This document shows positions 1-64,000 of a stretch of DNA of 64,000 nt, piece by piece. The translations under genes were made by a program, and so were the position numbers. A model generated the notes under the pieces. The model was given only the letters and a program-made list of their open reading frames with translations. It was not told the DNA's origin and did not search any database. Origin of the DNA: Methylobacterium sp. WL119. Its GTDB lineage: Bacteria; Pseudomonadota; Alphaproteobacteria; Rhizobiales; Beijerinckiaceae. Location of the stretch: assembly GCF_008039875.1 (NCBI RefSeq), contig NZ_VRUU01000016.1, positions 1-64,000 on the forward strand, written 5' to 3'. The stretch's first letter is position 1; every line of letters begins with the position of its first letter.

Positions 1-314
1 GCCCATGGCGGCCGCGAGGTCGTGCTCACCGGCGTCGACCTCCCCGCCTACGGCCGCGACCTCGCCGGCGCGTCCGAAAGCCTCGGCACGCTGGTGCTGG
101 CGATCCTCGCCGCGGTGCCGGCCCTCGCGCGCCTGCGGCTGTCCTCGTCCGCCACCTCGACGGCGAGGTCGGGCGCTCGCACCGGGTGCTGGCCGAGCGC
201 GGCGGCATCGGCCGCACGGAAGGCTTCACGCCGGTGCGGCTCACGGCGGAGCCGGGAACGATCCGGACGGTGGCGATCCTGGGCCACGACGGCCGCGCGC
301 TGCTCGCCGCCTGA
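1..314 (+). pseudogene. mtaB: mtaB remnant (tRNA t6A37 methylthiotransferase), internally deleted and frameshifted, 5' end outside window
   Basis: Frame 1 from the left edge encodes a piece of the radical-SAM region of MtaB (EVVLTGVDLPAYG, then LARLRLSS at about 124-147). From about position 141 the MtaB-like sequence continues in frame 3 as the C-terminal TRAM-like end (HRVLAERGGIGRTEGFTPV, then GHDGRALLAA) and stops at 312-314. By memory of the family, roughly 170-190 residues that normally follow RLRLSS, covering the rest of the radical-SAM barrel, are missing, and the two pieces are in different frames. The intact enzyme converts t6A to ms2t6A at position 37 of tRNA; this copy should not. 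The position just before ftsY is the usual one in Rhizobiales. An assembly collapse cannot be excluded. Confidence 0.72.
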
Positions 315-354
315 TCGCAGGCCGTCGGCTGCGCACCCCGCCCGCCCCCGCAGC

Positions 355-1053
355 TCAGGCGGTCCAGCCGCAGGCGAGGAGCCCGCTCCGCATGTGCTCC
401 GGCGCTGGCGCCTCGGCGACGACCGGCGGCTTCTTCGGGTAGAGCGGCAGGGCGAGCTGCCGGGCATGGAGCTTCAGGCCGGGGCCGCCGTGGCGCGGCG
501 CGGTGCCGTAAATCGGGTCTCCCACGATCGGAAACCCCGATGCGGCGCAGTGGACGCGAAGCTGATGGGTGCGGCCGGTGACCGGCACGAGCTCGAGCCA
601 GGCCTGGCTCCCGGACCGGCCGAGCACGCGCCAATGCGTCAGCGACGGATCGCCGGCGGGATCCGCCTTCATCCACCACGAGCGCGGATCGCTCGAGCGC
701 CGGGCGAGTGGCAGGTCGACGCTGCCGGTCTCCTCCGTCGGGCCGCCCTCGACCAGGGCCCAGTACGCCTTCCGGGCCCGCCCGTCGGCGAACAGCTTGT
801 TCAGGCGGGCGAGCGCCTGCGCGTGGCGCCCGAGCGCGAGGCAGCCGGAGGTGTCGCGGTCGAGCCGGTGCGCGGCCTCCGGGCGCCGCGGCAGGCCGAA
901 GCGCAGCCCGTCGAGGTGGTCGGTCAGGGTCTCGCCGCCCTTCGGCCCCGGATGCACCGGCAAACCCGCAGGCTTGTCGATGACGAGGACCAGGGCATCG
1001 CGGTAGAGCAGGCGCGCGCCTATGTCAGGGTGGATAGCGGCGGGCGACGACAT
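355..1053 (-). CDS. RluA family pseudouridine synthase
   Basis: The 232-residue protein isomerises uridine to pseudouridine in rRNA or tRNA. It carries the RluA-family catalytic motif HRLDRDTSGCLAL, with the catalytic aspartate following HRLD-R, and the family block beginning RKAYWALVEG. An N-terminal S4 domain is absent, so it resembles the short single-domain RluA/TruC-like members. The ATG lies 42 bp from the divergently oriented ftsY start, so the two probably share a promoter region. The RNA target cannot be told from sequence alone. Confidence 0.85.
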   Translation of the reverse strand: MSSPAAIHPDIGARLLYRDALVLVIDKPAGLPVHPGPKGGETLTDHLDGLRFGLPRRPEAAHRLDRDTSGCLALGRHAQALARLNKLFADGRARKAYWALVEGGPTEETGSVDLPLARRSSDPRSWWMKADPAGDPSLTHWRVLGRSGSQAWLELVPVTGRTHQLRVHCAASGFPIVGDPIYGTAPRHGGPGLKLHARQLALPLYPKKPPVVAEAPAPEHMRSGLLACGWTA

Positions 1054-1095
1054 GCCTCCCGGCTAACGGTGCCGGGGCGCGGGAGCAAGGACGAC

Positions 1096-2484
1096 ATGAG
1101 CCAAGACGAGAAGCCGGGCTGGTTCGGCCGCCTGTTCGGGCGCAAGGGCGCGACCGAAGCCCCCGAGCCGCCGGCGGACTCGCCCGCTTCGCCGGCGGAG
1201 GGCCAGCCGGACTTCGCCACCGGCGCCGACGACGTGGCGCACGTGCCGCTGCCGCCGGCCGAGCCGTCGCCGGTCGACCCCGCCCGCAACGCGGTGCCCG
1301 ACGCGACCGAGGGCGCAGACCTGCAACCGATCGAGGGCGAGCCCGAGACGCCGCCGGCGGGCACCGCGGGCGACGACCCCGCCCACGGCGCGGGGCCGGC
1401 CGACGCCACCACCGTCGCCCGGGAACCGGCGACCGGGACCGAGACCGAGACCGAGACCGGTGCGGCGGCCAGCGCGCCCGACATCCAGCCGGTCGACGTC
1501 GCCGCCTCCCTCGCCCACGACGCCGTCAACGACGCGGCGCCGGCCGAGGCGGAGCCGGAGAAGCGCGGCTGGTGGACCCGGCTGACCTCGGGCATGAAGC
1601 GGACCTCCTCGGCTCTGTCCGACCGCGTCACCGGGTTGTTCACCAAGCGCAAGCTCGACGCCAACACCCTGGAGGACCTGGAGGACGCGCTGATCCAGGC
1701 GGATTTCGGCGTCGAGACCGCCACGCGGATCTCGGAGGCCGTCGGCAAGGGCCGCTACGAGAAGGGCATCTCCCCCGACGAGGTCCGGGCGATCCTGGCG
1801 ACCGAGGTCGAGCGCGCGCTGGAGCCGGTGGCCAAGCCCCTGGTGATCGACGCCGCCAAGAAGCCGTTCGTGGTCCTGATGATCGGCGTGAACGGCGCCG
1901 GCAAGACCACGACGCTGGGCAAGCTCTCCCTCAGCCTCAAGGCGGAAGGGCGCTCGGTGATGCTGGCGGCGGGCGACACCTTCCGCGCGGCCGCGATCGA
2001 GCAGCTCAAGGTCTGGGGTGCGCGCACCGGCACGCCGGTGGTGAGCGGGGCGCAGGGCGCGGACGCGGCGGGCCTGGCCTTCGACGCCCTGAAGCGCGCC
2101 AAGGCCGACGGCACCGACGTGCTCCTGATCGACACCGCCGGCCGGCTCCAGAACAAGGCCGGCCTGATGGCGGAGCTCGAGAAGATCATCCGCGTGCTGC
2201 GCAAGAGCGACCCGGAAGCGCCGCACGCCACGCTGCTGGTGCTCGACGCCACCGTCGGCCAGAACGCGCTGTCGCAGGTCGAGCTGTTCTCCAAGGCCGC
2301 GCCGGTCTCGGGCCTGGTGATGACCAAGCTCGACGGCACCGCGCGCGGCGGCATCCTGATCGCGCTCGCCGCGAAGTTCGGCCTGCCCGTCCACTTCATC
2401 GGCGTCGGCGAGGGCGTCGACGACCTGGAGCCGTTCGCGGCACGGGACTTCGCGCGGGCGATCGCGGGGCTGGAGAAGGGCTGA
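1096..2484 (+). CDS. ftsY: Signal recognition particle receptor FtsY
   Basis: FtsY is the membrane-associated SRP receptor GTPase that docks ribosome-nascent-chain-SRP complexes at the Sec translocon. The 462-residue protein has a long acidic, proline- and alanine-rich A region (about residues 1-160, with a Thr-Glu repeat), a four-helix N domain, and a G domain with GVNGAGKTTTLGK at about 263-275, DTAGR and TKLDGTARGG. The ATG at 1096 begins the typical MSQDEKPGWFGRLFG start. The reading frame is open upstream all the way to the left edge of the window, so an automatic call could wrongly extend it into the mtaB remnant. Confidence 0.96.
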   Translation: MSQDEKPGWFGRLFGRKGATEAPEPPADSPASPAEGQPDFATGADDVAHVPLPPAEPSPVDPARNAVPDATEGADLQPIEGEPETPPAGTAGDDPAHGAGPADATTVAREPATGTETETETGAAASAPDIQPVDVAASLAHDAVNDAAPAEAEPEKRGWWTRLTSGMKRTSSALSDRVTGLFTKRKLDANTLEDLEDALIQADFGVETATRISEAVGKGRYEKGISPDEVRAILATEVERALEPVAKPLVIDAAKKPFVVLMIGVNGAGKTTTLGKLSLSLKAEGRSVMLAAGDTFRAAAIEQLKVWGARTGTPVVSGAQGADAAGLAFDALKRAKADGTDVLLIDTAGRLQNKAGLMAELEKIIRVLRKSDPEAPHATLLVLDATVGQNALSQVELFSKAAPVSGLVMTKLDGTARGGILIALAAKFGLPVHFIGVGEGVDDLEPFAARDFARAIAGLEKG

Positions 2485-2535
2485 GGCCGATCGCCTCCGG
2501 TAGACCTCACCATTCCCCGTCGATAGAGACGCCCT

Positions 2536-2575
2536 GACGTGACGGACCGTTCGGGGACGTGACGGACCGCTCGGA
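2536..2575 (+). repeat. 20-bp tandem duplication at the yciB start
   Basis: The unit gacgtgacggaccg followed by ttcggg or ctcggatt occurs at 2536 and again at 2556, two near-perfect 20-bp copies in tandem. Each copy contains a GTG that could start translation, but the two GTGs are 20 bp apart and therefore in different frames. Only the second (2559) opens the yciB frame. Confidence 0.6.
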
Positions 2576-3200
2576 TTCCCTGGCCAGACGCATGCAGATC
2601 GAATCCGTCCCCCCGCACCGCCACCTGCCGCCGGCCCTGAAGCTCGCCCTGGAGATGGGGCCGCTGGTGATCTTCTTCCTCGGCAACGCCTATGCCGAGC
2701 GCTTCGGCGTCGCCGCCGATCAGAAGCTGTTCGTGGCGACTGGGGTGTTCATCGCGGCGACGGTGCTGGCGCTCGCCGTGCACTTCGCCCTGGTGCGCCG
2801 GCTGCCGATCATGCCGATGGTCTCGGGCGTGGTGGTGGTCGTGTTCGGCGGGTTGACCCTCTATCTGCAGGACAAGACCTTCATCATGGTGAAGCCCACC
2901 ATCGTGAACACCCTGTTCGGCCTGGTGCTGCTCGGCGGGCTCGCCTTCGGCAAGTCCCTGCTCTCGGTGGTGCTCGACTCGGTGTTCTCGCTCACCGAGG
3001 AGGGATGGCGGAAGCTGACCTTCCGCTGGGGCCTGTTCTTCCTCGCGCTGGCACTGATCAACGAGGTGGTGTGGCGGACCCAAAGCGAGGATTTCTGGGT
3101 GAACTTCAAGGTCTTCGGCATCATGCCGCTGACCGTGGTGTTCGCGCTGGCCCAGACGCCCCTGCTCGCCCGCTACGAGCGCAAGAAGACCGACGCGTGA
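2559..3200 (+). CDS. yciB: Inner membrane-spanning protein YciB (septation protein A / IspZ family)
   Basis: This 213-residue polytopic membrane protein belongs to the YciB/IspZ family, linked to envelope integrity and cell division, with no known enzymatic reaction. The family opening ([17 protein letters not shown]) is at about residues 28-44, followed by several hydrophobic segments and a C-terminal [19 protein letters not shown] block characteristic of the family. The GTG at 2559 lies inside a tandem duplication; an in-frame ATG at 2592 (MQIESV) is an equally plausible start. The place between ftsY and ccmG is conserved in Rhizobiales. Confidence 0.9.
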
Positions 3201-3272
3201 ATCGGGCGCAAGCCGAACCGGCGCCGCCGGCTCGGCGGACGGCCCGCCCGGGCCGGTGCGGACCGTCCCTTC

Positions 3273-3866
3273 CTACTTCGCGGCCACCTTCCCGGCCGCC
3301 CGGATCTTGGCGATCACGTCCGCGAGGTTCTCCGGCGTGACGATGCCGACGAGCTTGTCGCGGATCACGCCGTCCGGGCCGATGATGAAGGTCTCGGGCA
3401 CGCCGTAGACCCCGAAATCGATGCCGACGCGGCCGGTTTCGTCGTGACCCACCGCCTGGAACGGGACGCCGTTCTTGGCAAGGAAGCGGCGCCCGTTCTC
3501 GGCCGCGTCCTTGTAGTCGATCCCGACGAGCCGGATGCCGGGCTCGCGCGCCAGCCGCATCAGCATCGGATGCTCGACCTGGCACGGCGCGCACCACGAG
3601 GCCCAGACGTTGAGCACCGTGACGCCGCCCTTCAGGTCGGCGCTCGACAGGCCCGGCACCGGCTTGCCGTCCGCGGTCAGGCCGGGCACCGCCGGGAGCG
3701 CGAAGCTCGGCACCGGCTTGCCGATCAGCGCGGAGGGGAGGGCGGCCGGATCGACGCCGGAGCGCAGGCGCAGGAAGAACACGCCGGCCAGCACCGCGAA
3801 GGCCAGCACCGGGACGACGACGAGGAGCGAGCGGCGGACCGGCTCCGGAGGGGCCTCGACGCTCAC
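3273..3866 (-). CDS. ccmG: Thiol:disulfide interchange protein CcmG/DsbE (cytochrome c biogenesis)
   Basis: CcmG is a membrane-anchored periplasmic thioredoxin-like protein that reduces the apocytochrome c CXXCH cysteines before haem attachment. The 197-residue protein has an N-terminal membrane anchor (about residues 12-34) and a thioredoxin fold with WASWCAPC, the redox pair being C92 and C95. The GVYGVPETF block, which contains the cis-proline loop, lies downstream. Translation starts at a GTG whose last two bases are part of the ccmD stop codon (GTGA overlap), so it is probably coupled to ccmD. Confidence 0.94.
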   Translation of the reverse strand: MSVEAPPEPVRRSLLVVVPVLAFAVLAGVFFLRLRSGVDPAALPSALIGKPVPSFALPAVPGLTADGKPVPGLSSADLKGGVTVLNVWASWCAPCQVEHPMLMRLAREPGIRLVGIDYKDAAENGRRFLAKNGVPFQAVGHDETGRVGIDFGVYGVPETFIIGPDGVIRDKLVGIVTPENLADVIAKIRAAGKVAAK

Positions 3867-4015
3867 CGGCGATCCTCCGGCTGGAGCTGGGCCAACGCCC
3901 GCCTCTGCGCCCGCCGGTCGCGGATCGCGTTGAGGACGAGGGCCGCCATCACCAGGGCGGTGAACGCGTAGGAGGCGAGGATGAAGCCGCCGTGGCTGCC
4001 GAGGTCGAAGGTCAT
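3863..4015 (-). CDS. ccmD: Haem exporter protein CcmD
   Basis: This 50-residue protein has one transmembrane helix (about residues 11-30, with FILASYAFTALVMAALVLNA) followed by a highly basic tail (IRDRRAQRRALAQL). Size, topology and position directly before ccmG match CcmD, the small subunit that helps release holo-CcmE from the CcmABC complex. Its TGA overlaps the GTG start of ccmG by four bases. The VOC-fold gene upstream separates it from ccmC, which is unusual. Confidence 0.9.
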   Translation of the reverse strand: MTFDLGSHGGFILASYAFTALVMAALVLNAIRDRRAQRRALAQLQPEDRR

Positions 4016-4039
4016 GGGTTCAGGCGATCCGGATCGGTT

Positions 4040-4516
4040 TCATGCGTGGGCCACCCGCTCGAGGGCGGCGACGTCCAGCTTGATCATGCCCTGCATGGCC
4101 GAGAAGACCCGGGCCGACACGGCGGGGTCCGGGTCGGCCAGGAGGCGGGGAAGCACCTCCGGCACGACCTGCCAGGGAATGCCCCAGCGGTCGCGGAGCC
4201 AGCCGCACATGATCGCGGTGCCGCCGTCGGCGGTCAGGCCCGCCCAGAGCCGGTCGACCTCGGCCTGACCGGCGCAGGAGACGGAGATCGACGCCGCCGT
4301 GCCGTACTCGACCGGCGTACCGCCGTTCAGCGCCTGGAAGCTCTGGCCGCCGAGGGTGAACGCGACGAGGATCACGTCGCCCGCGGCGCCGCCCGGCCAC
4401 GCGCTCGGCGCGCGCTGGATGTGATCGATGCGGGAATCGGGCACGAGCCCGACATAGCGGCGCACCGCCGCCTCCGCATCGGTGCCGAACCAGAGGCAGG
4501 TTCTCACCGTCTTCAT
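4040..4516 (-). CDS. VOC superfamily protein, PhnB-like (3-demethylubiquinone methyltransferase-type fold)
   Basis: The 158-residue protein matches the PhnB-like branch of the vicinal oxygen chelate (glyoxalase) fold: CLWFGTDAEAAVRRYVGLVPDS at the N terminus, then FTLGGQSFQALNGG, and a C-terminal RWGIPWQVVPEVLPRLL block with tandem beta-alpha units. Members of this branch are mostly uncharacterised, and neither substrate nor metal can be assigned here. It sits between ccmC and ccmD in the same orientation, with 55 bp to ccmC and 24 bp to ccmD, so it is probably cotranscribed with the cytochrome c maturation genes. I see no functional link to haem. Confidence 0.85.
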   Translation of the reverse strand: MKTVRTCLWFGTDAEAAVRRYVGLVPDSRIDHIQRAPSAWPGGAAGDVILVAFTLGGQSFQALNGGTPVEYGTAASISVSCAGQAEVDRLWAGLTADGGTAIMCGWLRDRWGIPWQVVPEVLPRLLADPDPAVSARVFSAMQGMIKLDVAALERVAHA

Positions 4517-4571
4517 GGGCCGCGTCTCCTTCCGGGATGCGGGGCGCGCCGCACGCGGACGCGTCTCGCGA

Positions 4572-5372
4572 TCAGACGGCCTGGCCGAGCGGCAGGTCGC
4601 GCCCGGCGTCCGAGGTCGTCACGGTCGACCCGGCATCGAGGCGCTCGGCCTCGCGGATCGTCAGGGTCCGCACGCGTCGGCGCATGATCTCGGTCCGCAT
4701 GGCATAGAGGTGCAGGGTGGTGCCGCCGAGGGTGGCGGCGCCGATCATCACCAGCAACGGGTAGAGCATCGACGGGTCGATGGTCGAGCCGCCCATGCGC
4801 AGGATCGAGGCCGGCTGGTGCAGGGTCGACCACCAGTTCACCGAGAACTTGATGATCGGCAGGTTGATCGCGCCGACGAGCGTCAGGATCGCGACGGAGC
4901 GGGCGGCCCGGTTCGGGTCCTCCATCGTCCGCCACAGGGCGATGATGCCGCAGTAGATCAGGAACAGGATCAGCATCGAGGTGAGCCGCGCGTCCCAGAC
5001 CCAGTAGGTCCCCCACATCGGCTTGCCCCAGAGCGAGCCGGTGACGAGGCAGATCAGGGTGAAGGACGCCCCGATCGGCGCGGCGGCGCGCTGCGCCACG
5101 TCGGCGAGCGGATGGCGCCAGACCAGGGTGCCGATCGCCGACAGGCTCATCGACGCGTAGAAGAACACCCCGAGCCAGGCCGCCGGCACGTGGATGAACA
5201 TGATCCGCACGGTCTCGCCCTGCTGGTAGTCGGGCGGGGCGACGAACCAGGACAGGTAGAGCCCGAGCGCGAGGATCGCGGTCGAGATCGCGGCGAGCCA
5301 CGGCACCAGCGTGCCGGACCAGCGCATGAAGTGACTCGGGTTGGACAGGCGCGTCCACAGGGGCGTCGACAT
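4572..5372 (-). CDS. ccmC: Haem exporter / haem-handling membrane protein CcmC
   Basis: CcmC binds haem in the periplasm through its tryptophan-rich WWD loop and passes it to CcmE. The 266-residue protein has about six transmembrane segments and the diagnostic motif WGTYWVWDARLTS, preceded by a FIHVPAAWLG helix that carries the first conserved histidine. The frame is open 168 bp further upstream, but the ATG at 5372 begins at the family's usual N terminus (MSTPLWTRLSNPSHFMRW). A 214-bp gap separates it from the DUF4189 gene, so it may have its own promoter. Confidence 0.95.
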   Translation of the reverse strand: MSTPLWTRLSNPSHFMRWSGTLVPWLAAISTAILALGLYLSWFVAPPDYQQGETVRIMFIHVPAAWLGVFFYASMSLSAIGTLVWRHPLADVAQRAAAPIGASFTLICLVTGSLWGKPMWGTYWVWDARLTSMLILFLIYCGIIALWRTMEDPNRAARSVAILTLVGAINLPIIKFSVNWWSTLHQPASILRMGGSTIDPSMLYPLLVMIGAATLGGTTLHLYAMRTEIMRRRVRTLTIREAERLDAGSTVTTSDAGRDLPLGQAV

Positions 5373-5586
5373 GGGCGATGTCTTAGCCCGGGGTGCGGTG
5401 CAGCGGCAATGCGCACGTCTGGCGCAGCCTCGCTCGGCGCGGGCACCGGCGGCCTGAGCCCTCGACGCGCGCAGGCGTCGATGTCGCCGCATGCGCCGTC
5501 CGGTGAGCCCGGTCGGCGGACGCAGCGGTCGATCAATCACCCCTGGAGGCCGCCGATCCGTCGTGCGGCGTCGCAGGGTGGAACGG

Positions 5587-5934
5587 TCATTCGCACTCGG
5601 AGAGGACGAGCTTGCAGCTGGGGCACTTGTCGAAGGCCATCTCCTTGGCGGCGGCCTCGGTCCGGCCCCAGCCCACGCCGTAGGTGGTGCGATTGGAGAC
5701 GTAGGCGCCGCAGGCGTCGAAGCGGGCCACCACCTTGCAGTTGTCGTTGCCCATCTTGGCGCATTGGCGCATCGCGGCGGCGCCCGCGGCCTCGCGCGAA
5801 TCGCCCCAGCCGATGCCGTAGCCCTCGTCGCCGGCCTTCTGGCCCTCCTCGGTGTCCACGGCGAAGGCGCCGGCCGCGGCGGCGGGAGCGGTCGCGAGGA
5901 GCGCCAGGAGCAGCGCGGACATCAGGGTCTTCAT
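5587..5934 (-). CDS. DUF4189 domain-containing secreted protein
   Basis: The 115-residue precursor has a clean Sec signal peptide (MKTLMSALLLALLATAPAAA, residues 1-20). The mature part has the DUF4189 pattern: two Tyr-Gly-x-Gly-Trp units (YGIGWGDSREAAGAAA and YGVGWGRTEAAAKEMA) each followed by a cysteine-containing helix, and a final CPSCKLVLSEC. Six cysteines suggest disulfides. The family has no established function. The gene lies between ccmB and ccmC in the same orientation. The ATG at 5934 was chosen because it begins the signal peptide; the open frame upstream has no signal-like sequence. Confidence 0.85.
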   Translation of the reverse strand: MKTLMSALLLALLATAPAAAAGAFAVDTEEGQKAGDEGYGIGWGDSREAAGAAAMRQCAKMGNDNCKVVARFDACGAYVSNRTTYGVGWGRTEAAAKEMAFDKCPSCKLVLSECE

Positions 5935-6064
5935 CGTTACGTCCCCATCGAGCTTGACAGGGCGGCCGAACCCTTCGCGCCGCCGCTGCCAGCCGTCTGA
6001 TAAGGCAGGGCGGCGCAAAGGAAATTGCACGACCGTTCCGATCTCTTGCGCGAGCGTCCCGCCC

Positions 6065-6733
6065 TCATTCCGACCAGCGCAGGGCCGCCGCCGCCGCGAA
6101 GGTGCCGACCAGCGCGGCAATCAGGCTGAGGCCGGACAGGATCATCAGCGGGGTGGCGAAGGGGACGGTGCCGCCGAGGGCCGACTGCGCGGCCGAGACG
6201 CCGAAGATCAGCGTCGGGATCATCAAGGGTAGCACCAGCACGGCGAGGATCAGGCCGCCCCGGCGGATCGAGGCGGTGAGCGCCGCGCCGACCGCGCCGA
6301 CGAAGGTCAGCGCCGGCGTGCCGACGAGCAGCGTCAGGGCGGTCGCGGCCATGGCGGTCCCGTCGAGCGCGACGAGCAGGCCGAACAGCGGCGAGGCCAG
6401 CGCCAGGGGCAGCCCGGTGGTGATCCAGTGCGCGATCACCTTGGCCAGCACCACGAGCTCGAGCGGCACCGGCGCGGCGGTCATCAGGTCCAACGAGCCG
6501 TCCTCCTCGTCGGCCTGAAACAGCCGGTCGAGGCCGATCAGCGTCGCCAGCACCGCCGAGAGCCAGAGGATGGCCGGGCCGATCCGCGAAAGCAGGTTGA
6601 GGTCCGGCCCGAGGGCGAACGGCACCAGCGCCACGATCATCAGGAAGAAGACCAGCGACAGCATGCCCGACCCGCCGACGCGGGAGGCCAGCGTCAAGTC
6701 GCGGGCGACGAGGGCTGCGAGGATGCGGATCAC
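6065..6733 (-). CDS. ccmB: Haem exporter membrane protein CcmB
   Basis: CcmB is the membrane subunit of the CcmAB ABC complex, which uses ATP to release holo-CcmE from CcmC. The 222-residue protein has about six hydrophobic segments and the family signatures RDLTLASRVGG near the N terminus and LFQADEEDGSLDLM at about 73-86. The GTG start overlaps the ccmA stop (GTGA), as expected for a coupled ccmAB pair. Confidence 0.94.
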   Translation of the reverse strand: MIRILAALVARDLTLASRVGGSGMLSLVFFLMIVALVPFALGPDLNLLSRIGPAILWLSAVLATLIGLDRLFQADEEDGSLDLMTAAPVPLELVVLAKVIAHWITTGLPLALASPLFGLLVALDGTAMAATALTLLVGTPALTFVGAVGAALTASIRRGGLILAVLVLPLMIPTLIFGVSAAQSALGGTVPFATPLMILSGLSLIAALVGTFAAAAALRWSE

Positions 6734-7377
6734 GCCCACGCCTCCTCCGCGTCGTCCGCCGGCTCGGGCGCCCGCGGGGCGGCCTGCGCGATGTGGAGGT
6801 TGCGCGCGTCCTCGAGCCCGAGGGCCTGGTGGGTGGCGGCGATGACGAGGCCGCCGGCCGCCCGGTGCTCGGCCATCAGACCGGCGAGCACGCCCTGCGA
6901 GGCGGTGTCGAGGGCGGCCGTCGGCTCGTCGAGGAGCCAGAGCGGGCGCGCGCAGACGAGGAGCCGCGCCAGCGCCACCCGCCGCCGCTGCCCGGCGGAC
7001 AGGTAGGCGACCGGCAGGTCGAGCGCGTGGGCGAGGCCGAGCCGGTCGAGCGCCGCCCGCGGGCTCAGCCGCTTCGTCCCGAGAAGGCTTTGCGCGAAGG
7101 CGAGGTTCTCGGCCGCCGTCAGGCTGCTCTTCAGCCCGTCGCGATGGCCGACGGCGTGCAGGCACTCGGGCAGGGCCGCCTCGCCCATGTCGTGGACGGT
7201 GAGCCGGCCCGAATCCGGCCGCAGCCGCCCGGACAGGATCGCGAGGAGGCTCGACTTGCCCGCGCCGTTGCGGCCGGTGACGGTGATCGCCTCGCCCGGG
7301 CCGATGGCGAAGGTCAGCCCGGAGAAGATTTTTCGCCCCGAGCGGCGGCAGCAGAGGGCATCGACGGTCAGCCGCAC
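6730..7377 (-). CDS. ccmA: Haem ABC exporter ATP-binding protein CcmA
   Basis: This 215-residue ABC ATPase has a Walker A motif GRNGAGKSS (about residues 35-43), the signature LSAGQRRRVALARLL and Walker B LWLLDEPTAALD. The early CCRRSGRKIFSGLTFAIGPGE region and the translationally coupled ccmB identify it as CcmA rather than a generic ABC protein. It powers release of haem-loaded CcmE during cytochrome c maturation. It is the first gene of the minus-strand ccm group and starts 35 bp from the end of the toxin gene. Confidence 0.94.
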   Translation of the reverse strand: MRLTVDALCCRRSGRKIFSGLTFAIGPGEAITVTGRNGAGKSSLLAILSGRLRPDSGRLTVHDMGEAALPECLHAVGHRDGLKSSLTAAENLAFAQSLLGTKRLSPRAALDRLGLAHALDLPVAYLSAGQRRRVALARLLVCARPLWLLDEPTAALDTASQGVLAGLMAEHRAAGGLVIAATHQALGLEDARNLHIAQAAPRAPEPADDAEEAWA

Positions 7378-7412
7378 GAAGGTTGCCTGTTCAGAGAATG
7401 AAACGCTTCGAT

Positions 7413-7682
7413 CTACCGGTAGATCGCGCGCCGGTGGCCGATCCGTACCACGACGACCCTGACGGTCGCGTCGTCGATCGCAGCGATGATCCGGTAATCG
7501 CCGACCCGATATTTCCAGAGGCCGCCCAGCCGCGAACCTTTGAGCGCCTCACCGAGGCTTCTCGGATCGTCCAGGGGCGACAGGCGATCCCGCAGGAAAC
7601 GGAGAATCCGCGCGGCGGCCTCACGATCGAGCCTATCGAGTTCGCGTTCCGCGGACCGTTCGAACTCAATCCGACAAGCCAT
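7413..7682 (-). CDS. RelE/ParE family toxin
   Basis: The 89-residue protein has the RelE fold pattern: an N-terminal strand then [20 protein letters not shown], the middle block [17 protein letters not shown], and a C-terminal [14 protein letters not shown]. The conserved basic and aromatic residues of RelE-type ribosome-dependent mRNA interferases are present (K/R in [10 protein letters not shown], the final GHRRAIY). It overlaps the antitoxin gene by 17 bp and follows it in the same direction, the normal relBE order. Whether it cleaves mRNA or acts like ParE on gyrase cannot be told from sequence. Confidence 0.88.
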
Positions 7683-7890
7683 GCCGATCTATCACCGCCT
7701 GCAGCGTGACGGTCCGGCTCTCGCCGCTTTTCAGAGCTGCGACCCGGCTCTCCGCGAGCTCGACGTCCTCGATCTCGTCGAGGTGGTCCTGGATCGCCTC
7801 ACGCACGTGATCGTCCGCGCTGCGGCCGGTGCGTCGGGCCAGGGCGTCGAGGCGGCGTTCGATCTCCGGCGGCAGGTCGAGGGCGAGCAT
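7666..7890 (-). CDS. Ribbon-helix-helix antitoxin (RelB/CopG type)
   Basis: The 74-residue protein begins with a ribbon-helix-helix pattern ([20 protein letters not shown], then [13 protein letters not shown]), typical of dimeric antitoxins that repress their own operon. The C-terminal half ([17 protein letters not shown]) would wrap the toxin. It is the first gene of the pair and overlaps the toxin by 17 bp. The 211-bp gap upstream, shared with a divergent small gene, should contain its autoregulated promoter. Confidence 0.86.
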
Positions 7891-8101
7891 GGAAGTCTCC
7901 GAGGCGCGTCAGGCTTACGATGGCGGCGCGCATCCGTCCATTCTCGGCACCAAGCCCTCTTGCACGACGAGCCCACGGCACCCGCGCCGCCTTGCCCGAT
8001 TGCGCAAGACGAAGGAGCCGCGCAACCTCACCGTCATCGGGCAAGCGGCGTTCCGCGATCGTGGGACGCCGGGACGCACCGCCGACACGGAGGATGTCGC
8101 C

Positions 8102-8308
8102 ATGACCAAGCCGTCGCAATCCGCGAAGCTGCGCGTGAACGACCCGCGGGTCCGCACCGAAGCCGAGATGGCCCGGGATCCCGACGCGCTCGCCGGCCGC
8201 GCGATGGTGGAGGCGCGGGTCGCGCGCTGCACCGCGGACGAGCAGGCCGCGTTCTGGGCGGCGGTGCGGCGCTGCTTCGGCGGCCCGGCGCCGGAAGCCG
8301 CCGCCTGA
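8102..8308 (+). CDS. Small hypothetical protein (68 aa)
   Basis: A 68-residue hydrophilic protein of no family I recognise, rich in Ala, Arg and Asp (VNDPRVRTEAEMARDPDALAGRAMVEARV), with two cysteines. A strong ribosome binding site (GGAGG at 8089-8093) sits eight bases before the ATG, which makes it more credible than most short open frames here. It is divergent from the toxin-antitoxin pair and upstream of acnA in the same direction. Confidence 0.62.
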   Translation: MTKPSQSAKLRVNDPRVRTEAEMARDPDALAGRAMVEARVARCTADEQAAFWAAVRRCFGGPAPEAAA

Positions 8309-8575
8309 GCCGGACGGGACCGAGGACGCGGGCGGACAGCCTCGCGGCACTGTCACCCGCGACCCGGTAGCGGGCAGATTCGAATCGTTCTATACGGTCC
8401 CCAGGCTGCGCCGCGCGACCTTCGAGCGTCCAATTCGCTCCTCGCGCACCCTCCTGCCCGGGCACCCCCGGGGCGGCGCGCGCTCCCTGCGAGCGCAGTC
8501 AGGCCGAACACCGGTTTCGTGGCGCGGGTTATGCCTGCGCGTGTTCGACAAACGCCAGCGAGGATCAGACCAGCC

Positions 8576-11287
<2,712 letters not shown>

Positions 11288-11337
11288 AGCTCGGTTCGGG
11301 CGGCCCTCGGGTCGCCCGGCCTCACGACACGTCGTCG

Positions 11338-11371
11338 AGCCGCCGCGGGTCCGTCCCGCGGCGGCTCTTTT
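11338..11371 (+). terminator. Rho-independent terminator after acnA
   Basis: A perfect 12-bp stem (agccgccgcggg at 11338-11349 and its complement at 11355-11366) with a five-base loop is followed at once by cttttc. This is a textbook intrinsic terminator for acnA, whose stop is about 50 bp upstream. It may also serve as a boundary to the convergent GST gene. Confidence 0.9.
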
Positions 11372-11393
11372 CATGCGGTGCGTGCCGGTCGGA

Positions 11394-11996
11394 TCAGGCG
11401 GCCGCCTGCGCCGCGTCGAACGCCGCCGCGAAGGCGGCGCCGGGCCGCGCGGTGCAACGATCGACCCAGGCATCGATGGCCGGCACGCCGGGCTTGCCGA
11501 ACCACGCGAAGGGCGAGTGCAGCAGCAGGTCGACCGCGGTGAAGCGGTCCCCGAGCAGGAACGGGCCGCCGGCGAGTGCGGAGGCCAGGCGTGCCCTGGC
11601 CTCCGCGCCGTTCCGGAACGTCTGCGTCAGGAACGGGTGATCCAGCCCGGCGGCCTCGACGACCAGAACCGGCTCCAGCACGCCCGCGTACCAGGCGAGC
11701 CACCCGAGATAGGCGCCGCGCTGCCTGTGCCCGTGGGGGACGGCGAGCCCGGCCTTCGGGAACAGCTCGGCGAGGTACTGCACGATGGCGCTCGATTCGC
11801 GGACCAGCGTGCCGTCGTGGTCGAGCAGCGGCACCTTGCCCTCGGGATGCGGGTTGCCGGAATCGCGGGTCCCCGACCCGTCCCTGCGCGGGATGGTCAC
11901 CCGCTCGATCCGGACGTCGTCGAGGGCGTCGAGCTCCTTGAGCAGGGCGACGATGCGGGTCGAGCGGCTGTTGGGGGAATGGTAGAGCGTGATCAC
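11394..11996 (-). CDS. Glutathione S-transferase family protein
   Basis: The 200-residue protein has an N-terminal thioredoxin-like GST domain: MITLYHSPNSRSTRIVALL with the catalytic Ser/Asn region near residues 7-11, GKVPLLDHDG with the cis-proline, and ESSAIVQYLAELFP carrying the glutathione gamma-glutamyl contact. The helical C-terminal domain ends with a GPFLLGDRFTAVDLLL block. It starts with GTG. It diverges from a WYL-type regulator 73 bp away, which is the best candidate for its regulator. The substrate is unknown. Confidence 0.9.
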   Translation of the reverse strand: MITLYHSPNSRSTRIVALLKELDALDDVRIERVTIPRRDGSGTRDSGNPHPEGKVPLLDHDGTLVRESSAIVQYLAELFPKAGLAVPHGHRQRGAYLGWLAWYAGVLEPVLVVEAAGLDHPFLTQTFRNGAEARARLASALAGGPFLLGDRFTAVDLLLHSPFAWFGKPGVPAIDAWVDRCTARPGAAFAAAFDAAQAAA

Positions 11997-12069
11997 GGCG
12001 ATCTCCTGCTGGCGGGTCGGCAGGGGATGGTCTAGCCAAGGTCTCCTGCCAGTTTCCGTCAGTTGTACG

Positions 12070-12756
12070 ATGGCCCGAGCCGATCGGCTTCTCCGACTGC
12101 TCCACGCGATGCGCGTCCTGCCGGCGCCGGTGACGGCGGCCCGGCTGGCCGAGGAGACCGGGGTGTCGTTGCGATCGATCTATCGCGACATCGACAGCCT
12201 GCGCACGGCCGGCGCCGGGATCGAGGGCGAGCGCGGCTACGGCTATCGCCTCGTCGAGGACGTCGCGCTGCCGCCGCAGACCTTCGACCGGATCGAGATC
12301 GAGGCCCTGGTGCTGGGTCTCGGTGAGGTCCGCCACATGGGCGACCCGGCGCTCGTGGAGGCCGCCGCCTCGGTGCTGGCGAAGGTCGCGGCAACGCTGT
12401 CCGACCGGCGCGAGCAGCACCTGCTCCACGCGGTGTCGCAAGTCCGCCGCTTCGGGACGCGCTACCCGGCGACCTTCGACATGACGACGATCCGCACCGG
12501 GTGCTGGCGCGAGGAGGCGGTGACCATCCGCTATGCCGACAAGGACGGAGCGACGACCGTGCGGACGATCCTGCCGCTCTCCATCGTCTACCTCGACGAC
12601 AAGATGACGGTGCTGGCCTGGTGCTGCCTGCGCGCGGCGTTCCGCATGTTCCGCGCCGACCGCATCGCGGCGGCGGAACCGGCCGGCACCAGCTTCCGCC
12701 CGCGACGGGTGGCGTTGCTGCGCAGCTACGTCGCCGAGCTCGGCCGCCGCGGATGA
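12070..12756 (+). CDS. YafY/WYL-family transcriptional regulator
   Basis: The 228-residue protein has an N-terminal winged helix (ADRLLRLLHAMRVL, then TAARLAEETGVSLRSIYRDI) of the HTH_11/DeoR type and a C-terminal WYL domain (about residues 140-215: REEAVTIRYADKDG, LPLSIVYLDDKMTVLAWC). WYL domains sense nucleotides or other small ligands. The gene is divergent from a GST with only 73 bp between starts, so it probably regulates that gene and itself. An upstream in-frame start at 11989 would overlap the GST start; the ATG at 12070 begins the conserved helix. Confidence 0.88.
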   Translation: MARADRLLRLLHAMRVLPAPVTAARLAEETGVSLRSIYRDIDSLRTAGAGIEGERGYGYRLVEDVALPPQTFDRIEIEALVLGLGEVRHMGDPALVEAAASVLAKVAATLSDRREQHLLHAVSQVRRFGTRYPATFDMTTIRTGCWREEAVTIRYADKDGATTVRTILPLSIVYLDDKMTVLAWCCLRAAFRMFRADRIAAAEPAGTSFRPRRVALLRSYVAELGRRG

Positions 12757-12894
12757 TGCGGGCCGGGCCCGCCGGCCGGGCGATGCGCGTCTGAGCCAGA
12801 AATAAGAGCCGGCGACCGCGAATAGATTGTGCGCAAGGGTGTTTTGCGGCCGCCGCCGCCCCATAACCTCCCGACCACAACCGGGAGATGCCCC

Positions 12895-13578
12895 ATGAAG
12901 ACCCTGAATGTCCTCGCCCTTGCCGGCCTGATGACCCTGTCCGGCGCCGCCCTCTCGGCCCAGGCGCTGGAGCGCGTCCGCGGCACGATCGAGAAGGCCG
13001 ACGGCGGCATGGTGACGATCAAGACCGTCGACGGCGCGACCGAGACCGTCGACGTCGGCGGCGCCAAGTTCGCCTGGGTGGTGAAGTCGAGCCTCGACCA
13101 GATCAAGGACGGCGTCTTCATCGGCACCGCGACCAAGGGCGAGAACCCGATGACGGCGCTCGAGGTGGTGCTGTTCCCCGAGTCGATGCGCGGCACCGGC
13201 GAGGGCCATTACGGCTGGGATTCGATCACCGATCACACCGCCGCGGGCGGCACGGCGGTGAAGAGCTCGATGACCAACGGCACCGTCAAGGCCGAGTCGG
13301 GTACGCCGCGCGTCAAGAGCGCGATGACCAACGGCACGGTGAAGGCCGACACGGCCGGCGCCTCTGGCACCAAGACGCTGACCGTCGGCTACGGCAAGGA
13401 CGGTGCGGCCAAGACCATCGAGGTGCCGCCGACCGCGCCGATCGTCGCCTTCGAGCCGGCCGACAAGGCGATCCTGATGCCCGGATCGAAGATCTTCGCC
13501 GTGGTCGACAAGGCCGGATCGAAGATCGAGGGCAAGCTGATCGCCGTCGGCAAGGACGGCCTCACCCCGCCGATGTGA
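12895..13578 (+). CDS. Secreted protein of unknown function with internal repeats (DUF5666-like)
   Basis: The 227-residue precursor has a signal peptide (about residues 1-24, LAGLMTLSGAALSAQA). The mature N-terminal part looks like a small beta domain (ERVRGTIEKADGGMVTIKTV). The middle has two copies of VKS(S/A)MTNGTVKA, 18 residues apart. Similar Rhizobiales proteins are often labelled metal ABC transporter permease in databases, which this sequence does not support because there are no membrane helices after the signal. The ribosome binding site gggag lies just upstream of the ATG. Function unknown. Confidence 0.75.
   Translation: MKTLNVLALAGLMTLSGAALSAQALERVRGTIEKADGGMVTIKTVDGATETVDVGGAKFAWVVKSSLDQIKDGVFIGTATKGENPMTALEVVLFPESMRGTGEGHYGWDSITDHTAAGGTAVKSSMTNGTVKAESGTPRVKSAMTNGTVKADTAGASGTKTLTVGYGKDGAAKTIEVPPTAPIVAFEPADKAILMPGSKIFAVVDKAGSKIEGKLIAVGKDGLTPPM
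13258..13347 (+). repeat. Direct repeat inside the secreted-protein gene
   Basis: Two 36-bp copies (13258-13293 and 13312-13347), with a 54-bp period, encode VKSSMTNGTVKA and VKSAMTNGTVKA. Most differences are synonymous, for example cac-cgtc against cac-ggtg, so the repeated peptide appears to be maintained rather than freshly duplicated. Confidence 0.7.
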
Positions 13579-13632
13579 TCCCGGGCGCCGGCGGCACGCG
13601 GGTCAGTGCCGCCGCGCCTGACTGATCATGTC

Positions 13633-13669
13633 CGAACGGCCGCGGGATCTCGGATCCCGCGGCCGTTCG
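13633..13669. terminator. Bidirectional terminator hairpin, 17-bp perfect stem
   Basis: A 17-bp perfect inverted repeat (13633-13649 and 13653-13669) surrounds a three-base loop, tcg. It lies between two convergent genes, 55 bp after the secreted-protein stop and immediately after the AI-2E permease stop on the other strand. There is no T-run, but the stem is very stable and the placement fits a shared terminator. Confidence 0.75.
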
Positions 13670-13673
13670 CATG

Positions 13674-14777
13674 TCAGGGGGCCTTCGCGTCTGCGCCGAC
13701 CGTGAACTCGCGCCACAGCAGCATCAGCGCCGCCATCACCGCCGGGCCGAGGAACAGACCGAGCAGGTGGAAGGTCTCGACCCCGCCGAGGATGCCGAGC
13801 AGCACCCACAGGAACGGCAGCTTGGTCGTGCCGCCGATGAGCGCCGGGCGCACGAAGTGGTCGGCCACGAACGTCACGACGAAGCCGGCCACGGCCACGA
13901 TCACCGCCGCCTTCACCGAGCCGGCGGCCACCAGCAGCAGCGCCGCGATGGCGATGGCGAGCGCGGCGCCGAACGGGATCATCGCGGCGACCGCGGTGAA
14001 CGCGCCGAGCAGCACCGGGTGCGGCACGCCGGCGAAGTAGTAGACGATGCCGAGCACGACGCCCTCGCCGAGGCCGACGAGGACGAGGCCGTCGACCGTG
14101 CCGTGCACCGAGGCGACCATCTGCCGGCCGACCCGCTCGCCGCGCGGCCCGAACAGGCGGTTGCAGGCGACGAGGACCTGATCGCGGATGGTGCGGCCGT
14201 CGCGGAACAGGAAGAACAGCGCGACCAGGCTGAAGCCGAACAGCACGATGCGGTGCACCACCTCCTTGCCGACGTTGCGCGACACCCCGATCACCGAATT
14301 GTTGTCGAGCCTGCGCAGCATGTCGGAGCCGGCATCCGGATGGCTGAGGTTGGCGCTCCACCACGCCGAGGCCTGCGCCGCGCCGTAGGGCAGGTGGTTG
14401 ACGACGTCCGGCACCGGAATGCCGTCCTTCTCGGCCGCGCGCACGAAGTCGAGGACGTCGTGGGCCTCGCGCGCCGCCTGGATGCCGAGGACGACGAGCG
14501 GCGCGAGGAAGACGAGGGCGACGAGGAGCGTCGCGACGAGCGGGAGCACGACGTTGTGTCCGCCCGGCGGGAAGCGCCGCTCGACGCGCACGTAGAGCGG
14601 CCACAGCGCGATCGCGAGCACCACCGCCCAGGCCAGCGCCGGCAGGAAGCCGGACAGGATCCAGAGCCCGAGGGCGGCGAGCGCCAGCACCAGCACGACG
14701 CGGGCGACGCCCTGGCCCCTGGCCTTCTCCACCGGCGGAAGCGGCGGCGCGTGTTCGGTGCGAAGCGTCTGGTCCAT
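13674..14777 (-). CDS. AI-2E family transporter (PerM/TqsA type permease)
   Basis: The 367-residue membrane protein has the AI-2E transporter layout: two N-terminal helices ([20 protein letters not shown] region), two more after a basic loop, a periplasmic domain (about residues 100-190), and a C-terminal bundle with [15 protein letters not shown] and [18 protein letters not shown]. The C-terminal block [12 protein letters not shown] is family typical. The transported molecule is unknown; the family name overstates what is established. It is divergent from acpXL across a 241-bp region and convergent with the secreted-protein gene at a hairpin. Confidence 0.9.
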
Positions 14778-15018
14778 CAGGCGGGTCCTCCGGCGCGATC
14801 CGCCGCGCGCTCATGTAGGCCGCCGCGGGACCTTTGCCATACGCGGAATCCGGGCCCCGGGGGCGGCACGGTTGCCGGGCCGGACCCCCTCGTGTAGAGG
14901 TCGCGGCCACATGACGGGGCGGCGCGCGGCGCCCTCCGCCACTGGGCCGTGCGGATGGGGGCGCCGCGTCGAGCACCGGCGGCGGCCCGTCGCACCAATC
15001 CCGATTCGGCGAGAACGC

Positions 15019-15327
15019 ATGTCAGACCAGCCCAGCACCGGCACCGCCACCTTCGAGCGCGTTGCCGACATCATCGCCGACACCGCCGACATCCCGCGCG
15101 AGAAGATCACGCCCGAGAGCCACGCGATCGACGATCTCGGCATCGACAGCCTCGCCTTCCTCGACATCGCGTTCGCCGTCGACAAGGCCTTCGGGATCAA
15201 GCTGCCGCTCGAGCGCTGGACCCAGGAAGTCAACGAGGGCAAGGTCCCGGCCGAGGAGTACTTCGTACTGAAGAACCTCTGCGCCCGCATCGACGCGCTG
15301 GTCGCGGAGAAGGCCGCCAAGGTCTGA
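15019..15327 (+). CDS. acpXL: Acyl carrier protein AcpXL
   Basis: AcpXL is the specialised acyl carrier protein of Rhizobiales that carries the very-long-chain (omega-1)-hydroxy fatty acid attached to lipid A. The 102-residue protein has the phosphopantetheine site DLGIDSL (Ser44) and the AcpXL-specific block [20 protein letters not shown], which ordinary AcpP lacks. It is the first gene of a three-gene operon with a FabZ-like dehydratase and a ketosynthase-like protein. Confidence 0.95.
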
Positions 15328-15421
15328 TCCCGGGGTCTCGGCACCGAGACCGGCACCGGCAAGACCCGGGCGGCGACGCCCGGACCGAACGACCCTCCGA
15401 AAGCCTGCGGATCGGCAGCCC

Positions 15422-15913
15422 ATGCGCCTCGAATATTTCGAGATGATCGATTCCGTGGTGAGCCTCGACCGCGCCGCCGGCCGGATCGAGGCCCTGGCCC
15501 AGGTGCCGATGGAGAGCCCGGTCTTCGAAGGGCACTTCCCCGGCCATCCGCTGGTTCCTGGCGTGCTGCTCACCGAGACGATGGCGCAGGCCTCGGGCTA
15601 CCTCGTGCTCGCGCACCTGAACTTCGCGCAGATGCCGTTCCTGATGGCGGTGGACAAGGCGCGCTTCCGCTCCTTCGTCGGCCCCGGGGCGACGCTCAGC
15701 GTCACCGCGAGCCTGGAGCATGACGGCTCGGGCTACGCCGTGACCAAGGCCGCGATCCGCCACGACGGCAAGCTCCTGGCCGATGCCGAGCTCCGCTTCC
15801 GCACCATGCCGTTCCCGGACGGGCTCGACGCGCTGATGCGCGCGCGCACCGCGAAGATCGGCCTGGTGATGGACGGGGATCCGGCGGAGGCCCCGGCAGG
15901 AGAACCCGCATGA
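15422..15913 (+). CDS. 3-hydroxyacyl-ACP dehydratase, FabZ-like (lipid A very-long-chain fatty acid cluster)
   Basis: The 163-residue hotdog-fold protein has the FabZ active-site motif EGHFPGHPLVPGVLLTETMAQ-like region, with catalytic His38 in GHFP and Glu52 in LTETMA. It would dehydrate 3-hydroxyacyl groups on AcpXL during very-long-chain acyl elongation. Its stop overlaps the start of the next gene by four bases (ATGA), so it is translationally coupled to the ketosynthase-like gene. It differs from housekeeping FabZ in its longer C-terminal tail. Confidence 0.92.
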   Translation: MRLEYFEMIDSVVSLDRAAGRIEALAQVPMESPVFEGHFPGHPLVPGVLLTETMAQASGYLVLAHLNFAQMPFLMAVDKARFRSFVGPGATLSVTASLEHDGSGYAVTKAAIRHDGKLLADAELRFRTMPFPDGLDALMRARTAKIGLVMDGDPAEAPAGEPA

Positions 15914-17037
15914 GCCGCGCCGTCGTCGTCACCGGGATCGGCCTCGTCTCCTGTGCCGGCGAGGGCCTGGCCGCCCATCTCGAAGCGCTCGCGGCCGGCA
16001 CGCCGCCGCGGACCGACGCGACGACGTTCGCGCCCTATCCCGTCCACCCGGCGCCGGCGCTCGCCTGGGACGGTCAGATCCCGAAGAAGTCCGACCAGCG
16101 GCAGATGGAGGCGTGGCAGCGCCTCGGCGTCTACGCCGCCGGGCTCGCCCTCGACTCGGCCGGCGTGAAGGACGACGCCGCCTTCAAGCAGGCGCTCCAC
16201 CTCGTGGTCGCGGCCGGCGGCGGCGAGCGCGACTACGCGGTCGACGGGGCGATCCTCACCGGCCTGCGCGATGCCGCCGATCCCGGCGCCTATCTCAACG
16301 AACGGTTGCAGAACGACCTGCGGCCGACGCTGTTCCTGGCGCAGCTCTCGAACCTGCTCGCCGGCAACATCGCCATCGTCCACGGCGTCAGCGGCGCGTC
16401 GCGCACCTTCATGGGCGAGGAGGCGGCCGGCGTCGACGCGCTGCGCATCGGCCAGGCGCGGATCGCCTCCGGCCAGATCGACGCGATGCTGGTCGGCGGG
16501 TCCTACAGCGCCGAGCGGCCGGACGTGATGGTCGTCCACGAGATGGGCGGTTTCCTGCGCAAGCCCGACTATGCGGCGGTCTTCGCACGCGAGGACGCAC
16601 CCGGGTTCATCCTGGGCAGCTGCGCGGCCTTCCTGATGCTCGAGGCCGCCGAGACCGCCGCGGCCCGCGGGGCGCGGGCGCTCGCCCGCCTCGGGCCGGT
16701 CGCGAGCGACCGCACCCGGCGCGCGCCCGGCAGCGTCTCGAACAGCCTCGACGCCCTGTGGCGGCAGGCCGGGATCGGGCAGGCGCAAGCGGTCGTCTCC
16801 GGCGCCACCGGCGTCGCGGCGATCACCGGCGAGGAGCACGCGTGCCTGTCCGCCCTGGCGCCCGACCGGCCGGTCCATGCGCTGGGCGACCTGATCGGCC
16901 ACGGCCTCGAGGTGACGGCGCCGTTCGGGGCCGCCCTGGCAGCCGGGCTCGTGGCCGATCGCGGCCTGTCGGAGGTCGCGGTCACCGCCGTGGGCCACCG
17001 CCGCGGCGAGGGCGTTCTGCGCCTGATGGCCGTCTGA
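15910..17037 (+). CDS. Beta-ketoacyl-ACP synthase-like protein lacking the nucleophilic cysteine (FabF1XL type)
   Basis: The 375-residue thiolase-fold protein starts with the KAS motif RAVVVTGIGLVSCAGEGL. At the nucleophile position the expected TAC-x-SG is replaced by HGVSGASRTFMGEEAAG (about residues 158-174), with no cysteine. The first catalytic His region (HGT) reads SGATGVAA, and only the last His, in LIGHGLEVTAPFG, is kept. This resembles chain-length-factor partners of type II polyketide synthases and, by memory, one of the two FabF-like proteins of rhizobial acpXL clusters. It probably works as a heterodimer with a Cys-containing synthase, which is not encoded in this window. Confidence 0.85.
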   Translation: MSRAVVVTGIGLVSCAGEGLAAHLEALAAGTPPRTDATTFAPYPVHPAPALAWDGQIPKKSDQRQMEAWQRLGVYAAGLALDSAGVKDDAAFKQALHLVVAAGGGERDYAVDGAILTGLRDAADPGAYLNERLQNDLRPTLFLAQLSNLLAGNIAIVHGVSGASRTFMGEEAAGVDALRIGQARIASGQIDAMLVGGSYSAERPDVMVVHEMGGFLRKPDYAAVFAREDAPGFILGSCAAFLMLEAAETAAARGARALARLGPVASDRTRRAPGSVSNSLDALWRQAGIGQAQAVVSGATGVAAITGEEHACLSALAPDRPVHALGDLIGHGLEVTAPFGAALAAGLVADRGLSEVAVTAVGHRRGEGVLRLMAV

Positions 17038-17098
17038 GCGGCGGCCGTCGCGACAGTCTCCCCGATGCGCCTTCGGCAAGGGTCACTCCCACCCGCCG

Positions 17099-17218
17099 CC
17101 TCATCCTGAGGCGCCTGCCTCGGCGGCCCTCGAAGGGGGCCTCCCGCCGACGCGCGATCCCTCAAGGTCTCCTTCGAGGTCTCCTTCGCGGCGGCTCGCG
17201 CCGCACCTCAGGATCAGG
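17099..17218. repeat. Imperfect long palindromic intergenic element
   Basis: The outer arms cctcatcctgaggcgc (17099-17114) and gcacctcaggatcagg (17203-17218) are inverted copies with two mismatches. Inside lie further partly complementary blocks (gccctcgaaggggg and ctccttcgaggt). The element fills most of the 237-bp gap between two convergent genes. Dispersed hairpin elements starting cctcatcctgag are, by memory, common in Methylobacterium and related genomes; only one copy is visible in this window. Confidence 0.65.
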
Positions 17219-17274
17219 GGGGTGGATGGGAGTCGGCCGCCACGGGTCGGCCGCTTCGTCCCTGCTTTCCGGTC

Positions 17275-18495
17275 CTACTTCGCCGCCGTCGTCAGCGGGC
17301 AGCCGCTGGCCTCGGCGGTGGCGAAGGCCTCCGGTCCGGGCACGGTGGCGAGCTTCCTGTAGAGGTCCCACTCGCCCTTGGATTCGGCGGGCTTCTTGAC
17401 CTCGAACAGGTACATGTCGTGGACCATGCGCCCGTTCGGCAGCACCTTGCCGCCCTTGGCGAAGACGTCGTCGACCGGCATCGTGTGCAGCAGCGTGTTG
17501 ACCGCCTCGGTCTCGTCGGTCCCGGCGGCCTTCACCGCCTTGAGGTATTGCAGCACCGCCGAATAGGTGCCGACGTGGATCATGTTGGGCATCTTGCCGG
17601 TGCGCTTCATGAAGCGCTGCCCGAAGGCGCGGGTCTCGTCGGTGAGGTCCCAGTACCAGCCCTCGGTGAGCGTCAGGCCCTGCGCGACCTTGAGGCCGAG
17701 ACCCTTCACCTCCGCCAGGGTGAACAGCAGCGCCGCGAGCCGCTGCCCGCCCTCGACGATGCCGAACTCGGCGGCCTGCTTGATGCTGTTGGAGGTGTCG
17801 AGGCCGGCATTGGCCAGCCCGATCACCTTGGCGCCGGAGCCCTGCGCCTGGAGCAGGAACGAGGAGAAGTCCTGCGCCGAGAGCGGATGGCGGACGTTGC
17901 CCAGCACCTTGCCGCCCTTCGAGGTGACGTAGCGGGCGATCTCGGCTTCCAGCGAGTAGCCGAAGGCGTAGTCGGCGGTCAGCATGAACCAGGTGTCGCC
18001 GCCCTGCTGCACCAGGGCGCCGCCGGTGCCGACCGCGAGCGCGTGGGTGTCGTAGGCCCAGTGATAGCCGTAGGGCGTGCAGGCCTTGCCGGTGAGGTCG
18101 GCGGTGGCCGCGCCGGTGGTGATGGTGATCTTGCGCTTGTCCTTCGACAGGCCCTGGACCGCGAGCGCCACCGACGAGGTCGTCAGCTCCATGATCGCGT
18201 CGACGTTGTCGCGGTCGTACCATTGCCGCGCGATGCCCGACGCGATGTCGGGCTTGTTCTGGTGGTCGGCGGAGACGAGCTCGATCGGCGTCCCGTTCAT
18301 CGAGCCGCCGAAATCCTCAACCGCCATCCGCGCCGCCTCGATCGAGGAGCGGCCGCCGAACTCGGCGTAGGTGCCGGACTGGTCGTTGAGGATGCCGATC
18401 TTCACGACCCCGTCCGAGAAGCCCTGCGCGGCGGCGGGTGCGGCGAGCGCGGCGAGCGCGACCGCCAGCGCGAGACGGACCTGTCCCTTGGTCAT
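17275..18495 (-). CDS. ABC transporter substrate-binding protein, branched-chain amino acid type (Peripla_BP_6)
   Basis: The 406-residue precursor has a signal peptide (about residues 1-24, LALAVALAALAAPAAAQ) and a type I periplasmic-binding fold: VVKIGILNDQSGTYAEFGG, ARMAVEDFGGSMNG, and IIGLANAGLDTSNS-like strands. This is the LivJ/amide-urea-type family. No permease or ATPase genes of the transporter lie next to it, so it is an orphan receptor and its ligand is unknown. The ATG at 18495 starts the signal peptide; the open frame extends 87 bp further upstream without signal-like sequence. Confidence 0.88.
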   Translation of the reverse strand: MTKGQVRLALAVALAALAAPAAAQGFSDGVVKIGILNDQSGTYAEFGGRSSIEAARMAVEDFGGSMNGTPIELVSADHQNKPDIASGIARQWYDRDNVDAIMELTTSSVALAVQGLSKDKRKITITTGAATADLTGKACTPYGYHWAYDTHALAVGTGGALVQQGGDTWFMLTADYAFGYSLEAEIARYVTSKGGKVLGNVRHPLSAQDFSSFLLQAQGSGAKVIGLANAGLDTSNSIKQAAEFGIVEGGQRLAALLFTLAEVKGLGLKVAQGLTLTEGWYWDLTDETRAFGQRFMKRTGKMPNMIHVGTYSAVLQYLKAVKAAGTDETEAVNTLLHTMPVDDVFAKGGKVLPNGRMVHDMYLFEVKKPAESKGEWDLYRKLATVPGPEAFATAEASGCPLTTAAK

Positions 18496-18606
18496 GCGTA
18501 TCCTCCCGGAAGACGTGATCTTGTCGATCGGCCGCCGTTCGGGCGGTCCGGGGCGCATGCTAGGCGAAGGGCGGCCGCGCAACCACGGCGGGCGTAGCCC
18601 TCCGTG

Positions 18607-19539
18607 TTACGCTTTGCGCGGAGCTTCATTCTCGAGGAAGGGGCGGAGCGCCGCGAGGGTCGCGGCCGGGTTCTCCTCGGCCAGGAAGTGGCCGGACTCG
18701 ATCTCGGCGCCGACCGCGTTCGGCGCCAGCGTCCGCCGCCACGCCGCGAGCGCCGTCTCCGGCTTGTCGCGATCCAGGTAGCGGCTGCTGGCGAGAACGA
18801 GGACCGGCATCGCCAAGGTCCGCCCGGCGGCGATGTCGGCCCGGTCGGCTGCGCGGTCGGGGCCGGCGCCCGCGCGGTAATCCTCGCACATCGCATGGAT
18901 GCGCTCGGGCACGGACCAGGCCTGGGCATAGAGGTCGAGCGCGCGCGGGTCGAACGCCGAGAGGTCCTTGGCCGACGTCCAGCCGGCGATCAGCGTCCGG
19001 AAATAGCCGTCGGGATCCCTGCCGATCGCGGTCTCCGGGTTCGGGGCCGGCTCGGCGAGGAACGGCCAGTGCGGGTTGGCGCCCGGCGCGGCCTCGATCC
19101 GCTCCCACTGGACCGCCGTCGGCACGACGTCGAGCAGCGCGAGCGTCGAGACGCGGGCGGGCTGGTCCAGGGCGAGGCGGTAGGCCACCCGCGCGCCGCG
19201 ATCGTGCCCGGCGAGCGCGAAGCGGACATGGCCGATCCGCTCCATCAGCGCGACGATGGCCCCGCCGATCCGGCGCTTGGAGTAGCCGTCGTGGGCCGGA
19301 TCGCCCTCTGGAGCGGCCGACCAGCCGTAGCCCGGCAGGTCGAGGCAGATCACGCGGTGGTCGCGGGCGAGGTCGGGGGCGATGCGGTGCCAGAGCGCGT
19401 GGCTCTGCGGGAAGCCGTGGAGCAGCAGGAGCGGCGGCGCATCCGCCGGGCCGCCGACGCGGGCGAAGGCCTTGCCCCAGGCCGCCTCGGTCCACAGCGC
19501 CTCGAACCCGGGAAACAGATCGTCGCCACCGCTCGACAT
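18607..19539 (-). CDS. Alpha/beta hydrolase, fluoroacetate dehalogenase-like
   Basis: The 310-residue protein is an alpha/beta hydrolase with the nucleophile motif GHDRGAR, Asp113 in place of Ser. Compared by memory with the Rhodopseudomonas fluoroacetate dehalogenase, all named active-site positions are kept: Asp113 (nucleophile), Arg114 and Arg117 (carboxylate), His157 and Trp158 (in NPHWPF; halide pocket), Tyr221 (in CEDYRAG; halide), Asp137 and His284 (in ESGHFLAEE). It should hydrolyse short 2-haloacids or fluoroacetate; an epoxide hydrolase is the main alternative. The ATG at 19539 starts next to the family N terminus DLFPGF. The gene stands alone. Confidence 0.87.
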   Translation of the reverse strand: MSSGGDDLFPGFEALWTEAAWGKAFARVGGPADAPPLLLLHGFPQSHALWHRIAPDLARDHRVICLDLPGYGWSAAPEGDPAHDGYSKRRIGGAIVALMERIGHVRFALAGHDRGARVAYRLALDQPARVSTLALLDVVPTAVQWERIEAAPGANPHWPFLAEPAPNPETAIGRDPDGYFRTLIAGWTSAKDLSAFDPRALDLYAQAWSVPERIHAMCEDYRAGAGPDRAADRADIAAGRTLAMPVLVLASSRYLDRDKPETALAAWRRTLAPNAVGAEIESGHFLAEENPAATLAALRPFLENEAPRKA

Positions 19540-19714
19540 GGGCCTTGCTCCAACCTTCGCCGATCGCGACCCGCGGGTGGCGGCGTCGCGCGCCAGCGTC
19601 AAACGCGCTCAGGGGCGTCGGGCTCCGGCGGCGATGCGCCCACGCGCGGCAGGGAATGCGAATAAAATCTTAATCCCTGTCGTGGAGGGTCGCATCACGA
19701 CTGATGGTGCCCGA

Positions 19715-21820
19715 ATGCCCGTTCAAACCCTGGAAGAGCTCGCGAGGATCGACTCCGACTGGGTCTGGCAGACCGATGCCGCGCAGAACTTCACCTATCT
19801 GTCTCCCGAGGTGGAACGCTTCCTCGGCCGAACCGCCGGCGCGCTGACCGGCACGTCGCGGATGACGATCGCCGCGAACGGCGGCGACGGCAGCTTCTGG
19901 GAGCCCTACTTCACGGCGCTCGACCGGCGGCAGGCCTTCACCGGCTTCATCTATCCCTACGCCCATCCCGACGGCCACGTGCGCTGGTTCCGCATCAGCG
20001 GCGAGCCCGTCGTCGCGCCGGACGGGACCTTCTGCGGCTATCGCGGCACCGGCACTGACATCAGCTCCGAGGGCCAGGCGCGCAGTGCCCTCGCCGACGC
20101 GCTCGCGGAGCTGCGCACCTCGCACGCCAGCCTGGTGGAGCAGAACAAGCGCTTCGAGGCGGCGCTGAGCAACATGACCCAGGGCCTGTGCCTGTTCGAC
20201 GAGGCGGCGCGCCTCGTCGTCTACAACCAGCGCTATTGCGAGATCTTCGGCCTGGCACCGGAGGCCCTGCGGATCGGGATGTCCCAGCGCGAGATCTGCG
20301 CGATGCTGGTGGCGGCCGGCTGTTATCGCGGAGGCACCACCGTCGACGTCCTGTGCGAGGGCACGCGCCAGGCCCTGCTCGACCCGGACCCGAAGCCGAT
20401 CCAGCGCGAGCTCGCCGACGGCCGGATCCTCGCCGTGTGCTATCGGACGATCGAGGACGGCGGCTGGGTCTCGACCTTCGAGGACATCACCGAGCGCCGC
20501 CGCAACGAAGCGCGGATCGCGCACATGGCGCGCCACGACGCGCTCACCGACCTGCCCAACCGCACGGCGTTGCGCGAGCACGGCCTCAGCATGCTCGGCA
20601 AGCCGCGGCGTGCGGGCGAGACCACGCGGCTCGCGATCCTCTGCCTCGACCTCGACCGGTTCAAGGCGGTCAACGACACGCACGGGCACGGCGCGGGCGA
20701 CGCGCTCCTGCGCGCGGTGTCCGAACGGCTCTGCGCGCGGGTCCGCACCGGCGACCTGGTGGCGCGCCTCGGCGGGGACGAGTTCGCGGTGCTGCACCGC
20801 GTCGCCGACGCGGCCGGCGCGCTGGCCCTGGCCGAGCGGATGATCGAGCTGGTGAGCACGCCCTACGATCTCGACGGCTACACCGTCGAGATCGGCATGA
20901 GCGTCGGCATCGCCATCGCCGACGAGGCGGCCGACGACATCGACCGCCTGCTCAAGAACGCCGACACGGCGCTCTACCACGCCAAGGGCAAGGGCCGCGG
21001 CACCGCCTGCCTGTTCGAGGCGGCGATGGACGAGACCGCCGAGGTCCGCCGCGCGATCGAGCGCGACCTCGCCGACGCCCTGAAGCACGGGATGTTCGAG
21101 GTGCATTACCAGCCGCTGGTCAACCTCGACAGCAACCGGGTCACCGGCCTGGAGGCCCTGGTCCGCTGGCGCCATCCGCAGCGCGGGCTGATCCCGCCGG
21201 CCACCTTCATCCCGGTGGCCGAGGAGACCGGGCTGATCGTCGCCCTCGGGGAATGGGTGCTGAACCGGGCCTGCCGCGACGCCGTCGCCTGGCCGGGCGG
21301 GATCAGCGTCGCCGTCAACGTCTCGGCCGTGCAGCTGCGCCACCGCACCTTCGCGCAGACGGTGCTGCTCGCCCTGGCCGCGAGCGGGTTGCGGTCCGAC
21401 CGGCTGGAGCTCGAGATCACCGAGAGCGTCCTGCTCGACGACACCGAGGCCAACCTCGAGACCCTTCATCTGCTGCGCCGGACCGGCATCCGCATCTCGA
21501 TGGACGATTTCGGGACCGGCTACTCGAGCCTGACCTACCTGCGCCGCTTCCCCTTCGACAAGATCAAGATCGATCGGTCTTTCGTCCAGGATGCCGGGAA
21601 GGCGACCGAGGCCGGGGCGATCATCCGCGCCTTGGTGAGCCTCGGCACCAGCCTCGGCATCACCACGCTGGTCGAGGGCATCGAGACCGAGGAACAGCTC
21701 GCCGCCGTCCGGGCCGAGGGCTGCCAAGAGATGCAGGGCTTCCTGTTCAGCCGGCCGCGCACGGCCGACGAGATCGCGGCGATGCTGACGGCCGCGCGCG
21801 ACGAAGCCGCCGCAGCCTGA
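19715..21820 (+). CDS. PAS-PAS-GGDEF-EAL cyclic-di-GMP signalling protein
   Basis: The 701-residue soluble protein has an N-terminal PAS domain (about 1-120, DSDWVWQTDAAQNFTYLSPEVE), a second PAS-like domain (about 150-270, ALSNMTQGLCLFD), a GGDEF domain with intact RLGGDEF near residue 351, and an EAL domain with GLEALVRW near residue 480 and DDFGTGYSSL. Both catalytic signatures look complete, so it could make and degrade c-di-GMP. No membrane segment is seen. I chose the ATG at 19715; an in-frame ATG at 19634 would add 27 low-complexity residues. An AT-rich stretch (aataaaatcttaat) near 19660 may be promoter. Confidence 0.92.
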   Translation: MPVQTLEELARIDSDWVWQTDAAQNFTYLSPEVERFLGRTAGALTGTSRMTIAANGGDGSFWEPYFTALDRRQAFTGFIYPYAHPDGHVRWFRISGEPVVAPDGTFCGYRGTGTDISSEGQARSALADALAELRTSHASLVEQNKRFEAALSNMTQGLCLFDEAARLVVYNQRYCEIFGLAPEALRIGMSQREICAMLVAAGCYRGGTTVDVLCEGTRQALLDPDPKPIQRELADGRILAVCYRTIEDGGWVSTFEDITERRRNEARIAHMARHDALTDLPNRTALREHGLSMLGKPRRAGETTRLAILCLDLDRFKAVNDTHGHGAGDALLRAVSERLCARVRTGDLVARLGGDEFAVLHRVADAAGALALAERMIELVSTPYDLDGYTVEIGMSVGIAIADEAADDIDRLLKNADTALYHAKGKGRGTACLFEAAMDETAEVRRAIERDLADALKHGMFEVHYQPLVNLDSNRVTGLEALVRWRHPQRGLIPPATFIPVAEETGLIVALGEWVLNRACRDAVAWPGGISVAVNVSAVQLRHRTFAQTVLLALAASGLRSDRLELEITESVLLDDTEANLETLHLLRRTGIRISMDDFGTGYSSLTYLRRFPFDKIKIDRSFVQDAGKATEAGAIIRALVSLGTSLGITTLVEGIETEEQLAAVRAEGCQEMQGFLFSRPRTADEIAAMLTAARDEAAAA

Positions 21821-21912
21821 GACCGGCATATACAACTCCGGATTGTATTTACATCTTTCCTTAAGCCGAAACCCATACGGTAGGTTGCATAGCCGGTTTG
21901 CGATGCAAGCTC

Positions 21913-22368
21913 ATGGGATCGCGTGCGATGGGAACGAGGGCGGGACGCGGGGGCGGAAGGCTGGCGGCCTGCCGCGGCGGAAACGCGGCGGTCGAGTTCG
22001 CGCTGGTCACGCCGCTCCTGCTGCTGCTGTTCGCCGGCATCTCCGCCTTCGGCATCTATCTCGGCGCCACGCACACCCTGCGCGATATCGCGGCGGAGGC
22101 GGCACGCGCCTCGGTCGCCGGCGTCAGCGACGGCGAGCGCGCCTCCCTCGCCCAGGCGGTGGTGCAGCGCAGCCTCGCCGCCAGCGCGATGTTCAAGGCC
22201 GGCAGCGTCGGGGTCTCGGTCGGCACCAGCCCGAGCGACGCCACCGTCTACACGGTCACGCTCACCTACGATTCCTCCGGGCTCGGGCTGAAGTCCCTCG
22301 GCAAGCTGGTCCCGCTGCCGCCGGACATCTTCACCAGCACGGTCAGCGTGCGCCGGGGCGGGCTGTGA
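21913..22368 (+). CDS. TadE-like pilus assembly protein
   Basis: The protein of about 151 residues has the TadE/TadG N-terminal signature: a basic segment, CRGGNAAVEFALVTPLLLLLF as a type-IV-pilin-like membrane helix with the conserved glutamate, and LRDIAAEAARASVAG. TadE pseudopilins are inner-membrane parts of Flp/Tad pili. The start is uncertain (ATG 21913, ATG 21928 or TTG 21898). Its stop overlaps the next start (GTGA). No tad ATPase or secretin gene is nearby. Confidence 0.85.
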   Translation: MGSRAMGTRAGRGGGRLAACRGGNAAVEFALVTPLLLLLFAGISAFGIYLGATHTLRDIAAEAARASVAGVSDGERASLAQAVVQRSLAASAMFKAGSVGVSVGTSPSDATVYTVTLTYDSSGLGLKSLGKLVPLPPDIFTSTVSVRRGGL

Positions 22369-24011
22369 GCCGCCGGGCGCGCGACCTGCGATCGGCCCGG
22401 GGCGGCTCGGTCGCGGTTCTGGTGGCGCTCGGGGCCACCGCGCTGATGGGCGCGGCCGCGGTCGGGATCGATCTCGGCATGGTGGTGCAGGCCAAGCGCA
22501 AGGCGCAGGGCGCCGTCGACATCGCCGCGATGCTGGCCGCCGCCGGCGGCGGCGGGGCCGACGCGCTCGCCCGCCGCTCGCTGGCCGACAACGGCTACGC
22601 CGCCGCCACGGTGACGGTCTCGCCCGGGAGCTACGCCGGCAACGCCAGGATCGCGCCCGCCAGCCGGTTCCAGGCCGGCGCCAGCCCCGCCAACGCCGTC
22701 CGCGTCGGGCTGCGGACGGGGGTGCCGGTGCATTTCGCCCAGGTGCTCGGCCTGCCCAGGACCGTGCCGATCCAGGTGACGGGCACGGCCGCGAGCGCGC
22801 AGTTCGCCGCCATCTCGATCGGCTCCGGCGTGGCCGCGCTCGATGGCGGCATCGCCAACGCCCTGCTCGGGGCGATGCTGGGGACGAAGCTCTCGCTCTC
22901 CGTCCTCGACTACAACGCGCTGCTGTCGATGCATGTCGACGCCTTCCGCTTCCTCGACGCGCTGGCGACCAACCTAAACCTCCAGGCGGCGGACTACACC
23001 GACCTCGTCGCCGCCAACGCCAGCGTCGGGCAGCTCACCGCCGCCCTCAAGGTCGCGGCACAGGGCACGTCGGGGGCGGGCGCCGCGGTGACGGCGCTGA
23101 CGAAGCTGATGGGCGCGCTGCCCAACGCCGGGGCGCTGATCCCCGTGGCGCAGGTCGTCGACCTCGGGGATGCGGCCGCCCTGTCCCCGGCGCGGGGCGC
23201 GGCCGGCCCCCTCGTCGGCCTGATGGACGTGATCTCCGACATCGCCGCCAACGCCAACGGCCAGAACCAGATCGCGCTCGACCTCGGCGCGACGGTCCCG
23301 GGCCTGCTCAACACGCGGCTGACGCTGGCGATCGGCGAGCGGCGCCAGGATTCCGGCTACGTCCAGCCGGGCACGCCGAACGCGACGGTCCACACCGCGC
23401 AGGTGCGGATGCTGCTCGAGACGACGCTGACCGCGCCGCTCGGCCTCGGAACCGTGACCCTGCCGATCTATCTCGAGGCGGCGCAGGCCTCGGCGACCCT
23501 GCGCGGGGTCGCCTGCCCCTGGACCGCCTCGACCCGGCGGCAGGCGACGGTGGATGCGCAGCCCGGCCTCGCGACCCTCGCCGTCGCCAACGTCCCGCGC
23601 AGCAGCATCGCGGTCGGCGCCGGCACGCCCGACCTGAGCCGGTTCGCGAACCTCATCGCGCTGCCGCTGCTGACGGTGCAGGGAACGGCGCGGACGACCA
23701 TCGCCAGCCCGGCGCCGCAGACCCTGACCTTCTCCGACGACGAGATCACGCGGCAGGTCACCAAGACCGTGTCCACCACCGGCCTGACGCAATCGCTGAC
23801 CGGAAGCCTGGTCCAGGGCCTGTCGCTCTCGATCAACGGGTTGATCGTGCCGCCCCTGCTCGGGCCGCTGCTGTCGACCGCGCTGATGGCGGTGACCCCG
23901 GCCCTCGACATGGTGCTCGACACGACGCTGCGCATCCTGGGGCTGCGCCTCGGCTACGCCGACGTCACCGTCGACGGCACAATGTGCAACCAGGCCGTGC
24001 TGGTACAGTAG
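22365..24011 (+). CDS. TadG-like protein with putative Flp pilus-assembly N terminus
   Basis: The 548-residue protein begins with RGGSVAVLVALGATALMGAA, the TadG-type N-terminal membrane helix, followed by GIDLGMVVQAKRKAQGAVDIAAMLAA, which is conserved in TadG. The remaining 480 residues are an Ala/Thr/Gly-rich extracytoplasmic domain with no recognised catalytic motif and a hydrophobic stretch near the C terminus (LLGPLLSTALMAVTPALDM). The GTG start is coupled to the TadE-like gene. There is no von Willebrand A (MIDAS) motif of the kind seen in some TadG proteins, so its role is less certain. Confidence 0.82.
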   Translation: MSRRARDLRSARGGSVAVLVALGATALMGAAAVGIDLGMVVQAKRKAQGAVDIAAMLAAAGGGGADALARRSLADNGYAAATVTVSPGSYAGNARIAPASRFQAGASPANAVRVGLRTGVPVHFAQVLGLPRTVPIQVTGTAASAQFAAISIGSGVAALDGGIANALLGAMLGTKLSLSVLDYNALLSMHVDAFRFLDALATNLNLQAADYTDLVAANASVGQLTAALKVAAQGTSGAGAAVTALTKLMGALPNAGALIPVAQVVDLGDAAALSPARGAAGPLVGLMDVISDIAANANGQNQIALDLGATVPGLLNTRLTLAIGERRQDSGYVQPGTPNATVHTAQVRMLLETTLTAPLGLGTVTLPIYLEAAQASATLRGVACPWTASTRRQATVDAQPGLATLAVANVPRSSIAVGAGTPDLSRFANLIALPLLTVQGTARTTIASPAPQTLTFSDDEITRQVTKTVSTTGLTQSLTGSLVQGLSLSINGLIVPPLLGPLLSTALMAVTPALDMVLDTTLRILGLRLGYADVTVDGTMCNQAVLVQ

Positions 24012-24128
24012 CACGCCGCCGCTTCGGCCCGGCGCCTGCCGGACGCCCGGCCCGGCACGATCGATGTGCCGAAGCCCGGCCTCGCCGGCGGCGCGGCGGC
24101 ACGCGCGCCGCACCGGCCGGTTCGACGA

Positions 24129-24731
24129 TCAGTGCCCGCGCCCCGGCCCGCGCGACAGGGCGGCGATCTGCTGGCCGAGGCTGAGGAGCAGCACGTCGAC
24201 GAGAAGACGCAACTCCGAGTTGTCGAGCTGATCGATCGTCTCGCGGCAGGCCAAGGCGTGAGCGGCGGCGGTGTCGAGGATCGCCGAGGGGTCCTTCCGC
24301 TCGATCTCGGCGAAGGCGCCGAGGTCGAGATCGCCCTCGGTGACGTCGATGATGATCCCGTGGCCGTGCAGCACGGTCCCCGACTCGTTGCGGACGAGCC
24401 GGCCGCGATCGAGGATCCGGCGGACGCGGCCGGCGGTCGAGACGGTGCGGTATTCCGCGACGAACAGGCCCCCGCTGCGGCGCAGGCGCTTGAAGTGGCG
24501 CGACAGCTTCGGCAAGTCGTCGGGATGGACGCGGGCCTTGGCCCGCTCGAACGGCACGGGCAGCCCGGCGATCGCATGGTCTCCCGCCAGAACGTCGGCG
24601 GCCCCGGCATCCAGAATGCAGCGGTCGGGCTGGGCCGACCAGGCCCAGGTTCCGACCACGCCGGAGGCCGACAGGGCCGCCGTCAGGTCGACGGGCCGCG
24701 AGCGGGACCGGTCGATCGTTTCTGAGCGCAT
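24129..24731 (-). CDS. PAS domain-containing protein without output domain
   Basis: The 200-residue protein contains one PAS-fold segment (about residues 20-130: GVVGTWAWSAQPDRCILDAG, VHPDDLPKLSRHFKRL, VAEYRTVSTAGRVRRILDRG, GHGIIIDVTEGD) and a helical C-terminal part with DQLDNSELRLLVDVLLLSLGQ. No kinase, cyclase or DNA-binding domain follows, so it would act as a sensory partner of another protein. It converges with the TadG-like gene. An AT-rich region with a perfect palindrome lies 63 bp before its start. Confidence 0.82.
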   Translation of the reverse strand: MRSETIDRSRSRPVDLTAALSASGVVGTWAWSAQPDRCILDAGAADVLAGDHAIAGLPVPFERAKARVHPDDLPKLSRHFKRLRRSGGLFVAEYRTVSTAGRVRRILDRGRLVRNESGTVLHGHGIIIDVTEGDLDLGAFAEIERKDPSAILDTAAAHALACRETIDQLDNSELRLLVDVLLLSLGQQIAALSRGPGRGH

Positions 24732-24793
24732 GGAGGACCTCCACGGTTCGGTTGCAGTTTCGCTTGGGAACCGCCGATATACAACCCAAGATG

Positions 24794-24814
24794 GAATTAA
24801 CAACGCGTTAATTC
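24794..24814. promoter_or_regulatory. Perfect 8-bp palindrome in AT-rich promoter of the PAS gene
   Basis: gaattaac (24794-24801), loop aacgc, gttaattc (24807-24814). It lies in the only strongly AT-rich stretch of this region, 63 bp upstream of the PAS gene start on the minus strand. It looks like a dimeric repressor operator, which is an inference. The sequence atatacaac at 24776-24784 also occurs at 21829-21837, before the TadE-like gene. Confidence 0.4.
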
Positions 24815-25001
24815 AACACTCGGATCAGGCTCGACACCGCTGCATTCTACCGATTCATGGGGGATGCAGGGCTATCCGATGCTGGGAATGCTGTTCGAGC
24901 CCAGTGCAGGCGCGCAGGCCCGGCCGACGAGGCCGAGACGTCGCCCCGTTCGATTCCCGACATCGCTCGGGCGAGGCCCGAGACCGGACGAGGGGGGACG
25001 A

Positions 25002-25109
25002 TCAGCCGATCTGGCTGAACAGGGTCACGGCCCCGAAGATCAGAACGGATACGACCACGACGGCGATCAGGATCAGGGCCGCACGCGATTCCTGCAATTC
25101 CGGCGACAT
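25002..25109 (-). CDS. Small single-pass membrane protein (35 aa)
   Basis: A 35-residue frame encodes a short polar N terminus (MSPELQESRAA) and one long hydrophobic helix (LILIAVVVVSVLIFGAVTLF). A GGAG ribosome binding site lies five bases before the ATG, on the minus strand. The strong hydrophobic helix in correct frame and phase makes it plausible. No function can be assigned. The frame continues upstream without an obvious better start. Confidence 0.5.
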   Translation of the reverse strand: MSPELQESRAALILIAVVVVSVLIFGAVTLFSQIG

Positions 25110-25325
25110 GCCCGCTCCATCACAGCCGGCGGACACGATGCCTCCGGCCGGCGCTATTCCGGACGAAACCTTGCATCGATCGATCCGGCTGTCGAGATGC
25201 GCGCGGTCGCCGGCCGCGGTGCGACAGCGCACAGCTTGGCCGCACGTTCACCCCTACGTTGAAGTCCTGCCGAAGGCCGACCCGTGCTCGCGCGTGAACG
25301 GCCGAGCCGGCATGGAGTGATGATC

Positions 25326-25550
25326 ATGACATCGTCCCTGCGCATCGCCGCCCTCGTCCTCGCCGCCCTGCCGATCGCCTCGGCTCACGCCGGCGACACC
25401 CGGTTGAAGCCGCTGAGCCCGCGCGACCGCGCCGCCCTCGAGACCGCCCAGAAGTTCTCCGCCCGCATGAGCCGCCTCGATGCGCTGATGGGCGGCGTCC
25501 CGCAGAGCCCGGGGACGGCCCGCTCCCGCTCGGCCAACGCCGAGCACTAA
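25326..25550 (+). CDS. Small secreted hypothetical protein (74 aa)
   Basis: The 74-residue precursor has a signal peptide ([21 protein letters not shown]) and a short mature part beginning [21 protein letters not shown] at 25314-25317 favours the ATG at 25326 over the ATG at 25320. Its TAA (25548-25550) overlaps the TAG of the convergent ureG gene (25547-25549) in four bases. The family is not recognised. Confidence 0.6.
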
Positions 25551-26176
25551 CGCGACGGCATCCCACCGAGGCCGCCGGCCTCGACGACGAAGCGCGCGAC
25601 CGCGTCGGCTCCCGCGCCCTCCCGCAGGGATGCGAACACGTAGGGCCGCGGCCCGCGCATGCGCCGGGTGTCCGCCTCCATCACCCCGAGATCGGCGCCG
25701 ACCAGCGGCGCGAGGTCGGTCTTGTTGACGATGAGCAGGTCCGAGCGGGTGATGCCGGGGCCGCCCTTGCGCGGGATCTTCTCGCCGCCCGCCACGTCGA
25801 TGACGTAGAGGGTGATGTCGGCGAGCTCCGGCGAGAAGGTCGCCGCGAGGTTGTCGCCGCCCGACTCGATCAGGATCAGGTCGAGCTTCGGGAAGCGCCG
25901 GCGCATCTCGGCCACCGCCGCCAGGTTGATCGAGGCGTCCTCGCGGATCGCCGTATGCGGGCAGCCCCCGGTCTCGACCCCCATGATCCGCTCCTCGGGG
26001 AGCGCGCCGGCCACCGTGAGGATGCGGGCATCCTCCTTGGTGTAGATGTCGTTGGTGATGGCGCAGATCTCGTAGGTGTCGCGGAAGCGCTTGCAGAGCT
26101 GCTCCATCAGCGCGGTCTTGCCCGAGCCGACGGGCCCGCCGATGCCGACGCGCAAGGGTCCATTGTTCGATGCCAT
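25547..26176 (-). CDS. ureG: Urease accessory GTPase UreG
   Basis: UreG is the SIMIBI-class GTPase that delivers nickel to urease together with UreD, UreF and UreE. The 209-residue protein has the P-loop [10 protein letters not shown] (about 13-22), the nickel-binding Cys-Pro-His motif in [27 protein letters not shown], and NKTDLAP for guanine recognition. It is the last gene of the urease operon and lies 22 bp after ureF. Confidence 0.97.
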
Positions 26177-26198
26177 GCGGGCAAGCTCCGTCAGAGGA

Positions 26199-26873
26199 TC
26201 ACGAGCGGAAGATCCGCGAATACTGGGTCTCGTGCCGGAACGAGCCGAGATCGAGGCGAAGCGTCGCCGAGCCGAGGTCGTCGAGGCTGCAGGCCTCGGC
26301 CTGCTCGGCGAGCGCGGCGATGCGCGGGCTCAGGCCGGCGATGATCCGCGTGCCCGCGGCCTGCCCGATCGGCGCGGCGCGCAACGCGGCCGAGACGAGA
26401 CTCTGGACGAAGGCGAGTCCGTAGGCGGCCAGCATCCCCGGCCGGTCCATGCCGTGCGCGCCCGCGGCGGCCCCGACCGCGACCGGGTAGGCGACCGCCC
26501 CCGGCAGCGCCCCGGCGACCCCGTCGAGGGGTGGGCACGGCCAAGCCGCCAGGGTCGCGTCGAGGAAGCTGCGGCCCTGCTGGCTCGTCTCGAGGTGAAG
26601 CTCGCGCGACGGTGCCAGCGCCAGGGCGAGATCGTTGATCCCGGCGAGGTCCGGCAGAGCCGCCGCCGCCGCGGCGCGGTGGGCGTGGGCCGCCAGGATC
26701 AGGTCGTTGCGGCCGGTCCCGTGCTCCATCACGTCGCCGAGCCAGCCGGAGATGCCCGCCTCGTCGGCGACGTCGCCCGCCTCCACCGCCCATTCGAGCC
26801 CGTGCGAGTAGGCGTAGGCGCCGACCGGGTAGGTCGGCGACAGCCACGCCATCAGCCGGATGCGCTCAATCAT
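26199..26873 (-). CDS. ureF: Urease accessory protein UreF
   Basis: UreF is a helical nickel-insertion chaperone that acts as a guanine nucleotide exchange or gating factor for UreG in the activation complex. The 224-residue protein has the family start [35 protein letters not shown], and the C-terminal [14 protein letters not shown], including the conserved end that contacts UreG. The ATG at 26873 overlaps the end of ureE by eight bases. Confidence 0.95.
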
Positions 26874-27399
26874 GGGTGTGGTAGCGCCCGTCGCCGTGAT
26901 GATGGGCGCGGCCGCCCGCGGGCTCGCCAGGGTCGCCGGCATCATGGCCATGCGCCTGGGCGTGGCCGCCGGCATAGGCGCCCCCTTCCGGCCGGAACGG
27001 GCGCTCGACCGGCTCGGCGCTGCCGCCGAGGCCCCGCACCATCTCGGCCAGCACATGGTCGAAGGCGATGAACACCGCGTCCGCGGTGATCTCGGCCGGG
27101 ATGTGCCGGTTGCCGATATGCCAGATCAGCCGCTTCAGGGCGTGGTCCGACCCGGCCCGGACCTCCAGCAGGCGCTCGGGCGCGGCCTCGACCCAGACGA
27201 GCCGCCCATCCTCCAGCGCCAGCGCGTCGCCGTCGTCGAGCACCATGGGCTCGGGCAGGTCGAGCAGGAAGGCGAGCCCGCCGACGCCGCGCATCGCCAT
27301 GCGGCGGCGATGCCGGTCGCCGTGGTCGAGCACAATGCGGTCGACGATCTCGGCTCCGGCGAGAACGTCGGCGCGGATGACGCGGGTGGCGCGGATCAT
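26866..27399 (-). CDS. ureE: Urease accessory nickel chaperone UreE
   Basis: UreE binds Ni2+ and hands it to UreG. The 177-residue protein has the N-terminal peptide-binding domain ([17 protein letters not shown]), the metal-binding domain with WHIGNRHIP and [13 protein letters not shown], and a histidine-rich C-terminal tail with more than ten His residues ([21 protein letters not shown]) that should buffer nickel. Start ATG 27399. A DUF29 gene sits four bases upstream, between it and ureC. Confidence 0.95.
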
Positions 27400-27403
27400 G
27401 GGG

Positions 27404-27889
27404 TCAGGACTGATCCAGCAGGTCGGGCTCCTTGGGCAGGTAGTCGAGGTCGAGCGCCTGAACGACCGTGAACGGCGGCACCTCGGGAAACAGCGTGAAG
27501 TCGATGCCGGTCTCCTTCGACGCCAGCAGGCGGCCGGACAGGTAACACGCGTCGAAGACATCCGCCGGGTAGCGCTTGAGGCTGGGGCTGGCGCGCAGAA
27601 CACGGCCGATCCGGGTCCGCTGCTCGAAGATCGTGGCCGTCCAGCTGTTGTTGCGCAATCCCGGCTGGTACTTCCACTTGAGGAGATGGCCGAGAAGAAC
27701 GTCCAGGCGGCTTTCGATCTGGTGCTTCTCGCTGCCGCCCACGCTCCTCACCTCGTCGATCAGGTTCCTCAGGTCGAGCTCGTCGAACCGGCGTGCCCGC
27801 AGCAGCTCGGCCTGGGCCTGCGTCCAGAGATAGAAGTCCGTCTCATAGGGATCGGCCGCCGGAGGCGGTCTCAGCGCGGCGTTCGACAT
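27404..27889 (-). CDS. DUF29 family protein inserted in the urease operon
   Basis: The 161-residue protein has the DUF29 pattern: YETDFYLWTQAQAELLR near the N terminus, LDLRNLIDEVRSVGGSEKHQ, LLGHLLKWKYQPG and a C-terminal PADVFDACYLSGR. DUF29 proteins are common in cyanobacteria and alphaproteobacteria, often in multiple copies beside mobile or toxin-like loci, without a known function. It lies between ureC (31 bp) and ureE (4 bp) in the same direction, so it is cotranscribed with urease, but I see no reason to give it a role in nickel insertion. Confidence 0.85.
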   Translation of the reverse strand: MSNAALRPPPAADPYETDFYLWTQAQAELLRARRFDELDLRNLIDEVRSVGGSEKHQIESRLDVLLGHLLKWKYQPGLRNNSWTATIFEQRTRIGRVLRASPSLKRYPADVFDACYLSGRLLASKETGIDFTLFPEVPPFTVVQALDLDYLPKEPDLLDQS

Positions 27890-27920
27890 CGTGGCTCTCC
27901 TCGAACGTGCCGATCCTACC

Positions 27921-29648
27921 TCAAAACAAAAAGTACCGCTGCGCCATCGGCAGAACGTCGGCCGGCTCGCAGACCAGCAGCTCGCCGTCGGCGCGCACGT
28001 CGTAGGTCTCGGGGTCGACCTCGATCTCGGGCGTCGCGTCGTTGAGGATCATGCTCTTCTTCGAGATGCCGCCGCGCACGTTCTCCACCGCGACGAGCTG
28101 CTTCTGGACACCCAGGCGCTCGCGCAGGCCGTCCGCGATCGCGGCCTTCGAGACGAAGGTCAGCGCGGTCGCGAACGGCGCGCGGCCGTAGGCGCCGAAC
28201 ATCGGGCGATAATGCACCGGCTGCGGCGTCGGGATCGAGGCGTTGGGATCGCCCATCGGCGCCACCGCGATCATCCCGCCCTTGATCACGAGGTCGGGCT
28301 TCACCCCGAAGAAGGCCGGCGACCACAGCACGAGGTCGGCGAGCTTGCCCGGCTCGACCGAGCCGATATGGGCCGACACGCCGTGCGCGATCGCCGGGTT
28401 GATCGTGTATTTCGCGATGTAGCGCCGCGCCCGCAGGTTGTCGTTGCCCGAGGCGTCGCCGGGGAGGGCGCCGCGCTGGCGCTTCATCTTGTCCGCCGTC
28501 TGCCAGGTGCGGATCGCGACCTCGCCGACCCGGCCCATGGCCTGGCTGTCCGACGACATCATCGAGAGCGCGCCGATGTCGTGCAGGATGTCCTCGGCCG
28601 CGATCGTCTCCTTGCGGATGCGGCTCTCGGCGAAGGCGAGATCCTCCGGGATCGACGGGTCGAGGTGGTGGCACACCATCAGCATGTCGAGATGCTCGTC
28701 GATGGTGTTTTTCGTGTAGGGCCGCGTCGGGTTGGTGGACGAGGGCAGCACGTGCGCGAGCCCCGCCACCTTGATGATGTCGGGCGCGTGCCCGCCGCCG
28801 GCGCCCTCGGTGTGGAAGGCGTGGATGGTGCGGCCGGCGAACGCCGCGATCGTGTCCTCGACGAAGCCCGACTCGTTCAGCGTGTCGGTGTGGATCATCA
28901 CCTGCACGTCGTGCTGGTCGGCGACCGTCAGGCAGGTGTCGATCGCCTTCGGCGTGGTGCCCCAATCCTCGTGCAGCTTGAGCGCGCAGGCGCCGGCCCG
29001 CACCATCTCGACGAGAGCGTCGGGGCGCGAGGCGTTGCCCTTGCCGGCAAACGCCAGGTTCATCGGAAAGCTGTCGGCCGCCTCGATCATCCGGGCGATG
29101 TGCCAGGGGCCCGGCGTGCAGGTGGTGGCGAAGGTGCCGTGCGCCGGCCCGGTGCCGCCGCCGAGCATGGTGGTGATCCCCGAGCACAGGGCCTCGTCGA
29201 TCTGCTGCGGGCAGATGAAGTGGATGTGGCTGTCGAAGCCGCCGGCGGTAAGGATCTTGCCCTCCCCGGCGATCACCTCGGTGCCCGGGCCGACGACGAT
29301 GTCGACGCCCGGCTGGATGTCCGGGTTGCCGGCCTTGCCGAGCCGGACGATCCGCCCCTTCACGATCCCGACGTCGCACTTCACCACGCCCCAATGGTCG
29401 AGCACGACCGCGTTGGTGATCACCGTGTCCACCGCGCCGTCGGCGTTGGTGACCTGGCTCTGCCCCATCCCGTCGCGGATCACCTTGCCGCCGCCGAACT
29501 TCACCTCCTCGCCGTAGGTGGTGAAGTCGCGCTCGACCTCGATCTCCAGGCAGGTGTCGGCGAGCCGGATGCGGTCGCCGGTCGTGGGCCCGAACATGTC
29601 GGCATAGGCGGCGCGGGGGAGGGCGGCGCGGGGGGGCGTGTTGGCCAT
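27921..29648 (-). CDS. ureC: Urease subunit alpha UreC
   Basis: UreC carries the dinuclear nickel site that hydrolyses urea to ammonia and carbamate. The 575-residue protein is full length. Ligands are visible: HIH at 141-143 in [13 protein letters not shown], the carbamylated lysine Lys224 in [34 protein letters not shown], the flap region MVCHHLD with the catalytic His, and [12 protein letters not shown] with the nickel Asp. The start is one base after the ureAB stop. Confidence 0.98.
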
Positions 29649-29649
29649 G

Positions 29650-30270
29650 CTAGAGCGCCCCCATCACGTCGCCGCGGAAGCCGTACACCGTCCGCCCGCC
29701 GGACAGCGGCACCAGGGCCACCTCCCGCGTCGAGCCGGGCTCGAACCGCACCGCCGTGCCCGGCGCGATGTCGAGGCGCCGGCCGCGGGCCTTCTCCCGG
29801 TCGAAGCGCAACCCCGGGTTGACCTCGAAGAAATGGTAATGCGAGCCGACCTGGATCGGCCGGTCGCCGACGTTGGCGACCTCAACCACGGTGCGCTCGC
29901 AGCCTTCGTTGAACACGATCTCGCCCGGCAGCGTGGTGACGGCGCCCGGCACGTCGGGGGAGGGCGCGCCGCGCACCGGATGGTGCACGGTGACGAGCTT
30001 GGTGCCGTCGGGGAAGGTCGCCTCGACCTGGATGTCGTGGATCATCTCGGCGATGCCCGGCATCACCTGGTCCGTGGTGAGCACGTTGGCGCCCGCCTGC
30101 ATCAGCTCGGCGACCGAGCGCCCGTCGCGGGCGCCCTCGACCACGACGTCGGTGATCAGCGCGATCGCCTCCGGGTGGTTGAGCTTGACGCCGCGGGCGA
30201 GGCGGTTCCGCGCGACCTGCGCGGCCATGGCCACGAGGAGCTTGTCTTTTTCGCGAGGCGTCAGCAGCAC
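29650..30270 (-). CDS. ureAB: Fused urease gamma/beta subunit (UreAB)
   Basis: The 206-residue protein joins a UreA-type gamma domain (residues 1-100: [52 protein letters not shown]) to a UreB-type beta domain (about 105-206: [54 protein letters not shown]). Such fusions are known in Helicobacter and some alphaproteobacteria. It is the first gene of the operon. A 188-bp region separates it from the divergent acyl-CoA-dehydrogenase-like gene and should hold the promoters. No ureD precedes it. Confidence 0.96.
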
Positions 30271-30458
30271 GAGGAGCCCTCTCGGATTTCGGCTGGTCCG
30301 GACTCATTTCGGCCGGTTCGGACCTGGAGCAAGGATCATGCTGGTGCGACGGTCAAGCCTTCCGGGCGACCGGAACGTGCCGCGCCTACCGCTGATTGAA
30401 CCTTCGCGCGTCCGTACATGGCGCGTTCACGCGCACGCGTCATTCTGCGGATCCGAAC

Positions 30459-31610
30459 ATGACGATTCCCCTCCCCATCGCGCTCGTGAACGCGCGCCCC
30501 GTCGGCATCGCCGAGCTCGCCGCCTCCGCGGTGGCGCGCGCGCCGGCGCCCGATCGGCACGGCAGCTTCCCCGTCGAGGCGATCGCGGCGCTGCGCGGCG
30601 CCGGGCTGCTCGTCGCGCCGCTGCCCGAGGCGTTGGGCGGAGCGGGCTTGTGCACGCCCGGCGGCGCCGACCGCCTGCGCGACGTGCTGCGCGGGATCGG
30701 GCGCGGCAACCTCGCGGTCGGGCGGATCTACGAGGGCCACGTCAACGCGCTGGCGCTGGTGCTGCGCTACGGCAGCGATCCGGTGCGCGCGCGCTTCGCG
30801 GCCGATGCCCGTGCCGGGCACCTGTTCGGCGTGTGGAACACCGAGCCGGCGGAGCCAGGTGGTCTCGCGCTCGGCACGGAGGCGGATCCGGCGGTGCTGA
30901 CCGGCGCGAAGTCCTACGCCTCGGGGGCCGGGCACGTCACGCGCCCGCTGGTGACCGCGCGGCTTCCGGACGGGCGCCGCCAGATGCTCGTGGTGCCGCT
31001 CGATCCGGAAGCCCGCGCCGAGCTCGCCGACTGGCGCGCCCACGGGATGCGCGCCTCCGCCACCGGCACCGTCGACTTCTCCGGCCTTCGGGTCGAGCCC
31101 CTGGACCGCATCGGCGCCCCGGACGACTATTATCGCCAGCCGTTCTTCGCCGCCGGGGCGTGGCGCTTCCTCGCGGTCCAGTGCGGCGGCATCGAAGCGG
31201 TGCTGGAGGCGCATCGCGGCCACCTGACCGCGACCGGCCGCGGCGGCGATCCGCACCAGCGCGCCCGCCTCGGGCAGGCGGCCACGGCCGCCGAGACCGC
31301 GCGCCTATTCGTGGAGCATGCCGCCCGGCTGGCGACGACGGAGCCCGTCGAGGGCGACCGGGCGGTCGCCTACGTCGCCCTCGCCCGCGGCGCGGTCGAG
31401 CGGGCGGGCCTCGACGCGATCGAGCTGGCCCAGCGCTCGGTCGGCCTCTCCGGCTTCCTCGAAGCCCACCCGCTCGAGCGGCTGGTGCGCGACCTCGCGA
31501 CCTACCTGCGCCAGCCGGCCCCCGACGGCGCCCTCGTCAGCGCGGCGGCCTACGTCGCCGGGGCCGACGCCCCGGTCCACGCGCTCTGGCACGACCCCGA
31601 ACCGACCTGA
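30459..31610 (+). CDS. Acyl-CoA dehydrogenase-fold flavoprotein without the catalytic glutamate
   Basis: The 383-residue protein shows the acyl-CoA dehydrogenase fold: helical N-terminal domain (LLVAPLPEALGGAGLCTPGG), middle beta domain (GVWNTEPAEPGG, LTGAKSYASGAGHVTRPLVT) and C-terminal helices (GLSGFLEAHPLERLVRDLATYL). Where true dehydrogenases have IYEGT with the catalytic Glu, this one has LRQPAPDGAL. That pattern is closer to flavin monooxygenases of the DszC/HpaH type in the same superfamily, so it may oxidise a sugar-linked or amino substrate instead of acyl-CoA. It leads the plus arm of the glycosyltransferase cluster. Confidence 0.82.
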   Translation: MTIPLPIALVNARPVGIAELAASAVARAPAPDRHGSFPVEAIAALRGAGLLVAPLPEALGGAGLCTPGGADRLRDVLRGIGRGNLAVGRIYEGHVNALALVLRYGSDPVRARFAADARAGHLFGVWNTEPAEPGGLALGTEADPAVLTGAKSYASGAGHVTRPLVTARLPDGRRQMLVVPLDPEARAELADWRAHGMRASATGTVDFSGLRVEPLDRIGAPDDYYRQPFFAAGAWRFLAVQCGGIEAVLEAHRGHLTATGRGGDPHQRARLGQAATAAETARLFVEHAARLATTEPVEGDRAVAYVALARGAVERAGLDAIELAQRSVGLSGFLEAHPLERLVRDLATYLRQPAPDGALVSAAAYVAGADAPVHALWHDPEPT

Positions 31611-31666
31611 CAGCCGCATCGACGCACGACCCCGTCGCGCCGAGCCCTGCGAACCGCCGAGACCCG

Positions 31667-32401
31667 ATGCGCGCCGACGCCTTCCTTCCCCTCCTCGACA
31701 CCCTGCCCGTTGCCGACCTCTCGGCGATGGCGACGCGCGGCCTCGTCGTGGTCGCCCCCCATCCCGACGACGAGAGCCTCGGCTGCGGCGGCCTGATCGC
31801 CGAGGCGCGGGCGCGCGGCCTGCCCGTCCGGCTCGTCGTCGTCAGCGACGGTTGCGGCTCGCATCCGAATTCCCGCCTGTACCCGCCCGAGCGGCTGCGC
31901 GACTTGCGCGAGGACGAGACCCGCCGGGCGGTCGGCGAGCTCGGGATGGCGCCCGAGCACGTCGCCTTCCTGCGCCTGCCCGACGCGCACGTGCCGAGCA
32001 CCGGCGCGACGGCGCAGGCCGCGGCCGAGGTAATCGCGGACGCCGTGCGCGAGAGCGGGGCCGATGCGGTCTTCGTCACCTGGCGCCACGACCCGCATTG
32101 CGATCACACCGCGGCGGCCGACATCGTCGGGCTCGCCCGCCCGCTGATCCCCGGCATCCGCGCCTACGCCTACCCGGTCTGGGGCTGGACCCTGCCGCCG
32201 GAGCGCGAGGTCGGGCCGGCGCCGACCGGATTCCGGCTCGACGTCGAGGCGCACCGCCCCGCCAAGCGCCGGGCGGTCGCGGCGCACGCCTCGCAGACGA
32301 CGCGGCTGATCGCCGACGATCCGGACGGCTTCCGCCTATCGGAGGCGATGGTCGAGCGCCTGTGCGGCCCCTACGAACGCTTCGTGGAGCTGCCGCGATG
32401 A
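31667..32401 (+). CDS. PIG-L family deacetylase
   Basis: The 244-residue protein belongs to the zinc-dependent LmbE/PIG-L N-acetylglucosamine deacetylase family (relatives: PIG-L, MshB, BshB). It has the signature VVAPHPDDESLGCGG (about 28-42), with the metal His and catalytic Asp, and the third ligand in WRHDPHCDHTAAADI (about 141-155). It would remove an N-acetyl group from a sugar or GlcNAc conjugate. Its stop overlaps the start of the methyltransferase gene (ATGA), so the two activities are made together. By memory, fused PIG-L/SAM-methyltransferase proteins exist elsewhere. Confidence 0.93.
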   Translation: MRADAFLPLLDTLPVADLSAMATRGLVVVAPHPDDESLGCGGLIAEARARGLPVRLVVVSDGCGSHPNSRLYPPERLRDLREDETRRAVGELGMAPEHVAFLRLPDAHVPSTGATAQAAAEVIADAVRESGADAVFVTWRHDPHCDHTAAADIVGLARPLIPGIRAYAYPVWGWTLPPEREVGPAPTGFRLDVEAHRPAKRRAVAAHASQTTRLIADDPDGFRLSEAMVERLCGPYERFVELPR

Positions 32402-33009
32402 GCCGCCGCGCCGACTCGCTGACGCCGGATTACTTCGCCGGGCTCTACGGCGCCGACCCCGATCCCGATCCGTGGGGCTTCACCACCAGCGCCTACGAGG
32501 CCGCCAAGTACGCCGCGACGCTCGAAGCCCTGCCGCGCGAGCGCTACGCCTCGGGCCTCGAGATCGGCTGCTCGATCGGCGTCCTCACCCACCGGCTCGC
32601 GCCGCGCTGCGCGGCGCTGCTCGGCATCGACGTGGTCGAGACCGCGCTCGCCGCCGCCCGCGCCCGCAACGCCGCGATGCCGTGGGTGCGTTTCGAGGCC
32701 TGCGCGATCCCGGATACGTGGCCGGCGGGCCGGTTCGACCTGATCGTGCTGTCGGAGGTGGCGTACTTCTTCTCGCGCGCGGACGTCGCGCGGATCGCGG
32801 CGCGGATCGGGTCGTCGATCCTGCCCGGCGGCCACATCGTGCTGGTGCACTGGCTCGGCGAGACCGACTATCCGCTCTCGGGCGACGCCGCGGCCGAGGC
32901 CCTGATCGCGGATGCGCGCTTCGCACGGCCGGTGCATCGGATCCGCGCCGCCGAGTACCGCCTCGACGTGCTGCACGTGGACGGGGTCGCGGCCGAGGTC
33001 TCGGCGTGA
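32398..33009 (+). CDS. NodS-like class I SAM-dependent methyltransferase
   Basis: The 203-residue protein has the methyltransferase motif I LEIGCSIGVLTHRLA (about 54-68), motif II LLGIDVVETALAAAR, and a post-II block FDLIVLSEVAYFF. The N-terminal DPDPWGFTTSAYEAAKYAAT resembles NodS, the N-methyltransferase that acts on deacetylated chitooligosaccharide in Nod factor synthesis. Coupling to a PIG-L deacetylase fits N-methylation of a freed amino group, but this is an inference. It overlaps both neighbours by four bases. Confidence 0.88.
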   Translation: MSRRADSLTPDYFAGLYGADPDPDPWGFTTSAYEAAKYAATLEALPRERYASGLEIGCSIGVLTHRLAPRCAALLGIDVVETALAAARARNAAMPWVRFEACAIPDTWPAGRFDLIVLSEVAYFFSRADVARIAARIGSSILPGGHIVLVHWLGETDYPLSGDAAAEALIADARFARPVHRIRAAEYRLDVLHVDGVAAEVSA

Positions 33010-33854
33010 GCGTCAGCGTCGTCACCCTGAACAAGGGCCGCGGGCACCATCTCGCGCGCCTGCTCGAAGGCCTCGGGCGCGGCGCGCCGCCGGCGGAGGC
33101 CGTGATCGTCGAGATGGGCGGCGACGACGGCCCGCTGCCGGATCTCGGCTTCCCGGTGCGGCGCACGCATCTGCGGCGCGACGGCCTGCCCCTCGCCGCG
33201 GCCCGCAACGCCGGACGCCGCGCGGCGTCCGGCGACGTCCTGGTCTACCTCGACGTCGATTGCATCCCGTCCGCGACCCTGGTGTCCGGGCTCGCCGCAT
33301 CCGTCGCCGAGCACGACGGGCTGATCTGCTGCGAGATCCGCTACCTTCCGGGCGCGGCGGTCTCCGACGGCTGGACCGAAGCCGGCCTCGACCGGGTCGG
33401 CCACCGCCATCCGGCGCGCCGCTTCCCGGAGGCCGGCGTGATCCCGGCGCCGCAACCGGGCCTGTTCTGGTCGCTCGCCTTCGCGATGCGGGCCGCCACC
33501 TACGACCGCATCGGCGGCTTCGACGAGGGCTTCACGGGCTACGGCGCCGAGGACACCGACCTCGCCTTCCGCGCGGCGCAGGCCGGGGTGCCGGTGCTGT
33601 TCGCCGGCGGGATGCACGCCTTCCACCAGCACCACCTGTCCTGCGACCCGCCGCTGCAGCACTTCACCGACATCGTCGCCAACGCCCGGCGCTTCCACCG
33701 ACGCCACGGGATCTGGCCGATGGACGGCTGGCTCGACGCCTTCGCCGGGCTCGGGCTGGTGGCGGCCGACCGCGCCGGCGGCCTCGCCGTGCTGCGTTCC
33801 CCGACCGAGGCCGAGATCGCCGCGGCGCAGGTCACCGCCGACCGGCCGTTCTGA
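33006..33854 (+). CDS. Glycosyltransferase family 2 with galactosyltransferase-type C domain
   Basis: The 282-residue GT-A protein starts at a GTG overlapping the methyltransferase stop. It has SVVTLNKGRGHHLARLLEGL, the metal-binding DVD-type motif in LVYLDVDCIPS (about 79-89), FPVRRTHLRRDGLPLAAARNAG, and the C-terminal GYGAEDTDLAFRAAQAG block typical of the Glyco_transf_7C region, with the catalytic acidic pair. No membrane helix is present. The stop lies in a palindrome shared with the convergent gene (33851-33866). Confidence 0.9.
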   Translation: MSVSVVTLNKGRGHHLARLLEGLGRGAPPAEAVIVEMGGDDGPLPDLGFPVRRTHLRRDGLPLAAARNAGRRAASGDVLVYLDVDCIPSATLVSGLAASVAEHDGLICCEIRYLPGAAVSDGWTEAGLDRVGHRHPARRFPEAGVIPAPQPGLFWSLAFAMRAATYDRIGGFDEGFTGYGAEDTDLAFRAAQAGVPVLFAGGMHAFHQHHLSCDPPLQHFTDIVANARRFHRRHGIWPMDGWLDAFAGLGLVAADRAGGLAVLRSPTEAEIAAAQVTADRPF

Positions 33855-33862
33855 GCGCGGGC

Positions 33863-34933
33863 TCAGCGCGCGTCGAGGCCGGCGGCGATCCGCTCGATCG
33901 TCGCGGCCAGCCGCGGCACGGCGTCGGGATCGTGCAGGGCGGACATCGCCGCGGGGTCGAGGGCGAGGCCGGCCGCGACGACGCCGGGCCAGGCGGACGC
34001 CTCCGGCCAGGACGGGCGCACCACGGCGGCGCCGAGGCACTCGAGCGCCGCCGCCTTCTCGGTCTGCTCGCCGAAGGCCCGCGGTTCGGGCAGGCAGACG
34101 AAGCGGCGTCCCGCAGCCGCCACCGCCGCGACCACGCCGTCGCCGCCGCCCCCAACGACCAGGGCGGCGCGGGCGAGATGCGGGCCGATCTCGGCGACCC
34201 ATCCGTGCAGGTGCAGGTTCGGGGGCGGATCGGCGACCATGCCCGCGACCGGACCGAGGACGTGCCAGGCGCGATCCGGCACCGCTCGCGCCGCGGCGGC
34301 AAGCTCGGCGGCGTCGCCGCCCGCGCCGCCGCGGCCGAACACCACGACGATCGGGCCGTCGGGGTCCGGGGCAGGGCCGGGGCGGGCGGTCGTGCCGATG
34401 AAGCCGGCGTAATGGGTCCTGTCGCGCACCCAGGCCGGGACGGACGCGCCGTCGAGGGCGCGCGGGAACGGTGCGATCAGGCGCTCGGCGCTGCGGAAGG
34501 CCTCGAGATGGGGCGGATCGGTCCGGGTGCCGGCGAGCCGCACCATCAGCACCGGCACCGACATCAGGCGCGCGAACAGCGCGACCTCGACCGAGACGTC
34601 GACCACGATCAGGGCGGGGTCCTCCCGCGCGATCCAGGCCGCGATCGCCGCCATGCGGTCGCGCAGGCCCGCCAGCCCGAGGGGCGCGTAGTGGAAGGCC
34701 TCGGGGCGCGTCGCCGCCCCGTCACGGCCGTCGAAAGCGGCCTCGGGCGAACGGGCCTCGGGCAAGCGGTCGTCGGGCAGGTCGAGGACGCTGCCCGGCG
34801 CCGCGTCGCGATCGAGGCCGGCCAGCGTGCCGATCAGGGTGCAGGGCCGGTCGAGGTGCCGGGCGATCGCGCAGGCGCGCTGCCAATGGCCGGCGCCCTG
34901 ATGGTGGACGTAGTAGCCGACCGGCCGCTTCAC
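33863..34933 (-). CDS. GT-B glycosyltransferase (MurG/UDP-glucuronosyltransferase-like)
   Basis: The 356-residue protein has the GT-B start VGYYVHHQGAGHWQRACAIARHL (PVGYYVHHQGAGHWQRACA at residues 3-21) and a C-terminal nucleotide-sugar domain with ARAALVVGGGGDGVVAAVAA and a Glu-Gln pair in FGEQTEKAAALE (about 285-296), as in MurG/MGT enzymes. It starts at a GTG overlapping the preceding GT2 stop (GTGA), so it is coupled to that gene. It is the last gene of the minus arm and converges with the plus-arm GT2. Confidence 0.86.
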   Translation of the reverse strand: MKRPVGYYVHHQGAGHWQRACAIARHLDRPCTLIGTLAGLDRDAAPGSVLDLPDDRLPEARSPEAAFDGRDGAATRPEAFHYAPLGLAGLRDRMAAIAAWIAREDPALIVVDVSVEVALFARLMSVPVLMVRLAGTRTDPPHLEAFRSAERLIAPFPRALDGASVPAWVRDRTHYAGFIGTTARPGPAPDPDGPIVVVFGRGGAGGDAAELAAAARAVPDRAWHVLGPVAGMVADPPPNLHLHGWVAEIGPHLARAALVVGGGGDGVVAAVAAAGRRFVCLPEPRAFGEQTEKAAALECLGAAVVRPSWPEASAWPGVVAAGLALDPAAMSALHDPDAVPRLAATIERIAAGLDAR

Positions 34934-36015
34934 GCGGCCGCGCTCGGGCGGAGGATCGTGTCGAAGGCGGCGAGGGCTGCGTCGAGTTCCATCTCCGGAG
35001 CCGGTCCGTCGGCGGCCTCGCACAGCGGGCCCGCCCGCTCGACGAAGGCGATGTCGTTGACGCAGGCATCCGGGCTGATGGATGCGAGGTCCGCGGCGGT
35101 GAGGCCGAACGCCGCGAGGGCGGCAAGGCGCCCGGGTCCGGCCGTGCCGCGGAAGACGCTGCGCAGCGCCGCGCGCCGCGCGATCACGGCTTCCCAGTGG
35201 CTCGGTGCGGGCAGGCGGTAGGGGAGGCCGGCGCGGGCGGTGACGGCGCGCCGGACCATCTCGGTGGCCATGCCGCCCTGCGCCCGGCCGGCGGCGCGGT
35301 CGGAGACCATCACCGACACCTCGGGACAGTGGCGCAGGCGTCCGCCGGCCTCGCGGACGCGGGCGACGAGGGCGTTGTCCTCGCCGCGCGGCAGCGCCGG
35401 CAGGCCGCCGACGCTGCGATACAGCGCGGCGCGCAGCGCGAGGCTCGCGCCGGTATGGTCGCCGTGACGGGGGGCGGGATCGTGCGGCGGCGGATCGAGC
35501 GCGTCCTCGATCCGGCGGACGGCGGCCCAGTAACGCTCGATCCGGTCATGCAGGTCGGCGAGCGCCGGATCGGTCTCTTGTTCCGGGTCGATCACGAGAC
35601 GGCCGCCGACGATCTCGGCGCCCTCCAGCGCCCGGAGGTTGGCAGCGAGCCAGGTCCGCGGCACCCGCGCGTCGGCGTCGGTGGTGAGCAGGATGCCGTC
35701 GGGATGCCCGTCGGCGTCGAGCCAGGCGGCGCCGGCATCGAGCGCCATCCGCCGCGCGGTGCCGACATGGGCCTCCGCCGGCTCGAGATGCGCCTCGATC
35801 ACCCGGATCGCGAGCGCGGGCGCCTCGCCCGCCGCCTCCATCGCGCGCACGGCGGCGACCGTGCCGTCGGTGCAGTTGTTGGCCACGATCAGGACGCGCA
35901 GGGGCGTCCCGGCCGAGAGGCCGTCCTGAGCGGCCAGCGAGCGGAGGAGGCGCGGCAGGCAGCGCACCTCGTCGCGGGCGGGCACGCAGACGACCGCTTG
36001 TTCGGACGGGCGCAT
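34930..36015 (-). CDS. Glycosyltransferase family 2
   Basis: The 361-residue GT-A protein has VCVPARDEVRCLPRLLRSLA (VCVPARDEVRCLPRLLRSL), LIVANNCTDGTVAAVRAM and the DXD-type LLTTDADARVPRTWLAANL, followed by GRLVIDPE and the acceptor-side PRGEDNALVARVREAGG. No transmembrane helices are evident, so it is cytoplasmic or peripheral. It follows the GT4 gene by two bases and overlaps the GT-B gene, forming a three-gene operon. Confidence 0.9.
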   Translation of the reverse strand: MRPSEQAVVCVPARDEVRCLPRLLRSLAAQDGLSAGTPLRVLIVANNCTDGTVAAVRAMEAAGEAPALAIRVIEAHLEPAEAHVGTARRMALDAGAAWLDADGHPDGILLTTDADARVPRTWLAANLRALEGAEIVGGRLVIDPEQETDPALADLHDRIERYWAAVRRIEDALDPPPHDPAPRHGDHTGASLALRAALYRSVGGLPALPRGEDNALVARVREAGGRLRHCPEVSVMVSDRAAGRAQGGMATEMVRRAVTARAGLPYRLPAPSHWEAVIARRAALRSVFRGTAGPGRLAALAAFGLTAADLASISPDACVNDIAFVERAGPLCEAADGPAPEMELDAALAAFDTILRPSAAA

Positions 36016-36017
36016 GG

Positions 36018-37121
36018 TCAGGCCTGCGCGCCGGCGACGCGGCGCAGGCGCGGCACCGGCAGCAGCGAGAGGTCGTGCGCGGCGAGCGCCGCGTCGTAGA
36101 GCGCCTCGTAGCCGGCGGTCATCGCGTCGGCGTCGAACAGGTCCTCGGCACGCTGCCGGCAGGCGCGGCGGTCGAGGGCGACGGCGCGGACGATCGCATC
36201 CGACAGGCTCGCGACGTCGTCGGGCGCCGCCAGCGCGCCGCAGGTGGCGTCGAGGATGTCGGGGAGCGCGCCGCGGCGGAAGCCGGCGACCGGCGTGCCG
36301 CAGGCCAGCGCCTCGGCGACCACCAGCCCGAACGGCTCCTCCCAGCGCGGGGTGACCAGGGCCGCCCGCGCCCCGCCGAGGTGACGCGCGAGCTCGGCAT
36401 GGCCGAGATGGCCGAGATCGACGAGGTCGTCCCCGAGGCGCGGGGCGATCCACTCCGCCCAGTAGGCGGGATTGGGCCGCGGGCCGGCGAAGTGCAGCGG
36501 GAGGCCGGCGGCGCGCGCGGCGTCGATCGCCAGGTGCAGCCCCTTCTCCGGCACGATCCGGCCGGACCAGAACACGTAGGGCACCGGGTCCGGCGCCGGG
36601 CGGTAGACGAAGACCGTGAGCTCGACGCCGTTGCCGATGACGACCGGCTCGGCGACGATCTCGCGCCACGCGTCGGCCGTGTGGTTCGAGACGGCGGCGA
36701 ACGGCATGCCGGCGGGGGCGGCGCGCACGCCCGCCTCAAGCGAGTCGAACGGGGGCGTGTGAAGCGCCGTCACCATCGGCACCGCGAGGTCCCGGCTTCG
36801 GCGCAGCGGCAGGTCGTGAAGACTGTTGTTGTGCACGATGTCGAAGTCGCCGGCCCGCACCATCTCCATGATCCGCGCATAGGCTGCGTTCTCGGCGCGA
36901 TCGATGGACGCATGACGCAGTGGATCGCCGAGCCCGTCACCGGTCGGCGGGCAGACGCAGACCGGCGCAAGTGTCGGATCCGATCCCTCCGAGGCGAACA
37001 ACGTCACGTCGTGCCCGCGTCGCATCAGGGCGCCGGCGAGGAGATGCGTGTGCATCTCCAGACCGCCCGGATACGGCTGCGCGATGGGGAACTTCAGGTG
37101 GGCGATGAGAGCGATCTTCAC
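36018..37121 (-). CDS. Glycosyltransferase family 4
   Basis: The 367-residue GT-B retaining enzyme has KIALIAHLKFPIAQPYPGG, LEMHTHLLAGALMRRGHDVT, the hinge region AVSNHTADAWRE, the phosphate-binding FWSGRIVPEKGLHLAIDAAR and the catalytic EX7E motif in EEPFGLVVAEALACGTPVAG (EEPFGLVVAE). It starts at GTG 37121; the open frame extends 45 bp further without better start signals. It is the first gene of the minus arm. A hairpin-like atcctg/caggat pair at 37167-37188 lies upstream. Confidence 0.92.
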   Translation of the reverse strand: MKIALIAHLKFPIAQPYPGGLEMHTHLLAGALMRRGHDVTLFASEGSDPTLAPVCVCPPTGDGLGDPLRHASIDRAENAAYARIMEMVRAGDFDIVHNNSLHDLPLRRSRDLAVPMVTALHTPPFDSLEAGVRAAPAGMPFAAVSNHTADAWREIVAEPVVIGNGVELTVFVYRPAPDPVPYVFWSGRIVPEKGLHLAIDAARAAGLPLHFAGPRPNPAYWAEWIAPRLGDDLVDLGHLGHAELARHLGGARAALVTPRWEEPFGLVVAEALACGTPVAGFRRGALPDILDATCGALAAPDDVASLSDAIVRAVALDRRACRQRAEDLFDADAMTAGYEALYDAALAAHDLSLLPVPRLRRVAGAQA

Positions 37122-37408
37122 GGAAGCTCGTTTTCCAGCGACGGAGGCCGTGGTCGCACATCGCATATCCTGTCTGTGTGCAGGATGAACGGATGCAACA
37201 TTGCTGATTCACCGACCATCCCGGAAGCCGAGGATGACCGCAACGGTTCCCGCGTCAACGCAAGGTGCTGGGGACAGCGGGCTGCCATCGTATACGCCCG
37301 GGCGGCACAGGTCTCGCGGCGCCGGGGCCGCGGCGGACTTTCACATTGGATCAATCGAGGGGCCGTGCGATCCTGCGCTATGATGCAGGACCATCCGATC
37401 GGCGCACG

Positions 37409-38122
37409 ATGACGGGACGCGAGGACGGCCGGATCCGCCATCCCGCCTGGGTGCGGGCGACGCACTGGATCAACGCCGCCGCGTTCGTCGCGCTCGCGGT
37501 CAGCGGCACGGCGATCCTGCTGGCGCTGCCGCGGCTGTTCTGGGGCGAGACGGGCGCGCTCGATGCCCCGGCATGGATCGCCCTGCCGTTGCCGGTGAAC
37601 CTCGAACAGACCGGCTGGGGCCGCAACATCCACTTCCTCGCCGCCTGGATCTTCGTCCTCAACGGGCTGCTCTATCTCGCCTGGAGCCTCGCGACGCGCC
37701 ACCTGTCCCGCCGGCTGCTACCGGATGCGGACCAGGTCCGCCCGGCGCACATCGCCGGCACGGTGCGCGAGCACCTGCACCTGCGCGGCCCGGGGCCGAC
37801 GCAGACCCGCTACAACGTGCTGCAGAAGCTCGCCTACCTGGCGGTCGTCCTGGTGCTGTCGCCGCTGATGCTGCTCACCGGCCTGACGATGTCGCCCGGG
37901 GTCACGACGGCGATCCCCGAGCTGTTCGACCTGTTCGGCGGACGGCAGTCGGCCCGGACCCTGCACTTCCTGTGCGCGTCCCTGCTGGTGGCGTTCCTCG
38001 CAGTGCATGTCTGGCAGGTCCTGGCCAACGGCCCGGCGGCGCTGATGCGCGGGATGACCATCGGGCGCCGGGCGCCGGCCGCGGAACCCGCGCGGCGGCA
38101 CGAGCGCGAGGCGAAGCGATGA
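37409..38122 (+). CDS. Cytochrome b/b6 domain protein (b561-type haem subunit)
   Basis: The 237-residue membrane protein has four or more helices and conserved haem histidines: HPAWVRATHWINAAAFVALAV (RATHWINAAAFVALAVS), NIHFLAAWIFVLNGL, and LHFLCASLLVAFLAVHVWQVL (RTLHFLCASLLVAFLAVH). It resembles gamma subunits of formate dehydrogenase or Ni-Fe hydrogenase and MsrQ. Its stop overlaps the next gene (ATGA), so it is the likely electron partner of the molybdopterin enzyme encoded there. Confidence 0.88.
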   Translation: MTGREDGRIRHPAWVRATHWINAAAFVALAVSGTAILLALPRLFWGETGALDAPAWIALPLPVNLEQTGWGRNIHFLAAWIFVLNGLLYLAWSLATRHLSRRLLPDADQVRPAHIAGTVREHLHLRGPGPTQTRYNVLQKLAYLAVVLVLSPLMLLTGLTMSPGVTTAIPELFDLFGGRQSARTLHFLCASLLVAFLAVHVWQVLANGPAALMRGMTIGRRAPAAEPARRHEREAKR

Positions 38123-38865
38123 GCGACATCTCCCGGCGCAAGCTGATCCTCGGCGCCTCGGCCCTCGGCGGCACCGGGCTGCTCGCCAGCTGCGAGAGGA
38201 TCGGGGAGGGCGGCCCGAGCCGCGGCGGCCTCTACGGGATCAGCGAGCGCCTGAGCTTCACGGTGCAGCGCTTCCTGCTGCGCCATCAGCCGCTGGTGCG
38301 CGAGTTCGCCCCGGACGCGATCTCGGCGGTCTTCCCGACGATCAACACCACCGACCCCGACGACGCCGCCTACCGCCGCTCGAAGGAGATCGGCTTCTCG
38401 GACTGGCGCCTGCCGGTGCGCGGGCTGGTGGCGAACCCGGCCGAATTCTCGCTCGCCGACTTGAAGGCGATGCCCGCCCGCACCCAGATCACGCTGCATT
38501 CCTGCGAGCAGGGCTGGTCGGCGATCGGCGGATGGACCGGGGTTCCGCTGGCCCACGTCCTGGCCGTCGCCGGCCTGAAGCCGGAGGCGCGCTTCATCGT
38601 GATCCGCACCGTCGACGGCTGGTGGGACACCTACGACCTGTTCGACGCGCTCCACCCGCAGACGATCCTCGCCTACGGCATGAACGGCGGCGCGCTGCCG
38701 ATCGCGCACGGCGCGCCGGTGCGGCTCCGGGTCGAGCGGCAGCTCGGCTACAAGTCGCTGAAGTACCTCGCCTCGATCGAGGCCGTCGATCGCGTGGACG
38801 GCCTCGGCCAGGGCCGCGGCAGCATGGTCTCCGAACTCGGCTTCAGCTGGTACGCGGGGATCTGA
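38119..38865 (+). CDS. Molybdopterin-dependent oxidoreductase, sulfite oxidase/YedY fold
   Basis: The 248-residue protein has the sulfite-oxidase-type Mo-pterin fold with the molybdenum ligand Cys129 in LHSCEQGWSAIGGWTGVPL, VIRTVDGWWDTYDL, and RLRVERQLGYKSLKYLASIE. The N terminus is a twin-arginine signal (SRRKLILGASALGG) with a lipobox-like LLASC at Cys25, so it may be exported folded by Tat and lipid-anchored. It is shorter than eukaryotic sulfite oxidase and lacks the dimerisation domain. Together with the coupled cytochrome b it forms a YedYZ/MsrPQ-like pair; the substrate is unknown. Confidence 0.88.
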   Translation: MSDISRRKLILGASALGGTGLLASCERIGEGGPSRGGLYGISERLSFTVQRFLLRHQPLVREFAPDAISAVFPTINTTDPDDAAYRRSKEIGFSDWRLPVRGLVANPAEFSLADLKAMPARTQITLHSCEQGWSAIGGWTGVPLAHVLAVAGLKPEARFIVIRTVDGWWDTYDLFDALHPQTILAYGMNGGALPIAHGAPVRLRVERQLGYKSLKYLASIEAVDRVDGLGQGRGSMVSELGFSWYAGI

Positions 38866-38875
38866 GGCGTCCGCC

Positions 38876-40222
38876 TCACTGCGAGGCGGCCGCCCCCGTC
38901 ACCCGCCAGACCGCGTTGCCGACGTCGTCCGAGACGAGCAGCGCCCCGGTCTTGTCGAAGGCCACGTCCACGGGGCGCCCCTGCGCCTTCTCGTCGGCGT
39001 CGAGGAAGCCGGCCAGCACGTCCACCGGCGTGCCCGCGGGCCGGCCGTCGGCGAACGGCACGTAGATCACCTTGTAGCCGCTCTTCGGACGACGGTTCCA
39101 CGAGCCGTGCTGGGCGACGAACAGGCCGCTGGTCCAGGCCGGGGGCAGGTTCGCGCCCCGCGAGAACGCGATGCCGAGCGAGGCCGTGTGGGGACCGAGG
39201 GCGTAGTCCGGCACGATCGCCTTGGCGACGAGGTCCGGGCGCTGCGGGGTGACGCGCTCGTCGACGTGCGGGCCGTAATAGCTGTAGGGCCAGCCGTAGA
39301 ACCCGCCCTCCTTCACCGCGGTGACGTAGTCCGGCACGAGGTCGCTGCCGATCTCGTCGCGCTCGTTGACCGCGGCCCAGAGCGCGCCGGTCTCGGGCTC
39401 GATGCCCAACCCGTTCGGGTTGCGCAGGCCGGTGGCATATTCGCGGAAGGCCTTGGTCGCGATCGTGTATTCCCAGATCGCGGCGCGGCCCTTCTCGGCC
39501 TCGAGCCCGTTCTCGGCCACGTTGCTGTTCGAGCCGACGGTGATGAACAGCTTGGCGCCGTCGGGGCTCGCGACCACGTTCTTGGTCCAGTGATGGTTGA
39601 TCCCGGCCGGCAGGTCGACGATCTTCTCGGGCGTCGCGCCGTTCTCGGTCCCGCCGGCCTCGTAGGGCACCCGCACCAGCGCGTCGGCGTTGGCGACGTA
39701 GAGGTCGCTGCCGACCAGCGCCATGCCGAACGGCGAGGTCAGGCCCTTCAGATAGACCGTCTTCACCTCGGCGACGCCGTCCCCGTCGCCGTCGCGGAGC
39801 AGCACGATCCGGTCCGGGCTCTTCACGCCGGCGCCGGCCCGATCCATGATCTTGCCCGCGATCCAGGCCTTCACGCCGGGAAACGTGCCGTCGGAGGGCG
39901 GGGTGTTGCTCTCGGCGACGAGCACGTCGCCGTTCGGCAGGGTGTAGAGCCAGCGCGGATGGTCGAGCCCCTCGGCGAAGGCTGCGACCGAGAGGCCGGC
40001 GGCCGGCGCGGGCTTGGCGCCCTTCGCCCAGCCGGTGGCGGGCGCGATGTTGACGGTGGGCAGCGGCGTCGCGTTCGGGGCGGGCAGCGTCGGGCTCGCC
40101 CCCTGGCCGTCGGCGAGCGGGAGCGACGCGCTCTCGGGATAGACCGCGAAGCGCACGAAGGCCGCGCCGCCGAGGAGGACCACGGCCAGCGCCGCGAGCC
40201 CGAGTTTTGCCAATGTCCGCAT
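38876..40222 (-). CDS. PQQ-dependent sugar (sorbosone/glucose-type) dehydrogenase
   Basis: The 448-residue protein has an N-terminal membrane anchor or signal ([20 protein letters not shown]) and a six-bladed beta-propeller of the soluble glucose dehydrogenase/L-sorbosone dehydrogenase family: [21 protein letters not shown] ([18 protein letters not shown]), [37 protein letters not shown] with the catalytic-type His, and [16 protein letters not shown]. Calcium-binding Asp-rich turns are visible. It oxidises a sugar or aldehyde in the periplasm using PQQ. It converges with the molybdoenzyme gene; both stops lie in the palindrome 38863-38878. Confidence 0.9.
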
Positions 40223-40452
40223 GTCGTTCCGTGAGTCCGTCGTTCGTCCGGCGGCCTGCCCCGCCGATCGGACGGGACCGGCCCTGCCGGATGATGATCT
40301 TGTCCGAGGATAAGAACCGAGCGGGCAATTGGCTCCGTTCGCACGCCGAGGGTGCCGGCGGCGCCCGGGGACGCGTATAGGACGGTGCGTGGGCCCCTCG
40401 CCGAAGGGTCGCGCTCCGGGCGCGAGCGGCGCGGGCGCCGAGCGAGCCCTCG

Positions 40453-41427
40453 ATGACCGATGCGCCCCCAGGCCAGCCGACCTTCGCCGACGTGGCGCGC
40501 GCCGCCGAGCGCATCGCCGGCGTGGCCCACCGCACCCCGGTGCTCACGTCGCGCACCGCCGACGAACGCGCCGGGGCGAGCCTGTTCTTCAAGGCGGAGA
40601 ACCTGCAGCGCGCCGGCGCCTTCAAGTTCCGCGGCGCCTACAACGCGATCGCGGCGCTCGCCGGCGACGCGCGGGCGCGCGGCGTCATCGCCTACTCCTC
40701 GGGCAACCACGCCCAGGCGATCGCCCTCGCGAGCCGGCTGCTGAACGTGCCGGCCACCATCGTGATGCCGCAGGACGCGCCGGCGATGAAGGTCGCGGCG
40801 ACGCAAGGCTACGGCGCCGAGGTGGTGCGCTACGACCGCTACACCCAGGACCGCGTCGCCCTCGGCCGCGAACTCGCGGAGGCGCGCGGCCTCACCCTGA
40901 TCCCGCCCTACGACCATCCGGACGTGATCGCCGGCCAGGGAACGCTCGCCCTCGAGCTGATCGCCGAGACCGGGCCGCTCGACATGCTCGTCGTTTGCCT
41001 CGGCGGCGGCGGCATGCTGTCGGGCTGCGCCCTCGTCGCCGCCGAGCGCTCGCCCGGCTGCGCCGTGATCGGCGTCGAGCCGGAGGCCGGCAACGACGGG
41101 CAACGCTCGCTCCGTGAGGGGCGGATCGTCACGATCCCGGTGCCGCGCACCATCGCCGACGGCGCGCAGACGACGTTCCTCGGATCGCTGACCTTCCCGA
41201 TCATCCAGGAGCGGGTCGCCGACATCGTGACGGTGACGGACGCCGAGCTCGTCGCCACGATGCGCTTCTTCGCCGAGCGGATGAAGCTCGTGGTCGAGCC
41301 GACCGGCTGCCTCGCGGCGGCGGCGGTGATGCACAGCCGCCTCGACGTGCGGGGCAGGCGCGTCGGCGTGGTGATCAGCGGCGGCAACATCGACCTCGCA
41401 TCGTTCGCCCGGCACGTCGCGGGCTGA
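40453..41427 (+). CDS. Threonine/serine dehydratase (PLP-dependent)
   Basis: The 324-residue fold-type II PLP enzyme deaminates threonine or serine to the 2-oxoacid. It has the lysine motif [10 protein letters not shown] (Lys58), the asparagine loop [10 protein letters not shown], and the phosphate-binding [15 protein letters not shown]. It lacks the C-terminal ACT regulatory domain of IlvA, so it is the short catabolic or serine-racemase-like type. The next gene starts five bases after its stop. Confidence 0.93.
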
Positions 41428-41432
41428 GGAAG

Positions 41433-42176
41433 GTGCGCGCCCTGGTCCTCGTCGGCGCATGCCTGTGGGCCGGCGCGGCGCGTGCGGAGGACATGGCCTT
41501 CGATGCCGAGGCATGGCCCTACAGCGCGATCGGCAAGCTCAACGTGGTGCTCGGCACCAACCGCCTCCAATCCTGCACCGCGACCCTGATCGGTCCGCGG
41601 CTCGCGCTCACCGCCGCGCACTGCCTGTGGGACGAGCCGCGCAAGCGCTGGGTCAACCCGGGCGTCGTCCACTTCGTGGCCGGGTACCGCCAGGGCGCGT
41701 ATCGCGCGCACAGCCTGGCCGCCGCCTACCGCAAGCCGGACGACTACGCCTTCGCCTACGGCACCGCGCGGCCGAACATGCAGGGCGACTGGGTCCTGAT
41801 CGAGCTCGCCGACCCGATCCCCGGCACGCCGCTGACGCTGGAGGATCCCGGTGCCGAAGCCGACCCGGCCGCGATCCGCCGCGAGATCCGGCGGGCGGGC
41901 TACAGCCGGCTCAAGCCCCAGCTGATGACCGCGCAGGGCGGTTGCAGCGCGTGGCGGGACCCCGGCCCGGCGCCCCTGCTGCTGCACGATTGCCGGGCGG
42001 TACCCGGCGAATCGGGCTCGGCGCTTTTGCAGGTCGAGGCGGGCAACCCCGTGGTGATCGGCGTGCTGGTGGCAGGCAGCCGGGAGGAGGGGCGGGCTCC
42101 GTCCGTCGCCGTGCCGACCGCCGCATTCCGCGAGACCGCGGCGGCGATGCTGAAAGCGCAGGCGACGACGCGCTGA
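41433..42176 (+). CDS. Trypsin-like serine protease (S1 family), secreted
   Basis: The 247-residue precursor has a signal peptide (about residues 1-18, ALVLVGACLWAGAARA). The triad is visible as His63 in LTAAHCLWDE, Asp119 in QGDWVLIELA and Ser194 in VPGESGSALLQ, with likely disulfide cysteines at 48 and 64. The GTG start is preceded by gaggaa. It is five bases downstream of the dehydratase gene and probably cotranscribed, although no functional link is obvious. Confidence 0.9.
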   Translation: MRALVLVGACLWAGAARAEDMAFDAEAWPYSAIGKLNVVLGTNRLQSCTATLIGPRLALTAAHCLWDEPRKRWVNPGVVHFVAGYRQGAYRAHSLAAAYRKPDDYAFAYGTARPNMQGDWVLIELADPIPGTPLTLEDPGAEADPAAIRREIRRAGYSRLKPQLMTAQGGCSAWRDPGPAPLLLHDCRAVPGESGSALLQVEAGNPVVIGVLVAGSREEGRAPSVAVPTAAFRETAAAMLKAQATTR

Positions 42177-42281
42177 CGCAACCGTCGGTTCACCATGATG
42201 CCACAAAATCCGCACCTTTCGGGCCGAGCTTGGCCGGAACGCATCGCATCGGCGAGGCAATGGGCTGGGAGGCCGGGCGGC

Positions 42282-42977
42282 ATGCAGGGTATCGGGACGA
42301 GATTGACGGTGCCGGCCCTGTCGGTCCTCCTGCTCGGACCAGGTCTCGGCGCCTGCAACACCAGCGCGAACACCGCTCTCAGCACCGGCTCGACGCGCGG
42401 CAAGCCGATGGTGGTGTCGGATACCGAGCGCGATTGCCTCGGCCGTGCGATGTACTTCGAATCGAACCGCAGCGATTCCGAAGGCCTGCTCGCGGTCGGG
42501 ACCGTGGTGATGAACCGCCTGGAGAACGCCGCCTTCCCGAACGGCGGCATCTGCTCGGTGGTCGGCCAGCCGCGGCAGTTCGCGACCGGCGTGTTGACCA
42601 AGCCGATGGCCGAGAAGGACCTGCAGAAGGTCGCCGACGCCGCCGACGCAATCCTTGCCGGCGAGCGCCATCCCAAGGTCGGCCGGGCGATGTACTTCCA
42701 CACCGCCGGCCGGAAATACCCGTACGACAACATGCACTACGTGGCGGTGGCCGGCGGCAACGCCTTCTACGAGAAGCGCAAGGCCGGGAGCCAGGCCCAG
42801 ACCCCGCCGCCCGCCTCGACCGCGATGGCCTACGCCGAGGCGATCCCGCCGGCAGCGACCATCGCCCCGGCCGGCCCGGCGCAGACCGAGGTCGCGGCCG
42901 CGCAGACGGTGCTGGCCGAACCCGCCCGCGACATCTGCCAGGTGGCGGGCCTCGGCGCGCTTCCGGGCGGCGGCTGA
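42282..42977 (+). CDS. SleB-like cell wall hydrolase, putative lipoprotein
   Basis: The 231-residue protein has a lipoprotein signal with GLGAC lipobox (cysteine near residue 25) and a Hydrolase_2/SleB domain (about 45-165: CLGRAMYFESNRSDSEGLLA with the catalytic Glu, VVMNRLENAAFPNGGICSVV, and AMYFHTAGRKYPYDNMHYVA). A Pro/Ala-rich tail follows. It probably cleaves peptidoglycan. The ATG at 42282 was chosen because it starts the signal; the frame is open for 87 more bases upstream. Confidence 0.9.
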   Translation: MQGIGTRLTVPALSVLLLGPGLGACNTSANTALSTGSTRGKPMVVSDTERDCLGRAMYFESNRSDSEGLLAVGTVVMNRLENAAFPNGGICSVVGQPRQFATGVLTKPMAEKDLQKVADAADAILAGERHPKVGRAMYFHTAGRKYPYDNMHYVAVAGGNAFYEKRKAGSQAQTPPPASTAMAYAEAIPPAATIAPAGPAQTEVAAAQTVLAEPARDICQVAGLGALPGGG

Positions 42978-42983
42978 GGCGGC

Positions 42984-43229
42984 TCAGCCCTCCGGCTCTT
43001 CCCTGCCGCGCGCCCGACGCGCGGCCTGCGCCATCGCGATCAGCTCGCGGGCGGTGAGGCGGTGCGCCGTGGCCGTGCCGCGGTCGGCGGTGCCGACCGG
43101 CGGCGTGCGGGCGCAGCCGCTGGTTCCGATCCGCAGGTCGCGCGAGCGCCGCGTCGCCCGCAACCGGATCGCCTTCCGCAAGGCCTCGACCATCACCGTT
43201 CCCACCGAAAATCCCGTGGACATCGCCAT
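42984..43229 (-). CDS. Small basic hypothetical protein
   Basis: An 81-residue, strongly basic frame (EALRKAIRLRATRRSRDLR; HRLTARELIAMAQAARRARG) convergent with the SleB-like gene, seven bases after its stop. No family is recognised. The start could be 43247, 43229 or 43223. Codon use is similar to real genes, but arginine-rich composition is also typical of chance frames in this GC-rich sequence. Confidence 0.42.
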   Translation of the reverse strand: MAMSTGFSVGTVMVEALRKAIRLRATRRSRDLRIGTSGCARTPPVGTADRGTATAHRLTARELIAMAQAARRARGREEPEG

Positions 43230-43340
43230 AGCCAAGCTTGACCGCAAGCGACATTCTTGAAGGCGGATTTCCCTGCCCTAGCGCGGCCGGGATCGGCGTG
43301 GCCGACGACGCATCGCCGCCTGCCACACGCTGATGCCGCG

Positions 43341-43850
43341 TCAGTTCTGCGGCTTGTACTTGCTGTACTTGAAGTCCGGCGCGGCCCCGAGCTGCTCCTT
43401 GCTCATGTCGAGCGTGGCGGCGTAGCGCTCGCCGCCCGGGGACAGGATCAGCGCGGCCGGCTGCACCGCGACGTAGCGCGTGCCGACGCCGAGGAACCCG
43501 CCGATGTCGAGCACCACGGCCGTCAGGGTGCGCCCGTCCTCCATCACGAGGTCGACCACCGTGCCGAGCGCGTTGCCGGCATTGTCCGAGACCTTGATCC
43601 CGATTACGTCGGTGGTGAGGAAGCCGGCGGGGCTGAGCTTGTTGCGGCCCTCGGCATCCGCCTTCGATCCGGCGCGCTTGATCCCGACATCGGACGGGCT
43701 GCCGCCTGCGCTGGTGCCCGGGCCGGTGCCCTGCACCACCATGCCGTCGCTCTGCGCCGGCTTGTCCTCCGGGCCGACGCCGGCGAGCGCCGGGAACACG
43801 AGCGCGAGCATCACGGGTGCGGCGAGTGCGCGGCGCAGGATCCGGGTCAA
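43341..43850 (-). CDS. PRC-barrel domain secreted protein
   Basis: The 169-residue precursor has a signal peptide ([23 protein letters not shown]) and a PRC-barrel domain (about 90-155: [21 protein letters not shown] split as [41 protein letters not shown]). PRC barrels bind proteins or RNA; envelope versions are common in Methylobacterium and Bradyrhizobium without known function. The TTG start at 43850 is supported by GGAAG five bases before it; an upstream ATG at 43913 would spoil the signal peptide. Confidence 0.84.
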
Positions 43851-44096
43851 GCGATCTTCCTTCCGGTGAGGGCCGTGCGGCGGCCGTTGACCCCAAGGAA
43901 CCGGATCCGTCACGCCGGGTTCCGGGCGGGCGTTGCGGCGGATCGCGCGGGCCCGCCGGCCATGACGAATCCGCGCGCCCTGTCTCGGGATCGTGGGCGA
44001 CCTGCGGTCGCGCCGGTTTGCGGCGCGGGGCCGGACGTCTTAAGTCGCAGGTGCTCCCCGATACCCGCACCGCGGGTGCCTCGCACGCGGTGTGTC

Positions 44097-45092
44097 ATGG
44101 CGACCGTCCTCGATCTCCTGAAGAACGATCCGCGGCCACCGCTTCCGGCCCGCATCCGCCACCCGGAGAAGGCGCACCGGCCGGACCAGCCGGTGCAGCT
44201 GCGCAAGCCCGACTGGATCCGCGTGAAGGCGCCGGGCTCCCCGGCCTGGGCCGAGACCCGGGCGATCGTGCGCGAGCACGGCCTCGTCACGGTCTGCGAG
44301 GAGGCCGGGTGCCCCAACATCGGCGAGTGCTGGGAGAAGCGCCACGCCACCTTCATGATCATGGGCGACACCTGCACGCGGGCCTGCGCCTTCTGCAACG
44401 TGCGCACCGGCCTGCCCAACGCCCTGGATCAGCACGAGCCCGACAAGATCGCGGACTCGGTGGCCAAGCTCGGCCTGCACCACGTCGTCGTCACCTCCGT
44501 GGACCGCGACGACCTCGCCGACGGCGGTGCCGAGCATTTCGCCCGCACCATCGCGGCGATCCGGCGGCTCAGCCCCGGCACCACCATCGAGATCCTGACG
44601 CCGGACTTCTTGCGCAAGGACGGCGCGCTCGAGGCGGTCGTGGCCGCCAAGCCCGACGTGTTCAACCACAACCTCGAAACGGTACCCGGCAACTACCTCA
44701 CGGTCCGCCCCGGCGCCCGCTACTTCCACTCGGTGCGCCTGCTGCAGCGGGTCAAGGAGCTCGACCCCACGATCTTCACCAAGTCCGGCATCATGGTCGG
44801 CCTCGGCGAGGAGCGGAACGAGGTCGTGCAGCTGATGGACGACCTGCGCTCGGCCGACGTCGACTTCCTCACCATCGGCCAGTACCTGCAGCCGACCAAG
44901 AAGCACCACGAGGTCGTCCGCTTCGTGCCGCCGGACGAGTTCAAGGCGTTCGAGACCACCGCCTACGCCAAGGGCTTCCTGCTGGTCTCGGCGACGCCGC
45001 TGACCCGCTCGTCGCACCACGCCGGCGAGGATTTCTCGCGGCTCCAGGCCGCCCGCAACGCGCGGCTCGCCCCCGACACCCTCTCAGCCTGA
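44097..45092 (+). CDS. lipA: Lipoyl synthase LipA
   Basis: LipA inserts two sulfurs into octanoyl groups on lipoyl domains of 2-oxoacid dehydrogenases. The 331-residue protein has both iron-sulfur cluster motifs: [12 protein letters not shown] for the auxiliary cluster and the radical-SAM [10 protein letters not shown], plus the C-terminal RSSHHAGED serine ligand region. Length and start ([11 protein letters not shown]) match alphaproteobacterial LipA. The COQ10-like gene follows after six bases. Confidence 0.97.
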
Positions 45093-45098
45093 GTCGTC

Positions 45099-45557
45099 AT
45101 GCCATCCTTCCGGATCACCCGCTGGGTGCGTCACTCGCCCCAGCAGATGTACGACCTCGTCGCCGACGTGGAGCACTATCCCGAGTTCCTGCCGCTGTGC
45201 GAATCGCTGCGCGTGCTGCGCCGCCAGCCCGGCACCGGGGAGGGGACCGAGGTGCTCGTGGCCGAGATGGGCGTCGGCTACAAGGCGATCCGCGAGCGCT
45301 TCACCACCCGGGTCGGCCTCGACCGCCCGAACCTCAAGATCACGGCCGAGTACATCGACGGCCCGTTCCGGCATCTCGAGAACCGCTGGGCGTTCAAGCC
45401 CGGCCGCGACGGCGGCTGCGACGTCGACTTCTTCATCACCTACGAGTTCAAGAGCTTCGCCCTCGGCCTGCTGATGGGCAAGATGTTCGACCGCGCCTTC
45501 CGCAAGTTCACCGACGCGTTCGAGAGCCGGGCGGACCGGGTCTACGGTAGGGCCTGA
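45099..45557 (+). CDS. COQ10/RatA-family START-fold protein
   Basis: The 152-residue protein has the polyketide-cyclase/START-fold pattern of COQ10 and RatA: SFRITRWVRHSPQQMYDLVA, VEHYPEFLPLCESLRVL, FTTRVGLDRPNLKI, IDGPFRHLENRWAFKP. In eukaryotes COQ10 binds ubiquinone; in Escherichia coli the RatA homologue was described as an inhibitor of ribosome association. A quinone-related role seems more likely here. It sits directly behind lipA, as in many alphaproteobacteria. Confidence 0.9.
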   Translation: MPSFRITRWVRHSPQQMYDLVADVEHYPEFLPLCESLRVLRRQPGTGEGTEVLVAEMGVGYKAIRERFTTRVGLDRPNLKITAEYIDGPFRHLENRWAFKPGRDGGCDVDFFITYEFKSFALGLLMGKMFDRAFRKFTDAFESRADRVYGRA

Positions 45558-45676
45558 GGCCGGCCGCGCCGGCGGCATCCGGTTGGGCATACCCGAGAGA
45601 AGGCCTGCTCGGCCGTCGGGCTGCGGAGTGGGGCGCGACCGCAGACGAAGAGGACGCGCTGGATCGTGCGCCTCAC
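45542..45676 (-). pseudogene. Remnant of a low-molecular-weight tyrosine-phosphatase-like gene
   Basis: A GTG at 45676 overlaps the FAD-monooxygenase stop (GTGA) and opens a 44-codon frame. Its first part, RTIQRVLFVCGRAPLRSPTAEQ, matches the N-terminal P-loop of small LMW-PTP-like proteins (family pattern LFVC-x5-RSPTAE), about residues 3-24. After SRV the sequence is unrelated and stops. An intact protein would be about 105-110 residues, so some 80 residues are missing. The active-site loop remains but there is no folded domain. Confidence 0.6.
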
Positions 45677-46878
45677 CGCGGATGCTCCGGGCGGAAGCCG
45701 AGGCCGACGATCCGGGCCGGGATGCACTGAAGCCACGGCAGGCGGTCGAGCAGCCGGAGCGCGAGCGGCGGGCTGAGGCGCGCGTCCCCGTGGTCGAGCA
45801 CCGGGGCGATGATCCGATCCTGGATCAGGCGCTGGACCCGTTGCGTCAGCCGCGTCGGAAGGCTTCGGCGGGCCTGGACCCGCGCGAGGTCGGCCTCGGC
45901 GAGGCGTCCGGCCCGCAACGGCCCGGCGAGCAGGTTGGCGGCGGCGACCGCATCCTGGATCGCGATGTTGATGCCGACGCCGCCGACCGGCGACATCGCA
46001 TGCGCCGCGTCGCCGATGCAGAGCAGCCCCGGACGGTGCCAGCGCTCCAGCCGGTCCACGGTCACCGTCAGCGTCCTCACCGCGTCGAAGGTCCCGATCT
46101 CGCCGGTGCGGTCGGCCAGGAACGGCGCGAGGTCGGCGATGCCGGCGCGGAACGCCACGAGTCCGCGCGTGCGGATCGCCTCGTCGCCGCCCTTCGGCAC
46201 GATTGCGGCGCATTGCCAGTAATCGCCGCGATCGATCGTGATCAGGATGCGGCCCGCCCCGAAGCGACCGGCCGCGGCCTCCGGGTCTCCGGGGCGGCGC
46301 GACAGGCGGAACCACAGCACGTCGATCGGGGCCGCGAAGTCGCGCGGCACGAAGCCGGCCCGACGTCGCATCGCGGAATGCCGGCCGTCGGCGCATAGGA
46401 CGAGGTCGGCGGCGATCGCGATCGCACCGTCGGGGCCGGCGGCACGAACCCCGGCGATCCGGCCATCCGTCTCGATCAGCGACTGCCCCTCGGTCGCCAT
46501 CAGCAGCCGGAAGCCGGGCAGCTTCCTCGCCTCGCGGCCGAGGAAGTCGAGGAAATCCCATTGCGGCATCAGCGCGATGAAGCGGTTCCGCGTCGCGAGC
46601 CGGCGGAAATCGGCGACGCGGAACGTCCGGCCGCCCATCACCGCCGATAACGTCTCGACCCGGCGCTGCGGCAGGGCGCGGAAGGCGTCGCCGAGGCCGA
46701 GATCGTCCATCACGGCCAGGGTCGAGGGATGGATGGTGTCGCCGCGGAAATCGCGCAGGAAGTTGCTGTGCTTCTCCAGCACCACGACCGAGACGCCCGC
46801 GCGGGCGAACAGCAGACCCGCCATCATCCCCGCCGGTCCACCGCCGACGATGCAGATTTGTGCCGACAGGCTGTCCAT
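45673..46878 (-). CDS. FAD-dependent monooxygenase (UbiH/PHBH-like)
   Basis: The 401-residue class A flavoprotein has the FAD-binding GGGPAGMMAGLLFARAG (about 13-29), the DG motif LVLCADGRHSAMRR and the second FAD motif LLCIGDAAHAMSPVGGVGINI split as CIGDAAHAMSPVGGVG (about 291-306). It would hydroxylate an aromatic compound using NAD(P)H and oxygen. The substrate is unknown. A phosphatase-gene remnant is coupled to its 3' end. Confidence 0.9.
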   Translation of the reverse strand: MDSLSAQICIVGGGPAGMMAGLLFARAGVSVVVLEKHSNFLRDFRGDTIHPSTLAVMDDLGLGDAFRALPQRRVETLSAVMGGRTFRVADFRRLATRNRFIALMPQWDFLDFLGREARKLPGFRLLMATEGQSLIETDGRIAGVRAAGPDGAIAIAADLVLCADGRHSAMRRRAGFVPRDFAAPIDVLWFRLSRRPGDPEAAAGRFGAGRILITIDRGDYWQCAAIVPKGGDEAIRTRGLVAFRAGIADLAPFLADRTGEIGTFDAVRTLTVTVDRLERWHRPGLLCIGDAAHAMSPVGGVGINIAIQDAVAAANLLAGPLRAGRLAEADLARVQARRSLPTRLTQRVQRLIQDRIIAPVLDHGDARLSPPLALRLLDRLPWLQCIPARIVGLGFRPEHPR

Positions 46879-46947
46879 GGAACCGCGCCTCCGGTTCGGC
46901 GGCGTTCGCCGCAGGACCGCTCCGATCAGGAGACACGAGCGCCCCGA

Positions 46948-47439
46948 TCAGGAAACGAGCGCCGCCTCCAACAGGTCCAACGCATCGACGACGGCGCGAC
47001 GTCGGATCTCGGCACGGCCGAGATCGCCGTAGCGCCGCTCCAGGTGGCGGACGCCGCCGCCGGTCGCCAGGCCGAAATGCACGAGGCCGACGGGCTTGCC
47101 CGGGCTGCCGCCGCCGGGGCCGGCGATCCCGGTGATCGCCACCGCCACGTCGGCCCGCGACGCCGCCAGCGCGCCGCCCGCCATCGCGCGGGCGACCGCC
47201 TCGCTGACCGCGCCGTGCACGCCGATGAGTGAGGCGGGCACCCCGATCGCTTCGGACTTGGCCTCGTTCGAGTAGGTGACGAAGCCGCGCTCGACCACCG
47301 CCGACGAGCCGGGCACCGCCGTCAGCAACCCGGCGACGAGCCCTCCGGTGCAGGATTCGGCCGTCGCGATCCGGGTGCCGGCCTCGGCGTAGGCCCCGAC
47401 CAGGGCGGTGGCGCGGGCGAGGAGGGCGTCGTCGAACAT
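46948..47439 (-). CDS. CinA C-terminal domain protein (nicotinamide-nucleotide amidohydrolase)
   Basis: The 163-residue protein is the stand-alone CinA amidohydrolase domain: ATAESCTGGLVAGLLT (the serine/threonine active-site loop), GSSAVVERGFVTYSNEAK, ITGIAGPGGGSPGKPVGLVH. It converts nicotinamide mononucleotide to nicotinate mononucleotide and ammonia. The N-terminal competence-type MoCF domain of long CinA is absent, as is usual in alphaproteobacteria. It follows ispDF in the same direction, a common arrangement. Confidence 0.93.
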   Translation of the reverse strand: MFDDALLARATALVGAYAEAGTRIATAESCTGGLVAGLLTAVPGSSAVVERGFVTYSNEAKSEAIGVPASLIGVHGAVSEAVARAMAGGALAASRADVAVAITGIAGPGGGSPGKPVGLVHFGLATGGGVRHLERRYGDLGRAEIRRRAVVDALDLLEAALVS

Positions 47440-47506
47440 CGCGCGAATCCCTTTTTCGTTCGAAGCGGCCTTCGGATGATGCAGCGGACGCGCGTCCGCC
47501 CAACCG

Positions 47507-48814
47507 TCAGCCCTGGCGCATGGCCGTCTCGGCCTGGGCGTCCACCGGGCTCGTCTCCACCTCCTCCGGCAGGCGGATGGTCGCGGCGGCCTGGGCCGCG
47601 AGGCCTTCCGCGCGGCCGACGAAGCCGAGCTTCTCCGTGGTCGTCGCCTTGATCGACACCGCGGTCAGCGGCACGGCGCAGATCTCGGCGATGCGGGCGC
47701 GGATCGTCTCGCGGTGGGCGCCGATACGGGGCGCTTCCGCCAGCACCGTGATGTCGAGATGGTCGATGCGACCGCCGCGGTCGCGCACCAGCTTGCAGGC
47801 ATGGGCCAGGAACCGGTCCGACGACGCCCCGCGCCACTGCTCGTCCGAGGGCGGGAAATGGGTGCCGATATCGCCGTCGGCGATGGCGCCGAGCAGCGCG
47901 TCGGTGAGGGCGTGCAGCGCGACGTCGCCGTCCGAATGGGCGAGCACCCCGCGGTCGGCCGGGATCTTCACCCCGCCGAGCCAGACATGGTCGCCGTCGG
48001 TGAAGGCGTGCACGTCGAATCCGGTGCCGAGGCGGGTCACGTAGGTCGTCATGGCGATGTCCTTCGCACTGTCCTTCGCCGTCTCCTCGCCTGAGCCGGA
48101 AAAGGCCCGGTCGGCCTCGATCAGGTCGGAGGGTTGGGTGATCTTGCGGTTCTTCGGGTCGCCGGCGAACACCACCACGGCGAGGCCAGCCCATTCGGCG
48201 AGGGCGCCGTCGTCGGTGAAGCCGTGCAGGCCCTCGGCGGCGGCGGCGCGGTGCGCGTCGCGCAAGGTCCCGAAGACGAAGGCCTGCGGCGTCTGCACCG
48301 CGCGCAGGTGCTCGCGGGCCGGCGTCTCGCGCACGCGGCCGATGCCGCCCTGCTCGTCCACGAGCTTGATCGTGTCGGCGACGGCCACGCCCGGCACCGC
48401 CGCGCCGTGGTCGCGCCCGGCGGCGACGGCGCGGGCGATCAGCCCGGCATCGACGAAGGGCCGGGCCGCGTCGTGGACGAGGACCACGTCCGGTGCGCCC
48501 GCCGCCGCGAGCGCTTCGAGCCCGGCTCGGACCGAGTCCTGGCGCGTCGCCCCGCCCTCGACCGGCGGCAGCAGCTTGTCTGCGATGGCGGGCGCGAGCT
48601 CGGTGCGGCAGGTGTCGTAGAACGCGGCCGCGTCGGCGGCGATCACCACCTGGATCCGGCCGATCACGGGGTCGCGGCCGAGGGCGTCGAGGGTGCGGGT
48701 GAGGACCGCCTGCCCGCCGACGCGACGGTACTGCTTGGGCATCCCGCCGCCGATGCGGATGCCGCGACCGGCCGCCACGACGACGACGGCGACGCTCGAT
48801 CCGGGTTCGGACAT
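47507..48814 (-). CDS. ispDF: Bifunctional IspD/IspF enzyme of the MEP isoprenoid pathway
   Basis: The 435-residue protein has an N-terminal IspD domain (about 1-230: [20 protein letters not shown] with the CTP-binding loop, [12 protein letters not shown]) and a C-terminal IspF domain (about 273-430: [20 protein letters not shown] split as TGFDVHAF with zinc Asp/His, [35 protein letters not shown]). It forms CDP-methylerythritol and then cyclises CDP-ME phosphate to MEcPP; IspE is separate. The linker is longer than usual. It diverges from dusB across 177 bp. Confidence 0.96.
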
Positions 48815-48991
48815 GCCTGGGGGTTTCCGTCGTGCCGGGGCCGAGACCGCCTGCCATGCGGCCGGTTCGGGTCCTCAAAAATCTGCCTGTCGTTTATGCG
48901 GGGGATGAAGCGAAATCAAATCGCGCGGTTCCCCGCCCAACCCTCGCCCGGGGGCTTGCGCCGGGCTGGTTTTGTCTATTTGTTGTGCAGA

Positions 48992-49996
48992 ATGATGGCT
49001 GATCATTATTTGAGCGTCCTGCGAGGGGAGCGCTCGATCGATCCGGTGGTGCTGCTGGCGCCGCTATCGGGCGTCACTGACCTGCACATGCGCCGCATCG
49101 CGCAGGGTGCCGGCGCGAGCGCGGTGGTGTCGGAGATGGTGGCGGCGGCCGAGTTCGCGCGCGGTTCGGAGGAGGCGCGGCTCAGGGCGGAAGGGTCGGG
49201 CATCGCGCCGCACATCGTCCAGCTCGCCGGCTGCGCCCCCGAGCCGATGGCCGAGGCCGCCCGGATCGCCGCCGCGAACGGCGCCGACGTGATCGACGTC
49301 AACATGGGCTGCCCGGCCAAGATCGTCACCGGCATCGCCTCGGGCTCCGCGCTGATGCGCGACCTCGACCATGCGGCCCGCCTCCTCGGCGCCGTGCGCG
49401 AGGCGGTGTCGATCCCGGTGACGGTGAAGATGCGCCTCGGCTGGGACCACCACGGCCTGAACGCCGCGGAGCTCGCCCGCCGGGCCCAGGCGCTGGGGCT
49501 GAACGCGGTCACCGTCCACGGTCGCACCCGGCAGCAATTCTACAAGGGCAGCGCCGACTGGGACGCGATCCGGCCGGTCGTCGCGGCGGTGTCGATCCCC
49601 GTCATCGCCAACGGCGACGTGAAGGACCTTTCCAGCGCCCGGGCGTGCCTGGCGGCCTCGGGTGCTGCCGGCATCATGGTCGGCCGCGCGGCGGTCGGGC
49701 GCCCCTGGCTCGTCGGCGCCCTCGCCGCGGGGCTGGCCAGGCGCCCGGTGCCGACGCTGTCGCGGTCGGCCCGGGCGGGGCTGGCGGCGGCGCATTATGC
49801 CGGGCTGATCGCGCTCTACGGCGCAGCGATGGGCGTGCGTCATGCCCGCAAGCATCTGGCGGCCTATGCCGACGCGGCGGGCGGCCTCGATGCGGCCGAG
49901 CGCACGCGGCTCCTGACCACCACCGACCCGGAGGTGGCGGACCGGCTCCTGCGCGCCGCCTTCGAGGCCGCCCCGGCGATCGCGGAGGCCGCATGA
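48992..49996 (+). CDS. dusB: tRNA-dihydrouridine synthase DusB (NifR3)
   Basis: The 334-residue FMN enzyme reduces uridine to dihydrouridine in tRNA. It has [40 protein letters not shown] ([19 protein letters not shown]), [18 protein letters not shown] with the catalytic-loop residues, and NGDVKD and [14 protein letters not shown] for FMN. The MM start at 48992/48995 lies in an AT-rich leader without a clear Shine-Dalgarno. It is the first gene of the classical nifR3-ntrB-ntrC operon and overlaps ntrB (ATGA). Confidence 0.96.
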
Positions 49997-51180
49997 GCGA
50001 CGGGGAACCCAGGGACGAGGCGATGCCGATCGGTCTCGACCCCGCCGCCAAGGAGCCCGCGGCGAAACCCCGCGGCATGCCAAGCGCCGAGGCGGTGATC
50101 AACGCCCTGCCGTTGCCGGTGCTGACCATCGGCGCGGACGACCGCATCATGCACTGCAACCACGCGGCCGAAACGTTCTTCGACTATTCCGCCCGGCTGA
50201 TGCAGCGGCGCCGGCTTCGCGACATCATCCCCTTCGCCTCGCCGATCATCGCGCTGGTGGCGGAGGTGCGCCGGCGCGGGTCCAGCGTCAGCGAGTACCG
50301 GGTCGAGCTGACGCAACCGCGCTCGGGCGCGGAGCGCAGCGTCGACGTGTTCGCCACCGCGCTTGGCGACGACGGCGAGGCGGTGGTGCTGATGCTCCAG
50401 GAGCGCACCATCGCCGACAAGATGAACCGCCAGCTGACGCATCGCGGCGCGGCGCGCTCGATGGTGGCGCTCGGCGCGATGCTCGCCCACGAGATCAAGA
50501 ACCCGCTCGCCGGCATCCGCGGCGCGGCCCAGCTGCTCGAGCAGTCGGGGCCGGAAGAGGACCGGGTGCTGACCAGCCTGATCTGCGAGGAGACCGACCG
50601 GATCGTGCGGATCGTCGAGCGGATGGAGCTGTTCGGCGACGAGCGCCCGGTCGAGCGCGGCCCGGTCAACGTGCACGGCGTGCTCGATCAGGTGAAGCGC
50701 TCGGCGCAATCCGGGTTCGGGCGCCACATCCGCTTCGTCGAGACCTACGATCCGTCGCTGCCGCCGGTGCTCGGCAATCGCGATCAGCTCGTGCAGGTGA
50801 TCCTGAACCTGGTGAAGAACGCGGCGGAAGCGATCGGCGCCGACGCGGTCGACGGCGAGATCACCCTGTCGACCGCCTTCCGCACCGGCCTGCGGCTTCA
50901 GGTCCCGGGCTCGCGCGAGCGCGTGAGCCTGCCGATCGAGGTGGCGGTGCGCGACAACGGCCCGGGCATCTCGGCCGAGCTGCTGCCGGATCTGTTCGAC
51001 CCGTTCGTGACGACGAAGGCGCAAGGCTCCGGCCTCGGTCTTGCATTGGTCGCGAAGATCGTCGGCGATCATGGGGGCATCGTCGAGTGCGATCCCGCGC
51101 CCCGCCGCACCGCCTTCCGAATCCTCCTGCCCATGTCGAGCGCCCGCGACGGGCGCGAAGCGGTCGCGGAGCCCGAGTAA
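49993..51180 (+). CDS. ntrB: Nitrogen regulation sensor histidine kinase NtrB
   Basis: NtrB phosphorylates or dephosphorylates NtrC under control of PII proteins, according to nitrogen status. The 395-residue soluble protein has an N-terminal PAS domain (about 30-140), the H-box [20 protein letters not shown] with His166, an N-box [18 protein letters not shown], and G-boxes DNGPGIS and GSGLGLALV. Translation is coupled to dusB. The gene is followed five bases later by ntrC. Confidence 0.96.
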
Positions 51181-51185
51181 GAGTC

Positions 51186-52649
<1,464 letters not shown>

Positions 52650-52675
52650 GCGGACGGGTAGCGGCGCGCGCCGCG

Positions 52676-53470
52676 TCAGACGTACATCGCGATGGCCGAT
52701 TGCAGCATCTCGTTGACGGTGCTGATCACCTTCGTGTTGGAGGAATAGGCCTGCTGCGTCTCGATCATCTTGGAGAACTGGTCCGAGATGCTCGCATTCG
52801 ACTGCTCGACCGAGCCGCCGGTCACGGTCGCGCCGTTCAGGCCGAAGCTCGGCGCCCCGGTGCTCGCGGTCGCGACGAAGGCGCCGCCGTCGAGCGAGGC
52901 GAGCGTGTCCCGCGCGCCGAACTGGGCCAGGGCCAGGGTGCCGAGCGCCTGGGTGCTGCCGTCCGACAGGGTGCCGGTGAGGGCGCCGGCGGGCGAGACC
53001 GACAGGCTGGAGAGCGCGCTCGTGGCGGTGGCCGGCACCTGGACCGGCGCGCCCGTCGAGGCCCCGGCGAACAGGTAGTACCCGGCCCCGTTGACGAGGT
53101 ACCCGCTGGCATCCGGCGCGAAGTCGCCGCGCCGGGTGTAGGCCAGCGTCGAGCCGAAGCTCGGCGCCGACGCGGTCCCGAGATTCTGCCGGACCACGAA
53201 GTAGCCGTCGCCGCCGATCGCGAGGTTCGTCGCGATGCCGGTCGACGCCACCGTGCCCTGGAGCCCCAGGTTCGACCGCGTGCTGATCGCGACGCCGCCG
53301 GCGGGCTGCGTCCCGGCCTCGGTCTGCGCCAGCATGTCGGCGAAGCTCGTATCCGTGCTCTTGAAGCCGGCCGTGGTGCTGTTGGCGATGTTCCCCGAGA
53401 TGTTGTTCAGCGCGAAGGATTGGGCCGAGGTCCCGGTGATGGCGTTCGAGAGCGCATCCATCAGGCTCAT
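52676..53470 (-). CDS. Flagellar hook/basal-body protein (FlgE-type, short)
   Basis: The 264-residue protein has the N-terminal rod/hook signature ALNNISGNIANSTTAGFKST (about 20-39), the FlgE/F/G middle segment LAIGGDGYFVVRQN and the C-terminal coiled-coil EQSNASISDQFSKMIETQQAY. It is shorter than most FlgE proteins and lacks long D2/D3 hook domains. No other flagellar gene is nearby. The ATG has a GGAG eight bases before it. It could be a second, orphan hook protein. Confidence 0.88.
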   Translation of the reverse strand: MSLMDALSNAITGTSAQSFALNNISGNIANSTTAGFKSTDTSFADMLAQTEAGTQPAGGVAISTRSNLGLQGTVASTGIATNLAIGGDGYFVVRQNLGTASAPSFGSTLAYTRRGDFAPDASGYLVNGAGYYLFAGASTGAPVQVPATATSALSSLSVSPAGALTGTLSDGSTQALGTLALAQFGARDTLASLDGGAFVATASTGAPSFGLNGATVTGGSVEQSNASISDQFSKMIETQQAYSSNTKVISTVNEMLQSAIAMYV

Positions 53471-53560
53471 CGCGGATCTCCATCAAGAACGGCCCGGTGC
53501 AACCGGGCCCGACCAGAACGTCGGCCGACCATTCCCCGGCCACCCTGATTTGAGGATTTC

Positions 53561-53586
53561 ATCGTTAATACGCGGTGTGTAACGAT
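53561..53586. promoter_or_regulatory. Inverted repeat upstream of the hook-type gene
   Basis: atcgtta (53561-53567) and taacgat (53580-53586) form a perfect 7-bp inverted repeat with a 12-bp spacer. It lies in an AT-rich gap about 91 bp upstream of the flagellar gene start and before the truncated oxidase. Possible operator; only weak support. Confidence 0.25.
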
Positions 53587-53679
53587 TTATGTCTTGAGCT
53601 GGCATGAGCTCGCCCTGGAAGCGAAGCTCGACATCTTGGAAACATTTGGAAACGACTGAACTAGCGGCGCTCGGACACG

Positions 53680-54128
53680 GCACCGGCATGACCTGGGACT
53701 ACGTGCGGCGCCTGCGCGGCCTCGTGAAGGGCAAGCTCGTGCTCCAGGGCATCGTCACGAGGGAGGACGCGAAGAGCGCGCTCGACCACGGCGTCGATGC
53801 GCTGATCGTGTCGAACCACGGCGGCCGGGCCGAGGCGAGCCTGCAATCCACGATCGGCGTGCCGCCGGAGATCGTGACGGCGGTGAACGGCCGGGTGCCC
53901 GTGCTGATCGACGGCGGCTTCCGCCGCGGCACCGACGTCCTCAAGGCCCTGGCGCTCGGCGCCACCGCCGTGTGCATCGGCCGCCCCTCCGTCTGGGGGC
54001 TGGCCGCCTTCGGCGAGCCCGGGGTCGCCGCCGTGCTCGCCATCATGCAGCGTGAGTTCGAGACGATCATGCGCCAGATCGGCGCCACCACGACCGCCGG
54101 GATCGGCGCCGCGGCGTCGACCGGGCCT
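53680..54128 (+). pseudogene. C-terminal remnant of an FMN-dependent alpha-hydroxy-acid oxidase/dehydrogenase
   Basis: From about 53680 the frame encodes the C-terminal part of the lactate dehydrogenase/glycolate oxidase family: MTWDYVRRLRGLVKGKLVLQ, LIVSNHGGR with the catalytic His, LIDGGFRRGTDVLKALALGA for FMN phosphate, and VCIGRPSVWGLAAFGEPGV. By memory of the family, about 200-230 N-terminal residues, including half of the TIM barrel, are missing. The family C terminus fades after MRQIGA and the frame runs on without a stop into the GT39 gene. It cannot be a functional enzyme alone. Confidence 0.8.
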
Positions 54129-54308
54129 GACACGCGCCGCGCGGCCGGCCCCGTCCCTCGGGCGGCGGGGCCGGCATTTGACAATCCCGGCCGCATCATC
54201 GACACCGCCGGCCGTCTGGGCATCGACCGAACGACGAGGCCGGTTGCCGGTTCCGGAGCCGCGCATGACCGCCTTCTCGGCCCCCTCCTTCCGTTCCGCA
54301 CCGCGCTC

Positions 54309-56066
54309 ATGATCCCCAGCCAAGCCGCGCGGCGACCCGTCCCGGCCACGCGGCCCGTCCCGGCCACCGGCCCCGGCTTCGCGTTCGGCGACTTCCTCCT
54401 GAACACCGTGTCGGCGAGCCACGCGCGGGCCTGCGCCTGGCTGGTGGCGCTCTGCCTCGTCTGCTTCCTGCCCGGCCAGATCTCGCTCCAGCCGATGGAC
54501 CGGGACGAGCCGCGATTCGCCCAGGCCTCGAAGCAGATGCTCGAGACCGGCGACGGCGTCGACATCCGCTTCCAGGGCGAGGCCCGGCACAAGAAGCCGG
54601 TGGGCATCTACTGGGCCCAGGCCGCTTCGGTGGCGGCCGGCGAGGCGCTCGGGGTGCCCCAGGCGCGAACCGAGATCGCGCTCTACCGCATCCCCTCGCT
54701 CGTCGGCGCGACCGCCGCCGTGCTGCTGGCCTACTGGGCGGCGCTCGCCTTCCTGCCGCGGCGCGGCGCCTTCCTCGCGGCCGCCCTGTTCGGCGCCTGC
54801 CTGATGCTCGCGGCGGAGGCGCATCTCGCCAAGACCGACACGCTGCTGACCGCGTGCGCGATCGCGTCGCTCGGCGCGCTCGCCCGCGCCTGGCTCGGGC
54901 GATCCGGCCCCGGCCCCTCGACCGCGGGGCGGCTTGCGTTCTGGCTCGGCCTGGCAATCGGCATCCTGGTGAAGGGGCCGATGGTGCCGCTCTTCGTCGG
55001 CCTGCCGATGCTGGCCCTGGCGTGGAAGGCGCGCTCCGGCCGCTGGATCCTGGCGCTGCGGCCGTGGTCCGGCCTCGCGATCGTCGTCGCGGTCGTCGCC
55101 CCGTGGTTCCTGGCGATCGCCTGGCGCAGCGGCAGCGCCTTCTTCACCGAGGCGGTCGGCCACGACATGCTGGCCAAGGTCGGCAGCGCCAAGGAGAAGC
55201 ACTGGGCGCCGCCCGGCACCTACGCGCTGGTGTTCTTCGCGACCTTCTGGCCCGGTGCCGCCTTCGCGGCTCTGGCGATCCCGTTCGCGTGGCGCCGTCG
55301 CCGGGACGATGCGGTCGCGTTCCTGGTCGCGTCGATCGTGCCGGCGTGGCTGATGTTCGAGGCCGTGCCGACCAAGCTGCCGCACTACGTCCTGCCGCTG
55401 ATGCCGATGGTGGCGATCCTCACCGTGCTGGCGCTCCGGGCCGGCGCCCTCGATCCGACGCGGCGCGGCGCGCGGGCGATGGCGCTGCTGGTCCCGGCGA
55501 TCCCGATCGGGCTGACGATCGGCCTCGCCGTGGTCGCGTGGCGCCTGGACCGGGTGCTGCCCGTGCTGTCGCTGCCGCTGCTCGGGGCCGCCTGCGCGCT
55601 CGCGCTGGCCGCCTGGATGGCCTATGCGCGGAACGGCGCCGAGCGGGCGATGGTGTTCGCGATCCTCTCCGCCTGCGTGCTCTCGCCCGCGGTGCTCGGG
55701 CTGGCGCAGACCGAGATCCCGGCGCTGAAGGTCTCGAACCGGCTCGCCGCGATCCGCGACGCGCTGCCGTGCCTGCCGCAGGTCGCGAGCCTCGGCTACC
55801 GCGAGCCGAGCCTAGTGTTCCTGATCGGCACCGACCTCGCCACCCCGAACACCGGCGCCGACGCGCTGGCCTTCCTCCATGCGGGCGGCTGCCGCCTCGT
55901 CTTCGTCGAGCAGCGCTCGGCCGCCGACTTCGCCGATGCCTGGCCCGTCGGCGGCGTCGGCCCGAAGGCGGTGGGGCAGGTGTCGGGCTTCAACATCAAC
56001 GCCGGCCGCCGGGTCGACCTCACCGCCTACGCGGTGACGCCCACGGCTCAGACGGTGACCCCATGA
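54309..56066 (+). CDS. ArnT-like glycosyltransferase family 39 (lipid-linked sugar transferase)
   Basis: The 585-residue polytopic membrane protein has a GT39/GT83-type first loop MDRDEPRFAQASKQML with the catalytic acidic residue, RHKKPVGIYWAQA, and about a dozen hydrophobic segments followed by a periplasmic C-terminal domain. ArnT and relatives move sugars from undecaprenyl phosphate to lipid A or other acceptors. The frame is open upstream into the oxidase remnant; I take the ATG at 54309 (MIPSQAARRPV) as the likely start, but it is not certain. Its stop overlaps the following GT2 start. Confidence 0.88.
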   Translation: MIPSQAARRPVPATRPVPATGPGFAFGDFLLNTVSASHARACAWLVALCLVCFLPGQISLQPMDRDEPRFAQASKQMLETGDGVDIRFQGEARHKKPVGIYWAQAASVAAGEALGVPQARTEIALYRIPSLVGATAAVLLAYWAALAFLPRRGAFLAAALFGACLMLAAEAHLAKTDTLLTACAIASLGALARAWLGRSGPGPSTAGRLAFWLGLAIGILVKGPMVPLFVGLPMLALAWKARSGRWILALRPWSGLAIVVAVVAPWFLAIAWRSGSAFFTEAVGHDMLAKVGSAKEKHWAPPGTYALVFFATFWPGAAFAALAIPFAWRRRRDDAVAFLVASIVPAWLMFEAVPTKLPHYVLPLMPMVAILTVLALRAGALDPTRRGARAMALLVPAIPIGLTIGLAVVAWRLDRVLPVLSLPLLGAACALALAAWMAYARNGAERAMVFAILSACVLSPAVLGLAQTEIPALKVSNRLAAIRDALPCLPQVASLGYREPSLVFLIGTDLATPNTGADALAFLHAGGCRLVFVEQRSAADFADAWPVGGVGPKAVGQVSGFNINAGRRVDLTAYAVTPTAQTVTP

Positions 56067-56794
56067 ACGCGACGTCTCCCCGCCTCAGCATCGTGGTGCC
56101 GGTGAAGAACGAGGCCGGCAACATCGCGGGGCTCGTCGCCGAGATCGAAGCCGCCTGCGGGGCGCTGGCGCCCTTCGAGGTGATCTACGTCGACGACGGC
56201 TCGACCGATGCGACGCCGGCCGCGCTCGACGCCGCGCGTCAGGGCCGGCCCTGGCTGCGGGTGCTGCGCCACGCCCGCAGCGGCGGGCAGTCGGCGGCGG
56301 TGCGCAGCGGGGTCGCGGCGGCCGCCGGCCCGATCGTCGCGACGCTCGACGGCGACGGCCAGAACGACCCGGCCTTCATCCCCGTCCTGGTGGCGGCGCT
56401 GGAGCAGGCGGGCGAGGGGACGGGCCTCGCCCAGGGGCAGCGCAAGGGCCGCAAGGACGGGCGCTTCAAGATGATCCAGTCCCGCATCGCCAACGGCGTG
56501 CGCGGGCGGATCCTCAACGATTCCACCCGCGACACCGGCTGCGGCCTCAAGGTCTTCCGCCGCGCGGTCTACCTGCGCCTGCCGTACTTCGACGCCCTCC
56601 ACCGCTTCATGCCGGCGCTCGTGGTGCGCGAGGGCTTCGCGATCGTGCACCGCGACGTGGTCGACCGCCCGCGCTTCACCGGCGTCTCGAACTACGGGCT
56701 GTTCGACCGCCTCTGGGTCGGCCTGCTCGACTTGGCCGGCGTGTGGTGGCTGATCCGCCGCAAGCGTCCGACGCCCGCCGTCACCGAGGTCTGA
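56063..56794 (+). CDS. Glycosyltransferase family 2, dolichyl/undecaprenyl-phosphate sugar synthase type
   Basis: The 243-residue GT-A enzyme has SIVVPVKNEAGNIAGLVAEI, VIYVDDGSTDATPAAL, ATLDGDGQNDPAFIP (DXD-type) and DTGCGLKVFRRAVY. This is the DPM1/ArnC-like pattern that charges a polyprenyl phosphate with a sugar. Coupled to the ArnT-like gene upstream and the LAB_N gene downstream, it likely makes the lipid-linked donor that the GT39 enzyme uses. Confidence 0.92.
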   Translation: MNATSPRLSIVVPVKNEAGNIAGLVAEIEAACGALAPFEVIYVDDGSTDATPAALDAARQGRPWLRVLRHARSGGQSAAVRSGVAAAAGPIVATLDGDGQNDPAFIPVLVAALEQAGEGTGLAQGQRKGRKDGRFKMIQSRIANGVRGRILNDSTRDTGCGLKVFRRAVYLRLPYFDALHRFMPALVVREGFAIVHRDVVDRPRFTGVSNYGLFDRLWVGLLDLAGVWWLIRRKRPTPAVTEV

Positions 56795-56799
56795 TTCCG

Positions 56800-57135
56800 A
56801 TGCTGATCCAGTTGGCGCGAGACCTGCCGGACTACTTCTACGACGTGTTCGTGACGCGGTTCGACTTCTGGCTGGTCTTCGGCATCGTCGCGCAGCTGGT
56901 CTTCGGCTCGCGCTTCATCCTGCAATGGATCGCCAGCGAGCGGGCGGGCCGGAGCGTGATCCCGCTGTCGTTCTGGTTCCTGTCGATCGCCGGCGGAATC
57001 ATGACCCTGGTCTACGGCTTCGTGCGCCGCGAGCCGGTGATCATCATCGGCCAGGGCCTCTCGACCGGGATCTACCTGCGCAACCTCGCCCTGATCTTCC
57101 GCAACCGGCGCGGAACCGAAACCAAGGCGGGCTGA
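56800..57135 (+). CDS. LAB_N domain small membrane protein
   Basis: The 111-residue protein has three hydrophobic helices and the lipid-A-disaccharide-synthase N-terminal-like (LAB_N) pattern: FWLVFGIVAQLVFGSRFILQ, WIASERAGRSVIPLSFW, IIIGQGLSTGIYLRNLALIF. LAB_N proteins accompany ArnT/DPM-type glycosyltransferases, and their role is unknown (possibly sugar-lipid flipping or a scaffold). It is five bases downstream of the GT2 gene, third in the operon. Confidence 0.9.
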   Translation: MLIQLARDLPDYFYDVFVTRFDFWLVFGIVAQLVFGSRFILQWIASERAGRSVIPLSFWFLSIAGGIMTLVYGFVRREPVIIIGQGLSTGIYLRNLALIFRNRRGTETKAG

Positions 57136-57220
57136 ACCGGCATTCCCGCGCCCGAGCCGACCGGCCCAAGGCCGGTGCCGGACCGAGCCCTGCCGCGTCG
57201 CAGCCGGGTCCGCTCGGGGA

Positions 57221-57364
57221 TCAGCGCCGCAGCGAAGACGGCCGCGGCAGCTGCCAAAGGTCGTCGTGGGACTCGGAGAACCGGGCGAGATGCCGATCGG
57301 CGTAGAGGCAGAGGAAACCGAGGGCGCAGGGCAGCCCGAACAGCAGAACCATCATCCACGGCAT
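57221..57364 (-). CDS. Small single-helix membrane protein (47 aa)
   Basis: A 47-residue frame encodes MPWMMVLLFGLPCALGFLCL as one membrane helix followed by a short cytoplasmic-looking tail (DRHLARFSESHDDLWQLPRP). No strong ribosome binding site is seen. A stable hairpin ends one base before the start codon. No family is recognised. Confidence rests on the coherent helix-plus-tail design only. Confidence 0.42.
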   Translation of the reverse strand: MPWMMVLLFGLPCALGFLCLYADRHLARFSESHDDLWQLPRPSSLRR

Positions 57365-57365
57365 A

Positions 57366-57414
57366 GCGTCGACGTCTCATCTGAGAGCGGAAGCCGCGCG
57401 GCTCTCGTCGACGC
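57366..57414 (-). promoter_or_regulatory. Bulged hairpin just upstream of the small membrane-protein ORF
   Basis: gcgtcgac (57366-57373) pairs with gtcgacgc (57407-57414), and gagagc (57383-57388) with gctctc (57401-57406). A nine-base bulge lies on one side and a 12-base loop at the top. On the minus strand it would sit directly before the start codon at 57364, where it could hide or regulate the ribosome binding site. A terminator role is the alternative. Confidence 0.35.
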
Positions 57415-57577
57415 GGTGCACAATGGGTAATGCATGTTAGGAACGCGTCAAGGCATCCTAGGACACGACGCCTAGTTTTGGCACCACAGCGTTAAGCGTG
57501 CGACGCCGCGATGCCGCGCTTGATCCCCCGTCGCGCCCGTGCTCGTCTCGCCCCACCCACGCGCCGTTCGGAGCCCG

Positions 57578-58192
57578 ATGCCACAGGACGATGCCCGCCA
57601 CCCGCTCCCGCCGTTCCACGACGACCTCGACGCGGCCTTCGCCGAAGCGTGGCGGCTGCTGGCGGACGGGGTCGCGCAGGGACGGAGCGCGTTCCACGCC
57701 CCGAGCTTCGCGACGCTGGACCAGGCGGGCCGCCCGCGCAGCCGCACGGTGGTGCTGCGGGAGGCCGATGCCGCGACCGGCACCCTGCGCTTCCACTGCG
57801 ACCGCCGCTCGGACAAGGCGGCCGAGGTCGCGGCCAACCCGGCCTGTGCGCTCCACGCCTACGACCGCGCGGCGAAGATCCAGATCCGGATCGAGGGCAG
57901 CGCGGGTCTCCACGTCGACGATGCCGTGGCGGACGCGGCCTGGGACGGCTCGCGGGCGATGAGCCGGGTCTGCTACGGCATCGCGCCCGCGCCCGGCACC
58001 GCGCTCGATGCCGGCGGCGGCTACGCGGTGCCCGACGAGGCGGCGGCGCTGACCGTCGGCCGCCCGAACTTCGCCGCCGTCCTCGTCCGCGCCGACGCCC
58101 TCGACTTCCTCTACCTCGACCGTCGCGGCCATCGCCGCGCCGGCTGGCGCCGCGACGGGGAAGGGTGGCGGGGCGAATGGCGGGTGCCGTGA
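57578..58192 (+). CDS. Pyridoxamine 5'-phosphate oxidase-like FMN-binding protein (HugZ/PNPOx fold)
   Basis: The 204-residue protein has the PNPOx split-barrel pattern: RSAFHAPSFATLDQAGRPRS, RTVVLREADAATGTLRFHCD, RRSDKAAEVAANPACALHAY, IQIRIEGSAGLHVDD and a C-terminal LDFLYLDRRGHRRAGWRRDG. True PdxH enzymes have a conserved C-terminal dimerisation motif that I do not see, so vitamin B6 oxidation is not established; many family members bind FMN or F420 with other roles. Start ATG 57578. Confidence 0.85.
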   Translation: MPQDDARHPLPPFHDDLDAAFAEAWRLLADGVAQGRSAFHAPSFATLDQAGRPRSRTVVLREADAATGTLRFHCDRRSDKAAEVAANPACALHAYDRAAKIQIRIEGSAGLHVDDAVADAAWDGSRAMSRVCYGIAPAPGTALDAGGGYAVPDEAAALTVGRPNFAAVLVRADALDFLYLDRRGHRRAGWRRDGEGWRGEWRVP

Positions 58193-58199
58193 GGGCGCC

Positions 58200-59387
58200 T
58201 CAGGCCGCCGCCCGCAACCGCGCGAACCCGGCGTCGAGATCGGCCTTCAGGTCCGCGACGTCCTCGAGCCCGATGTGGAAGCGCAGGGCGGGACCGCCGG
58301 GGGCCCACTGCGTCGCCGTGCGGTAGGGCCTGCAGTCGAAGGGAATGACGAGGCTCTCGAAGCCGCCCCAGGAGAAGCCCATCCCGAACAGCTCCAGGCC
58401 GTCGAGCATCGCGGCGAGGGCGGTCTCCGAGACGGGCTCGAGGACCACGCCGAACAGGCCCGATGCGCCGGAGAAGTCGCGCTTCCAGATCGCGTGGCCG
58501 GGATCCTCGGGCAGGCCGGGATGGAGGACGCGCAGCACCTCCGGCCGCTCCTGCAGCCAGCGCGCCATCTCGAGGCCGGCGCGGCCGTGCTCGCGCAGCC
58601 GCAGGTTCATGGTGCGCAGGCCGCGAAGCGCCAGGAACAGGTCCTCGGGGCCGGCGCAGGGGGCGATCTGGTCGAAGGTCCGCCGCACCGCCGGGAAATG
58701 CGCGGCGTTGGCCGAGGTCAGGCCGAGGAGCAGGTCGGATCCGCCGCTGAGATACTTGGTCCCGGCCTCGACGGCGATGTCGACGCCGCGCGCGTGCGGC
58801 GGGAACAGCAGCGGCGTCGCCCAGGTGTTGTCCATGATCACGGTGCCGCCGCGGGCGTGGACCGCGTCGGCGATCGCCGGCACGTCCTGCATCTCAAAGC
58901 TCTGCGAGCCCGGCGCCTCGACCAGCACGGCCTTGGTGTTGTCGCGCATCAGCCCGGCGATGCCGGCGCCGACCAGCGGGTCGTAATAGGTCGTCTCGAC
59001 GCCGAAGCGGGCGAGCAGCCCGTCGCAGAAGATCCGGGTCGGGCGATAGGCGGAATCGGTGACGAGCAGGTGGTCGCCGGCCGAGACCGAGGCCATCAGC
59101 GCGACGGTGAGCGCGCACAGGCCCGAGGGCGTCGCCACCGTGCCGGCAGCGCCCGCCACCTCGCTCCAGGCATCGGTCAGCGCGTCCATCGTCGGCGTGC
59201 CGCTGGTGCCGTAATTGTAGCGGCCGCGCCGGTGCACGATGTCGTCGTAGGTCGGGTACAGCACGGTGGAGCCGCGATAGATCGGCGTGTTGACGAACCC
59301 GTGCTGCGCCGACGGATCGCGCCCCGCATGGACGAGGCGCGTCGCGACCCCGAACGACTCGGCGGTCTTGGACGAAGGCTTGGACAT
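58200..59387 (-). CDS. metC: Cystathionine beta-lyase (MetC)
   Basis: The 395-residue Cys/Met-metabolism PLP enzyme has YNYGTSGTPTMDAL, TPSGLCALTVALMA for the phosphate, DNTWATPLLFPPHARGVDIA, the PLP lysine Lys211 in EAGTKYLSGGSDLLLG, and a C-terminal SWGGFESLVIP, where the tryptophan/glycine pattern favours beta-lyase over gamma-synthase. It would cleave cystathionine to homocysteine, pyruvate and ammonia for methionine synthesis. It converges with the PNPOx-like gene, seven bases apart. Confidence 0.92.
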   Translation of the reverse strand: MSKPSSKTAESFGVATRLVHAGRDPSAQHGFVNTPIYRGSTVLYPTYDDIVHRRGRYNYGTSGTPTMDALTDAWSEVAGAAGTVATPSGLCALTVALMASVSAGDHLLVTDSAYRPTRIFCDGLLARFGVETTYYDPLVGAGIAGLMRDNTKAVLVEAPGSQSFEMQDVPAIADAVHARGGTVIMDNTWATPLLFPPHARGVDIAVEAGTKYLSGGSDLLLGLTSANAAHFPAVRRTFDQIAPCAGPEDLFLALRGLRTMNLRLREHGRAGLEMARWLQERPEVLRVLHPGLPEDPGHAIWKRDFSGASGLFGVVLEPVSETALAAMLDGLELFGMGFSWGGFESLVIPFDCRPYRTATQWAPGGPALRFHIGLEDVADLKADLDAGFARLRAAA

Positions 59388-59473
59388 GGGCGCTTTGGCT
59401 CTCGGGCTGCGATCGGACGACGAAGCCCGGCAACCCGGCGGAGGTCAAGCGTGCGCCCGGGCCGCCCTTTCGG

Positions 59474-59647
59474 TCAGCCGGCGTCCGTGACGGTGGCCTC
59501 CTCGTAGGCCTGCAGCCAGGCGGTGCGCTCCTCCGAGCCCTCCGCGTAGGGGCAATCGTCGATCGGCTTGCCGTAGAGGCGGGCGTTGCGGCCCTGGATG
59601 AACGGGCTGTCGCTGGCGGTGGCCTGGTCGTTCGCTTCGGGTTTCAT
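59474..59647 (-). CDS. Ribosome modulation factor-like protein (Rmf/CrpP family)
   Basis: The 57-residue protein has the Rmf-family pattern SPFIQGRNARLYGKPIDDCP followed by YAEGSEERTAWLQAYEEA, that is, the G-x-x-A-x-x-G-K-x-x-x-x-CPY-x-x-G-T/S-x-E-x-x-x-W-x-x-G/A-Y block (about residues 15-51). Escherichia coli Rmf dimerises 70S ribosomes in stationary phase; other small members (CrpP) are phosphotransferases or unknown. It is upstream of metC in the same direction. The ATG at 59647 is the only sensible start. Confidence 0.78.
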   Translation of the reverse strand: MKPEANDQATASDSPFIQGRNARLYGKPIDDCPYAEGSEERTAWLQAYEEATVTDAG

Positions 59648-59732
59648 GGGATCTCCCTGTGAGGTGTCCCTTCGTTAACGGCCTTGGGCCATCCTCGGCT
59701 CCGTCGTCGTTCGCGTTGCCGGAACCCGTCGC

Positions 59733-60005
59733 TTGCGTATCCTGCGTCTCCTCGCCGCCGGCGTCTCGGCCGGCGCCTCGATCCTCGTGATCGGGTTCGT
59801 CTGCGCCGACCGGCTGGCCCACACGGTGCCGAGCCCGGTCGCCCGCATCGTCCTGCCCGAACCTTCGGCGACCGGATCGATCCCGGCGCCGGAGAAGCCG
59901 GTCGCGGCCGTGAAGCCGGCGCCGGCGAAGATCCCGAACGGGTTCGACACCGAGCGCCTGAACGCGCTGATGCGCGGCGACCCGATCCTGCCGACGAAGC
60001 GCTGA
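59733..60005 (+). CDS. Small secreted or membrane-anchored hypothetical protein
   Basis: The 90-residue frame starts with TTG at 59733 and encodes a signal-anchor helix (LRLLAAGVSAGASILVIGFV) and a Pro/Ala-rich tail ending GFDTERLNALMRGDPILPTK. The tail has the look of small periplasmic Methylobacterium proteins, but no family is recognised. An ATG start is lacking, and I see no strong ribosome binding site. Confidence 0.55.
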   Translation: MRILRLLAAGVSAGASILVIGFVCADRLAHTVPSPVARIVLPEPSATGSIPAPEKPVAAVKPAPAKIPNGFDTERLNALMRGDPILPTKR

Positions 60006-60096
60006 CGGCGCGGGCGGGGCGGATGCCTGACCTGCGCCGCCGGGCCTGACCGAAGCGGCCGGCGCGGGCTAGATCGCCAGGACTTCTCCGCGCCGG

Positions 60097-61032
60097 ATGC
60101 CGGCGGACGCGATCGGGACGGACACCGTGGGCCTCGTCTACGCGCTCGGCGCCTATCTGAGCTGGGGCCTCGTCGTCCCGGTGCATTTCCGGCTGCTCTC
60201 GGGCTTCTCCCCGAGCCACATCCTGGCGGTGCGCATCCTGTGGTCGTGCCTGTTCGCGGTCGCGCTGGTGCTGCTGTGGCGCAACCGGGTGCGCACCCCG
60301 TTCCCGTTGCGGCCCCGGCACGCGCTGCTCTTCGTCTCGGCCGGGCTGATCGGCGTGAACTGGCTGCTGTACCTGCAGGCGGTGAACAGCGGCCACCTGC
60401 TCGATGCGAGCCTCGGCTACTACATCAACCCGCTGGTCAGCGTGGCGCTCGGCGCCGTGGTCCTGCGCGAGCGCCTGCGCCCGCTGCAGCGGGTCGCCGT
60501 CGGCATCGCCGCGGCCGGGGTCGCCATCGCCGTTGTGCTGGCCGGCACGTTGCCGCTGGTGGCGCTCGAGCTCGCGATGAGCTTCGCCCTCTACGGCCTG
60601 GTGCGGAAGGTGGTCGGGGTCGACCCGGCGGTCGGGTTCCTCGCCGAGACGCTGATCCTGACGCCGGCGGCCTTCGTCTGGGTGCTGCTGTCGCCCGAGC
60701 CGGCCCTGCCGCCCGATCCGCGGGACTTCGCCCTGCTGGCGCTGACGGGGGTGACGACGGCCCTGCCGCTGATCTGGTTCGCGGCGGCCGCAGACCGCCT
60801 GCGCCTCGCGACGCTCGGCCTGATGCAGTACATCGCCCCGACCTGCCTGCTGGCCTTGAGCGTCCTCGCCTATGGCGAGCACGTGGCGCCGCACGCGATC
60901 CCGATGTTCGGGCTGATCTGGCTGGCGCTGGCGCTCTACGCCTTCGACCTTCTCCGCGCCGGCCGGGCGGCGCGAGCGCATGGCGTGCCGGGCGAAACCG
61001 CCGCGCCGAACCCGGGCGCGATGCGTGTATAA
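60097..61032 (+). CDS. rarD: EamA family transporter RarD
   Basis: The 311-residue protein has ten hydrophobic segments and the RarD signatures [18 protein letters not shown] near the N terminus, HRILWS-type [57 protein letters not shown] and [20 protein letters not shown]. RarD is a putative chloramphenicol-sensitivity or metabolite permease of the DMT superfamily. The ATG at 60097 precedes the first helix; a GTG at 60127 is possible. The hybrid kinase gene starts about 50 bp downstream. Confidence 0.92.
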
Positions 61033-61082
61033 GGCCGCTTCGTGCCCGGCATCCGCCGCGGGAAGCCAGTCCGAGTGTTGCG

Positions 61083-63449
<2,367 letters not shown>

Positions 63450-63542
63450 CGCGCGGATCGGCGCACCGGCGGAACCTTCCGCCGGCCCGTCCCTTTGCAA
63501 TCCCGGCACGCGCCCGTCGCGGCGGGGCCTTGGAGCGCGCCC

Positions 63543-63749
63543 ATGAATCCCATCGTCGTCGTCGCCCTGATCTGCGCCTCGTCGGTCCAGGTCCAGGATT
63601 GCAGCCGGGACAACGCCCTCGACGTGGTGACGGGCCCGGCCCACACCCTGCAGGAATGCCTGATCCAGGGCCCGGTGCTGGCCGCCAATGCCGGCCTCGG
63701 CAACGGCAAGGACAGCTACGTGAAGACCCGCTGCGAGCCGCGGCGCTGA
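63543..63749 (+). CDS. Small secreted hypothetical protein (68 aa)
   Basis: The 68-residue frame begins MNPIVVVALICASSVQVQDC, a short signal-like segment, and has two further cysteines in TLQECLIQGPVLA and YVKTRCEPRR. Small cysteine proteins of this type are common in Methylobacterium and have no known function. It starts 93 bp after the kinase gene. Confidence 0.58.
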   Translation: MNPIVVVALICASSVQVQDCSRDNALDVVTGPAHTLQECLIQGPVLAANAGLGNGKDSYVKTRCEPRR

Positions 63750-63762
63750 GGATCCCGCCCCG

Positions 63763-64000
63763 ATGAGCGACGACGTCGATCCCGAGCGGGCGGTGATGAT
63801 CCGGCTGCGGGCCCGCCTCGCGGTGGTCGAGCGTGCGGCCTGGTTCGGGATGGTCGACGCGATGCGGACCCGCCCGGCCGAGGTCGAAGCCTACATCGCC
63901 GCCGAGCGCGACAAGTGCGCGACCGGGTTCGCCGGCCCGAAATGGGCGCGCGACCTCACCGATGCCGAGCGCGCGATGCTCGGAGCGGAGGTGGATGCCG
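63763..64000 (+). CDS. Hypothetical protein, 3' end outside window
   Basis: An open frame from the ATG at 63763 runs to the right edge without a stop (79 complete codons). It reads MSDDVDPERAVMIRLRARLA, then a hydrophilic helical region (RPAEVEAYIAAERDKCATGF) and WARDLTDAERAMLGAEVDA. No family is recognised. The start lies 13 bases after the preceding stop, so the two are probably cotranscribed. Confidence 0.6.
   Translation, partial: MSDDVDPERAVMIRLRARLAVVERAAWFGMVDAMRTRPAEVEAYIAAERDKCATGFAGPKWARDLTDAERAMLGAEVDA

Follow-up and report, generated by a model that had tools for sequence, protein, structure and literature searches.

Seven open reading frames, arranged in two convergent runs, fit within positions 30459–37121 of the window, which is the whole 64,000-nucleotide stretch of Methylobacterium sp. 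WL119 DNA analyzed here. This agrees with the preliminary description of the locus, and Pfam placed six of the seven proteins in the families named there, the GT-B protein being the exception. The features are as follows.

30459–31610, plus strand: ACAD-fold flavoprotein, core gene 1 (Pfam Acyl-CoA_dh_N)
31667–32401, plus strand: PIG-L (LmbE-type) deacetylase, core gene 2 (Pfam PIG-L)
32398–33009, plus strand: NodS-like class I SAM methyltransferase (MT), core gene 3 (Pfam NodS)
33006–33854, plus strand: GT2a, GT2-type glycosyltransferase with a GTG start (Pfam Glyco_tranf_2_2, Glycos_transf_2)
33852–33865, no strand: TGAGCGCGGGCTCA, facing stop codons of both gene runs forming a small inverted repeat (from the sequence)
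33863–34933, minus strand: glycosyltransferase of predicted GT-B fold with a GTG start, without a Pfam family (AlphaFold model and Foldseek)
34930–36015, minus strand: GT2b, GT2 glycosyltransferase, paralogue of the core GT2 (Pfam Glyco_tranf_2_3)
36018–37121, minus strand: GT4 glycosyltransferase with a GTG start, first gene of the minus run (Pfam Glycos_transf_1, Glyco_transf_4)

In the plus run, the ATGA and GTGA overlaps reported earlier were both present, at 32398–32401 between PIG-L and MT and at 33006–33009 between MT and GT2a, respectively, while in the minus run GT2b shares 4 bases with GT-B and lies 2 bases from GT4. The stop region had been described as palindromic, and the inverted repeat does lie there, but it is mostly a by-product of the two stops: because both are TGA, its outer three bases pair automatically, and therefore only about two pairs are informative. 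A terminator scan reported nothing at this stop region, and no sigma-70-type promoters were found across 30000–37600. The flanks differ in kind, with a urease gamma/beta gene on the left and cytochrome b561 and molybdopterin oxidoreductase genes on the right.

Co-occurrence in other genomes had been set as the check on this cluster. Two genomes from another family (G034 and G142, loci L143 and L144) carry all seven genes as a single collinear run, and the window's convergent layout is shared by a genome of the same genus (G278, L227/L238). The seven genes are a real, conserved set, and the cluster is more than a product of chance because the set recurs in other families; the convergent organisation, although repeated in G278, is one of several layouts. 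Two independent runs could have come to face each other by chance, with ACAD–PIG-L–MT–GT2a alone as the pathway, and GT4 and GT-B were found near PIG-L in 6/28 and 7/28 Methylobacterium/Methylorubrum loci, respectively, vs 0/52 other loci. The two collinear runs and the identical layout in G278 speak against this, as do GT-B and GT2a adjoining MT and ACAD in G273, making such a coincidence quite improbable.

The widespread core consists of the ACAD-like gene, PIG-L and the NodS-like MT, in this order, plus one GT2. ACAD, PIG-L and MT occurred together in 45 of the 52 loci retrieved outside Methylobacterium/Methylorubrum (in that order in 44, and accompanied by GT2b in 38) and in 11/12 plasmid loci. 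Five phyla host the cassette, which is common to proteobacteria, cyanobacteria, Deinococcus, Verrucomicrobia and a few others; GT2a, GT-B and GT4 were seen in fewer lineages than the core. Among 299 genomes, MT was found in 31 and PIG-L in 30, with 21 having both (Fisher 5e-18), ten having MT alone and nine PIG-L alone; 15 genomes shared the two when the own genus was excluded (Fisher 6e-13), and the two genes were adjacent in 18 of the 21. In same-genus genomes having ACAD and PIG-L, these were on separate contigs or far apart in 42/56, which, like the genomes with only one of MT and PIG-L, speaks against a single pathway. The source genome carries a core-type GT2 on another contig (G000:C228:66685-67728), and the window GT2b, which grouped with the G034/G142 copies in a tree (clade support 98/94), is its paralogue. 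GT2b and ACAD are fused in a 787-aa protein of M. aquaticum.

The first gene product had been called an acyl-CoA-dehydrogenase-like flavoprotein. The ACAD fold was confirmed (Pfam Acyl-CoA_dh_N, 31.3 bits vs a cut-off of 22.9; AF2 model pLDDT 90.6), but in profile and Foldseek searches the nearest proteins were the monooxygenases DszC, TdsC and MsuC. These were the top five PDB sequences in the profile search, where KijD3 (7.5e-20) and the nitrososynthase 3mxl (5.2e-18) came below DszC and several dehydrogenases, and named monooxygenases or nitrososynthases, a handful of enzymes including 3mxl and DnmZ, accounted for 13 of the 14 best Foldseek chains. VIA-align Z scores of 39.4 to 36.8 were obtained for monooxygenases and dehydrogenases alike, with no separation, and the best match in a single-protein search was an acyl-CoA dehydrogenase. 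The glutamate that we assume to be catalytic in acyl-CoA dehydrogenases, expected at a set position after the RD motif, is a proline in the flavoprotein when counted from RD, the alignments to dehydrogenases ending before that position; the catalytic base may sit elsewhere in different acyl-CoA dehydrogenase families. Judged by the profile and Foldseek rankings, the protein is most likely, if not proven to be, an ACAD-fold flavin monooxygenase, and a role as acyl-CoA dehydrogenase is possible but not favoured. It shares the fold over most of the chain with the ACAD-fold monooxygenases (DszC, TdsC, MsuC; nitrososynthases DnmZ, 3mxl and KijD3), to which it is only ~20–25% identical and from which it is set apart by its own RD...QP..D residues (R344, D345, L346, Q352, P353 and D356), invariant in 50/50 aligned homologues. 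The partner flavin reductase expected of a group D (ACAD-fold) flavin monooxygenase was not found by Pfam among the seven cluster genes.

The PIG-L assignment was borne out by Pfam (92.5 vs 28.2 bits), and H32, D34, D35, H144, D146 and H147, which we take to be the metal site, were each kept in 81/81 alignment rows. A GT4 together with a PIG-L deacetylase resembles the MshA–MshB and BshA–BshB pairs of mycothiol and bacillithiol, BshB1 and BshB2 were the best NCBIfam matches of the window PIG-L (below cut-off), and oxidative-stress genes lie near some relatives, all of which would fit a pathway to a low-molecular-weight thiol or a redox cofactor. The BshB/MshB equivalog cut-offs were nevertheless missed by far (50.7/182.5, 45.7/195.25 and 28.6/224.35 bits), as was that of BshA by GT4 (30.8 vs 273.7 bits); no ligase is among the seven, and the window-type GT4, standing outside the widespread core, was found at 6/80 PIG-L loci. 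Membership in the mycothiol or bacillithiol pathways was rejected on the missed cut-offs, and a thiol-like product is very improbable.

For MT, the assignment as an amine-type methyltransferase also held, with 64.2 bits to Pfam NodS (cut-off 24) and profile matches in the PDB to 4isc (9.7e-43), to NodS 3ofj (2.5e-27) and then to phosphoethanolamine N-methyltransferases. The protein is NodS-like rather than NodS, because it missed the cut-off of the NCBIfam NodS equivalog NF041650 (72.3 vs 300 bits); going by its homology, it probably N-methylates. In the amine branch of Nod factor synthesis, NodC is a GT2, NodB a deacetylase and NodS an N-methyltransferase. The cluster follows a like logic of GT2, deacetylation and N-methylation, and in G136 a single protein of 1001 aa joins a relative of MT to a GT2 and to a polysaccharide deacetylase domain, presumably of NodB's family. 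It differs from the Nod factor branch in having PIG-L instead of NodB and an extra ACAD-fold flavoenzyme, in the lack of an acyltransferase domain among the seven proteins by Pfam, and in the occurrence of the cassette outside rhizobia.

The three glycosyltransferase families named earlier stand as well, by Pfam for GT2 and GT4 and by Foldseek on the model for the GT-B protein, which has no Pfam match. Its AlphaFold model, with a pLDDT of only 72, matched GT-B enzymes including CalG1, OleD and MurG (E 8e-14, plus further matches below 0.001, TM about 0.6), in line with a GT-B fold; a profile search reached MurG 7d1i at 2.4e-7. The nearest solved sequence relatives of GT4 are 7fg9 (2.2e-41) and the UDP-glucose:tetrahydrobiopterin glucosyltransferase 5zer (2.5e-40), and in contrast to the latter's pterin context, Pfam shows no pterin enzyme among the seven window proteins. 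Relatives of GT2a adjoin MT in G034, G142 and G273.

With four glycosyltransferases in the window, the genes may instead act on a glycan that is lipid-linked or at the surface, be it a short oligosaccharide, a lipopolysaccharide or a glycolipid, and not on a free small molecule; the deacetylated, methylated amine would then tune envelope charge. GT4 is weakly like GlcNAc-phosphatidylglycerol synthase (54.8 bits, cut-off 480) and GT2a like EpsD (54.1 bits, cut-off 370), and the GT-B profile touches MurG, but every curated cut-off was missed, and in keeping with the preliminary description Pfam found no polymerase, flippase or exporter domain in the seven proteins. The eight neighbour families identified as recurrent in 81 clustered loci (histidine kinase, ABC ATPase, SDR, GSDH, LigD, zinc alcohol dehydrogenase, MFS and CobW) are general and include no polysaccharide polymerase, although through the ABC and MFS members export is conceivable. 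We regard a decorated surface glycan as possible but doubtful.

The reading that we propose, at a probability of about 50%, is that all seven genes serve a single biosynthetic route to an amino-sugar glycoside, which is probably a small molecule. The monooxygenase-like flavoprotein and the G136 fusion together suggest glycosylation, deacetylation, N-methylation and oxidation, and the product is probably an N-methylated amino-sugar compound. A GT2 would attach an N-acetylated amino sugar to an acceptor, PIG-L would remove the acetyl group, the NodS-like enzyme would methylate the freed amine, and the ACAD-fold flavin monooxygenase would then oxidise the product, possibly attacking the amine itself or a neighbouring position in the manner of sugar nitrososynthases. 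Further sugars would be added by GT4, GT-B, GT2b and GT2a in Methylobacterium and family f35. This reaction order is our inference, and so are the donor sugars, the acceptor, oxidation at the nitrogen and any protection under stress.

Regarding stress, roughly one tested locus in three contained stress genes (catalases, Ku/LigD or similar), namely 12/34 cassette loci compared with 2/57 random loci (p 9e-5). This first test left out L154–L156 and the split Methylobacterium loci L115–L126; the counts became 12/37 vs 2/57 (p 2e-4) with L154–L156 added and 13/49 vs 2/57 (p 7e-4) with all dropped cassette loci added, the split Methylobacterium loci showing no excess (1/12). At the genus level, stress genes were present in 6/20 genera (simulated p 4e-4, or p = 0.03 if a control rate of 5/57 is assumed). 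Ten of the 16 stress queries (USP, one YihY, AI-2E, Dps, BON, MscS, a general stress protein, two ferritin-like and DUF4142) were without a match in the 34 cassette loci, and none of the stress queries scored high enough in the window to pass the cut. Some relatives of the cassette are thus associated with stress genes more than random loci are, a link that is new relative to the earlier reading.

Matches to GlgX in 4/34 cassette loci (L214 being the query's own genome) vs 0/57 controls, directly before ACAD in L214 and L153, raise a further alternative, that sucrose, trehalose or a sugar derived from glycogen is decorated by the core to give an osmolyte-like compound. The GlgX query passes the GlgX cut-off (1092 vs 640.9), and an SPS/SPP-like protein heads a GTB–GT2a–MT–ACAD run in G273 and adjoins GT2a in G342. 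These cases come from few lineages and were picked after being seen, the SPS-like proteins, at 446 and 421 bits, fall short of the 576 bits required for SPS, and neither query was matched in the window; an osmolyte-like product is accordingly unlikely.

EcfG-type promoters, defined by GGAAC-N16/17-CGTT upstream of a gene, are predicted before the core GT2 in some relatives. The motif preceded the core GT2b in 5/24 relatives (three of them Ancylobacter; permuted mean 0.08) and in 3/16 of a second set (one repeating a first-set genome; permuted mean 0.02), GT2b having been singled out only after a first look; over all leader genes, 1/300 and 1/400 permuted motifs equalled the EcfG motif in the two sets. 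It was absent before ACAD (0/33 and 0/21), PIG-L (0/31 and 0/2) and GT4 (0/8 and 0/6). The motif was discounted in cyanobacteria, where it occurred in 1/27 ACAD upstreams and 14/300 permuted motifs equalled that. In the window, no EcfG motif was found within 350 bases upstream of ACAD or GT4 (spacers 15–18, one mismatch allowed). An EcfG-dependent run of glycosyltransferase genes (#3505–3509) in Sphingomonas melonis Fr1 appears in the portion consulted of a published report (PMC6599016).

The claim that no described pathway has this exact gene set agrees with our search of one openly licensed library, in which no paper describing it was found (narrow terms, and hence weak evidence of absence), and the seven-gene pathway is apparently undescribed so far. 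We also entertain, tentatively and as a less likely reading, that this patchy cross-phylum cassette, at times plasmid-borne, makes an N-methylated, N-oxidised amino-sugar glycoside of a new stress metabolite class under general stress control, the flavoprotein representing a new family of sugar N-oxygenases with an RDLxxYLRQPxxD signature. If the proposed pathway is right, a three- to four-gene pathway present across several phyla would have been overlooked so far, its enzymes carrying the piecemeal annotations ‘acyl-CoA dehydrogenase’, ‘PIG-L deacetylase’ and ‘methyltransferase’, and the annotation of an ACAD-like family would be corrected. The cassette is a testable candidate source of a possibly stress-related metabolite.

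The seven ORFs of the preliminary description, with their strands, overlaps and facing stops, were all borne out on the sequence, and their grouping into operons was deduced from gene spacing and strand alone:

30459-31610 (+), ACAD-fold flavoprotein (ACAD)
31667-32401 (+), PIG-L deacetylase (PIG-L)
32398-33009 (+), NodS-like methyltransferase (MT)
33006-33854 (+), glycosyltransferase GT2a
33863-34933 (-), GT-B glycosyltransferase (GTB)
34930-36015 (-), glycosyltransferase GT2b
36018-37121 (-), glycosyltransferase GT4

Pfam families were assigned to six of the seven proteins; the Pfam search returned none for GTB, whose predicted structure (moderate confidence) matches GT-B enzymes. The cluster borders are clear, since a urease gamma/beta gene flanks it on the left and cytochrome b561 and molybdopterin oxidoreductase genes on the right. 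The closest named relatives of the window PIG-L lie in Methylobacterium and Methylorubrum. Nearby, a glucose/sorbosone dehydrogenase-like protein is encoded at 38879-40222 (-), and ORF clustering placed the same family in four other PIG-L loci. An Rfam RF02514 (5′ ureB sRNA) match at 29192-29479 (+) scored 78.4 bits against a gathering threshold of 40; it lies antisense to a 575-aa ORF, which we take to be urease alpha, and may reflect conserved coding sequence alone.

The set recurs as one unit. In G034 and G142, two genomes of the same order and another family, the seven homologues are co-directional (GT4 > GT2b > GTB > ACAD > PIG-L > MT > GT2a), and the convergent layout of the window is repeated in the same-genus genome G278, followed there by an HPII-like catalase (896 bits, below the cut-off of 1102), Ku and LigD. 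The set is split in G117, with ACAD-MT at one place and PIG-L, GT2a, GTB, GT2b and GT4 grouped at another. On the tree, the window GT2b falls with the G034/G142 copies (support 98/94), and a paralogue on contig 228 of the source genome falls with the core-type GT2b of other Methylobacterium; a second MT lies on contig 186 of the source genome, the window itself being contig 76. Fusions were also found: a single 787-residue ORF of M. aquaticum joins GT2b and ACAD, and a 1001-residue protein of genome G136 carries an MT relative (122 bits) between GT2 and polysaccharide-deacetylase domains, that is, the methyltransferase family of the cluster with a deacetylase family other than PIG-L. Similar long ORFs occur in G035 and G258, the Pfam domains having been read in the G136 ORF only.

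The order ACAD > PIG-L > MT is more widespread. Among the best 80 of 554 loci from a PIG-L search of named genomes, a sample that consequently tracks PIG-L similarity, the three genes occurred together in 49. Outside Methylobacterium/Methylorubrum they did so in 45 of 52 loci (the exceptions being L044, L045, L058, L065, L067, L072 and L084), in the same order in 44, and GT2b was present in 38; within these two genera (n = 28), ACAD lay near PIG-L in only 4, MT in 12 and GT2a in 23. Hosts of PIG-L loci included Ancylobacter, Acetobacter, Gluconobacter, Rhodanobacter, many cyanobacteria, Dyadobacter, Verrucomicrobia and one Solirubrobacterales bacterium. By ORF clustering, the commonest non-core families reached at most eight loci outside Methylobacterium and were of general kinds by Pfam. 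On plasmids, 11 of 12 loci fetched (from 43 records) carried the ordered trio, the remaining one, Sinorhizobium pSymB, having PIG-L only. A PIG-L match at 1e-10 was seen in 11 of 150 genomes drawn from the order; in the fetched loci, eight of these and the source genome have ACAD and MT beside a PIG-L, and G117 and G027 do not. A Deinococcus wulumuqiensis plasmid has an annotated TnpB-family gene between ACAD and PIG-L (L103:6484-7836), and two genomes of one genus, g159, represented by L153 and by L214 (from the genome that also gave L136), have a second PIG-L within the cassette and an adjoining TonB receptor gene.

Among 299 genomes from the phylum, 31 showed an MT match, 30 a PIG-L match and 21 both (Fisher 5e-18), or 15 both with the own genus removed (p 6e-13), p values that overstate independence because the genomes are related, with misses possible because only the best first-look candidates were scored. 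MT and PIG-L were adjacent in 18/21 genomes having both. An ACAD match at 1e-40 was present in 10 of the 299, accompanied by PIG-L in 10/10 and by MT in 9/10; further cassettes hold weaker ACAD homologues. In the genus survey (59 genomes), ACAD and PIG-L were each present in 57, with G462 lacking both, G476 having ACAD only and G482 (91% complete) PIG-L only; the two were adjacent in 14 of 56 genomes having both, as counted from positions. One same-genus genome, G465 (L117-L120), has four ACAD-like matches and one PIG-L match.

The ACAD structure was predicted from 37 homologues (pLDDT 90.6). At the position that we take, by counting from RD, to be that of the dehydrogenase catalytic base, Pro is found here; direct alignments do not span it. 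R344 D345 L346, Q352 P353 and D356 are invariant in 50/50 homologues. Thirteen of the top 14 Foldseek chains for the predicted model are named DszC, TdsC, MsuC, flavin monooxygenase or nitrososynthase/DnmZ, with 5gj7, labelled putative acyl-CoA dehydrogenase, at rank 1 and a short-chain acyl-CoA dehydrogenase at rank 15. A family profile search likewise placed DszC, TdsC and MsuC on top, with sugar N-oxygenases below several dehydrogenases, and VIA-align left monooxygenases and dehydrogenases tied. Group D monooxygenases have the acyl-CoA dehydrogenase fold and include N-hydroxylation among their activities, according to a review (PMC6165268). Two Deinococcus ACAD-like proteins (L095:5755-8001, L103:4104-6473) bear an N-terminal extension of ~400 residues that matched no Pfam family and none of the seven cluster profiles.

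PIG-L metal-site residues are kept in 81/81 aligned rows. An amine acceptor is favoured for MT, since its profile search finds 4isc, NodS and phosphoethanolamine N-methyltransferases. Closest to GT4 are 7fg9 and a tetrahydrobiopterin glucosyltransferase. Two genomes from separate classes pair GTB and GT2a homologues with SPS/SPP-like bifunctional proteins (L240:8275-10659, L220:1592-3664) that score under the cut-off for sucrose-phosphate synthase.

Sixteen stress-gene queries, taken from annotated plasmid loci, were compared between 34 cassette loci (11 fetched earlier and 23 for the test; L225 and L226 show part of the core only) and 57 random 19-kb loci from 20 genomes, 15 of these being cassette genomes in the test. 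Stress genes were found in 12/34 cassette loci vs 2/57 random loci (p 9e-5), with Mn-catalase in 6/34 and LigD in 5/34, each vs 0/57; 10 of the 16 queries had no match in the 34 loci. Including 15 initially omitted loci gave 13/49 (p 7e-4), and counting by genus gave 6/20 (simulated p 4e-4, or 0.03 with a control rate of 5/57). The count was 7 in a separate set of 30 loci of named organisms and 1/12 among split Methylobacterium loci by themselves. GlgX (4/34) and DUF892 (5/34), each 0/57 in controls, were chosen after being seen in test loci, and each count takes in the query's own locus or genome. In three Methylobacterium cassettes, the gene directly upstream of ACAD encodes a stand-alone LigD 3′-phosphoesterase domain (L230:8188-8748, L231:7896-8408, L236:8181-8720); in two of them it lies between GT2b and ACAD.

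Two papers (PMC7083833, PMC3892343) document the EcfG-type motif GGAAC-N16-CGTT for general stress genes of alphaproteobacteria. With N16/17 spacing, it preceded the core GT2b, a gene picked out following a first look, in 5/24 loci (M. oxalidis, three Ancylobacter, Chelatococcus), a count matched by 0 of about 300 permuted motifs; the loci counted as alphaproteobacterial in this first scan were assigned by titles and kinship, L053 and L061 being titled just Proteobacteria. A second set gave 3/16, one of them M. oxalidis again. Over all leader genes, the motif counts were 5/96 and 3/48, equalled by 1/300 and 1/400 permuted motifs, respectively. The motif was found upstream neither of ACAD in the scanned loci nor of either window gene run.

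The stress link was seen as a trait of some relatives only, and not in the window. The seven-gene set, its chemistry read from protein families, represents a genuine pathway that is conserved and apparently undescribed.
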